From: a virus
Length of the DNA stretch: 36,116 nucleotides
Reading direction: 5' to 3' (one strand)
Virus record (IMG/VR): IMGVR_UViG_3300035703_000239
Span: 1-36,116 of that record
Shown here: positions 1 through 36,116 of the stretch, piece after piece
Numbering within the stretch: the stretch's first letter is position 1
Layout: each line of letters starts with the position of its first letter
The notes under the pieces: generated by a model
What the model saw: only the letters and a program-made list of their open reading frames with translations
Databases searched by the model: none
What the model was told of the DNA's origin: nothing
Made by a program: the position numbers and the translations under genes

Positions 1-154
1 GTTTTCGCCTAAGTTCATCCTAGACTTTTTTCCCACCCCCCGCAAACCTTTGAGTTGCCCACCGTAGCGCTTGCCTCCACCCTAGTACGCCTACAAAGTG
101 CCTTTCTAAACGCGTCATAAGCGCTTTTTAGCCGTTTTTTTCCTTCTGGCATGT
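1..154. other. Terminase-proximal intergenic region, candidate cos/packaging site
   Basis: This stretch lies between the HNH gene and the window edge. It contains a C-rich run near 32-42 and several CCACC-type words, but no convincing promoter or terminator. In HK97-like cos phages the cohesive-end site lies between the HNH gene and the small terminase gene, which here begins at the other edge (36074). The packaging site is therefore inferred to lie in 36075-36116 plus 1-154. No terminal direct repeat between the two window ends is visible. A weak 45-codon minus-strand frame also covers the region. Confidence 0.4.
15..152 (-). CDS. Possible small basic protein (45 aa), doubtful
   Basis: An ATG at 152, two bases after the HNH stop codon, opens a frame of 45 codons ending in TGA at 15-17. 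The product would be very basic (starts MPEGKKRLKSAYDAF) and matches no family I know. The ATG is preceded by AAGC rather than a clear Shine-Dalgarno sequence. Its position directly after HNH fits an operon, but it overlaps the inferred packaging region and could be a chance frame. I list it only because nothing else occupies this space. Confidence 0.25.
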   Translation of the reverse strand: MPEGKKRLKSAYDAFRKALCRRTRVEASATVGNSKVCGGWEKSLG

Positions 155-475
155 CTACGCTTTCCTTTTCTGTTTCTCGCGCTCTACGGGCCAACCATCA
201 ATCCCAATGGTCGGCTTGTCCTTCCAGCCTAAATCCTTGCGCGTCTTATCGGCATGACAGCCAGTGCAAAGCCCTTGCAAGTTCGCATCGTCGTTAGTTC
301 CGCCCTTGTGCAGCGGCAGAATGTGATCGAGCTCGGTCGCTAGTCTCACTCGGTTTGCTCGCTCGCAAATAACGCAGAGTGGCTTAGCATGGAACCAGTA
401 AGAGCGCAGACGTTGCAGGTCTCGACCTCGTATCCTTTCCGTTCGCGTCTCGCTGGTCGTGGCTTGTCGCATCAT
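155..475 (-). CDS. HNH endonuclease, packaging-associated type
   Basis: This 106-residue protein carries a compact HNH (beta-beta-alpha-metal) nuclease fold. A CVIC pair at residues 34-37 is followed by the LDHI-P-H core (about residues 49-55), the NL(Q)GLC-GCH segment, and HADKT. The two CxxC pairs would hold a structural zinc, and the His residues of LDHI and HADKT would bind the catalytic metal. The gene would be adjacent to the small terminase gene if the window ends are joined, the conserved place of HNH proteins that assist terminase cleavage in HK97-like cos phages. A role in cutting cos with the terminase is inferred from that position. The ATG at 475 overlaps the stop of the upstream membrane-protein gene in an ATGA arrangement; a second ATG follows directly at 472. 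Confidence 0.88.
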   Translation of the reverse strand: MMRQATTSETRTERIRGRDLQRLRSYWFHAKPLCVICERANRVRLATELDHILPLHKGGTNDDANLQGLCTGCHADKTRKDLGWKDKPTIGIDGWPVEREKQKRKA

Positions 476-636
476 CGCAGTCTCTCACGTAGGTAAGCAA
501 TCGGCAGGCTTACGATCCAGCAAACAACGTAAACAATGCCGATGCAGACACCAAGCGCAGCGCCGACAGCAAAAGCGCCAAACCAAAGCGCAGCCAAGAA
601 AACTTTGCCGAGATTCTCTAACACAAGGCCATCCAT
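472..636 (-). CDS. Small membrane protein (54 aa)
   Basis: ATG at 636 opens a 54-codon frame that ends in TGA at 472-474 and overlaps the HNH start by four bases, so translational coupling is likely. The protein begins MDGLVLENLGKVF and then runs through an almost uninterrupted hydrophobic stretch (about residues 10-48, rich in Ala, Val, Gly, Ile and Trp), long enough for one long or two short membrane segments. It ends in a basic RERLR tail that would face the cytoplasm. It resembles no named family to me. A second holin-like or superinfection-related role is conceivable, but the gene is far from the lysis cassette, so I leave function open. Confidence 0.6.
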   Translation of the reverse strand: MDGLVLENLGKVFLAALWFGAFAVGAALGVCIGIVYVVCWIVSLPIAYLRERLR

Positions 637-658
637 TTTTTTTTGCAATCCGTATACC

Positions 659-853
659 CTACGCCCTACCCTCTTTTACTGCAATCGACATCACGCGCGA
701 GGCGTTGTCCATAAGGTAGCAGGCTAGGTGCTGGAGTCGCCTGCGATCTGGATCACAAGGTGAGCATTCCTTTTGTAGCTCTCTCGCTAGCTGCATGATC
801 TCAGTGCTAGCCCTGCCGATCTTAAGCTGATCGTCTGGCGTAAGAATATCCAT
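659..853 (-). CDS. Hypothetical small phage protein (64 aa)
   Basis: The frame stays open upstream to 931, but that extension runs through a strong terminator hairpin (899-924). The ATG at 853 (MDILTPDDQLKIGRAS...) has a good GAGGG ribosome site four bases upstream, so I take 853. The 64-residue product is mostly helical, with a Cys-containing CSPCDPDRRR segment near the middle and a positively charged C-terminus. I do not recognise a family. It lies between the terminator and the HNH/membrane pair, so it is probably expressed by read-through or from an unrecognised weak promoter. Confidence 0.6.
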   Translation of the reverse strand: MDILTPDDQLKIGRASTEIMQLARELQKECSPCDPDRRRLQHLACYLMDNASRVMSIAVKEGRA

Positions 854-898
854 AAGCCCTCGTAAATTTTTTGCCCATGCTGGCGATAGTACCCACCC

Positions 899-924
899 AA
901 AAAAAATCCCGCGCTGGGCGGGAT
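899..924 (-). terminator. Rho-independent terminator of the leftward early operon
   Basis: On the minus strand a perfect 7-bp stem (ATCCCGC / GCGGGAT) closes a 5-base loop and is followed by eight T residues. It lies just past the stop codon of the gene ending at 941. It would end transcripts coming from the replication promoter at 5150-5177, leaving the HNH and membrane-protein genes to read-through or another promoter. Confidence 0.85.
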
Positions 925-940
925 AAACCAACAGAAGGAG

Positions 941-1243
941 TCAGTCCCCATTATGCCCGAGCTTGCAAGAATCGCAAGAAGCAAGCGCGTGCTCTAGCAA
1001 GTCAATTGCCAGGCTCTTGTTAGCAAGATCGCTAACCGTTCGCACCTGATCGCTTCGTCTAATCACGACCAAGGCTTGCTGCATGGCTTTTTTACAAAGT
1101 GCCCCCTGTTTTTTTTCTGATGTGTCCGGCATACCCACCCCCCCTTTTTTCATAGACTGTAATCGAGTGATGAAAGCGAGCTCTTCTTCCTCTTGATCCG
1201 TCCAGTCCTCGGTGATCGCTTTCATGGCTCGTTTCTTCTTCAT
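941..1243 (-). CDS. Hypothetical phage protein (100 aa)
   Basis: The ATG at 1243 overlaps the stop of the preceding gene (ATGA), the pattern used throughout this operon, so I keep this start although internal Met residues could also serve. The N-terminus is very basic (MKKKRAMK), followed by an acidic segment (DWTDQEEEEL). The second half is helical and ends with a CDSC pair near the C-terminus. I recognise no domain. Last gene before the terminator at 899-924. Confidence 0.55.
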   Translation of the reverse strand: MKKKRAMKAITEDWTDQEEEELAFITRLQSMKKGGVGMPDTSEKKQGALCKKAMQQALVVIRRSDQVRTVSDLANKSLAIDLLEHALASCDSCKLGHNGD

Positions 1244-1425
1244 AGCCCGAACCTAATCTCTTTTAAGATTTCCTCGGCTTGCAAGCGCAACTCGATGGAC
1301 CGCTTGTGCAGCTCGATAGATTGATTAATGATCGCCAGCGCTCGTTCCTCTAATGCGCTCGATAGCCTGGCCTGGTCAATCACGTCATCCGTAATCGATC
1401 TTGCTGCAATCTCTTTGAAGTTCAT
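1240..1425 (-). CDS. Small helical hypothetical protein (61 aa)
   Basis: A longer frame reaches up to 1608, but its first 60 residues overlap the neighbouring DUF551-like gene out of frame and look non-coding. The ATG at 1425 (MNFKEIAARSITDDVI...) overlaps the preceding stop as ATGA and gives 61 residues. The product is almost entirely alpha-helical, with repeated ELHKRSIELRLQAEEIL-type heptads suggesting a short coiled coil. No family recognised. Confidence 0.6.
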   Translation of the reverse strand: MNFKEIAARSITDDVIDQARLSSALEERALAIINQSIELHKRSIELRLQAEEILKEIRFGL

Positions 1426-1604
1426 AGCAATCCCTTGATGTGATCTGGCACCTTCGGTAGCGGAGCCCAAGCAATCGCCCAGTCGCTCCATGTTCCGATG
1501 ACACACACACCGCCAGGATTGAGCAGCAAAACCTTTACGCCTAAAGGAGGTTCTTGCTCGGCAGCGGTGCGCCAGATAGCGTTTCCTGCCTTGTAAGTTT
1601 TCAC
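1422..1604 (-). CDS. DUF551-like small phage protein
   Basis: GTG at 1604 overlaps the upstream stop as GTGA. The 60-residue protein has the layout of the DUF551 family common in phages: an N-terminal Trp segment, an EPPLGVKVLLLN strand, a Gly-rich turn (NPGGVCVIGTW) and a C-terminal WAPLPKVPD signature. The family has no established biochemical role; it is typically an accessory gene in early regions. Similarity is judged by eye from the conserved Trp and PLP pattern. Confidence 0.65.
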   Translation of the reverse strand: MKTYKAGNAIWRTAAEQEPPLGVKVLLLNPGGVCVIGTWSDWAIAWAPLPKVPDHIKGLL

Positions 1605-2188
1605 GCAACCCTCAGATTAAACGGATTATTAAACGAGTAGCTTGTCGCCTTCTTCGCAAGATAGAGCTTCTTGAGACCGCCTGTGCGCTTGTTGCTCACA
1701 ATCGTCTCGATGATCAAGCCCTTATCCAACAGCAGTTTTATGTGTGGCGTTAAGCTCCCGTACGAGACATTGCAACCGTCTGCGATCTGCTGCTTTGTAA
1801 CCTCGCAGCCCTGAGCCTCGATCCAGTCTAGGAATTTCTGCGAAACCTCTAGCTGTGGCTTGTAAGCCTCGCGCTCTCTTACCTCGCCTGTGCAAAAGTA
1901 CAGCACCCATTTTGACTTGACCAATCGCTTCTCTGTGAACAACAGATTACGCTCGACCATGCGTTTTAAGCGAGCGTGAGCTGCGCTCTTGGTAACCTGG
2001 AAACGCTTGCTTACCGCCTCTCCAGTAACCCATGCAGCGCGGCTCTTGAGATACCGATAGTATTGCCTGTCTGTGTCGCTTACAAAATGAATTTCTGGCA
2101 AGATTGACTCGCGCAAAATCTGCTTGGCTTCCTCGATGTCGCCAGCGTCTAAGGCTTTCAAAGCCAGTTCCATGATTACTTTGCTCAT
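1601..2188 (-). CDS. Winged-helix DNA-binding protein
   Basis: ATG at 2188 (MSKVIMELALKALDAG...) overlaps the upstream stop as ATGA and replaces a longer frame start at 2248. The 195-residue protein has an N-terminal helical segment and then two helix-turn-helix-like units. The first is AVSKRFQVTKSAAHARLKRM (about residues 77-96 of the chosen start) with a following wing. The second is QQIADGCNVSYGSLTPHIKL (about 138-157) and again a wing with RTGG. Two winged helices in tandem suggest a transcription regulator or a replication accessory factor. The target is unknown. It is not a CI-like repressor. Confidence 0.65.
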   Translation of the reverse strand: MSKVIMELALKALDAGDIEEAKQILRESILPEIHFVSDTDRQYYRYLKSRAAWVTGEAVSKRFQVTKSAAHARLKRMVERNLLFTEKRLVKSKWVLYFCTGEVREREAYKPQLEVSQKFLDWIEAQGCEVTKQQIADGCNVSYGSLTPHIKLLLDKGLIIETIVSNKRTGGLKKLYLAKKATSYSFNNPFNLRVA

Positions 2189-2562
2189 TTTCGCTCCCCT
2201 GCTTCGATCTCTCTTAAAAGTATTTCCAACCTGGCTAAAGCATTCCAAGCTACATGCGCCGCGTGTAAAAGCTCTGTCGCCTCATCGTGCATCGTGTCGT
2301 TCTCTGCCAGTAAATGGCGGTACATGGCTTCGGTATAGCGCGAAAATCCTGCATCAACAAACTGCCAGCCATCAACCGTGTACTTTCTTGCGCCGTATTC
2401 GCCCACATCGATAACCGCTCGCAAAGCCCTGTGCATCGAGTTAAAAATCAGCGTTGGTCTAATCTTGCCTGCATCTAACTTCGCACCTGGTGAATGCTGG
2501 TCTAATCCTGCTGGGTCTCGTTCCATGCGCGGCTTTTGGTGCATATTGTGATCGCCACTCAT
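2185..2562 (-). CDS. DUF5664 (dATP/dGTP diphosphohydrolase N-terminal-like) protein
   Basis: The 125-residue sequence follows the DUF5664 pattern: GAKLDAGKIRPTLI at residues 26-39, an AL..VI..GEYGARKYTVDGW segment, RYTEAMYRHLLA, and a C-terminal HDEAT-LLHAAHVAWNALA helix where acidic and His residues would bind Mg2+ in the all-alpha NTP pyrophosphohydrolase fold. Families of this kind clear or reshape dNTP pools. The relative in cyanophage S-2L (MazZ) belongs to the 2-aminoadenine pathway, but no PurZ or DatZ partner is present here. A housekeeping nucleotide-pool role is therefore more likely. Overlaps both neighbours by four bases. Confidence 0.68.
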   Translation of the reverse strand: MSGDHNMHQKPRMERDPAGLDQHSPGAKLDAGKIRPTLIFNSMHRALRAVIDVGEYGARKYTVDGWQFVDAGFSRYTEAMYRHLLAENDTMHDEATELLHAAHVAWNALARLEILLREIEAGERK

Positions 2563-2906
2563 GTGTTCTCCTGATTTAGCTTAGTTCTTTCAGTCGTAGC
2601 CCCGTTACGATATTCACCGCCGTTCTTATCCTTTAGTTTGGCTTCGATGGCTCTTGCAAAAGTCGTATCAGTCCAATGCGCAGTCCAATCTCGGTTATGA
2701 CGCACGCTGTTTATTTCTTCATCCGTCAGCCCAACCCATTCCTTCTTTGGTGGTGCTGTGTAGAGGGGCTTGCATTCCCAGGTGATATGCCAATCCTCCT
2801 GTGGTTTCCAGTGCAAATATGGAGGCCCGATCACTTTGTTTACCATCATCCACGCCACCGGCTGTCCGTCATCTGCTGGTGTCTTTGCATTCTTGTTTTC
2901 GCTCAT
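2559..2906 (-). CDS. Conserved phage protein of unknown function (115 aa)
   Basis: The protein has the composite layout common in small phage early proteins: QPVAWMMVNKVIGPPY, then a PLYTAPP segment (about residues 47-53), then WVGLTDEEI and a helical FARAIEAKLKDKN motif. The C-terminal part is polar and probably disordered. These modules recur in many proteobacterial phages without known function. ATGA overlaps on both sides place it firmly in the leftward operon. Confidence 0.65.
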   Translation of the reverse strand: MSENKNAKTPADDGQPVAWMMVNKVIGPPYLHWKPQEDWHITWECKPLYTAPPKKEWVGLTDEEINSVRHNRDWTAHWTDTTFARAIEAKLKDKNGGEYRNGATTERTKLNQENT

Positions 2907-3076
2907 GCCATGTCCCCCGTCATATCGATGAGCTCTTGTCGCGCCGCTTTTACCTTGGCTTGCAAGTCTTTAAGATCGTCGATCAAGATTCGCAACTCGC
3001 GTGAATGAACGATTACATAATCGTTTTCTGCTGCCAGCTTCTCCAGCAGTTTGTAGGCTTTCTGTTTGTTGGTCAT
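2903..3076 (-). CDS. Small coiled-coil protein (57 aa)
   Basis: The ATG at 3076 has a near-perfect AAGGAG ribosome site seven bases upstream, so it is preferred over the open-frame start at 3124. The 57-residue product (MTNKQKAYKLLEKLA...) is charged and helical with heptad-like Leu/Ile spacing, compatible with a coiled coil. It lies directly after the helicase gene. Function unknown. Confidence 0.6.
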   Translation of the reverse strand: MTNKQKAYKLLEKLAAENDYVIVHSRELRILIDDLKDLQAKVKAARQELIDMTGDMA

Positions 3077-3136
3077 AGCGACTCCTTGTTGAAGAAATCC
3101 AATCTTCCTAGCCTTTTCTGGCATGTTCGTAATACT

Positions 3137-4045
3137 TTAGTCGCGCCTGCAAAAGTCAATGGCAAACCCGTTTTGCATCTCGACGTATTGCTGAGACTGC
3201 CGGTCATACCAAAGCCTTATCACGCCTTCCCACTCGCCATTTCGCTGCTTCTCGACTGCGAGATAAGCGTCAGGGATTGACTGATCGACCACGCCGTTAG
3301 CCTCAAGCTCGCGCTCTTTTTTCTTGTTCCTGTGCAGCAGCATCACGTTGTCGACCTGATCGGCTATTGAGCCGCTGCCCTTCAGGTCCATCTTGCTCGG
3401 CAAGTTCTCATCGTTTTGCTGCTTGCGAATGTGATGCACCAGGTGAACGTGCATATCCTGATCCCTCGCAAGCGCACAGAGCTCATCCGTGAAGTTCTTT
3501 TGACCGTTGTAGTCATCTTCGCCTTTGACGCACTTCATCAGGCTATCGACTAGGTAGTGCTTGCACTGTAGCTGCTTAGTCGCATAGACACCAACGCCAA
3601 GCACCTGCTGGGGCGAGACGGTGCCTTGCTGGTCGTAAAACCACATGTTCGCGCCTACCCAGTCCCTAAAGGCTTCGTATTGGTCTACAGTCGGCATCGA
3701 CATGCGCGACCACTGCCGGACCATGCGCTTAAGGGTCGCTAGTGGCTTCATCTCGAAAGATGCGATAACTAGCTTTTGACCTTGCGCGATCAGACCAAGC
3801 GCAATCTGGCCGGTGAGCATGGATTTTCCGCTTCCATTCTGGCCTGCATAGACCGTGATTTCACCAAGCCGGAACCGGAACAAATCCTCGGTCTTGCTCC
3901 AAGGCATGACGATCTTCGGAGCGTGTACCGGATGCCGCACTTCGTCGATAAGCTGATCCATGCAATCAGCAACTGGGCGCACCTTGACGCTTGCCTCCAT
4001 CGACTCGTACCAGGCTTGATAATCGAGGTCTTGAATGATATTCAT
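3137..4045 (-). CDS. Replicative DNA helicase, RecA-fold DnaB/T7 gp4-like
   Basis: This 302-residue protein is a hexameric-helicase motor domain without a DnaB-type N-terminal domain or primase. Walker A is AGQNGSGKS at residues 67-75. The SFEM segment holds the catalytic Glu at 98. Walker B is HYLVDSL with Asp167. The sensor-like HHIRK is at 204-208. LKGSGSIADQVDN at 221-233 is the typical DnaB/Twinkle H4-type segment, and AVEKQRNGE with an expected arginine finger follows. It would unwind phage DNA at the fork after loading by the initiator encoded two genes upstream. The gene overlaps its upstream neighbour by four bases. No primase is seen, so a host primase is probably recruited. Confidence 0.88.
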   Translation of the reverse strand: MNIIQDLDYQAWYESMEASVKVRPVADCMDQLIDEVRHPVHAPKIVMPWSKTEDLFRFRLGEITVYAGQNGSGKSMLTGQIALGLIAQGQKLVIASFEMKPLATLKRMVRQWSRMSMPTVDQYEAFRDWVGANMWFYDQQGTVSPQQVLGVGVYATKQLQCKHYLVDSLMKCVKGEDDYNGQKNFTDELCALARDQDMHVHLVHHIRKQQNDENLPSKMDLKGSGSIADQVDNVMLLHRNKKKERELEANGVVDQSIPDAYLAVEKQRNGEWEGVIRLWYDRQSQQYVEMQNGFAIDFCRRD

Positions 4046-4338
4046 GCGTCGACCTCCGAATCCCAGACGATAACCGGTGAAGTCTCTAGGTAGTTGGCAA
4101 TGACTCGCGCAGGGCTAAATCGCAAGACGGCTTGCACGATCTTGTAAACCGCTTCCGAGTCAATGCCTGAGACAAAGACGCGCAGTGACCTTACAAAGCG
4201 GAAATCAAAATCGTGCTTGGCAACAATAACGACTGGATAAAGTTCGTCAGCGTCGGGCTTGCCTTCAAGATCGATAAAAACGGCTCGTGGGGGTTTGCCT
4301 GCAATGAGTTGAGAGCTAACAAAGTCGTGGCCGATCAT
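4042..4338 (-). CDS. Hypothetical protein between initiator and helicase (98 aa)
   Basis: The 98-residue product alternates short hydrophobic strands (RAVFIDLEG, PVVIVAKHDF, SLRVFVSGI) with a helix (SEAVYKIVQAVLRF), suggesting a small alpha/beta fold. No catalytic motif or named family is recognised. It is flanked by four-base overlaps with the initiator and helicase genes, so it is co-expressed with them. A helicase-loading or accessory role is possible but rests only on position. Confidence 0.6.
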   Translation of the reverse strand: MIGHDFVSSQLIAGKPPRAVFIDLEGKPDADELYPVVIVAKHDFDFRFVRSLRVFVSGIDSEAVYKIVQAVLRFSPARVIANYLETSPVIVWDSEVDA

Positions 4339-5039
4339 ATGCCACCCCTGCCAGCAGCAGCGTCGAGGTTTGTCGATGGAGTTGACTTTCTATCTTTTTC
4401 TAGCCATTCAGCCTTAAAGCCTGCCCATCCTCGCTCGCAAGATAGTTGGAATACCTCAGCGATGCTCATCTTAGCTAAATCAGCCTCTCGCTTAATACCC
4501 TCAAATGCAATGACTGTAAGAGGAGCTTTCTTTTGCTTGCGTAATGCTTTGTAAGACTGCCAGAGCGTCTCGGAAACGCCTTCAGGTTTAGCAACAACAA
4601 TACCATTTGATTTAGGTTTATTACTTTGGTTATTGGTTATTGGTTGTTGGTTATTGGTTGGTTGCACGGTCGTTGAACGCTCGTTGAACGTCTGTTGAAC
4701 GGTCGTTGAACATCTGTTAATCGCTCGTTTAGCTGCCGATGCTTTTCCAGCCTTAGAAGCACTCTCAAGCTGTTGCCTGTAGTGCTCAATCTCACGATCA
4801 CATCTTTTGTGATGCCATTCATCGCCCTGCAAATCGAAAAACATGCTCAATATGCTTTGCAAGGCATCTTGCTGACTTCGAGCGTTTACTTTCATTGAAA
4901 GCTCAGACATCGAGTTTGGTAGCGGCTTTTCTGTGTCGTAGTAAAGCCAAAGCAACTTCAGGTAAATACCAACTTCTTCGTTGGTCAAGAATGAAGTGTC
5001 TTTTATGAAGTCACCAATATGGTGCTGGTAATAGTGCAT
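4335..5039 (-). CDS. DUF1376 (YdaU-like) replication initiator / replisome organiser
   Basis: Residues 1-85 show the DUF1376 signature: MHYYQHHIGDFIKDTSFLTN, YLKLLWLYYDTEKPLP, and a DEWHHKRCDREIEHYRQ helix. A low-complexity linker of about residues 102-137 is rich in Thr, Gln and Asn. The C-terminal part (about 150-234) is helical, with a W-KAEWL segment typical of replisome organisers. The linker is encoded by DNA repeats of 11 bp and 7 bp, neither a multiple of three, so the repeats look selected at DNA level as an origin, as iterons within lambda gene O are. The start has AAAGG seven bases upstream and lies about 105 bp downstream of the predicted transcription start. First gene of the helicase operon. 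Confidence 0.82.
   Translation of the reverse strand: MHYYQHHIGDFIKDTSFLTNEEVGIYLKLLWLYYDTEKPLPNSMSELSMKVNARSQQDALQSILSMFFDLQGDEWHHKRCDREIEHYRQQLESASKAGKASAAKRAINRCSTTVQQTFNERSTTVQPTNNQQPITNNQSNKPKSNGIVVAKPEGVSETLWQSYKALRKQKKAPLTVIAFEGIKREADLAKMSIAEVFQLSCERGWAGFKAEWLEKDRKSTPSTNLDAAAGRGGI
4630..4736 (-). repeat. Candidate replication origin: 11-bp iterons plus tandem AT-rich heptamers
   Basis: On the plus strand, five 11-bp units start at 4671, 4682, 4693, 4704 and 4715, with core [C/T]GTTGAACG degrading to TGTTAATCG in the fifth. A weak sixth unit starts at 4726. Directly alongside, at 4630-4657, four tandem 7-bp units (TTATTGG, three exact and one TTGTTGG) form an AT-rich block. Neither period is a multiple of three, although the region is inside a coding sequence. 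Iterons beside an AT-rich unwinding element inside the initiator gene is the arrangement of the lambda origin in gene O. Function as an origin is inferred. Confidence 0.75.
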
Positions 5040-5149
5040 TTTTTACCTTTCATCAAAGGTTGCCATCACTGAAAGATGCAAAGGGCAGGCGGGTGATGAG
5101 GCCGCTTTTCCCCCCGTCGGGGTATCCCTTGCCGTACAACTATATCAGC

Positions 5150-5177
5150 ATTATAGCTCTAATATTTTGCAAGTCCA
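5150..5177 (-). promoter_or_regulatory. Sigma70-like promoter of the replication operon
   Basis: On the minus strand a perfect -10 box TATAAT (5155-5150) follows TGGACT (5177-5172, four of six bases of TTGACA) with a 16-bp spacer. Transcription would start near 5143, about 105 bases before the initiator start codon. The promoter overlaps the 3' end of the PD-(D/E)XK-like gene, so the downstream operon can be transcribed independently of that gene. Confidence 0.7.
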
Positions 5178-5504
5178 CCCTGCCTTTAGCTTCCCCCAGC
5201 CGTGAACCTCGATCTTCCAGCCTGCTCGCAGAATGGCCGGCAGGTGCTCACAGTCTGCAATCTTCTTGACCCTTGCCTGCACATTGCCGCGAGTGGTTGT
5301 CTGCACTAAGAGCGTCTCGCCTTCCCTAATCGCCAGTATGTCTCCGATGTTAAACAAGTCCTTTCGCTGCTTAGCCCACGGGTTCCAGTGCTCGACGATC
5401 TGGCAGAGATAACCGCGCTCGCGCAGTGCTGCTAGCGATCTCTGAGTCGGACTAACGGATGAATGGCGTTTTTTAGGTGGCTGAGTGGTCGTAATTGTCG
5501 TCAC
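5151..5504 (-). CDS. PD-(D/E)XK nuclease-like phage protein
   Basis: I choose GTG at 5504 because AAGGA lies eight bases upstream; the frame is open to 5558. The product (about 117 residues) matches a small family frequent in environmental phages: SLAALRERGYLCQIVEHWN, then DLFNIGDILAI, then LLVQTTTRGNVQARVKKI, then EVHGWGKLKAGW. The Asp in the DLF-GDILAI strand and the Gln-x-T strand take the place of the acidic and polar residues of restriction-endonuclease-like folds, so a nuclease or Holliday-junction role is possible. The final catalytic Lys is not obvious, so activity is uncertain. It is the first leftward gene of the divergent control region. Confidence 0.6.
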   Translation of the reverse strand: MTTITTTQPPKKRHSSVSPTQRSLAALRERGYLCQIVEHWNPWAKQRKDLFNIGDILAIREGETLLVQTTTRGNVQARVKKIADCEHLPAILRAGWKIEVHGWGKLKAGWTCKILEL

Positions 5505-5572
5505 GATGACAGTCCTTCGCGGGGAATTGAGGGAATATACGTCTACACCAACAAACAAACACGGAGTCGCAA

Positions 5573-5830
5573 ATGATCAAGTTCATGAAACATTACGTCA
5601 CAAACGGCGATGTCAAAGCTAAGGTTTTCTACAGCAGCTCACCGCGCATTGATGGCCGAAAGTCAGTGACGCTTTACGCAAGAGACTACACGCGCAACCT
5701 TGGCCGCATCTTTGATGAATACGTCAACGAGACTGATAGCTGCTCAGATTACTTTGAGACTGGCCGCGTCGAGTTCTTCGAGGATCATCCGTTCTACGCA
5801 CAAGCCCTTGCGAGATGCGCTAACCACTAA
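5573..5830 (+). CDS. Conserved hypothetical early protein (85 aa)
   Basis: This is the first gene of the rightward operon, with CGGAG nine bases before the ATG. The 85-residue sequence has a strand-rich start (YVTNGDVKAKVFYSSS), then SVTLYARDYTRNLGRIF and a C-terminal DYFETGRVEFFEDHPFYAQA segment. Similar small proteins occur at the start of early operons of phages of proteobacteria, but no function is known to me. The region between it and the divergent leftward gene (5505-5572) should carry its promoter. I could not find a convincing -35/-10 pair there. Confidence 0.65.
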   Translation: MIKFMKHYVTNGDVKAKVFYSSSPRIDGRKSVTLYARDYTRNLGRIFDEYVNETDSCSDYFETGRVEFFEDHPFYAQALARCANH

Positions 5831-5835
5831 CAACC

Positions 5836-5851
5836 AGGGGCTTCGGCCCCT
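5836..5851 (+). promoter_or_regulatory. UUCG-loop hairpin between two early genes
   Basis: A perfect 6-bp stem (AGGGGC / GCCCCT) closes a TTCG tetraloop, an exceptionally stable RNA hairpin. It starts just after a stop codon and ends two bases before the CCGGAG ribosome site of the next gene. There is no T tract, so it is not a standard terminator. mRNA end protection or translational insulation is more likely. Confidence 0.55.
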
Positions 5852-5863
5852 ACCGGAGTCAAC

Positions 5864-6025
5864 ATGAAAATCGTACTTACAAAAGAGCAGCTTTGCGAAA
5901 TCCTAAAGCAATATTTCTACGACGAGCATAACGTGCCGCCGTACAAAACAGAGATTACTTTCGACTGCTACAACGAGACCGACTTTTGCAAGATCGTTTA
6001 CACCGAGCACAAGCATGGACTATGA
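5864..6025 (+). CDS. Small hypothetical protein (53 aa)
   Basis: ATG at 5864 follows CGGAG and opens 53 codons ending at TGA 6023-6025. The product starts MKIVLTKEQLCEILKQYFYD and contains two Cys residues in a TFDCYNETDFCKI strand pair. Its composition is like that of its neighbours. It overlaps the next start by 11 bases. No family recognised. Confidence 0.6.
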   Translation: MKIVLTKEQLCEILKQYFYDEHNVPPYKTEITFDCYNETDFCKIVYTEHKHGL

Positions 6026-6239
6026 CTGGTGGCTCGATAACCAACTTTACCAACACGACAAGGAGCGAGAGAAAAATGAGCGAGAACAGCTGGAACAACA
6101 GAGAGACGAACCTGGAGAAACCGAACCCGATAGTCGAGTGGTTGCTGTGCGCCGCTCTCGGTATTGCCCTGGGTGTCCTAATGTTTTTCTTTGTCAGATA
6201 GGCGGATGCTATGAAATTCAACGAACTGAGGATGATTAA
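6015..6239 (+). CDS. Small acidic/charged protein (74 aa frame), uncertain
   Basis: ATG at 6015 overlaps the previous stop and starts MDYDWWLDNQLYQHDKERE, a start typical of small phage proteins. The first about 33 residues look genuine and helical. The rest (residues 34-74, Arg/Cys-rich) overlaps another frame encoding a clear membrane segment (6076-6201) and reads like a shadow. Either both frames are used, or only one is real. I give it even odds. Confidence 0.45.
   Translation: MDYDWWLDNQLYQHDKEREKNEREQLEQQRDEPGETEPDSRVVAVRRSRYCPGCPNVFLCQIGGCYEIQRTEDD
6076..6201 (+). CDS. Small single-span membrane protein (41 aa)
   Basis: ATG at 6076 has an AGGAG(C) ribosome-site-like sequence about 14 bases upstream and an AGAG closer. 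The 41-residue product has a polar N-terminus (MSENSWNNRETNLEKPNP) followed by a 20-residue hydrophobic span (VEWLLCAALGIALGVLMFFF) and a final Arg. This is a textbook single transmembrane helix and is unlikely to arise by chance. It is nested in a longer frame (6015-6239) in +1 register. Function unknown; small early membrane proteins often modify host processes. Confidence 0.55.
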   Translation: MSENSWNNRETNLEKPNPIVEWLLCAALGIALGVLMFFFVR

Positions 6240-6762
6240 CGTCAAGGACAAGATCGAGAAGAAGAACAACCTCTCGTATCTATCCTGGGCCTGGGCTGTA
6301 GACACCCTGTTGCAACACGATCCGGCTGCGAGCTGGGAATACAAACCTCACCAGACTTGGAATGACACGGTGATGGTCTTTTGCGAAGTCAAAGCCTTTG
6401 GAGTGTCTCGCACCGCTCAGCTGCCGGTAATGAATCACCGCAACCAGCCTATTGCTAACCCTGATGCTTTTCAGGTCAACACGGCGATGCAAAGATGCTT
6501 GGCAAAGGCAATCGCTTTACATGGCATCGGTTTGCACATCTATGCTGGCGAGGATTTGCCAGAGGGTGCAGAATCTGTAGAACCTGGCGCAGAATCTGAT
6601 AGCGACCACATTGCAAAGCTAGCCAGTGCTGAGTCCATAGAGGACTTAAAGCAGATATTCGCGCAGGCTTACAAGGTCAGCAAGAACAATCCAGACATGA
6701 TCAAGAAGCTCGAAGAAGTTAAAGACAAACGCAAGCGAGAGCTCACCGAGGTTAAGAAATGA
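6211..6762 (+). CDS. sak: Single-strand annealing protein, Sak/DUF1071 (Rad52-like)
   Basis: The 183-residue protein carries the DUF1071 hallmark VKDKIEKKNNLSYLSWAWAV (about residues 11-30). Then follow a W-Y strand region, RTAQLPVMNHRNQPI, and NTAMQRCLAKAIALHGIGLHIYAGEDLP (about 89-116), the core of Sak-type annealases related to Rad52. The C-terminus is charged and helical (KKLEEVKDKRKRELTEVKK), usual for the ring periphery or partner binding. It would anneal complementary ssDNA exposed by the exonuclease encoded at 8253-8849. The two genes together form a lambda Red-like pair. It overlaps the next gene by four bases. Confidence 0.88.
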   Translation: MKFNELRMINVKDKIEKKNNLSYLSWAWAVDTLLQHDPAASWEYKPHQTWNDTVMVFCEVKAFGVSRTAQLPVMNHRNQPIANPDAFQVNTAMQRCLAKAIALHGIGLHIYAGEDLPEGAESVEPGAESDSDHIAKLASAESIEDLKQIFAQAYKVSKNNPDMIKKLEEVKDKRKRELTEVKK

Positions 6763-7097
6763 ACCAGCAACAGATACTCGATGCTGCAAAGCGATCCGGT
6801 GTGCTTATCTCTGGCCGCGATGAGTTCCTAAAGGCAGTCACCCAGTTTGGCAAGCTGCTTATCAACAAGGCAGCGCCAAGGCCGCTGACAAAGACTCAGA
6901 GAGCTTATCTTGCTGCGCTCGATGATTGGAAGTCGTTGCAAGAGCTAGCCGATAAGTTTAATTGCACGCCACAAAATGCCCTAAAGATCGTCAGGGCCTT
7001 GGAAGCAAATCGACTTATAAGCAAAACAAAACTCTTTAAGCGCAGGACTGACAAAGGCGCATGGGCCTTCTACTACAGGCGAAACAATGAACATTGA
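6759..7097 (+). CDS. Winged-helix DNA-binding protein (112 aa)
   Basis: After an N-terminal helical stretch, residues 46-90 form a winged-helix pattern: TKTQRAYLAALDDW, SLQELADKFNCTPQNALKIV (recognition helix), ALEANRLISKTK, then a basic wing (RRTDKGAWAFYYRR). This resembles MarR/GntR-like or replication-accessory winged helices rather than Cro/CI. The GAGG ribosome site and ATGA overlap tie its expression to the annealing protein. A regulatory or recombination-accessory role is inferred. Confidence 0.62.
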   Translation: MNQQQILDAAKRSGVLISGRDEFLKAVTQFGKLLINKAAPRPLTKTQRAYLAALDDWKSLQELADKFNCTPQNALKIVRALEANRLISKTKLFKRRTDKGAWAFYYRRNNEH

Positions 7098-7428
7098 TCG
7101 ATTCGAAGAAGATTTACTCAATAGCATCCAAGCGCAGCGTTGTCGCAAATTGCTCTGGGCTGTCATTGAGCTAGCCGTTGATGATGCTTGCAGGGTTCCT
7201 AACCGTGTCACGCCGCAAGACGATGCGGTATCAGCCCTGCGATTTCTATTGTCTGAAGACATCGACGGCTATCTGATGTGGCTCGATGTCAATGCCGGTG
7301 AGTTTAAGCGCCGGTTGCTGGAGGCTATGTACTCGGAGAAGCAAAACAAGTTCGATGAGAGCTCAAAACGTGCTTTTCGGTTCAATCACAAATGGTATGT
7401 CAGAAATGCGAATCATACTCACCACTGA
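7087..7428 (+). CDS. Conserved hypothetical phage protein (113 aa)
   Basis: The product is helical: CRKLLWAVIELAVDDACRVP, then DDAVSALRFLLSEDIDGYLMWLDVNAGEFKRRLLEAM. The pattern of a double-helix unit followed by an aromatic-rich segment with an AG-E-K-R motif is shared with hypothetical proteins common in phage recombination/replication regions. The C-terminus is His/Asn-rich (NANHTHH). No catalytic motif. It overlaps the next gene by about 23 bases. Confidence 0.6.
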   Translation: MNIDRFEEDLLNSIQAQRCRKLLWAVIELAVDDACRVPNRVTPQDDAVSALRFLLSEDIDGYLMWLDVNAGEFKRRLLEAMYSEKQNKFDESSKRAFRFNHKWYVRNANHTHH

Positions 7429-7816
7429 AAGCGATCGCGTGAAGGCTTTAGAGGCCGTACAAGGAGCTGAACTGGGCCTGATGGTAACAATCATCAAGCC
7501 ACCTCGAACAGCGGCTCAGAATCGCTTTTATTGGGCTTTGCTGACTGCTTGCTCGGAGCAGTTAGTCGCTGGCCGGTATTCGCAGGAAATCTGGCACGAA
7601 TGGGCGAAGTCTCGGTTTTTAGGCTCGGAGATGATCGAGCTGCCTGGAGGCCAACTTAAGGAGGTGGAAGCAAGTACAACAATGCTAAACACGGAGTCAT
7701 TCACTAACTATGTTGAGCAGATTCTGGCCTACGCGCTGGAAAAAGGCTTGATCTGGACCGACGAGATGAAGGATTCAGAGCTTGACCTTGTAAAGCTCGG
7801 CATTAGAAAACGATAG
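7406..7816 (+). CDS. ninB: NinB/Orf-like recombination mediator
   Basis: The pattern KPPRTAAQNRFYWALLTACSEQ, then EIWHEWAKSRFLG, then an ASTTMLNTESFTNYVEQILAY segment is that of the NinB (lambda Orf, YbcN) family. These dimeric ssDNA-binding proteins help load annealing proteins onto SSB-coated DNA. A frame open from 7286 has Met candidates at 7397 and 7406. I choose 7406 (MRIILTT...) because family members start just before this strand, but neither has a strong ribosome site. The product is 136 residues, close to the usual size. Context with Sak, exonuclease and an SSB-like protein supports the call. Confidence 0.8.
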   Translation: MRIILTTESDRVKALEAVQGAELGLMVTIIKPPRTAAQNRFYWALLTACSEQLVAGRYSQEIWHEWAKSRFLGSEMIELPGGQLKEVEASTTMLNTESFTNYVEQILAYALEKGLIWTDEMKDSELDLVKLGIRKR

Positions 7817-7824
7817 GGGTCGCT

Positions 7825-8055
7825 ATGAACCGAGAAGACATCATCCGCATGGCGCGTGAGGCTGGACTAGCTTACGGATCTGACGAAAAACCATTGGGGT
7901 CTGTAACACGCTTCGCCGCTCTTGTTTTTGCGGCTGGCGCTGATGCTGAACGTGAGGCGTGTGCGAAGGTTGTTGAAGATTACTGTGGTGCATGGGATGA
8001 CGGAGGCTATGCGCTTGCCGCTTCCATACGAGAAAGGGGAAATCATGCAGCTTAG
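7825..8055 (+). CDS. Small conserved phage protein (76 aa)
   Basis: Good AGGGG ribosome site. The sequence MNREDIIRMAREAGLAYG, RFAALVFAAGADAEREACAKVVE is the widespread phage pattern of a helical N-terminal motif followed by an AEREACAKV helix. These proteins are common in early regions of phages of beta- and gammaproteobacteria; no function is known. It overlaps the following zinc-finger gene by 11 bases. Confidence 0.65.
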   Translation: MNREDIIRMAREAGLAYGSDEKPLGSVTRFAALVFAAGADAEREACAKVVEDYCGAWDDGGYALAASIRERGNHAA

Positions 8056-8272
8056 AGGCGACAGAAACCAATGCCAAGCCTGCAAACAGTATTTCAACTC
8101 AACGTTCGCGTTTGATAAGCATCGAACTGGCGATTTTGGACTGAGCCGTAGATGCAAAACAGGCGATGAAATGAGGCAGGTGGGTATGAGTATCAACAGC
8201 GCAGGATTTTGGATTTCTAGCGCTTATGCAGGACCAGCAAAAAGGGGTGAAAATGGATCAGAGAACGGTTGA
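8045..8272 (+). CDS. C2H2-type zinc-finger phage protein (75 aa)
   Basis: ATG at 8045 has AAGGGG seven bases upstream. The open frame extends further up but that part is antisense-like shadow of the preceding gene. Residues 9-35 contain CQACKQYFNSTFAFDKHRTG and a following RRCKTGDEM. The Cys-x2-Cys pair, the His in FDKHR and a later Cys form a likely zinc-binding finger. This FDRHR-type small finger protein recurs in phage genomes. A DNA- or protein-binding accessory role is inferred. It overlaps the exonuclease start. Confidence 0.7.
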   Translation: MQLRGDRNQCQACKQYFNSTFAFDKHRTGDFGLSRRCKTGDEMRQVGMSINSAGFWISSAYAGPAKRGENGSENG

Positions 8273-8849
8273 GTGGTACCAGGCGAGGCTTGGACACGTT
8301 ACAGCGAGCAGGGCTAGCGATGCGATTGCAAAAAAAGATAGCGCGACCAGGCGCAACTATGCAATTCAGTTGGTCACGGAAAGGCTCACGAAGTTACCCG
8401 TCGAAGGCTTTCAGTCGGCAGCAATGCAATGGGGTGTCGAGCAAGAACCGGTGGCTAGGGCTTGCTATGAGGCCCATACAGGCGTTTTTGTAGAGCAGAC
8501 AGGGTTTCATACTCATCCATCTATAAAATGGCTTGGAGCATCGCCGGACGGGTTCGCTGAAGATGGTTTGCTAGAGATCAAATGCCCTAATAGCAATACC
8601 CATGTTGATTATTTACTCGCAAAGGAGGTGCCAGCAAAGTACAAATCTCAAATGCTTACTCAAATGCTCGTGACTGGGCGCAGGTGGTGCGACTTTGTGT
8701 CGTTCGATCCACGACTGCCTGAGCACTTGCAACTATTCGTTATTCGCTATCAACCAAAGCCAGAGGATTTCAAGATTATTGAAATCCAACTTACTAACTT
8801 TCTGGCCGAGGTCGAACAAATGGAGCAGCAGCTATGTCAAAAGAGCTAA
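8253..8849 (+). CDS. Lambda-exonuclease/YqaJ-family recombination nuclease
   Basis: ATG at 8253 (MDQRTVEWYQARLGHVTASR) follows AGGGGTG and matches the family N-terminus better than the upstream ATG at 8226. The 198-residue protein has the PD-(D/E)XK core of lambda exonuclease: W60GVEQEP (Glu65), SPDG (Asp99), LEIKCP (Glu108, Lys110), and the Gln-rich QMLTQMLVTGRRWCDF helix with the FDPR segment. Asp99, Glu108 and Lys110 would bind Mg2+. It resects dsDNA 5' to 3' to create ssDNA for the Sak protein. Length is slightly shorter than lambda Exo (226). Co-transcribed with the annealing, Orf and SSB-like genes. Confidence 0.9.
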   Translation: MDQRTVEWYQARLGHVTASRASDAIAKKDSATRRNYAIQLVTERLTKLPVEGFQSAAMQWGVEQEPVARACYEAHTGVFVEQTGFHTHPSIKWLGASPDGFAEDGLLEIKCPNSNTHVDYLLAKEVPAKYKSQMLTQMLVTGRRWCDFVSFDPRLPEHLQLFVIRYQPKPEDFKIIEIQLTNFLAEVEQMEQQLCQKS

Positions 8850-9061
8850 CAGGGTCGCTAAGCAAGAACAAGAAAAAAGAGAAGGAGCAGCACCCCGATT
8901 ATCGAGGGTCTGCAACGATAGCCGGTGTTGATTACTGGATCAGCGGATGGGCCAACGAAGGCTCAGACGGAAAATATCTTGGCCTAAAGTTTCAGCAGAA
9001 AGAGGAGCAAGCAAGATCAGCTAAAAAGGCAGACGACGATGACGACATCCCTTTTAATTAG
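8834..9061 (+). CDS. SSB-like OB-fold protein with acidic C-terminal tip
   Basis: This 75-residue protein has a Lys-rich N-terminus and a compact beta core (HPDYRGSATIAGVDYWISGW, KYLGLKFQQ) of a type common in phages and consistent with a reduced OB fold. It ends in an acidic tail, DDDDDIPFN. That tail mimics the DDDIPF tip by which bacterial SSB recruits repair and replication proteins, here with one extra residue after the Phe. It may coat ssDNA during phage recombination or compete for SSB partners. The ATG overlaps the exonuclease gene by 16 bases with GGAG upstream. Confidence 0.68.
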   Translation: MSKELTGSLSKNKKKEKEQHPDYRGSATIAGVDYWISGWANEGSDGKYLGLKFQQKEEQARSAKKADDDDDIPFN

Positions 9062-9104
9062 AATCGGTCTATAATGGGTGCATCTACAGCACAGGAGATG
9101 CATC

Positions 9105-9554
9105 GTGATCGATTCAAAAGAATGTTTTAAGTGCAAGGCCGTTAAGCCATTAACTGAATTTTACGCGCACCAATACATGGCAGACGGCCATCTAAATAAA
9201 TGTAAGGAATGTACAAAAAATGACACACAAAAAAATAGAAGCAGTAATCTTGAGAAATACCGTGAATACGATAAAAAAAGATCAAAGCTAGACCATAGGA
9301 AAAAATTAAATGATGAGGTTGTTCGTTTGTGGAGAAAAGACGATAAAAGAAGGACTGCCGCTCATAACGCAGTGTCAAGAGCTATAAAAAAAGGTGACCT
9401 TATACGATTACCTTGTCAAAGATGCAATAGTCCAAAATCGTTGGCTCACCATGAAGATTATGGCAAAAAGTTAGATGTTGTTTGGCTTTGTCAGCCGTGT
9501 CACAAACATAGACACAAAGAAATAAATGCTTTATTAACAGGAGAGAGGGTTTGA
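9105..9554 (+). CDS. HNH endonuclease with N-terminal zinc ribbon, probable mobile gene
   Basis: GTG at 9105 has AGGAG nine bases upstream and is preferred over the frame start at 9078. Residues 6-35 contain CFKCKAVKPLTEFY and CKECTK, a two-CxxC zinc ribbon. A Lys/Asp-rich helical linker follows. The C-terminus has CQRCNSPKSLAHHEDYGKK and WLCQPCHKHRHKE, an HNH-type metal site with two Cys pairs. The gene is clearly richer in A/T codons than its neighbours and interrupts the recombination operon, like free-standing phage homing endonucleases. A perfect -10 hexamer TATAAT at 9070-9075, without a good -35, may give it its own expression. Confidence 0.78.
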   Translation: MIDSKECFKCKAVKPLTEFYAHQYMADGHLNKCKECTKNDTQKNRSSNLEKYREYDKKRSKLDHRKKLNDEVVRLWRKDDKRRTAAHNAVSRAIKKGDLIRLPCQRCNSPKSLAHHEDYGKKLDVVWLCQPCHKHRHKEINALLTGERV

Positions 9555-9555
9555 A

Positions 9556-9762
9556 ATGTTTGAATTAGAAAAGAATTCTGATTGGCGAGAGTTGCTAGCG
9601 AGCCAAGCTAGCAAAGAGCGATTCCGGCCTGTGGAGCAAATCTGGGCTGAACACGGATGGCAGCCACCGTCTACGCACTGTTCGGATACGATGGCAAAGC
9701 ATAAGGCGTTTCGGGAGTGGTCGATCCGTGGAATCGTGGATCAACCTTATCAAGCAGGTTAA
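9556..9762 (+). CDS. Hypothetical protein (68 aa)
   Basis: Strong GAGAGGG ribosome site six bases before the ATG. The product is helical and charged: MFELEKNSDWRELLASQ, ERFRPVEQIWAEHGWQPPS, then a MAKHKAFREWS helix. The PVEQIWAEHGW-PPS segment resembles motifs seen in other phage hypothetical proteins, but I cannot assign a function. It overlaps the next frame by 35 bases. Confidence 0.58.
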   Translation: MFELEKNSDWRELLASQASKERFRPVEQIWAEHGWQPPSTHCSDTMAKHKAFREWSIRGIVDQPYQAG

Positions 9763-9985
9763 AAGCTCAGACGTTGAGGAGATAAGGGCAGCGTATGCAA
9801 AAGCGTTGCCCTTTGTCGTTCATGATTGGGCAGCGATGATCTTGCGAGTTCCTAAAGCCAGACGTTTAGACCTGCTAGAGAAGATCGACAAAATACATGG
9901 CGAGCATATTGGTCAGATGGTGCGCGATAAGGTTATTGCTTTGCACAAACTGCGCTCACATAACCCTGAAGGCCAGACAGTTTGA
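9728..9985 (+). CDS. Hypothetical helical protein (85 aa), last rightward gene
   Basis: GTG at 9728 has GGGAG about ten bases upstream. The sequence is all-helical (SDVEEIRAAYAKALPF, VPKARRLDLLEKIDKIHG, HIGQMVRDKVIALHKL), with no recognised family. Its 3' end overlaps the convergent Rz gene by 53 bases, so this DNA codes on both strands, and no intergenic terminator separates the two operons. Confidence 0.58.
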   Translation: MESWINLIKQVKSSDVEEIRAAYAKALPFVVHDWAAMILRVPKARRLDLLEKIDKIHGEHIGQMVRDKVIALHKLRSHNPEGQTV

Positions 9986-10397
9986 CGCTTACTTGGTCAG
10001 CCTCTGCAGCCATGCTTGCAAGAGTTTCTGCACACGCTCGGAAAAGCTCGCGCTCTGTGGCTCCATGAGCTCCGGTGCTGGCGGCGGTATCTTTGCTGGC
10101 TGACTCACTACGGGTAGCGAGCGAGTGGCGCAGCTGCTCAAGCTCAGACAGATTAGCAGTGGCAGCACTAGCCGCCTGACGTTTAGTTTGGGCATATTTA
10201 ACCTCGGCTTGGTGTTTCTCGGCTGTAAGTCGCTGCTCGGTCTCTCTGGCTTGCTGCTCTAGCTCGATGATCTGGTTTTGCTGCTCGATCATGGCACGAT
10301 CAAGCGCAGACTTGCCTATGCTGCGACCCGTCCAGGCAGCAGCACCATGCGTAATCACAAGCGTGACGATAAGGGCAACCAGTCGCCAGTCAGTCAT
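9933..10397 (-). CDS. Rz: Rz-like inner-membrane spanin
   Basis: The start at 10397 (MTDWRLVALIVTLVITHGAA) gives a type II inner-membrane protein with one N-terminal transmembrane segment (about residues 5-22). A long periplasmic helix with heptads (MIEQQNQIIELEQQARETEQ...) follows, which is the lambda Rz layout. It would join the outer-membrane lipoprotein Rz1 to fuse the membranes in the last step of lysis. The Rz1 frame is nested entirely within it. The 3' end overlaps the convergent gene at 9728-9985. It follows the endolysin by a four-base overlap. Confidence 0.88.
   Translation of the reverse strand: MTDWRLVALIVTLVITHGAAAWTGRSIGKSALDRAMIEQQNQIIELEQQARETEQRLTAEKHQAEVKYAQTKRQAASAATANLSELEQLRHSLATRSESASKDTAASTGAHGATERELFRACAETLASMAAEADQVSVKLSGLQGYVSAVCAKQ
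9989..10195 (-). CDS. Rz1: Rz1-like outer-membrane spanin lipoprotein
   Basis: This frame is fully embedded in Rz in another register. It begins MPKLNVRRLVLPLLICLSL, a basic and hydrophobic lipoprotein signal, and has a lipobox ending at Cys22 (LSSC). The mature part of 46 residues is Pro-rich (PPPAPELMEP), like lambda Rz1. Lipidation and outer-membrane location follow from the lipobox. The nested arrangement is the classic Rz/Rz1 organisation and implies a Gram-negative host. Confidence 0.9.
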   Translation of the reverse strand: MPKLNVRRLVLPLLICLSLSSCATRSLPVVSQPAKIPPPAPELMEPQSASFSERVQKLLQAWLQRLTK

Positions 10398-10855
10398 GCT
10401 TTCACCCCTATGCACTTGCGGTATTCGTCTTGTCTGCGCTTGGTGAGCCCTGCAAGCGTCTTGCCTTGGAACTTATCCCATTTCAGTAGCTCTTTGCAGG
10501 CTCCTGCGTAATCCCTTGCTTTGAGCTTCTTGACCAGCGTTGATTTGCAAGCAGCGCCTGATCCTACGTTGTAGGACCATGAAATGTAGGCTTCCCATTC
10601 GTGCTGGTGCAAGGGCACGTCACCGATGCAAGCCTTCATCTCTGTTTCAAACCGGCTGACATGCTCGCCAAGCCTAACCAATGCTCTAACCGGATCGGTC
10701 TTATCTGTGGGCTTGACATTAGTAGCGTCACCAAATCCAATGGTTAGCCGGTCGCCTTTGACAGGAATAATCGGACGATCGGAGTAGCCCTCGTGAACAG
10801 CGATACCGATGAGCGCTGCTGCACTTAGTGATAGGGTTGCAATAGCTCTACGCAA
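10394..10855 (-). CDS. GH24 endolysin with N-terminal SAR-type anchor
   Basis: The 153-residue protein has a hydrophobic, small-residue-rich N-terminus (residues 4-20, ATLSLSAAALIGIAV) like signal-arrest-release endolysins. It is followed at once by H21-E22-G, the catalytic Glu of GH24 lysozymes, and a LTIGFGD strand (Thr38). The canonical E-x8-D-x5-T spacing is altered: the position expected for Asp is Val, and Asp35 in PVKGD is the nearest acidic residue. The rest (WEAYISWSYNVGSGA, LTKRRQDEYR) is the usual GH24 lysozyme body. It cleaves the peptidoglycan glycan strand after release from the membrane. Confidence 0.88.
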   Translation of the reverse strand: MRRAIATLSLSAAALIGIAVHEGYSDRPIIPVKGDRLTIGFGDATNVKPTDKTDPVRALVRLGEHVSRFETEMKACIGDVPLHQHEWEAYISWSYNVGSGAACKSTLVKKLKARDYAGACKELLKWDKFQGKTLAGLTKRRQDEYRKCIGVKA

Positions 10856-11783
10856 TGGCTTCTCCTCGGAAATACGCTACGTTGTCGATGACTTCAACGA
10901 GCTCCGGCGGTAAGAGTAGACCATCTCTAAAGTGCAATACAGCAAAGCCTGAGCACCAAGGCAGCGGGTTGTCCTCTGTGTATTTGAACTGGTTGCCGCC
11001 AGGATCGGCTAGCATCCCTGTGCTTACTCCATAACGCCTGCCACGATAGTCGCCCCAGCCTTTGACCTCTAGCAAGTGCGTATGACCGCTTATTGTAGAA
11101 ATGCCAGCCTTCAGGACGTTGTTATAACCGCTGTGTATGCCGCCATGCTGAAGCCTATGCTTGACCATGCAAAGGTCGTTAATCATGACAGACCAGCTTA
11201 CAGACCATTCTGGCAAGTGGTCTTTGAGCGAAGTGCCTGCAATGCCTTTGAACTCAGGCACAGCGCCAGCAAGTTTGCGATCAAACCGGATGTCATGATT
11301 GCCAGTCGTGCGATGCAGGAAGGTTCCTAGTCCCTTACACGCTTTCACGATCTGATCCATATGCCACTGGACTGCTTCGAGCTCATCGCGCAGGCTTGTT
11401 GCAGGCTCCCAGTCAGCAGGTCCGTATTTGCTAATCGTGCCGCCATCGAGGATATCGCCATTCGCAATGATTGCTTTAGGTTTAAGCGTCTTAATGAGTT
11501 TTAAGAGCGCATTAAAACCGGCTGAAGGCTCACCAGGCATGAAGTGAGCATCGCTGAAAACAAGCACATAGCCTTCTACTTCTAGCGTTGCTCGCCTGCG
11601 ATCTTCTGGCAGCGTAAAACGTCCATCTTTAGTGGGTAGCAGGATGTTGTATTTTTTCTCAATAATCCTGCGTCGCTCGTAGACGTTACGCAAAGCAACG
11701 CCGAGACGGTATGCAATCTTGGTCGGGCTACCTAACTCTTTCCAGACTTCGATGAAGTATTCATCTTCTGACTTTTTACGCAC
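10848..11783 (-). CDS. Calcineurin-like metallophosphoesterase with N-terminal HTH
   Basis: GTG at 11783 has GAGGAG seven bases upstream; a TTG six bases earlier is too close to that site. About 50 N-terminal residues include a helix-turn-helix-like segment (GSPTKIAYRLGVALRNVYER). The rest has the metallophosphoesterase motifs in order: FSDAH (about residues 76-80), NGD (108-110), GNHD (161-164), a conserved H-x3-H region and SGHTH (232-236). These bind two metal ions. Such phage enzymes may act on nucleotides, DNA ends or protein phosphates; the substrate cannot be read from sequence. Placed unusually among lysis genes, between holin and endolysin. Confidence 0.85.
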   Translation of the reverse strand: MRKKSEDEYFIEVWKELGSPTKIAYRLGVALRNVYERRRIIEKKYNILLPTKDGRFTLPEDRRRATLEVEGYVLVFSDAHFMPGEPSAGFNALLKLIKTLKPKAIIANGDILDGGTISKYGPADWEPATSLRDELEAVQWHMDQIVKACKGLGTFLHRTTGNHDIRFDRKLAGAVPEFKGIAGTSLKDHLPEWSVSWSVMINDLCMVKHRLQHGGIHSGYNNVLKAGISTISGHTHLLEVKGWGDYRGRRYGVSTGMLADPGGNQFKYTEDNPLPWCSGFAVLHFRDGLLLPPELVEVIDNVAYFRGEAIA

Positions 11784-12028
11784 TTCCAAGCTCCTCGCTC
11801 GACGCTGATAATCATCTTGCGAGGGATTACCAAAGTCTGAGCAATAGCGTCATCCGTAATGGACTGACAAATCTTCAAGCCCTTTTTATTTTCAGCTACT
11901 AAGTATCCAACGCTGACAATAATAGGCACTTGAAACGCTTTGGCTTTCTCTAGGCTGTCACCCCAGCCTAGTGTGTCGTGAGCAGCATCCTCCCAAACAA
12001 CTTTAACTATCGGAGGATAAATTCGCAT
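11732..12028 (-). CDS. Conserved hypothetical phage protein (98 aa)
   Basis: The protein begins MRIYPPIVKVVWEDAAHDTLGW, has a strand AFQVPIIVSVGYLVAENKKG, and ends with a DDAIAQTLVIPRKMIISVER segment and a basic tail. The combination of W-DA, SVG-L--E and IPR-MI is shared by small proteins of many phages without known function. It overlaps the holin gene by 26 bases and the phosphoesterase gene by about 50. This suggests a compact lysis operon. Confidence 0.6.
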   Translation of the reverse strand: MRIYPPIVKVVWEDAAHDTLGWGDSLEKAKAFQVPIIVSVGYLVAENKKGLKICQSITDDAIAQTLVIPRKMIISVERGAWKCVKSQKMNTSSKSGKS

Positions 12029-12221
12029 TCTTCTTGTCTTTTATAGCGTGGTACCACTTCCAGACAAGCCAGCCGGACTGTAACACAATGTAGATCAGCG
12101 TGGCAATCGCTACCCATTCGTTTATCGTGATGCCTCCAGCGGTGGCAGCAGTTGCTACGGCAACGGGTGGCGCAGCTTTTGCCGCCTCTGCGATTACATC
12201 TGACTTTTGTTCAGGGCTCAT
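12003..12221 (-). CDS. Holin
   Basis: This 72-residue protein has a hydrophobic Ala/Val-rich segment (APPVAVATAATAGG, residues 16-29). It is followed by NEWVAIATLIYIVLQSGWLVWKWY (about 34-57), a clear transmembrane helix, and then a basic, polar C-terminus (HAIKDKKNANLSSDS). Small size, one or two spans, a charged tail and position upstream of the endolysin identify it as a holin, which sets lysis timing by permeabilising the inner membrane. SAR endolysins are usually paired with pinholins, so it may be of that kind. It overlaps its upstream neighbour by four bases. Confidence 0.78.
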   Translation of the reverse strand: MSPEQKSDVIAEAAKAAPPVAVATAATAGGITINEWVAIATLIYIVLQSGWLVWKWYHAIKDKKNANLSSDS

Positions 12222-12460
12222 GACAAGTAAGCCTCTCCGTTAGCAATGGCGGTAGCAATAGGGGTTAAATCGTAGCCGGACCATATGTCTTTAGCTTGCA
12301 TGATCTTCAAATGCTCGACGTTGCGCGAAACGGTATCAATAGCGTCTTGATTCTTGATGATGTCGCGCCCGAGGTAGTGTCCGGCAATGTAGCCTGCAAT
12401 GAGATCGCACGAGTCAATCATCGCGGCATAGTGTCGAGGTGTCTTATCCACGTTGGTCAT
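12218..12460 (-). CDS. Hypothetical protein upstream of holin (80 aa)
   Basis: The sequence begins MTNVDKTPRHYAAMIDSCDL and contains a helical AGYIAGHYLGRDIIKNQDAI segment. It has no transmembrane span and no recognisable motif. It overlaps the fibre gene by 17 bases and the holin by four. Its position could suggest an antiholin or tail-fibre-associated role, but nothing in the sequence supports either. Confidence 0.55.
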   Translation of the reverse strand: MTNVDKTPRHYAAMIDSCDLIAGYIAGHYLGRDIIKNQDAIDTVSRNVEHLKIMQAKDIWSGYDLTPIATAIANGEAYLS

Positions 12461-14183
12461 CCTTTAACTGAGCTTCAAGTGCCTCTACTCTCGCTGCCAA
12501 TTCTTGCACAGCTTTCACCAGAGGAGAAATGAACATTTCTCGGCTAATAGCTTGGATGCCGTCTGGCCCCTGATCCCAGCCATTGAAAGTGGAGCAGCCT
12601 TCAGCGTCCAGCGCTGCTTTTACTTCCTGAGCTATAAACCCATGAATCACTGTCTGAGTATCTTTTTCGTTCTTCTCAGCGTAATACGGATGATCTTTTG
12701 GCAGCTGGTTTTGCGGCTTCCATGTGAACTTAATGGGGTTCAGTCGCTTGATGAATGAGAGACCAAGATCGTCATGCCCGATGATGTTTTTCATCGTGCC
12801 GTCAGATGTCTGTGTCCATGTAGCGTTTACTGTGTAAGCGTTGTAAATCTTGCCGGCGCTACTACCAAGCGTAACCGTACTATCGCCGGATCCTACAACG
12901 GAAGGGCCGATAACAATTTGATTGACTGCTGCCCCTACAGTCGTGTCACACGCATAACCTAAACATACATTGCCATTGCCTGTGGTTACCGTTGGAGCAG
13001 CACCTCGACCGATGACGACGTTGTTGTAGCCCGATGTGCAAGCATCAAGCGCAAATGGTGAAATAGCAACGTTTTGATAACCAGTGGTATTCCCGTCAAG
13101 ACAGCTAGAACCTATAGCAACATTTTGTTGTCCTGTCGTATTCGATAAAAGCGCTCCGGTTCCGACGGCTGTATTAGACCCGCCGGTTGTGAGATTTTGC
13201 AAAGCACCTGAACCTACTGCCGTATTGCTTAAGGCAGTTGTTGATGTCGTCATTGTCTCCATACCAATAGCGACATTGCTAGATCCAGTTGTATTATCAG
13301 ACAGAGCCCCAAAACCAACCGCAACGTTTGTGCCGCCGCTTGTAGTTGCAAGTCCAGCCTCATAACCAATAAAAGTATTACCAGATGCTGTATTTACAGC
13401 CCCCGCACCAAAACCTAAAAATGTGTTTGCACCTGGTGGAAAGGTTGAATCTGTTTGACCTATAAGGCCAGCAGCCGGTGCAGACGAAACCCATGTTGTT
13501 CCGTTTGAAGTCAATACGTTGCCATTAGAGCCTGGCGCAACAGTCTGTAAGGCAGACGTACCGTTGCCAAGCAGTACCCTATTTGCGGTTAATGAAGTAG
13601 CGCCAGTACCTCCATTAGCAACAGGCAAAGTTCCTGTAACGCCGGCAGATAAACTTACATTGGTGATTGTGTTATTGCTGCCATTAATCGTTTTGTTTGT
13701 AAGCGTTTCTGTGCCATTAAGGGTTATGTAAGATCCAGCAGGCAAGTAAGTAGCAACCCAAATAGAGCCGTTATAGACTCGCATTTCGTTTGCAACGCTA
13801 TTCCAGTACAAAGCGCCGGTTAACAAAGCGTTTCCGTCGTTGTCTAACGTCGGATTACTTGTTTTGCTTCCTAAATACCGATCATCAAATGCGTCATAGC
13901 TTGCGGCTGCGCTGCTTGCTGAAGACGCTGCTGAACTAGCGCTAGAAGAAGCATTGCTTGCAGAGGTGCTAGCAGCCGATGCGGAGGCAGACGCATTACT
14001 TGCTGATGTACTGGCTGAAGATGCTGAAGCAGCAGCAGCGATCTCGTCAGCATTGACCGCTGAGGCTAAAGCGTTCGCCTCGGTAGCAAAGTCAGGCAGA
14101 GCTGCGAGAAAAGTATCGGCGCGACTTGCAAAGTTAGCTGGGTCATCACGCGATGGTGGTGTTGGTAGCGCAGTGATTGTCAT
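12444..14183 (-). CDS. Tail fibre with C-terminal S74 intramolecular chaperone
   Basis: 579 residues. The N-terminal about 45 residues are like tail-attachment segments of siphophage fibres. Residues about 50-95 are an extended Ala/Ser repeat, probably a trimeric coiled coil. Residues about 260-420 are a run of about 23-residue repeats with NTAVGSGAL/NVAIG motifs, typical of trimeric beta-roll shafts in YadA-like adhesins and fibres. The C-terminal 120 residues are a Peptidase_S74 domain: the SDGTMKN segment at Ser460 is the expected autocleavage site, followed by INP-type and FIAQEV signatures and a final coiled coil. The domain trimerises the fibre and is then cut off. Likely receptor-binding protein. 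Confidence 0.85.
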   Translation of the reverse strand: MTITALPTPPSRDDPANFASRADTFLAALPDFATEANALASAVNADEIAAAASASSASTSASNASASASAASTSASNASSSASSAASSASSAAASYDAFDDRYLGSKTSNPTLDNDGNALLTGALYWNSVANEMRVYNGSIWVATYLPAGSYITLNGTETLTNKTINGSNNTITNVSLSAGVTGTLPVANGGTGATSLTANRVLLGNGTSALQTVAPGSNGNVLTSNGTTWVSSAPAAGLIGQTDSTFPPGANTFLGFGAGAVNTASGNTFIGYEAGLATTSGGTNVAVGFGALSDNTTGSSNVAIGMETMTTSTTALSNTAVGSGALQNLTTGGSNTAVGTGALLSNTTGQQNVAIGSSCLDGNTTGYQNVAISPFALDACTSGYNNVVIGRGAAPTVTTGNGNVCLGYACDTTVGAAVNQIVIGPSVVGSGDSTVTLGSSAGKIYNAYTVNATWTQTSDGTMKNIIGHDDLGLSFIKRLNPIKFTWKPQNQLPKDHPYYAEKNEKDTQTVIHGFIAQEVKAALDAEGCSTFNGWDQGPDGIQAISREMFISPLVKAVQELAARVEALEAQLKDDQRG

Positions 14184-15100
14184 ATCAATCCTTCGATTTC
14201 AAGCCTACACAATGAGCGCGTAGGGTAAGCGATGTCAATACTAAAGTCTCTATAAAAGCCATAAACGACAAGCGGCTGATAATCAGCGCTTTCTGATCCG
14301 ATGTAAACACTTGGCACAGCGCGAACGTCTGCAAGCAACCGCTGCACTGTTCTCAAGCCCGTATTATCAAGCAAGAATGTAGCGCTCATGCGCTTGCTAA
14401 ATGCTCGTTCGGTAAAGGTGACAACGCCCGTGTCTGGGTCTGTGTCCTTGCGCGAATAGTCAATAATTCCAATGGTTGCGCCTTGCTCAGTGCCGTAGTC
14501 GCCTAGTGTGTACAACGTGCCAAAGATGAATTCGCCTATTGCAACCGTTCCTGTACCAGTAATCGTGACTGTAATCTGAGCGTTGAGTCGCAAAGGTAGG
14601 CCAGTGACTACAAGCTGATCTTCGAATACGAAAGGCTCGAAAAAGTATTCGTACCAGTCATCAACAACCGATGTTTCCAAATCAAAGGTCTGGTTGTAAA
14701 TAGGTGGGCTTGCGCCGCCATCGGTGACAATAACCTGCGCGGATGTGCCGGTGATGTTCATCAGAGCAATAGCATCTACCCAGTTAGGGTTAGGCTCTAT
14801 GCGAATGGTTAGGCTTGTTGTTGATGTCGTTTGCGAAGATACCTGACGATCAAATGCAGCGCATTTATTGCATACGCCCAAGTCCTGCCATTTCGTTGCG
14901 TCTGTGCCTGGTGTCGATGTGTTGCTGCTAACGAGGCTTATAAAGATGTGGTTAACCGTGTAACCAGGGTAAGCGACCGGATAGAGTACCTTCGCGTCTT
15001 TGGCGTATGACGTGCCACTTGCCCATGCTGATGTTGGCTCTGGAGCGTCGTTATATATGACCATCGACGGGTCATAGGGTGATGGCTTTAATAATTTCAT
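14180..15100 (-). CDS. Tail-tip/baseplate-associated protein, hypothetical
   Basis: The 306-residue protein follows the tape measure gene with a four-base overlap, where siphophages encode distal-tail or baseplate-hub proteins. It is beta-rich: a W-x2-GT-SYAKDAKVLYPV segment resembling a small carbohydrate-binding-like module, a CNKC pair (about residues 77-80), and a C-terminal half with TFTERAFSKRMSATFLLDN and SLCRLEIEGLI. The CNKC could coordinate metal. No lambda L/M/K/J-like set is recognised downstream, so this protein and the fibre may build most of the tail tip. Confidence 0.65.
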   Translation of the reverse strand: MKLLKPSPYDPSMVIYNDAPEPTSAWASGTSYAKDAKVLYPVAYPGYTVNHIFISLVSSNTSTPGTDATKWQDLGVCNKCAAFDRQVSSQTTSTTSLTIRIEPNPNWVDAIALMNITGTSAQVIVTDGGASPPIYNQTFDLETSVVDDWYEYFFEPFVFEDQLVVTGLPLRLNAQITVTITGTGTVAIGEFIFGTLYTLGDYGTEQGATIGIIDYSRKDTDPDTGVVTFTERAFSKRMSATFLLDNTGLRTVQRLLADVRAVPSVYIGSESADYQPLVVYGFYRDFSIDIAYPTRSLCRLEIEGLI

Positions 15101-18100
15101 ACGACCACCGTATCCAAAGGCTGATCGACATCGGTCTTGACGGTAAGCCCGCGAACGTCCCAGTTATCCTGTAAGCGGAATATTTTAGACGTGTTAATCG
15201 CGGTGGATCGCGTCTCGGCTCGCATAAGCGTTACCTCATCGCGCAAGGCTCGTATCTCTGCCGCTACAACGTTCTCGCCGCCTACGACTGGGTTGTATTG
15301 CGCTGGCACGACAGCCTCGCCTTTGTGAAGGTAAGCGAGCATGTCTTGCGGGATAAAGTTTGTGCCGGTGGCAAATGATTGCACTCCTACTATTCTGCCT
15401 GTATCACCACCGCCAGCAGCGCCACCAACTGAACGAGCGCCAGGGCTTGTGCCGCGAGTAAGTCCAAGTGCTACGTTAACCGCATCGGTCGATGCAAATT
15501 GCAATTCTCGGCTAAATTGCTCGACTGCCTGTGCAGCAGATAATGATTCGCTAAAGTTCCATTCGTTCGGGTTGTTGTTTGGTACAACATCACCAAAGAG
15601 CTGGCCATCGGTGAGCTTACCGCCGACGAATGTACCCCCTTTGCCATTCTTAGATGACTCAAGGCCAGCGTAGAGCTCTGCAACTCGTGTTGCGCTTCCC
15701 GCTGCTGCTAGAGCTTCGTTAATGCCGCCTGCAAGCCCAGAGATTTCAGACTGTACGGTTGCGCCTTCGATCTGTCCGCCGGATGGACCGCCGACATATT
15801 CAACGCCGTTAGGACCGAATAGATAACGACCCCCTACGCGGGTTTCTCCGCCGCCTGCTAGCTTAGCAATTAGAGCCGCTGCACCTATGGCTAGACCTAT
15901 AGGACCAAGCGCAGTGGCGACGCTGCTCATAGCCGAACCTATGCCGCCAGCAATAGAAGAGACACCGCCAGCAATGCTTGTGCCTATGCCTGCGAGTGTC
16001 GTTCCAGCAGTTGCCGCTCCACCTGCAATAGCAGCCCCGCTAGTAACAGCACCGCCAGCAACAGCAGATGTAGCAGCCTGAGTGCCAAGCAAACTGGAAA
16101 CCATGCCTTTGATCGCATTTGAAATCGGGTTAGTAATGCCGAGCAAACCTGCTGCGACACCATCCATGAATGGCTTGATAATTGATTCAGCGACAAAAGC
16201 CTTAAAGCGATTACGCATTACATCGAGCAGGTTCTCAAAGAATCCCTTGCCTGATTCAAACCCGCGCATCAGAGCGTCAGTTAAGCCTTTTGAAAGCTCG
16301 TCTGTAGCCTTCTTCCATTCGTCGGCAGCGTCTTTAGCGGCCTGAACGTGCACACCCTTTTCCTTAAGGTTCGCAAGTTCTCTTAGCCTTTCAGCCTGGA
16401 TGCGATAGTTCTCTGCCGTCTCTGCGTCGAAGTCAGCCTCTAGTGCTAGCTGTGCAGCCCTTTCTAGGCTTGCAGCTCGCTCGTTGATCTTGGCAACCTC
16501 AAGCATACCGACCTCTTGCTTGCTTAAACTAAGGCCTGCGTTGAGCTCTTTTTGCTTCTCAACTTCTTTGTCAATGGAAACTAGTGATTTAATTTGCTCA
16601 GTAAGTAGCTTGTCTCGTGCGTCTTGATAACGCTCGGCAGCAGCAGCGCCGTTAGTCATCGCGTTGTTTAGCTCTTTCTGTGCGATGAGCTCTTCGAGCA
16701 TGACACCAACTCGCGCCTTTTGATCGTCAGAGAGCTTAGAGATTTCGTCGATGTACTTCTTAAGAAAATCGTTAGCATCGCGCTGTGCATCGGACATACC
16801 AGACAATGCGCCGTCAGCCTCTATCAACTTAGCTGCCTGCTCGTTGATCGAGCCTACAACCTTCTCGTAGGCTTTTGCCTGCTCTTCTAATTGCTTTTTG
16901 ACTTCGCCCCGCCTCGCTGCCTCTTGCTCAAGCGCAATGTTGCCTTCGAGTAGCGTAACGATCTCTAGCTTGCGAGCTTCCGTCAATTTAAGCGCACCCG
17001 TTTGTATGTCTAGCATCACCTTGAGAGCTTCTTTTTGCGTTGAGCTCAACTTGCCGTTGTTGGCCTCTTCAAGCAGCAGCTCTGCATTGGTCTCGCGCAG
17101 TTTCTCGACTAGCTTCGTATAAAGGCTCTCTTGTTTCTCAAGCTCTTTCACCTGCTCTTTAGTAAGTGCAATCGCTTTCTCTTGAGCTGGTGATGCGTTA
17201 GCTTCCATAAAGGCTGCACGCTGCTGCTCGCTTTCATAGACTGCCTTGGTTGCTTCCTCGGCTCGCTTATTCTCGGCAACCATTGCGCTTATTGCATTGA
17301 CTGCTGGCACAGCAGCAGCGGTTAAGGCCATGATCGCAAGAGCAACAGGGTTGGCAGCGAAAGCAGCAGATAGCGCAACCACGCCAGCGGTTAGCGCACC
17401 GACAGCGGCAACGATGGCAGGCAGTGCAGCAAGTAAAGCGCCGCCGGTAAAAATCCCAGCCCAAATCATGAGCTGCGTCTTGTTATTCTCGATGGCCGTT
17501 CCAAGGCTTGCAACACCGTTATTAAGGCCTTGAATAACAGAGGTTAGACCGCGAACCGAATCAAGCAGGATGTCGCCAAACAGACCCTTATTGAAGGTCA
17601 TGAAGAGCTGATCCCAAGTGTCGCCAAGGTTAGAAATAGCGCCGTCTAAGGTCTTGGCTCGCGTCTCCATGGCGCCAGCAAAATCAACCTCACCAAGCCT
17701 GCGAAGATACTCGGTAATCTCTGCTGCGTTCTTTCCGACGGTCTCAGACATGCCGCGAAAGGTTAGCGTGACGCGATCGCCCTCGGAGCTTGCCTTGATG
17801 CCAAACTCTTTTAAACGCTCAAACTCGCCTGTAGCTGCGTCTGCAACAGCCTCAATGAGCTGGTTCAAGCTCTTGCCCATCGCACTAGCGGTGTTGCCGT
17901 AGGATTCCAAGGCTTCGCGACTTGCATCCAAGCCCAGAGCCTTCATCTTGACAAATGCGCCTGTAACCTCAGCGAGGCTAAAAGGTGTCGTGGCAGCGAA
18001 GTCTTTGATCCATGCAAACTCGATCTCTGCCGCACGGCTTGAGCCAGAAACGGTAATCAGCGATGAATTAAGCACGTCGAACTCGCGTTGTACGGCTATG

Positions 18101-18288
18101 AGCTTGGTCGCAAACGCCTCGACGGATAATGCGCCGACGATGCTAGCAATGGCAGCAGTGGCAACTTCGACCGATTTCTTAATGTCGCCCATCGCGTTAT
18201 CGACGGTCTTTTTGGCTTTGTCCATGTCCTGCTGTAAACGGACTATGTTTGCCATCATCTCAATCGTAAGCGTGCCGACTGTGTTCAT
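15097..18288 (-). CDS. Tail tape measure protein
   Basis: At 1063 residues this is the longest gene. The N-terminus (VGTLTIEMMANIVRLQQDMD) and the segment with DFAATTPFSLAEVTGAFVKM match lambda-type tape measures. A strongly hydrophobic stretch at about residues 270-330 and a Gly/Ala-rich one near 720-800 are the membrane-active parts. The middle (about 340-680) is long coiled coil. The C-terminus carries the common MLAYLHKGEAVVPAQY motif. At the usual 0.15 nm per residue the tail would be about 160 nm. It overlaps the chaperone fusion frame by four bases. Confidence 0.92.
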   Translation of the reverse strand: MNTVGTLTIEMMANIVRLQQDMDKAKKTVDNAMGDIKKSVEVATAAIASIVGALSVEAFATKLIAVQREFDVLNSSLITVSGSSRAAEIEFAWIKDFAATTPFSLAEVTGAFVKMKALGLDASREALESYGNTASAMGKSLNQLIEAVADAATGEFERLKEFGIKASSEGDRVTLTFRGMSETVGKNAAEITEYLRRLGEVDFAGAMETRAKTLDGAISNLGDTWDQLFMTFNKGLFGDILLDSVRGLTSVIQGLNNGVASLGTAIENNKTQLMIWAGIFTGGALLAALPAIVAAVGALTAGVVALSAAFAANPVALAIMALTAAAVPAVNAISAMVAENKRAEEATKAVYESEQQRAAFMEANASPAQEKAIALTKEQVKELEKQESLYTKLVEKLRETNAELLLEEANNGKLSSTQKEALKVMLDIQTGALKLTEARKLEIVTLLEGNIALEQEAARRGEVKKQLEEQAKAYEKVVGSINEQAAKLIEADGALSGMSDAQRDANDFLKKYIDEISKLSDDQKARVGVMLEELIAQKELNNAMTNGAAAAERYQDARDKLLTEQIKSLVSIDKEVEKQKELNAGLSLSKQEVGMLEVAKINERAASLERAAQLALEADFDAETAENYRIQAERLRELANLKEKGVHVQAAKDAADEWKKATDELSKGLTDALMRGFESGKGFFENLLDVMRNRFKAFVAESIIKPFMDGVAAGLLGITNPISNAIKGMVSSLLGTQAATSAVAGGAVTSGAAIAGGAATAGTTLAGIGTSIAGGVSSIAGGIGSAMSSVATALGPIGLAIGAAALIAKLAGGGETRVGGRYLFGPNGVEYVGGPSGGQIEGATVQSEISGLAGGINEALAAAGSATRVAELYAGLESSKNGKGGTFVGGKLTDGQLFGDVVPNNNPNEWNFSESLSAAQAVEQFSRELQFASTDAVNVALGLTRGTSPGARSVGGAAGGGDTGRIVGVQSFATGTNFIPQDMLAYLHKGEAVVPAQYNPVVGGENVVAAEIRALRDEVTLMRAETRSTAINTSKIFRLQDNWDVRGLTVKTDVDQPLDTVVV

Positions 18289-19123
18289 TTCTTGGCCTGA
18301 ATAAATGCCTTAAATGCGTTGCCTATTCTCTTGCTTACTGCTGCGCGATCAAAGGTGTTAATAGGATCACCATAAGGCGGTGGCCGATCTGGTGCCTCAG
18401 CCTGCCGAAATTCGTCCAAGTATACCCTTGACATGCCTAAAAGGATAGCGAACTCCCAGGGCTGTAGGTCCGCGCTGGTAGCGTTTGCCCATGCCTGTAC
18501 GGTAACCGGAGAAAGCGGAGATGGCCCTGCGCCGTGGTTCTCGACCATGCCTAGCGCAGTCCAATAGCTAACAAGATAGTCGGCCTGCACATCCGGCATA
18601 AGCGGAGTGCCACCACGGTTTAGGATGTCTTGCTGTCGCGGAAGCGGTTTCTCTTTGCTAACAGATTCAGCACGCTTAGGGGTGGCATGAAACCACCCAA
18701 GCTGCCTAGCATAAAGCGTTAGTTCTTCTGCGACTTCTGCATAAAATTTGCCCAGTCACCGATCGCTTTGTTTACTTGTTCGCTAATAAATCCAATGCTT
18801 GCATCGAGATACACAGCCTTGAACATCTCAGCGCCGGTCAGGTCTTTGTAACCAAAGCCATTAAAAGAGACTGTGCAAGCGGCTAAGAACTCTGCATCAA
18901 GCTCCCGCTGCTCGTTGTCTTTCATCTTCTTGCCGCCCTTTTTGACGAACTCTAGGACCGCACGATTGCGGATGCCTTGCGCTCGCTGGAATGGCTTAGA
19001 GCCTGGCCCGTAAATGGTGATGCTAAGGGCTTCGCCTTTGTCGTTGGTTAGCGGATCGCCGTCAGGCGTTTCTAACTCGACGATTGTAGTCTCGCTGACT
19101 GCGAGTGAGGAAATGTCAAACAT
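18285..19123 (-). CDS. Tail assembly chaperone GT, made by -1 frameshift
   Basis: The reading frame 18285-18599 has an in-frame open extension back to the slippery site at 18743-18749. A -1 shift there joins the first 127 codons of G (19123-18743) to 152 codons (18743-18288), giving about 279 residues. The junction reads DWANF-YAEVAEELTLYARQ and then GWFHATPKRAESVSKE. The T domain ends with FKAFIQAKK. In lambda, GT binds the tape measure and recruits tail tube subunits during assembly. Position just before the tape measure, with a four-base overlap, fits. An independent start of T is not needed. Confidence 0.82.
18719..19123 (-). CDS. Tail assembly chaperone G
   Basis: ATG at 19123 (MFDISSLAVSETT...) follows GAAGGA at eight bases. 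A frame extension to 19216 depends on TTG and crosses a large inverted repeat, so it is not used. The 134-residue protein has a beta-rich N-terminus (IVELETPDGDPLTND) and helical remainder (AEFLAACTVSFNGFGY, AIGDWANFMQKSQKN), as in gpG-like chaperones of HK97-type phages. Eight codons before its stop lies A AAT TTT, where a fraction of ribosomes would shift to make GT. Confidence 0.82.
   Translation of the reverse strand: MFDISSLAVSETTIVELETPDGDPLTNDKGEALSITIYGPGSKPFQRAQGIRNRAVLEFVKKGGKKMKDNEQRELDAEFLAACTVSFNGFGYKDLTGAEMFKAVYLDASIGFISEQVNKAIGDWANFMQKSQKN
18743..18749 (-). promoter_or_regulatory. Slippery heptamer for -1 programmed frameshift
   Basis: On the minus strand the G frame reads GCA AAT TTT ATG. 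The bases A AAT TTT fit X XXY YYZ exactly with X=A and Y=Z=T, so both tRNAs can re-pair after a -1 slip (AAA TTT). The shifted frame is open from here through the T region to 18285. The site lies just before the end of G, as in lambda G-GT. Confidence 0.82.
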
Positions 19124-19131
19124 AATTGATC

Positions 19132-19179
19132 CTTCGCGGGGATGTTTGCCCTTACCCCGAGCCCGTTGACCCCGCGAAG
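19132..19179 (-). promoter_or_regulatory. 10-bp inverted repeat covering the G ribosome binding site
   Basis: On the minus strand CTTCGCGGGG (19179-19170) and CCCCGCGAAG (19141-19132) pair perfectly across a 28-base loop. The downstream arm includes the first four bases of the GAAGGA ribosome site of gene G. The mRNA structure would hide that site until opened, which could hold G translation low relative to the tail tube gene just upstream. No T tract follows, so it is not a simple terminator. Confidence 0.65.
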
Positions 19180-19216
19180 AGTCAGGCGAGCCAGGGGCAG
19201 GTGCTAGGTAAGCCAA

Positions 19217-19693
19217 TTAAGCGGCTAAAGATTCGACGATGCCTACGCCAGCACTATTGGTCGTGATCTCAAGGGTTACTGATGCGGTGGTGATCGAATC
19301 AACCGAACCGACGTTGACCTTAAAGTTCATGACCTTGGCCTGGAAGAAATACTTATCGCCATTCTGAGTGGTGACTTTGAACGAATAGTCAGCATCAGAA
19401 AGCGAGGCGGTTTTCATAATGATCTGGCCAGCATCATCGGTGTCTAGACCGAGCGTCATCGACATCGTGCCCTCGTTAAAGCTGCCCTTAAATTTCTGGG
19501 TGCCACGAGTGCCGACGGGGTTATGAGTAACAAGTGCGTACTCACGACCAAACTCGCCAAGGTCGGTGATCTCGCCAACTAAGGCAGGTGCAGGCGATGC
19601 GTCGAACAGCGTGTTGTAGCCCGATGCGTTAAAGGTTGCAGGTGCAGACGATGTGACCCTGAGGGTTGAGCCTGCGGAGGTTGCGACAGTCAT
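19217..19693 (-). CDS. Major tail tube protein
   Basis: The 158-residue protein lies directly before the chaperone pair, the fixed place of the tail tube gene. It is beta-rich with a long alternating pattern (EITDLGEFGREYALVTHNPV, GSFNEGTMSMTLGLDTDD, YFFQAKVMNFKVNVGSVDSI) and a C-terminal VTLEITTNSAG strand, as in lambda gpV/HK97-type tube proteins. The RGTQKFKGSFNEGTM segment is typical of the family. GGAG lies six bases before the ATG. A hairpin with a T tract just upstream (19708-19724) may separate its transcription from the completion genes. Confidence 0.8.
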   Translation of the reverse strand: MTVATSAGSTLRVTSSAPATFNASGYNTLFDASPAPALVGEITDLGEFGREYALVTHNPVGTRGTQKFKGSFNEGTMSMTLGLDTDDAGQIIMKTASLSDADYSFKVTTQNGDKYFFQAKVMNFKVNVGSVDSITTASVTLEITTNSAGVGIVESLAA

Positions 19694-19707
19694 GGTTTTC
19701 TCCAGTT

Positions 19708-19724
19708 AAAAAGCCCCGTTGGGG
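19708..19724 (-). terminator. Short hairpin with T tract before the tail tube gene
   Basis: On the minus strand CCCC-AAC-GGGG forms a 4-bp GC stem followed by C and five T residues. It begins at the stop codon of the DUF3168-like gene. The stem is short, so termination would be partial at best; it may only trim or attenuate transcripts ahead of the tail tube gene. Confidence 0.4.
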
Positions 19725-20123
19725 TCACTCGTAGTACATCAAAACGTAGTCGGCTGGTTGAGTCCAGACTCCAATGTCGTTGTCTCGATCAACAGGGCCG
19801 ATGACATCTAATCGACAACTGACGATTTTATGTCCCAAAACAGTGTCATTATGCTTGAAATCGAGCAAATTTCGCAACGCAGTGAGAATAGATGCCACGC
19901 TCGCAATGTTTTTAGCCAGCGGGTTAAATTGGATTCTGGCTCGTGCCATTTGATCGGCAGTCTGGTAGGACAACGTAGGCTCTGGCGTGGTGTCAATCAC
20001 TGTGTAAACCAGTGCGGGATATTGCGTATTCTTGGGCAGCTGGACAAGCGCCTTACGACTGCCGACAAGGTTTGTGATGCTTGCATCGTTGAGCAGCTCG
20101 GCAATGATTAGTTCAGCACTCAT
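19725..20123 (-). CDS. Tail completion protein, DUF3168 family
   Basis: The 132-residue sequence fits DUF3168: an N-terminal helix (AELIIAELLNDASITNLVG), the KNTQYPALVYTVIDTTPEP strand, TADQMARARIQFNPLAKN, a helix SVASILTALRNLLDF, and a C-terminal GVWTQPADYVLMYYE strand. Members (such as the SPP1 gp17-type) sit at the head-proximal end of the tail and help join it to the connector. Order gp10-like, DUF3168, tail tube is the usual one. ATGA overlap with the upstream gene. Confidence 0.78.
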   Translation of the reverse strand: MSAELIIAELLNDASITNLVGSRKALVQLPKNTQYPALVYTVIDTTPEPTLSYQTADQMARARIQFNPLAKNIASVASILTALRNLLDFKHNDTVLGHKIVSCRLDVIGPVDRDNDIGVWTQPADYVLMYYE

Positions 20124-20680
20124 TTTAGCTTTGCAACCTCGATGGGTAATCGATTCTCGACGTAAAGCCTAAAGGCCTCGGCAGCGTCTTTCTGCTTGCG
20201 ATCAAAAGCCTTACGCATGAAAAACTGAGGCTTAATGCCAGGGTGCATGACAGCGTTACGGATCACAAAGCCACCAGGCGTTTGAAATTTGAGCCTTTTC
20301 GATACCGTGTTTTTCGTTTTCGCGCTACCCCTACCCATTGTGGCCTTTGGGATTCTGTAGGGCTTACGCACACTTCGACCGCTTCCAACGTAATAGCTGG
20401 CCGTTCCAAATTCAAGCATGTGAGCGTAAAAAGCACCGCCTTTATTTTTATCGATCCTGACGTACCCGTATGCGACACCACGACGAACGTCTGATTCAGA
20501 CTTGATGGACTTGCGAAGAAAACCGGAATCTTTAGGGACATTAGCCCTTGCCTCATCTCTAAAGACAGCAGCGCCAGCACGCAAAGCACCGCGAGTGATG
20601 TTGCGCTCTATGCGAACTGGTAGCTCTTGCAGGGCTGCGTAGAGCTCAGCAAGGCCAGTAACTTCAAACTCCGTTGCCAC
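20120..20680 (-). CDS. HK97 gp10-like tail component
   Basis: GTG at 20680 has GGA at a usual distance; a TTG at 20686 is the other option. About 186 residues. The start (FEVTGLAELYAALQELPVRI) followed by RGALRAGAAVFRDEARANVPKDSGFLRKSI is the signature of the HK97 gp10 family. YAHMLEFGTASYYV and a C-terminal HPGIKPQFFMRKAFD segment complete the pattern. These proteins act at the head-tail interface or tail terminator. An insertion of basic residues (RSVRKPYRIPKATMGRGSAK) lies in the middle. Confidence 0.8.
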   Translation of the reverse strand: MATEFEVTGLAELYAALQELPVRIERNITRGALRAGAAVFRDEARANVPKDSGFLRKSIKSESDVRRGVAYGYVRIDKNKGGAFYAHMLEFGTASYYVGSGRSVRKPYRIPKATMGRGSAKTKNTVSKRLKFQTPGGFVIRNAVMHPGIKPQFFMRKAFDRKQKDAAEAFRLYVENRLPIEVAKLK

Positions 20681-20693
20681 TCTCAATCCAGTT

Positions 20694-20783
20694 TAAAGTT
20701 GCTTCATCCCACTGATACAGCTTCCCGTTAACAACACCTAGAGACAGCGTGTTGACGTTTGCGCCGATAATCTTGGTTGTCAT
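20694..20783 (-). CDS. Very short frame (29 aa), possibly truncated
   Basis: ATG at 20783 overlaps the stop of the upstream gene as ATGA and opens 29 codons (MTTKIIGANVNTLSLGVVNG... ending WDEAL). Immediately after the stop, another frame would continue with TLNWIESGNGV, which looks like a natural continuation, as though one base were missing near 20699. I cannot tell whether this is a true short gene, a recent mutation or an assembly error. Resembles the small Trp-rich proteins that accompany fibre genes. Confidence 0.35.
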
Positions 20784-21097
20784 GCCAGCGTTCCTATTTG
20801 ATCGGTTGTTAAGTTGGCGATTTGTTCGCTAGCTAATTGCTCAATTTGCTCAGTAACCAAACTTGCTTCTTGCTGAGGCCACGCGCCTTCTACCCAAGCC
20901 CGCTTCCCATGATCCCAGTTCCATTGATAGCCTGGGCGATCTTCTGGCTTAGGGTCACGGATGATCCATTCCCAGTTTAACCATACCAATTCCTTGCCTT
21001 CAGGAATCTCTGTCGGTGGTGATGGAGCCTGTTGCCAGCCCTCTGTGCCGTCTGTTGTCTGTGATGGGATAGACCCGTTCTTTGTCCAGTATTGCAT
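20780..21097 (-). CDS. Fibre-associated hypothetical protein (105 aa)
   Basis: The protein begins MQYWTKNGSIPSQTTDGTEGW and is rich in Trp and Pro (VWLNWEWIIRDPKPEDRPGY). It ends with three copies of a seven-to-eight-residue motif (TEQIEQLA, SEQIANLT, TDQIGTLA) that look like a short amphipathic repeat. Such T-x-QI-x2-L repeats occur in phage tail-fibre and surface proteins. It follows the LamG protein gene and is probably a partner or assembly factor for that cassette. Confidence 0.55.
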   Translation of the reverse strand: MQYWTKNGSIPSQTTDGTEGWQQAPSPPTEIPEGKELVWLNWEWIIRDPKPEDRPGYQWNWDHGKRAWVEGAWPQQEASLVTEQIEQLASEQIANLTTDQIGTLA

Positions 21098-21105
21098 GGT
21101 CTACC

Positions 21106-23226
21106 TCATAAGGTTGGAAACGCTGCTGTTGGGGTCGTGATGGTTCTTGCTATACCTCTGGTAATTCTTATGTCTTGCAAATAACCATTGAAATAACCTC
21201 CTGGCGTAGAAAATTGATAACGCCCTATCGCTAATGGGTAAGTTGGGTTGGAAGAGCTAAAACTAAAACTTGACCCCGATGTTGTTGCAACCTGCGAACC
21301 ATTAATATAAAGCGTAAGATTTTTGGACGCATCTAACACAACCGCAAAATAATTCCAAGTATTTACGTTCCACACGCTTCCACTTGAAGTCGCACTAAGA
21401 GATGAACCACTAACACCTCTAAAAATTTGACATGACAAATTTCCAGCAGTTGAGCTACTTATGGAAATAACAATACCTATACTGACCGATGCTCCATTCG
21501 TGCTTAAAATGGTTTGTAAACTTGTTGATCCCGTGTAAAACCATCCCTCAACCGTCCACGGAGTTCCATTGTGTAAAAAAGCAAGTTCGCTTAATGGCGC
21601 AGAGCTAAGTAAATAATCTTGCGTCGATCCAACAGAAGGTTCAAGTAATATACTTCCGTTGCCCCACTGGGGAGTAATGGCTGTACTTATTCTTGCGTCG
21701 TTAACTGTTTCAATATTGTTTTTGCCTGTAGCATCGTAGATACCAGCGTTGGTGAAGTTGAGGAGGAAGGATGTGTTACCATCGTTTGAATATGGCGCTG
21801 TGGGAACTGAAACACTCCGTACTGTGTTTGATACACGAACTTGACCTATATACCCAGTCCAATATGAAGCTGCCCAGTCAGATGGCCCTAGCGAACCGAT
21901 CCTAAGCGTTGTGTTCTGTGCATTGGTCGATGTTGATGCTGGAGTCCCAACGGATACACCATTAACGTAAAGCGTTAGGGTTGATCCATTAAAGGTTGCC
22001 GCCACATGAGTCCACGCATTTAGTGCAGGAGCAGCACTGCTAGAAACACGGGTGGCTCCTACTTGCACATACCAAACGTTACTCTCAATACCCATTGCAA
22101 ATCGTGCGGCATTTCCAGCAGTTCCTTGAGCGACTAAATAGCCATCACTACTTGTTGTTGGATACCCCCATGCTTCAACCGTATAAGAACCGCTGGGGAT
22201 AATTTGAGTTGTTGATGTATTGAGGTAATCCCCGCTCCCATCAAAATATCCACTTCCACCATTAGTCGCAGAAGACCACGGTAGCGTTGGGTTGAATGGG
22301 GAGAAGGCGACTACGGAGGGGGAGCCGTTAGGTGTAATGGTGAAGCTGTTAGTGCTGTTGTCTATGAAGCGGTTGGATTGGCAGGTCAGCAGTTGAGTAT
22401 TTGTGATGGCCGTTAAAGGAGTTGTAGAAGGAATGAAGTTGCTGGTGTAATTTGGGGAGCCAATACCAAACCTTAAATTTGAAATATAACCCTTAAAAGA
22501 AATATTAGTTGAGTCTCTTACGTTACCAATAACTAAAGGTTCTGTAGTGCTGAAGTCAAAATTATTGGTAGGGGATGTCGTCCCAGAACTATTACCGTTT
22601 ATAAAAATGCGCCATACATCACTTGAATCTCTGCTTACTGCAACATGAGTCCATGTGTTTAATGAAATTGCGTTGTTGTTTGTAGTAATAATTGTTGCGC
22701 CTGTTTGAATTTGATCAAAATCAACCGCACCGTTTGTATCAATACCAAAAAACCAAGTCCCTGTTCCTGTTGTGTTGTACGTTCGTTTAATCGCAATAGT
22801 ATTTACTGATGAAAAAGAAGTCACATAAACCCATGCTTCTATCCAAAAATCTTGAGTCCCAATCCGTAGAGCGGCGTTATCAGCAATCGTTAAATAATCC
22901 CCACTACCATCAAAATAATTCCCCCACCCAGTCTGTGAGAACGGGCTAAACGTACCCTGTGTCGTGTTGCCGTTGCAGTTTATGGGAAAGCCTGAACCAC
23001 TGTTAGCGGTTCCAGAGTCTAAGAACGTATTGTTATTAGCGCCATTCGTACCGTTGCCAGGAAGCAGTAGTGTTGTGTATTCAAAATAAGGATCAGGGAT
23101 CAGTCCTAAAGGCCAGATGCCTTGTTTCTGTGCAAGCTGCGCTTCTCTCAGAGACCATACACCCTTAGCCGACAGCAGTGTCGGTACGTTGGCAGGGCCG
23201 ATAATTCCACCGTTACCGATAGGCAT
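21106..23226 (-). CDS. LamG/concanavalin-A-like domain structural protein
   Basis: 706 residues. At least three LamG-like jelly-roll domains can be seen. The first has YFDGSGDYLTIADN, FWIEAWVYV and NTWTHVAVSRD (about residues 105-250). The second has YFDGSGDYLNTSTTQ, YTVEAWGYP and NAWTHVAATFNG (about 330-480). The third has PWTVEGWFYTG, NTWNYFAVVLD and GYLQDIRITRGIAR (about 550-700). LamG folds bind glycans or proteins, so this is likely an adhesin displayed on the virion. Its gene lies between head-tail and tail-completion genes, so it may sit at the neck or capsid rather than the tail tip. The start overlaps the upstream stop as TAATG. Confidence 0.82.
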   Translation of the reverse strand: MPIGNGGIIGPANVPTLLSAKGVWSLREAQLAQKQGIWPLGLIPDPYFEYTTLLLPGNGTNGANNNTFLDSGTANSGSGFPINCNGNTTQGTFSPFSQTGWGNYFDGSGDYLTIADNAALRIGTQDFWIEAWVYVTSFSSVNTIAIKRTYNTTGTGTWFFGIDTNGAVDFDQIQTGATIITTNNNAISLNTWTHVAVSRDSSDVWRIFINGNSSGTTSPTNNFDFSTTEPLVIGNVRDSTNISFKGYISNLRFGIGSPNYTSNFIPSTTPLTAITNTQLLTCQSNRFIDNSTNSFTITPNGSPSVVAFSPFNPTLPWSSATNGGSGYFDGSGDYLNTSTTQIIPSGSYTVEAWGYPTTSSDGYLVAQGTAGNAARFAMGIESNVWYVQVGATRVSSSAAPALNAWTHVAATFNGSTLTLYVNGVSVGTPASTSTNAQNTTLRIGSLGPSDWAASYWTGYIGQVRVSNTVRSVSVPTAPYSNDGNTSFLLNFTNAGIYDATGKNNIETVNDARISTAITPQWGNGSILLEPSVGSTQDYLLSSAPLSELAFLHNGTPWTVEGWFYTGSTSLQTILSTNGASVSIGIVISISSSTAGNLSCQIFRGVSGSSLSATSSGSVWNVNTWNYFAVVLDASKNLTLYINGSQVATTSGSSFSFSSSNPTYPLAIGRYQFSTPGGYFNGYLQDIRITRGIARTITTPTAAFPTL

Positions 23227-23600
23227 TAGGAAATCTCCTCGTAACTCACAACAATCTGGAGATCACTTGCGCTGCCAGCCGTTGCTCCAATGCTCCGATC
23301 TTCTTCGATATAAACATACGCATCTTTGTCGATTACTACTAAAGTAGCATCAGCAGGAACCGCTACTGTTGAGCAGATTGCTGTAGCTGTTCCACCTAGT
23401 GCAGCAGCAGAGTAGTAATTAATCGTGATGTCAGCGTTAGAGGTTCCGTCTATGTTGGCAACGTAAAGACTGTTGATCTTTAGAACCTTGCCTGACGAGG
23501 CAGCGTTACTAAGCACAGACGTTGCTGAAGTCGTTGTGAGGTTCACGGTTGCACTCTTACCCGTGATCGTTGTCGGTGAAACTAAATTAGGTGCAGCCAT
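23226..23600 (-). CDS. Small beta-rich virion protein, putative (124 aa)
   Basis: The sequence starts MAAPNLVSPTTITGKSATVN and contains SVLSNAASSGKVLKINSLYV, ADITINYYSAAALGG and a C-terminal SASDLQIVVSYEEIS. The alternating pattern indicates an all-beta domain of about 110 residues. Very similar small proteins accompany fibre/LamG genes in environmental phages, where they are usually hypothetical structural proteins. I infer a decoration or adaptor role from position only. Confidence 0.62.
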   Translation of the reverse strand: MAAPNLVSPTTITGKSATVNLTTTSATSVLSNAASSGKVLKINSLYVANIDGTSNADITINYYSAAALGGTATAICSTVAVPADATLVVIDKDAYVYIEEDRSIGATAGSASDLQIVVSYEEIS

Positions 23601-23603
23601 TTT

Positions 23604-25802
23604 TTATCCCCAAATCATTGCAGTCATGATGCCACCGGAAGCACCGCCGCCACCGGATACATTAACGGTTACAGCAGAGCCTACTGCTGTAGCTGTTACG
23701 CCAGAGCCTGTGAAGTTGATGCTGCCAACTGCTGCGGTTATTTGCGTGCCTTCATCCGAAATAGGAATGGTCGCCGCAGCGGTCGGTGTTGACCAAGTTC
23801 CATCACCGCGCCAAAAAGTTGTTGAAGACGCAGAGGTTCCAGAATTAAGATTGGTAACAGGTAAGTTACCTGTGACACCCGTAGACAGTGGCAAGCCTGT
23901 TGCATTAGTTAACGTGACTGCACTAGGCGTACCAAGATTAGGCGTTGTTAATGTTGGAGACGTTGCCAGGACATTGTCGCCTGTTCCGGTATTCGTGACA
24001 CTAACAATATTTTTACTTGCGTCTAGTGCAAGCGCTGTGCTTGCGGTTAAGCCGGACAATGTTGCGGTCGAAGATGCAGAGAGCGTAGTAAACGCACCTG
24101 TGGTTGGTGTTGTTGCGCCGACCGTGCCATTGATATTGATTGATGCGGTTCCAGTTAAATTTGTAACTGTTCCGCTAGAAGGTGTTCCTAAAGCACCGCC
24201 ATTGACAACAAATGCACCTGCACTACCTGTATTAACACCAAGCGCCGTAATAACACCTGTACCTGTTGTCACCGTGCTTGGTGCTGCACCGGCACCACCA
24301 CCAACTACCAGGTTATTTGAAGCAAGAACGCTTGAGCTTGCCCACGTTGTTGAACCTGAAAAGTACGGAATACCGCCAGAGGTCCCCGCAACCGTTAAGG
24401 CTAATGTGCCAGATGATTCGATGGGCGAACCAGATACAGAAATCAAACCACCTGTAAATGTCTGGGCTACAGAAGAAACACCGCCGCCACCGCCAGAAGA
24501 ACTTAACGTACCCGCCGACAGCGTTAACCCAGATCCAACCGTTACATTACTAAAACCGCCTGAACCATTGTTAGCCAATAACTGAGCGTTTGTACCAGTC
24601 GTTGGTGCTGCGTAATCTGTGCCTGCTGTGGCATTGGCTAATGCGCCTCCAGAGTTAGCTTTAAGCAGCGATGTTCCAGAAGGTGGCGCAAGGTAATCTA
24701 TGCCTGCCGTAGCATTAGCAAGAGCGCCGCCAGAATTGGCTTTTAGAATTGCGGAGCCAGACGGAGGAGCGAGATAATCTGTGCCTGCCGTAGCGTTGCT
24801 AAAGCCTCCAGAGCCAGAGCCTTTTAATATGCTGGTTCCTGACGTTGCCGGAGCGTAATCCGTGCCGCTTGTCGCTGTCGTAAAGCCTGATCCGTTGCCT
24901 TTAAGAATTCCGCTTAGGCTAGTCGTGACAGCAATCGTGCCGGAGGTCGTTACAGGTGAGCTTGCAACCGTGAACCCACTGGGCATGGTTAAACCAACGG
25001 ATGTAACCGTTCCTGAGCCTGATCCTGTAGCCGTTAGCGTACCGCCGCTCAGGCTAAGCCCTGAACCTACGGTGACGTTAGCAAAACCGTTTGAGCCATC
25101 ATTAGCAAGCAGCTGGGCATTCGTTCCGGTCGGGCTTGCTGGTACGCCTAGAGCTGTTCTCGCGCCTGATTCGGTGGTCGCGCCTGTACCACCATTGGCA
25201 ATCGCAACCGTGCCGCTTACGTTTGCAGCTGTGCCGGTCGTGTTTTGGTTAAGCGTTGGAATATCAGCAGCGACTAGAGCCCTAAACGTAGGCGCACCAG
25301 ACGATCCGTTAGGAGCAGCAAGCACATAGTTTGCTGTCTTGGCCGCATAAGGGTTAACAGTGTCGCCGTAAGCCGTCGCAAGCGCAATCGTGCCTGTGCT
25401 GGTAATCGTTCCACCGCTTAGACCTGTGCCTGCTGTGATGCTGGTAACACCGCTCGCGCTTTGCTCTGCCCACTCTACGTCAGTCGCGCCAGAATTGACC
25501 CTAAGCACCTTCGTAGCATTGCCAGCGTAAGACGGAAGCAAGTTAGTCCTTGCACCAGCAGCAGTGCTAGCCCCAGTGCCACCGTCTGCAACCGCCAAGT
25601 CAGTGATTCCAGCAATCGAGCCTCCAGTGATCGAAACGGCATTAGCGTCCTGCGTGGCTATAGTTCCAAGGCTATCAAGAGCAAGGTCTGCGATATCTCC
25701 AGCCGAGATTTTGAAGTTACTAGCGCCACGCGTAACGGGGATTTCATCGCCTGCTTGGGCTGGCGATCCGTCGTTAAGCTGACTTATCTTTACGTCTGCC
25801 AT
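23604..25802 (-). CDS. Repeat-rich fibre-like structural protein
   Basis: 732 residues, low-complexity, rich in Gly, Thr, Ser and Ala. The N-terminus [20 protein letters not shown] with IPVTRG is common in phage fibres. [18 protein letters not shown] (about residues 71-88) and [19 protein letters not shown] (about 200-218) are the well-known fibre-shaft motif. Residues about 299-413 contain four tandem copies of a 27-residue unit. The C-terminus has GDGTWSTP and a Gly-rich end ([17 protein letters not shown]). Such proteins trimerise into thin fibres. No receptor-binding or S74 domain is seen at the end, so the tip may be supplied by a partner such as the LamG protein. Confidence 0.75.
24563..24908 (-). 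repeat. Tandem 81-bp coding repeats in the fibre gene
   Basis: Four consecutive units of about 27 codons (core [20 protein letters not shown] then APPSGTS) lie in tandem at about residues 299-413 of the fibre-like gene. The two middle copies are nearly identical at protein level, the outer ones diverged. DNA similarity would allow unit gain or loss by recombination, changing fibre length. Codon differences between copies show that the array is not brand new. Confidence 0.7.
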
Positions 25803-25804
25803 GT

Positions 25805-26233
25805 TTACTCCAAAATCAAATAATCGCCATTTTCGAGAATGAGAATATCGCCATTCTCAAGCGCAAAGTTCTCAATCTCTCCTTGCAGTACAACCCCAGA
25901 GTCTTTACATTCAAAAACAATAGAGCGTCGATCTTCCTCGATGTCATAAGCTGCTGCAATGTTGTAAACGCGATTTTGGTAAACAATACGCCTAGAGTCA
26001 GTGATCGATGCAGGCAGAAAGTTAGGGTTATAACGAACAGTAATCTCGTGCGTAATGTCTGGACTAAGCTCAAAGGCTTTGATTTTCTCACGCGCAGACG
26101 TTGATTTGACCGGACGGATGCCAGCCCACACGATTGCAATATCAGCCCAGTTTTCAATTTGCTGGCCGTAGTCATCGGTCGATACGCTTTGCTCTTGTAT
26201 GCGTATGCGTCGGTTAAGTTTTCCAGCTCGCAC
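25805..26233 (-). CDS. Head-tail joining protein (HK97 gp7 / SPP1 gp16-like)
   Basis: The first about 105 residues follow the head-tail adaptor pattern (Phage_H_T_join): [54 protein letters not shown] and [15 protein letters not shown]. The C-terminal extension is unusual: it repeats ILENGDY-type units ([16 protein letters not shown]), likely a small beta repeat on the virion surface. It would sit under the portal/connector as the stopper. The overlapping frame at 25816-26235 in another register is a shadow. Confidence 0.8.
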
Positions 26234-26234
26234 A

Positions 26235-26834
26235 TTAAACCCCCATCTTGATTCGATAGGGTGTTAAAAGGTGAATCATGCCGAACGGATAGGCCGTAAC
26301 CATGTTTCCGACGTTAACGGTCTCACGGTTTTCGTACAAGTGGCCGACCATCATAAGCATAGCCTGGTAGATAGGCTTAGGCAGATTCCAGCGCGTAGGG
26401 CTTCCAGCTGCATAGCCAGCAACGAAAGTAACCGTGACTGCGTTCTTTTGCACCTTAGTCGGAGGCCATGCGTCGACGTATTGCAAGACTGCTGGCTTGT
26501 CGTTGGGGTCTAGACGGTAGGCGGTCGATAAAAGTGTCTGAGTATTTCCATCACTATCGACATATTGAACTGACGTGATCGAGCGAACAGGCCAGATGCC
26601 AAGATCTAAATCTTCTGTGGGAAATTCGTCGTAATAGGCTACAAAAGTTTGCTGCGTAAGAGCAAGGCCCGTATAGTTCTCAGCATCTTGACGGGCTACG
26701 GTGATGAGCGCAGATACAAGCGAATCGTCTGGGTGTGCATCGTTCTCGACATCAAGTCGAAGATGCAAACGTGCCTGCGACAAAGATACAGGCTCAACTG
26801 ATTGGTCGCCCTGTGCGATCAGCTTGGGTAGCAT
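26235..26834 (-). CDS. Head-tail connector, HK97 gp6-like
   Basis: This 199-residue protein starts with the gp6 signature: PVSLSQARLHLRLDVENDAH (about residues 16-35), DDSLVSALITVARQDAENYTG, then the strand region W-V-SITSVQYVDSDGN. It ends with PKPIYQAMLMMVGHLYENRE, the helix that closes the connector ring. It binds the portal and opens the path to the tail. The ATG is preceded by the overlapping end of the glycosyltransferase-like gene (41-base overlap). Confidence 0.82.
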   Translation of the reverse strand: MLPKLIAQGDQSVEPVSLSQARLHLRLDVENDAHPDDSLVSALITVARQDAENYTGLALTQQTFVAYYDEFPTEDLDLGIWPVRSITSVQYVDSDGNTQTLLSTAYRLDPNDKPAVLQYVDAWPPTKVQKNAVTVTFVAGYAAGSPTRWNLPKPIYQAMLMMVGHLYENRETVNVGNMVTAYPFGMIHLLTPYRIKMGV

Positions 26835-27528
26835 TCTTGCTGTCCTTATCGTTCATGTAATACTGAGAATCTGCCCCGAGCCATTCTCTCAGTTTTGACC
26901 CGTCTCGGTCAAATTTTCCAGAGAAATGCGGGTCATGCCCCGATCCGATACCGGCTCGCCCTGGCAGTCCCTTTATGCCGACAGTGAGCTGCGAGTCGAA
27001 AAGATGCCTCGACTTAGCCTTCTCCCAAAGCACAATGTCAATAAACTTGTGCTGAGTTAAAGCAACGCTTCTAAACAATGCAAGCGCATTGCTACGCATA
27101 GCCGTAGAGCATAGGCTTGCGTGAATCATGTTATCCATGTGTCGCCAAGTCTTGGTTTGCACGTTGTAGTAACGAGCTCGTCGCTCTCCGATCAACTCAG
27201 CGTTCTTAAACTGAGCAAAAACAGTCTCTAGCCATTGCGGAGCGTAATAATCGTCATCCTCGATGATAACAACCCACTCGATGCCGCTAATCTGTGCAAG
27301 CCCTGCCTGTAAGTTCCTTGACTGCGTGTTTGAACCATTCCAGAATGGCTCAGGCCTTACGAAGACTAGCTCCCAGTGCTTGCGGCTAAATGTCGTTTCT
27401 TGTTGCTGCTTGCCATCGTCCACGATGACCCAGCGGACAGGGCCGCTATAGGTCTGTCTTGCCATCCAGATTTGGCATAAATCCCATGCCCGTTGCCTTT
27501 CTCCGGTGGTTGTCAGTAGGGTTAGCAT
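26794..27528 (-). CDS. GT-A fold glycosyltransferase-like protein
   Basis: The 244-residue protein opens with LTLLTTTGERQRAWDLCQIW and RWVIVDDGKQQ, the nucleotide-sugar-binding start of family-2-like glycosyltransferases. It has WVVIIEDDDYYAPQWLETV (about residues 85-103) with the metal-binding DXD-type EDDD. GSGHDPHFSGKFDRDG near the C-terminus may be the acceptor side. A glycosyltransferase between capsid and connector genes suggests modification of a virion protein or of host or phage surface glycans. It starts inside the end of the upstream gene (ATGCTAA overlap), so the two are translationally linked. Confidence 0.75.
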   Translation of the reverse strand: MLTLLTTTGERQRAWDLCQIWMARQTYSGPVRWVIVDDGKQQQETTFSRKHWELVFVRPEPFWNGSNTQSRNLQAGLAQISGIEWVVIIEDDDYYAPQWLETVFAQFKNAELIGERRARYYNVQTKTWRHMDNMIHASLCSTAMRSNALALFRSVALTQHKFIDIVLWEKAKSRHLFDSQLTVGIKGLPGRAGIGSGHDPHFSGKFDRDGSKLREWLGADSQYYMNDKDSKNATQADRTGRPIS

Positions 27529-28163
27529 TGGTCTATCGGTTTGCGCTCAAAACATGTCAACGTAGTTTGTCTGCTTGCGTTGATAACCTTTACGCCTTGC
27601 TTTTGCAAGTCTGATGCAAGCCTTGGGAATTTCGCACGCCAGAGCTCGTAGGGCTGTGTCGTTGTTAGCGTTGGTGGATGCTGGCCAAACCAGTGCGCCT
27701 CGCCTTTTAAGCTAGGGCCGCAATCAAACCCAAGTAAGATGATTCGGTCAACACCCCAGAGATACGCAAGATTGATAGCCTGATAGCCACTATTGCCGCC
27801 TTGATGGATTTTGTCATAAAGGCCAAGCCCTGGATGTGATTCTGAGCCTATGCGATGGAGATCGTATTTGCTTGCAGCCCACTCGTCTTGGGTCCAGAGC
27901 TCGCCTTTGAAGGCCTGCCGCGCTTCTTGATAGTAAACCTTCCACCATCCTCCGTCACATGCGTAGAGAACGTCTGCAAAGGGTGCTCGTTTGTAACTGT
28001 CGTTGATTGCGATAAAGCGCCAGGGCTTTGTGCCAGCGAACTCACAATCCTCTGTGGTAAGACTTGGACCGGAGGCGAAGATACAGACAGTGTCGCCCCG
28101 CCAGCGTCCGTGGTCTCTGATGCTAGTGGCATTGTGCGAACTGTCCTGTAAGGGTTTAGAATT
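27522..28163 (-). pseudogene. Conserved 'norphogenetic'-type phage protein; frame has no start codon
   Basis: The minus strand is open from 28163 to TAA at 27522-27524 and encodes a clearly conserved phage protein: RWRGDTVCIFASGPSL, FADVLYACDGGWW, then GNSGYQAINLAYLWGVDRII, GEAHWFGQHPP, KVINASRQTTLTCF. This is a known phage family near capsid or glycosyl genes. It has no ATG, GTG or TTG before the conserved part. The nearest ATG (28132) lies in the adjacent -1 related frame used by the upstream gene, as if one base had been lost just after it. Options are assembly error, true mutation, or -1 frameshifting from the upstream gene at A AAC CCT (28158-28152). Confidence 0.7.
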
Positions 28164-28291
28164 TCAACGCATCCGGCTGACTCTAGCTGTTCAGCGAGTC
28201 CAATCGGTAGTTTTAGGCGTTGCTTGCGTGTGACGCTTCCAATTCTGGAGTCTGCAAAGTGTTGCAGCGCTACGACTTCGATGAGTTCCAT
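27848..28291 (-). CDS. Small capsid-adjacent protein, N-terminal part real, tail doubtful
   Basis: ATG at 28291 (MELIEVVALQHFADSRIGSV) follows CGCGAAGAAAT and fits a family of about 50-60-residue proteins encoded next to capsid genes (VALxxFxD, then a GLAEQLESAGCVEILNP end). A frame start further up at 28363 crosses a terminator and is rejected. After about residue 53 the frame runs into the conserved gene at 27522-28163 in another register and becomes Ser/Thr/Pro-rich, typical of a shadow. The frame probably ended, or was joined to the downstream gene, before a frameshift near 28130. Confidence 0.5.
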   Translation of the reverse strand: MELIEVVALQHFADSRIGSVTRKQRLKLPIGLAEQLESAGCVEILNPYRTVRTMPLASETTDAGGATLSVSSPPVQVLPQRIVSSLAQSPGALSQSTTVTNEHPLQTFSTHVTEDGGRFTIKKRGRPSKASSGPKTSGLQANTISIA

Positions 28292-28470
28292 GATTTCTTC
28301 GCGGGTGTTAAAAAAGGCCCAGGGCTTGTGACCTTGGGCCTGTTTTGCCATGTCGAGTAGCAAAAGGCTGCTCGCTGTGCCGAGTCAGGGAAATCGCGTC
28401 TAGCTTCTGAGTCAGACATACAACGGCTGACAAAATCGCGCTCGCTTTCTCCCGTCCTCGGCGTTGGCAT
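28270..28470 (-). CDS. Small conserved phage protein (66 aa)
   Basis: The N-terminal part MPTPRTGESERDFVSRCMSD and RRDFPDSAQRAAFCYSTW is a widespread short phage motif, usually 40-60 residues and encoded near capsid or protease genes. The two Cys residues in SRCMSD and AAFCY are conserved in that family. The start codon is one base from the capsid stop. The C-terminal 20 residues run through a terminator hairpin (28310-28341) and may be unconserved. Confidence 0.7.
   Translation of the reverse strand: MPTPRTGESERDFVSRCMSDSEARRDFPDSAQRAAFCYSTWQNRPKVTSPGPFLTPAKKSWNSSKS
28310..28341 (-). terminator. Strong terminator downstream of the capsid gene
   Basis: On the minus strand AGGCCCAAGG and CCCTGGGCCT form a 10-bp stem with one mismatch around a 7-base loop, followed by six T residues. 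It lies about 130 bases past the capsid stop, inside the 3' end of the small conserved gene. It would release most capsid-region transcripts and lower expression of the downstream connector genes. Confidence 0.82.
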
Positions 28471-29643
28471 TTAGAACGTGCCTTTGATAAAGGCGGCAGG
28501 ACGATAGACCGTCAGAGCGAGGCGCTCTTCGGCCAGCAGCGTTGCCATATTCTTCTTGAAGTTGTCGCCATCTTCATACGAAATTTGAACAGCTGCGTCC
28601 ATGCGATCCCAAACCTGAGCACCCATCGTGAAAGCACCGACCAAGAACGTGCCGGAAGCGATGGAGTTGGTAGCGACAACACGCTTACCCCAGAGTTGAG
28701 GGCCAGCAAGCGCCATCGGGTTAGCCATGACATACTGGCCATCAGTTGCTTTGGTCAATTCGATTGCTTCCCAGTCCTCGGGGTTGATAACAATCGCGTC
28801 GGCCATGTACTCACTCAATGCTGCCTGAGTGATCGCCTTGCGAAGGGTATCGATGCGAGTGTCGCCAGTTGCGCTGCGGTTATATGCTGTGTTGTTGCCA
28901 GATGCCAACAAACCAGACAACGAACCCGAAGTGCCTGCACCGTTAAGCAGCTGATCTTCCTCTTCCAACTTCAAACCGTAGAGCAGACGGCCATTGACAT
29001 ACGACTCAAGCTGAGGCGCATCGTCAAGAACCTGACGGCTAACGGGGATGAAGTGAGCAAGTGTCACGACAGCAGCATTTGCGAGCGTGAAGGTGATGCC
29101 GCTCTCAGGCTTGGTAACGTTCTCACGATTTGGGCTGCTGTATTGCGCGGCAGCGTTGTTCGTGTAAACGTTTTCCTTCGTGAACTGCACCAGGTTGCTA
29201 GCAGTGCGACCAACGGGCATAAGATCACGAATCGTCAGTACGCGATTGGGATTGTTGATGATCCCAGGTACGCGCATGTCAGCAACGAGTGGCTGATTTT
29301 GGCCGGTTGCGTTAACGATGGCGGTCTTAAGCTCAACGCGAGCAAACTTGCTGCGACCTGCTGCCATAGCCTGGAATGCTTCAGACTTGGTGAGCAATTC
29401 GCCTGCTGTTTCGCTCTTGCCTTCGGTCGAGCCAGCATCAGAGATGCGACGCTCAAGGTCCAAGCACTTGTCGGTCAGTTCAGCAGCTTTCGTGCTGAGC
29501 TTATCGAGTGCTGCTTTGGTCTCGCTGTCCAACTTCTTGACCGATTCGATCTCGTTGTTGGCTTTTTCCATCCAGCCTTTAAGCTCGCGGCTGGTGTCTA
29601 AGAGTTTGGCCTGAGTTTCGGCCAGTGCTTTGATTTCGTCCAT
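28471..29643 (-). CDS. Major capsid protein, HK97 fold
   Basis: The 390-residue protein aligns by eye along the whole length of HK97 gp5. Residues 1-105 are the coiled-coil delta (scaffold) domain, removed by the protease. VPGIINNPNRVLTIRDL (125-141) starts the mature N-arm region. The E-loop carries TKPESGITF with Lys178, matching HK97 Lys169. VWDRMDAAVQISYEDGDNF and KKNM carry Asn365 (HK97 Asn356), and AEERLAL has Glu372 (HK97 Glu363). The residues of the autocatalytic Lys-Asn cross-link are therefore present. Expected cleavage is near residue 106. AAGGA precedes the ATG. A strong terminator follows. Confidence 0.95.
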   Translation of the reverse strand: MDEIKALAETQAKLLDTSRELKGWMEKANNEIESVKKLDSETKAALDKLSTKAAELTDKCLDLERRISDAGSTEGKSETAGELLTKSEAFQAMAAGRSKFARVELKTAIVNATGQNQPLVADMRVPGIINNPNRVLTIRDLMPVGRTASNLVQFTKENVYTNNAAAQYSSPNRENVTKPESGITFTLANAAVVTLAHFIPVSRQVLDDAPQLESYVNGRLLYGLKLEEEDQLLNGAGTSGSLSGLLASGNNTAYNRSATGDTRIDTLRKAITQAALSEYMADAIVINPEDWEAIELTKATDGQYVMANPMALAGPQLWGKRVVATNSIASGTFLVGAFTMGAQVWDRMDAAVQISYEDGDNFKKNMATLLAEERLALTVYRPAAFIKGTF

Positions 29644-29651
29644 GATATTCC

Positions 29652-30644
29652 TTACAGAGTCCGTGATTGTAGGAGGTTGAGCGCGATTAAACGCTGCAAA
29701 TCGTCCGGCAATTGCGAATCAGACTCTCTCCGATTCAGTACCTCTTTGGCTCGCGCTGCCGTTGCGGTTGCCAAAGACTTGGAAAACCCGCCTGCATCCC
29801 GCAAGAAGTTTTCGAATTCTCTCAAAGTTTTGATGCTTTCCAAAGAGCTTTTCACGCTTGCAAGGTCTACCCGTGCAGCAGAATCAGCAGGAAAAGTAAC
29901 AATACTGACCTCTGCGAGCTCGGAAATGTTCTTGATAATACGAACATCCTCTCTAAACTCGACGTCATCAGGCTGGAGCATGTAGCCGATTGATAGGCCG
30001 TCAATAGTGCCATGTTGCATGGCCGCTTTGACTGCCTGCGCCTCTGGTATGCCTGGAGTGAACTCGCCTTTGACGTACAGGCCGTGCTCGTCTTCTTCCA
30101 TCTTGATCCACTTTCCGATGGGCACGTCCCAAGACTTGTGATTGACAAACATCTTAGGCATCCGAGCTGCGCCAGCCTTGATGCGATCAATAACAGACTT
30201 ATAAGCACCAGGCATGATCGTGTCGTTGTAGCTGTCAACGCCGCCGAAAACAGACGCGTAGCCCTCGAACCCGCTATCGCCAGCGAACTTCAAGGACATC
30301 GAATCGAGGTTAATTGCCTTGCGTATCATTTTTTCATCTCCGATTTCCGCGAGTTTACGCTTCGCCCAGGACTGCCCAGGGTCACCGCCCCATAATGCCC
30401 ACGCTATACGTCCGTTAGACGGATAACCATCCTCACCTTCGCGGAATCCTTCAGCCTCTTTGTCAACTTCGTGTCTTGCAAAGAAGCTGACCATGCGCTT
30501 AAGCGTATCTTCGCTTAAATCGCGCTTGTTCACAATGTCACGGGCTCTGGCGATGCCTACCTCAGTGCCGCCTCTGCCGTATTCGCTGCGCCAATCAAGC
30601 CCTCGCTGGGCTTCTCGCGCCATTTCATTGGTTGGGATTGGCAC
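29652..30644 (-). CDS. Prohead protease (S78) with N-terminal extension domain
   Basis: 330 residues. Residues 1-100 are an added domain (RGLDWRSEYGRGGTEVGIAR, MVSFFARHEVDKEA, SNGRIAWALWGGDPGQSWA) common in phage protease or capsid operons. The protease proper starts near 106 and shows GYASVFG-VDSYNDTIMPGAY, the catalytic His169 in FVNHKSWDVPIGKW, Ser218 in DGLSIGY, and ELAEVSIVTFPA, as in HK97 gp4. It cuts the capsid delta domain during maturation. The C-terminal part is helical and may act as a scaffold. It overlaps the portal gene by 20 bases. Confidence 0.9.
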   Translation of the reverse strand: MPIPTNEMAREAQRGLDWRSEYGRGGTEVGIARARDIVNKRDLSEDTLKRMVSFFARHEVDKEAEGFREGEDGYPSNGRIAWALWGGDPGQSWAKRKLAEIGDEKMIRKAINLDSMSLKFAGDSGFEGYASVFGGVDSYNDTIMPGAYKSVIDRIKAGAARMPKMFVNHKSWDVPIGKWIKMEEDEHGLYVKGEFTPGIPEAQAVKAAMQHGTIDGLSIGYMLQPDDVEFREDVRIIKNISELAEVSIVTFPADSAARVDLASVKSSLESIKTLREFENFLRDAGGFSKSLATATAARAKEVLNRRESDSQLPDDLQRLIALNLLQSRTL

Positions 30645-31845
30645 TTAAGTTCTCTAAGTTTGTCAGTGCTAACTGCACAGTGAGGATGTCGCCGCCGTCT
30701 TTTGGCGGTAGGTTCTCAAGCTGTCGGTACTCATTGCGCGTCATAAGCCCGTTATTGACCGCTGTCGATGCTGCTTCTAGGCGATCTCTAAATGATCCGC
30801 GAAGAATTGCGTCTAAAGAGAACTCGACTGTGTACTTATCGCGCTGTCCTGGCGTTAATACGCGTCTTTCGATAGCTTGCTCAAGCCCTTCGAGCATAGG
30901 TCTGAGCCTGAACTTGTAAAAGCCCTCAATCAGCTCCGTAATGCCTGTGCCCCAGGTGGTTGTCTTAGCCGTGTCGTTAATCATCACGCTTGAGACACCG
31001 AACCAGCGAGCAATATCCTCTACTGCGAACTTTCGAGTGTCTAGCAATTGCAAATCGGCAGGCGAAAGGCTTAATGGCTCGAACTTTGCGCCAGCTTCGA
31101 GCACCAGTAGGTCATCGTCTGAGCCTTCAACGAGGCCGGAGTAGTTCTTGCGAATCTTCTCGCGCTGCTCTTGCGTAAGCAACTTGTCGATCATGAATAC
31201 ACCTGGCCGCCTGCCGCTCTTGCGATAGCCCTGCTCAGTGTGATTCTGTGATGAGATAGCAACGCCGACCGAGCTTCGCATGTAATCCAAGCGACTCATG
31301 CCATAGATTCCGTTGCCCTTGTCTTTCCAGTGCAGGATAGACCGCTCATCGTAGACGATGATCTTGCCCTCAAAACTGTACTTGTAAATGACTTTGCCGG
31401 TTGAGTCGACCTCAACTTCAACCTGATCGCTGCTTAGCGGTAGCAATTCGATTGCTTCACCTGCCGCATTACGAACCACGCGAGCATAAGCATTGCCGCG
31501 CAGGATGAAGTTCAGCGTCATGAACTGCCAAAACTCCATCGGGGTGTTTCGACGGTTAGGATTGTCGTGAAGCAGCTTCCAAAGGTCTGTCCCTCTGGCT
31601 AGGTTCTTGTGACCGTCTGCACCTGGCTCACGTTCGTAGACAAACAAAGGTAAAGAGGCGATATTGTCGGAGAGCAGCTCGACGCAAGCCCAAACCGCTG
31701 AGACTTGCAGGGCTCCGTCAATCCCATAATCCTTGTTGATGTCATATACTTTGGTGAAGGGCTCGCCGTATTGGATACCCTCTTGCTGTCCGGTCGATCC
31801 TACGTTACCGAACCAGCGTCGCAAGCTCTGAAAAAGTGTCGCCAT
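30625..31845 (-). CDS. Portal protein, HK97 gp3 family
   Basis: The 406-residue protein has the HK97-type portal pattern: VSAVWACVELLSDNIASLPL (about residues 48-67), LHDNPNRRNTPMEFWQFM, GNAYARVVRN, then a crown/stem region with ARWFGVSSVMIND and TELIEGFYKFRLRPMLEGLE (about 300-323). It forms the dodecameric vertex ring for DNA entry and exit and binds the terminase. Length and order between large terminase and protease are standard. Confidence 0.93.
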   Translation of the reverse strand: MATLFQSLRRWFGNVGSTGQQEGIQYGEPFTKVYDINKDYGIDGALQVSAVWACVELLSDNIASLPLFVYEREPGADGHKNLARGTDLWKLLHDNPNRRNTPMEFWQFMTLNFILRGNAYARVVRNAAGEAIELLPLSSDQVEVEVDSTGKVIYKYSFEGKIIVYDERSILHWKDKGNGIYGMSRLDYMRSSVGVAISSQNHTEQGYRKSGRRPGVFMIDKLLTQEQREKIRKNYSGLVEGSDDDLLVLEAGAKFEPLSLSPADLQLLDTRKFAVEDIARWFGVSSVMINDTAKTTTWGTGITELIEGFYKFRLRPMLEGLEQAIERRVLTPGQRDKYTVEFSLDAILRGSFRDRLEAASTAVNNGLMTRNEYRQLENLPPKDGGDILTVQLALTNLENLSANPNQ

Positions 31846-31848
31846 TGT

Positions 31849-33390
31849 TTACGCCAGTGCAAGAGGTGTGTCTAAAAACCCTTCGAAATCGCCTTCTTCT
31901 TCGTCGTTTTGCTTCGAAACGATGCCAAAGGCCATACAAAGCGCAACCGCGCCGTCTATTCTGCCAGTAGCGCGAGCTTTATTCAATTTTCTGTTACCTG
32001 CCGCGTCCTTTTCGACCCTCGAATTAGCCATGCACATCGTCAAAACAGGGTTTGCAGCGTGTGAAACTTGTTCGTTAAGCAGAGCCGTTTCGAGCGCGTC
32101 AATTGCTGGAGCCATGTCTCTAAAGCCTTGACCAAACGGGATTAGCGGCAATTTTACGCCTATTTCGTTAAATTCCTTGATCAAAAGGTCAATTCGCCAG
32201 CGATCAAACGCCACAGACTCGATGGAAACATCTCCGAGTATCTCTGCAATGTCCTTTGCAACCGTCTCATAGTCGATGCTCGCGCCTGGTGTTGTCTTAA
32301 TAAAGCCCTCTTTAGCCCACACGTCATAAGGTGCGCGGTCAGATCTTGCGCGATCCGCTAAGCCTTTCTCCGGTGTCCAGAAAAAAGGCCAGACAAGCCA
32401 TTTGTCTTTAGGCTTGCAAATCAGGACCATGCTCGTTAAGTCGTTCTTGCCTGACAGGTCCAAGCCTGCATAGACCGAATTGTCATAAAAGGCCGTGTGA
32501 TCGACTTCGCCGTTGTTGATCTCCCATATCTTTTTTGAGATAAATGGGCTGACCATCTCCACTCGCTGATTCAAAATCAGGTTGCGAAAGGTAGGCTCGA
32601 AGCTAGGCATTCGGTTGGCTCTCTCTGCCTGCTCTTGCACATCGTCATAGCTTCGAAAGGTTCCGATAGCGGGGTTTGATTTCTTCCACTGCTCTTTATC
32701 GAGCAGGTCGCAACCCTCGTTGGCAGCATACAAGTGGCAAACGATTCGCTTGTCGCCGCTGGTCTTATAGTCATCGAGCCAAATTGAGAATAGGTCATTA
32801 TCGTTTGGCGCTTGTGTAGAGATAGCGATCAGCAAAGGGTCGGCATGTGCTCCCTGGCTGGTAATAATTGCGTCGATAAACTCGGACATTGGCCCTCTGA
32901 CCTGCCCAACTTCATCAAGGATTGCCAAGCTAGGGCTTAGGCCATGCGCTGTTTTTCCGTCTGCTGCTAAAGCTCGATACTCGACATTGCGAGCAAGCCC
33001 GATCAGCTTCTTAGATGATGGCACGATGCGAACGAGCTGCTCTAGCTCTCTGCTCTGGGTGATCATCTTGCAGGCAAGGTTAAAAACTAGCGAGGCTTGA
33101 TCGCGTGACATAGCGCCGCTGACGATCTGAGTGTTGAGCCTAGCCTCTGGACCGCATATGTGAGCTAGCAAAATGCCTGCAATTAGCCCTGACTTGCCGT
33201 TCTTGCGAGCAATGCTTAGGTAAGCCCGTCTGGTTCCGATTGAGTTGTCGTAGATCGCAAGGATAAATTTCTTTTGAAAGTCATCCAATAGCATAGGCTT
33301 GCCGACGTGCTCGCCTTCGGGAATTTTAAGATAGGTTTCGACAAAGGCGATGACCTTTTGTCCTCTTGTTAGCGATTTTATTTTTTTCAT
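31849..33390 (-). CDS. terL: Terminase large subunit, HK97 gp2-like
   Basis: 513 residues with the ATPase and nuclease of the terminase motor. Walker A-like SIARKNGKSG is at residues 59-68; Walker B LAILDE at 155-160 ends with the catalytic Glu160; and STQAPNDND follows as the coupling motif. The RNase H-like nuclease starts with YAGLDLSGKNDL (Asp311), and further acidic residues lie toward the C-terminus. This domain order and length fit the Terminase_1 family of HK97-like phages. It packages DNA and cuts at cos. The start overlaps the methyltransferase gene by four bases. Confidence 0.94.
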   Translation of the reverse strand: MKKIKSLTRGQKVIAFVETYLKIPEGEHVGKPMLLDDFQKKFILAIYDNSIGTRRAYLSIARKNGKSGLIAGILLAHICGPEARLNTQIVSGAMSRDQASLVFNLACKMITQSRELEQLVRIVPSSKKLIGLARNVEYRALAADGKTAHGLSPSLAILDEVGQVRGPMSEFIDAIITSQGAHADPLLIAISTQAPNDNDLFSIWLDDYKTSGDKRIVCHLYAANEGCDLLDKEQWKKSNPAIGTFRSYDDVQEQAERANRMPSFEPTFRNLILNQRVEMVSPFISKKIWEINNGEVDHTAFYDNSVYAGLDLSGKNDLTSMVLICKPKDKWLVWPFFWTPEKGLADRARSDRAPYDVWAKEGFIKTTPGASIDYETVAKDIAEILGDVSIESVAFDRWRIDLLIKEFNEIGVKLPLIPFGQGFRDMAPAIDALETALLNEQVSHAANPVLTMCMANSRVEKDAAGNRKLNKARATGRIDGAVALCMAFGIVSKQNDEEEGDFEGFLDTPLALA

Positions 33391-34058
33391 TCAGGACGTT
33401 CAATCAAGTAACCAGCAAATTCTCCAAATCTAAATATTTCTATAGGCGATGAGCTTGAAATTGTATTTAGGTAAAACTTATCCGGCAATGGTCTTTGCGC
33501 TCCTCCAAGACTGAGCTCTTTTGCAACTATTTCATCTGAGCTAGTTCCGCTTGCTACTTTTCCGGCTATAGTGGCTCTTCTCAATACGGTAGATGCAAAA
33601 CCACCGTCTACAATCATTTTGTCAAATATAATAATAGCGCCACCAGGTTTGATTTTTGATACTAATTGTTTTAACAAGCTCTTCCTTGATTCTATTGTCA
33701 TGAACTGCAGGACTAAAAATAAGATAGCCATATCAAAAAACTCATAATCATATTTGTCGGCTTCGCAAATAATTACATTGCTTGATCCTGCGTATTTCTT
33801 AGCCATTTCCTCGCTATTATCAATAGGAACAAAAGTAGCTTTTCTTTTTTCTAAGACGCTAGCAATAGATCGCTCAATATTCCCTGTTGATGCGCCTATG
33901 TCATATATAAGCCCATTTTCCGGCAAATAGTGTCTAACTATATGAGCCACAAGTCCTGTTGCTAATTCATACCACGGAAGCTGCTCTCTAACGTGTTGGT
34001 CAAATTGGTTGACAACATTTGCAGACTTAAAAGTCCAATCGGTTGGTATGTTTTTCAA
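33387..34058 (-). CDS. Class I SAM-dependent methyltransferase, phage CmoA-like
   Basis: 223 residues with a Rossmann methyltransferase core: LIYDIGASTGNI (motif I, about residues 50-61), VPIDNSEEM (acidic end of strand 2), FDMAILFLVLQFM (motif IV region), and KIKPGGAIIIFDK. The WTFKSANVVNQFD start and LQF..-SRKSLL-PGGA pattern resemble CmoA, which makes carboxy-SAM, but the Arg-rich carboxy-SAM site is not clearly kept (IVAKELSLGGAQRPL instead). Substrate unknown. The gene is AT-rich and lies between a C5 methyltransferase and terL with four-base overlaps, so a DNA-modification role is plausible. Confidence 0.75.
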   Translation of the reverse strand: MKNIPTDWTFKSANVVNQFDQHVREQLPWYELATGLVAHIVRHYLPENGLIYDIGASTGNIERSIASVLEKRKATFVPIDNSEEMAKKYAGSSNVIICEADKYDYEFFDMAILFLVLQFMTIESRKSLLKQLVSKIKPGGAIIIFDKMIVDGGFASTVLRRATIAGKVASGTSSDEIVAKELSLGGAQRPLPDKFYLNTISSSSPIEIFRFGEFAGYLIERPE

Positions 34059-35125
34059 TTAAATACTCCTAAATCATATAGGTTGTTAGCTACTGCCCTC
34101 ATCATAAATGGAGCAACCATTCTTCCGAGCCTTTCGGCTTTTTGCTGATACGTTCCTGTTAAGATGTAATCGTCTGGTACAGACATTATTCTTTTTAATT
34201 CTGATATTGTGAAAGCTCTATTATCCCAATGACATACTTTTGCAGCCCCTATATTTCCAGAAGTGGCAGTTATACATCCAGAATATTTTCTTGGATCTGC
34301 TTTTACTAGCTGAAAATACTTTGTAGATTGCTCACCCTTGGCTAGTTTTTTTAGTTCCGCGTGAATAGCAAACCTATTTATATTTGTTTCATCTCTATCG
34401 CTATCTGATAGTTGCAAGCCAATAAAAGCATCTTCAAGATTAACGATGTTTTGTTGAGGCTTAGGGTGTAACTTTCCTTTATATTCTGATTTATACAAAT
34501 CCTCTCTTACGCCTACAAATATAGTTCTTGCCCTGGATTGAGGCACTCCTAAATATTTAGCATCAAGGATTTTGCACTCAACTATATATCCAGCGTTTTT
34601 TAATCCTCTAAGGATTTCGTTAAGGTAGCCTTTTGCAACCCCTTTAGCTAATCCAGAAACGTTTTCAGCAACAAATGTTTTTGGTGATAAGCCCTCTAGC
34701 ATTCTTATATATTCAAAAAAAAGGTCTTCTACATTAGACTGCTGCGCATCTGAATATTTTTTTACTTTACCCCATCCTTTTTGTCTAGCTCCTGCTGTAG
34801 AAAAAGCAGAGCAGGGCGGAGAACCATCAAGCAAGTCTAATTCACCTTGGCTTTTATTTATCATTCTTAGCACTTCGTTCGCATGCAATTTTCTAATATC
34901 GCCTGGGATAATAGTAGTGTCAGGCCAATTAGATGAATATGTTGCTATAGCCTCAGGTATAAATTCATTAATTGCAATAACTTTAGCGCCAGCCATTCTG
35001 TAACCTGTTGACGATCCTCCCCCACCGGCAAATAAACTAACAACCTCGAATCGAGGTTTATGTGTACTAATTAAATTCTTTATTTCTTTAGTAGACGGTA
35101 TTGTGTATTTATTCATTAAACTCAA
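34055..35125 (-). CDS. C5-cytosine DNA methyltransferase
   Basis: 356 residues with the ordered motifs of the Dcm family: motif I FAGGGGSSTGYRMAG (32-46), motif IV GSPPCSAFS with catalytic Cys105, motif VI FVAENVSGL (Glu154), and motif VIII SRARTIFVG (198-206). The C-terminal TISELKRIMSVPDDY lies before motif X. The recognition part between VIII and IX is short, pointing to one compact target site. It methylates cytosine at C5 to protect phage DNA from host restriction. No matching restriction gene is seen. Strikingly AT-rich codons compared with the terminase genes around it suggest recent acquisition. Confidence 0.92.
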   Translation of the reverse strand: MSLMNKYTIPSTKEIKNLISTHKPRFEVVSLFAGGGGSSTGYRMAGAKVIAINEFIPEAIATYSSNWPDTTIIPGDIRKLHANEVLRMINKSQGELDLLDGSPPCSAFSTAGARQKGWGKVKKYSDAQQSNVEDLFFEYIRMLEGLSPKTFVAENVSGLAKGVAKGYLNEILRGLKNAGYIVECKILDAKYLGVPQSRARTIFVGVREDLYKSEYKGKLHPKPQQNIVNLEDAFIGLQLSDSDRDETNINRFAIHAELKKLAKGEQSTKYFQLVKADPRKYSGCITATSGNIGAAKVCHWDNRAFTISELKRIMSVPDDYILTGTYQQKAERLGRMVAPFMMRAVANNLYDLGVFN

Positions 35126-35594
35126 ACCCGCATTTAGGACATTTGTGTTCTAAGTTAGTCTCGCCAATATCTTTGAAATCGTCAATAAATTCTTGTTTTG
35201 CTTCTCCTAAGATATTCACAAGCTCTTCTTCAGAAAAACCAATAAGTTGACCAAAGTCGCTAGCTAAATCTTCTAATTCAACTTTAAGTGCTTCCTCGTC
35301 CCACGTTGAGTTTAAGGCTAGCTTGTTGTCGGCAATGATTAGTGCCCTGCGCTTACGCTCATCAAGGCCGGTGACAATGATCGCCGGAACTTCTGACATC
35401 TTGAGCTTGCGAGCTGCCAAGACACGACCATGACCTGCGATAAGGTTGTTTTGGTCGTCGATGAGGACTGGGTTGGTAAAGCCAAACTCTCGAATGCTTG
35501 CTGCTATCTGCGCGACTTGTTGCTCGCTGTGAGTGCGACTGTTGAGCGCGTAGGGTATAAGATCGTCGATCTTGACGATTTGATGTTCGTACAT
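35109..35594 (-). CDS. ParB/Srx-domain protein with C-terminal zinc ribbon
   Basis: Residues 5-100 are a ParB N-terminal-like domain: IDDLIPYALNSRTHSEQQV, SIREFGFTNPVLIDDQN, the LIAGHGRVLAARKL box (Gly-His-Gly-Arg at 54-57), and DNKLALNS. A helical region follows, and the protein ends with CPKCGFEF (Cys152, Cys155), half of a zinc ribbon. In phages this domain is often fused to N4/N6 DNA methyltransferases; here it is separate and precedes a C5 methyltransferase. It may bind or nick DNA, or guide the methyltransferase. It is unlikely to be plasmid partition, as no ParA is present. Confidence 0.82.
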   Translation of the reverse strand: MYEHQIVKIDDLIPYALNSRTHSEQQVAQIAASIREFGFTNPVLIDDQNNLIAGHGRVLAARKLKMSEVPAIIVTGLDERKRRALIIADNKLALNSTWDEEALKVELEDLASDFGQLIGFSEEELVNILGEAKQEFIDDFKDIGETNLEHKCPKCGFEFNE

Positions 35595-35597
35595 GCG

Positions 35598-36074
35598 TTA
35601 GTGCCTTATCGGTGAGGCTAACAAGGATTCGGCCCCGAAGTTCTTGAGCGCATCGAAGGCTTCCTTCTCTGCCTTGGCTGCGTCGTTTATAGAGCGAGCG
35701 TCTAGGCCTGTCTGGTTGAGCGACATCGAACGAATAATGGCTAGCTGCTGTCGTTGTAGGGTGTCGATGACTCGAAGCAGGGGATTCTCGATTAAGGTCT
35801 CACGCTTATTTTTGATGAGCGGACCGGAGCTGTCGAGCATGGCCTGGTAGCGCCTTATGTCGGCTTCGAGTCTAACGGCTTTTGCTAGCAGCACGAGATC
35901 GAAGTCTCGCCATGCGTCCCTCGCGCGCGCACGCGTGAAGTGCTTCCAAATAATAAGCTCATCTTGAGTGCGTAATTCGACACCTTCGGGCAGCTCAATT
36001 TCTTTTGCGGCATTTTGAAAAACAGCAACTTTTTGAGTTAAAGTATCTGATCGTGAGCGTCGTTTCTTTTCCAT
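35598..36074 (-). CDS. terS: Terminase small subunit, probable
   Basis: 158 residues, basic at the N-terminus (MEKKRRSRSDTLTQ), then helical. The RTQDELIIWKHFTRARARDAW segment is followed by a central helical hairpin (LLAKAVRLEADIRRYQAML), and the second half is helical with QQLAIIRSMSLNQTGL and DAAKAEKEAFDAL. Layout and position upstream of terL and downstream (across the window join) of HNH identify it as TerS, which recognises the packaging site and regulates the large subunit. It is separated from terL by three inserted genes, which is unusual. The ATG directly follows a CCCCGCGAAAA leader. Confidence 0.78.
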   Translation of the reverse strand: MEKKRRSRSDTLTQKVAVFQNAAKEIELPEGVELRTQDELIIWKHFTRARARDAWRDFDLVLLAKAVRLEADIRRYQAMLDSSGPLIKNKRETLIENPLLRVIDTLQRQQLAIIRSMSLNQTGLDARSINDAAKAEKEAFDALKNFGAESLLASPIRH

Positions 36075-36116
36075 TTTTCGCGGGGTCGTTTTTCTGGGTT
36101 AGGGATAAAAAAGAGG
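36075..36116 (-). other. Leader of terS, part of candidate cos region
   Basis: Only 42 bases remain to the window edge. The minus strand reads into the terS start through CCCCGCGAAAA, with no strong Shine-Dalgarno sequence. It is the other half of the HNH-terS intergenic space and may contain part of the packaging site. Confidence 0.4.

Follow-up and report, generated by a model that had tools for sequence, protein, structure and literature searches.

A candidate bipartite replication origin within the linker-coding region of a viral DUF1376 gene

The putative initiator gene and its neighborhood

The window analyzed here is a complete stretch of 36,116 bases from a virus record, in which a gene on the minus strand (4335..5039) codes for a 234-aa protein that we propose to be a replication initiator, with a candidate origin inside its own coding sequence. 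The protein belongs to the DUF1376 family (Pfam PF07120; 1.7e-24 over residues 2-85, 86.5 bits against a cut-off of 30.1), and PHROGs relates it both to 'primosomal protein' (9e-40) and to 'replication initiation O-like' (2e-17), with the latter match covering residues 93-220. An NCBIfam search gave no useful match, and fold and sequence searches of the PDB recovered no significant relative. Downstream and in the same orientation lies a gene for a DnaB-type helicase C-domain (3137..4045, minus strand; Pfam DnaB_C 5.3e-16, PHROG DNA primase/helicase 5.9e-58), which is separated from the initiator by a 98-aa ORF (4042..4338, minus strand) with no Pfam or PHROG match. A recombination module in divergent orientation (6211-8849) encodes a Sak-type annealing protein, NinB and a YqaJ-type nuclease, and an 81-bp tandem repeat of 2.5 copies (24612-24813) is found within a large minus-strand ORF (23604-25802). 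The cumulative GC skew of the window, proposed earlier as a check, turns near 5-6 kb; divergent transcription explains this turn equally well, and the skew is hence uninformative with respect to an origin.

The AlphaFold2 model of the initiator displays two confidently predicted domains joined by a linker. The N-terminal DUF1376 domain (residues 2-85; 4785..5036, minus strand), our proposed reader of the iterons, has block-mean pLDDT values of 82-98, mostly 95-98, with predicted helices at residues 8-15, 20-36, 44-50 and 57-67 and a beta wing formed by strands at 69-71 and 74-76. A fold search of the PDB with this domain returned weak, non-significant matches, several of them to winged-helix proteins, and the domain is probably a winged helix. 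Confidence drops in the linker, where the block means of pLDDT are 47-59 for residues 111-150, and this part is probably disordered. The C-terminal helical domain (residues ~155-218; 4386..4577, minus strand), with predicted helices at 157-169, 176-188 and 193-218, falls within the O-like PHROG match and is the proposed contact for the helicase or its loader.

Two tandem arrays in the linker and their constraint at the DNA level

The stretch coding for the linker contains two tandem arrays. The first of these (4661..4733, minus strand), delineated by self-matching, TRF and the slots of relatives, comprises seven 11-bp iteron slots with the core GTTSAAC, which on the plus strand start at 4661, 4672, 4683, 4694, 4705, 4716 and 4727. 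GTTGAAC is exact at four of these (4672, 4683, 4694 and 4705), while degenerate versions occupy 4661 (GTTGCAC), 4716 (GTTAATC) and 4727 (GTTTAGC). Since the degenerate slots keep the 11-bp register, we count seven units in place of the five put forward in a sequence-only reading of this DNA; the 8-mer GTTGAACG is exact in three units and not in five. The core reads GTTSAAC on either strand, being palindromic about its central S, and thus has the dyad symmetry of an iteron; the extended form CGTTSAACG occurs in the window only within the array. The second array (4626..4659, minus strand), identified by TRF and its lag-7 score and proposed to be an unwinding element, has about 4.9 copies of a 7-bp unit (TTGGTTA on the plus strand, ACCAATA on the gene strand), and is slightly longer than the four units at 4630-4657 originally discerned. 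On the gene strand the 11-bp iterons come first and are followed by the 7-bp array. The best lag-11 self-match in the whole window, with a score of 28 against a first-order Markov null maximum of 11, and the best lag-7 self-match, with 23 against 12, fall precisely at these arrays. The repeats in the linker are real and more extensive than had been claimed. Chance as their explanation was rejected by shuffles and by the control patterns described below.

As 11 is not a multiple of the codon length, each unit is shifted in reading frame relative to the one before, and over the three frames the core is translated as VQ (GTT CAA), ST (xGT TCA ACx) or FN (xxG TTC AAC); hence, protein repetition cannot produce the array. 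When synonymous codons were permuted with the protein held fixed, the periodicity remained significant at lag 7 (p=0.006), lag 11 (p=0.004) and lag 22 (p=0.0005), under a null that errs on the cautious side, given that the DNA repeat is already reflected in the protein. In 22 representative relatives, all retrieved solely through protein searches, codon usage within the array is biased toward the core for Ser TCA (p=4e-9), Asn AAC (p=1e-7), Arg CGT (p=5e-6) and Phe TTC (p=3e-4), and weakly for Val GTT and Gln CAA (p=0.06). In frames 0 and 2 the central base of the core may be either C or G, resulting in Q/E and F/L changes, but it is only C in frame 1, where a G would give a stop; this comparison includes genes picked by the exact pattern, making the core conservation in it partly a matter of construction. 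Thus, the frame and synonymous-codon tests agree in placing the periods of 11 and 7 beyond protein repetition, as originally suggested, and an explanation in terms of protein repeats was rejected.

Relatives vary in the number of units. In about 80 relatives found by protein search, a conserved motif lies upstream of the end of the array, at a distance of 73 bp for 68 genes and of 40 bp for another 13, the 33-bp step being exactly three 11-bp units. The Moraxella phages Mcat13 and Mcat18 also differ by 33 bp, or three units, and one relative (L031) has three additional 7-bp units. A DNA search of phage records with the window gene matched Moraxella phages and no others, with the matches confined to the array, at 87-93% identity, with the corresponding proteins being ~34% identical to that of the window. 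In the comparison of relatives that had been set beforehand, the linker residues vary, for example between Q and E or F and L at the core center, and the 11-bp and 7-bp periodicity is kept. A stretch of the DUF1376 linker in Vibrio phage 1.183.O (L364, 1261-1290) bears the annotation 'CRISPR spacer 1', which probably arose from the likeness of the repeats to a CRISPR array.

Distribution of the arrays and diversity of their cores

We scanned 2.9 million IMG/VR viral contigs for four GTTSAAC cores at 11-bp spacing, using no protein information, and obtained 113 stretches with 112 readable loci. As many as 100 of the 112 lie inside ORFs matched by iterated DUF1376 or Lin1244_N profiles, which may drift, though Pfam (PF14297 and PF07120) agrees with them in most of the samples checked; several of the remaining 12 look alike, being truncated or broken in frame. 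With the spacing set to 12 bp, the core yielded 49 stretches, just one of which is inside such an ORF; at 10 bp it yielded 2, and when scrambled and spaced at 11 bp it yielded 3. At the level of sequence, the arrays, the constraint on their DNA and their near-exclusive occurrence in the DUF1376/Lin1244_N superfamily among viral contigs are evident. In bacterial genome contigs, the GTTSAAC arrays are mostly unrelated simple repeats, with 2 of 35 being in recognized initiator ORFs and several more looking ori-like, and for this reason the bacterial scan was not used as support. An 11-bp tandem repeat of CCACCGTTCAA is present on several contigs (L255, L259, L260 and L270; Bacteroides MAG), apparently unrelated to initiators.

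The second array recurs as well. Among 40 independent initiator clusters, with less than 70% protein identity between them, 37 have a tandem array of 5-, 6- or 7-bp units that, along the coding strand, follows the iterons at 0-46 bp, and no short tandem array was seen upstream in any of the 40. The units differ between groups (ACCAATA, AACAGA, AAAGT, AACCAG, AGAGT and others), yet the arrays are T-poor (13% versus 21.5% in the gene) and on average AT-richer (67% versus 52%), with a few being GC-rich. On average, an AT-rich region thus adjoins the iterons on their 3′ side in these 37 clusters, as in origins of the lambda type, with a putative role in unwinding. The genes downstream in the loci examined code for DnaB-type helicases, primase-helicases, a helicase loader, DnaC, an IstB-like ATPase or, reminiscent of lambda, 'replication protein P'; in some loci, methylases or unassigned genes are found instead. 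A fixed order of N-domain, iterons, short repeats and C-domain, set in a replication-gene neighborhood, can be read from these sequences.

The iteron core itself is not uniform across the family. For 43 genes from bacterial genomes that were collected purely by family search, no non-triplet period in the linker is stronger than lag 11: 14 genes score at least 12, including one artefact (L315) that is high at every lag, as against 1-4 genes at lags 8, 10, 13, 14, 16 and 17, and 8 at lag 7, which reflect the short second array. The cores read by eye in this set are GTTSAAC, TGCG..CGCA, ATGCCA and a GCTNAGC-like form, and many of the genes have neither GTTSAAC nor a clear 11-bp array. Among phage records, TGCG-type units are seen in Vibrio phage 1.052.A and Acinetobacter phage phiAC-1, and GTT-type units in Bordetella and Pseudomonas phages and in another Acinetobacter phage (MD-2021a, GTT-like); nearly all of these records retain the short downstream array. 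Two genes that combine a YdaU C-domain with another N-domain (L288, 474-1262; L290, 367-1155) carry GTTAC-like repeats, with N-domain and iteron apparently having been swapped together. In another DUF1376 initiator, from E. coli (L289, 952-2100), the linker is interrupted by a T5orf172 domain and the C-domain is of the DnaT type; its repeats are CTACG/CGTAG in place of GTTSAAC.

A proposed bipartite origin, its alternatives and its parallels

Taken together, these features make it highly likely in our view that the region is a bipartite replication origin, situated where its own initiator gene codes for the linker and read by the DUF1376 N-domain. From the sequence we infer initiator binding, melting, helicase loading and origin activity along the following lines: the DUF1376 N-domain would bind the dyad-symmetric GTTSAAC cores, whose spacing of one helical turn would align the bound initiators on one face of the DNA; this nucleoprotein complex would open the tract of 7-bp repeats beside it; and the C-terminal domain would bring in the phage DnaB-type helicase or its loader.

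Other accounts of the arrays deserve consideration. It could be argued that they are a by-product of selection for a flexible, low-complexity protein linker and have no function as DNA: the linker is predicted with low confidence, is probably disordered and tolerates changes in length, and the period-6 second arrays would suit repeated dipeptides. Yet the periods of 11, 7 and 5 are not codon multiples, the 11-bp units pass through three frames, several synonymous sites are biased toward the core, the array DNA is conserved between proteins that are ~34% identical, and among viral contigs the pattern is particular to a single superfamily of genes; such a by-product accordingly strikes us as extremely improbable. 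A regulatory role comes to mind as ParR centromeres use 11-bp phased repeats and replication initiators often autoregulate, in which case the array would be an operator for autorepression of the initiator operon or a partition (centromere-like) site and not an origin. The location of the array far inside the coding region, the second short array that nearly always follows it, the frequently adjoining helicase or loader genes and the confinement of CGTTSAACG in the window to the array render this very unlikely, and Pfam searches with ten early-region genes found no partition family.

One might also grant the origin and have its 11-bp cores read by a host protein in place of the DUF1376 domain, given that phages and prophages from widely differing bacteria have the same core. 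That the Acinetobacter phages MD-2021a and phiAC-1 bear two different core types argues against a host factor, as does the absence of GTTSAAC arrays from E. coli initiators that share the YdaU C-domain but have a different N-domain. Core type also clusters on the N-domain tree (15 changes versus a shuffled mean of 25.3, with 0 of 200 shuffles as low), a result weakened by near-copies among close relatives and by noisy core calls. We see very little chance that a host protein is the reader.

An origin read by the initiator itself has a clear parallel in lambda, where ori lies in the middle of gene O, in the linker that joins the N-terminal part of O, which binds DNA, to the C-terminal part, which binds P (PMC7466680, PMC6022878). 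In lambda and Stx phage O genes each iteron is an inverted repeat, the iterons are flanked immediately on the C-terminal side by an AT-rich region, the O complex, or O-some, opens this adjacent tract at lambda ori, and Stx phages vary in copy number in frame, with two more iterons equaling 13 aa (PMC7466680, PMC6022878). The intragenic, inter-domain position of the iterons, their inverted-repeat form, the AT-rich neighbor on the C-terminal side and the in-frame copy change are all shared by the DUF1376 genes, and the likeness to lambda ori proposed at the outset is thus upheld in its layout, down to the helicase or loader genes that follow, with three amendments: the slots number seven, the core has dyad symmetry, and many other phage groups have the same arrangement. 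The differences are that the period is 11 bp, in three to ten slots, versus iterons of ~18-19 bp in lambda; that a repetitive array of 5-7-bp units takes the place of a plain 39-bp AT-rich tract; and that the N-domain is DUF1376/Lin1244_N. Pfam gives only DUF1376 for the window protein, with no Phage_rep_O match over the DNA-binding domain, and the O-like PHROG match is confined to residues 93-220; hence the region is best termed lambda-ori-like in its proposed working and not a demonstrated member of that family. Iteron plasmids offer a second parallel, in which Rep proteins such as RK2 TrfA bind double-stranded iterons together with one strand of a repeated DUE (PMC4081077). There too iterons lie beside repeated DUE units, but these are 13 bp versus 5-7 bp here, the origin here is inside a coding sequence, and the Pfam search of the window protein found no plasmid Rep family.

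A possible representative in a well-known genome is ydaU of the E. coli K-12 Rac prophage (L197, 6120-6977), a DUF1376 gene followed by ydaV, which encodes a putative ATP-binding protein. Its linker has degenerate GTTCAA/GTTGAA units, spaced for the most part by 11-12 bp, together with an array of the 6-bp unit ATAAAG. Many matches to ydaU end near this linker. The Rac prophage has an active origin, oriJ (PMC3945230), and we infer its location to be in the ydaU linker; no published sequence limits of oriJ were found in the open-access literature. In the open-access literature searched on DUF1376 and replication, Lin1244 and ydaU, which only sparsely covers subscription journals, no account of such an origin was found.

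DUF1376 is a widespread family, different from that of lambda and of previously unknown function. We lean modestly toward a general picture in which DUF1376/Lin1244_N constitutes a superfamily of phage replication initiators, in Proteobacteria, Bacteroidetes and other hosts, each with an origin in its own linker: palindromic iterons phased at 11 bp, with a core (GTTSAAC, TGCG..CGCA or others) matched to the N-domain, and a strand-biased tract of 5-7-bp repeats serving as a sequence-specific unwinding element, oriJ being a decayed example in ydaU. This would provide a likely function and DNA target for two poorly characterized families, a sequence rule for finding origins in many phages and prophages, and a proposed place for oriJ. 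The arrays also show how a signal in the DNA can shape a protein linker whichever of the three frames it is read in, with its copy number shifting by three units.
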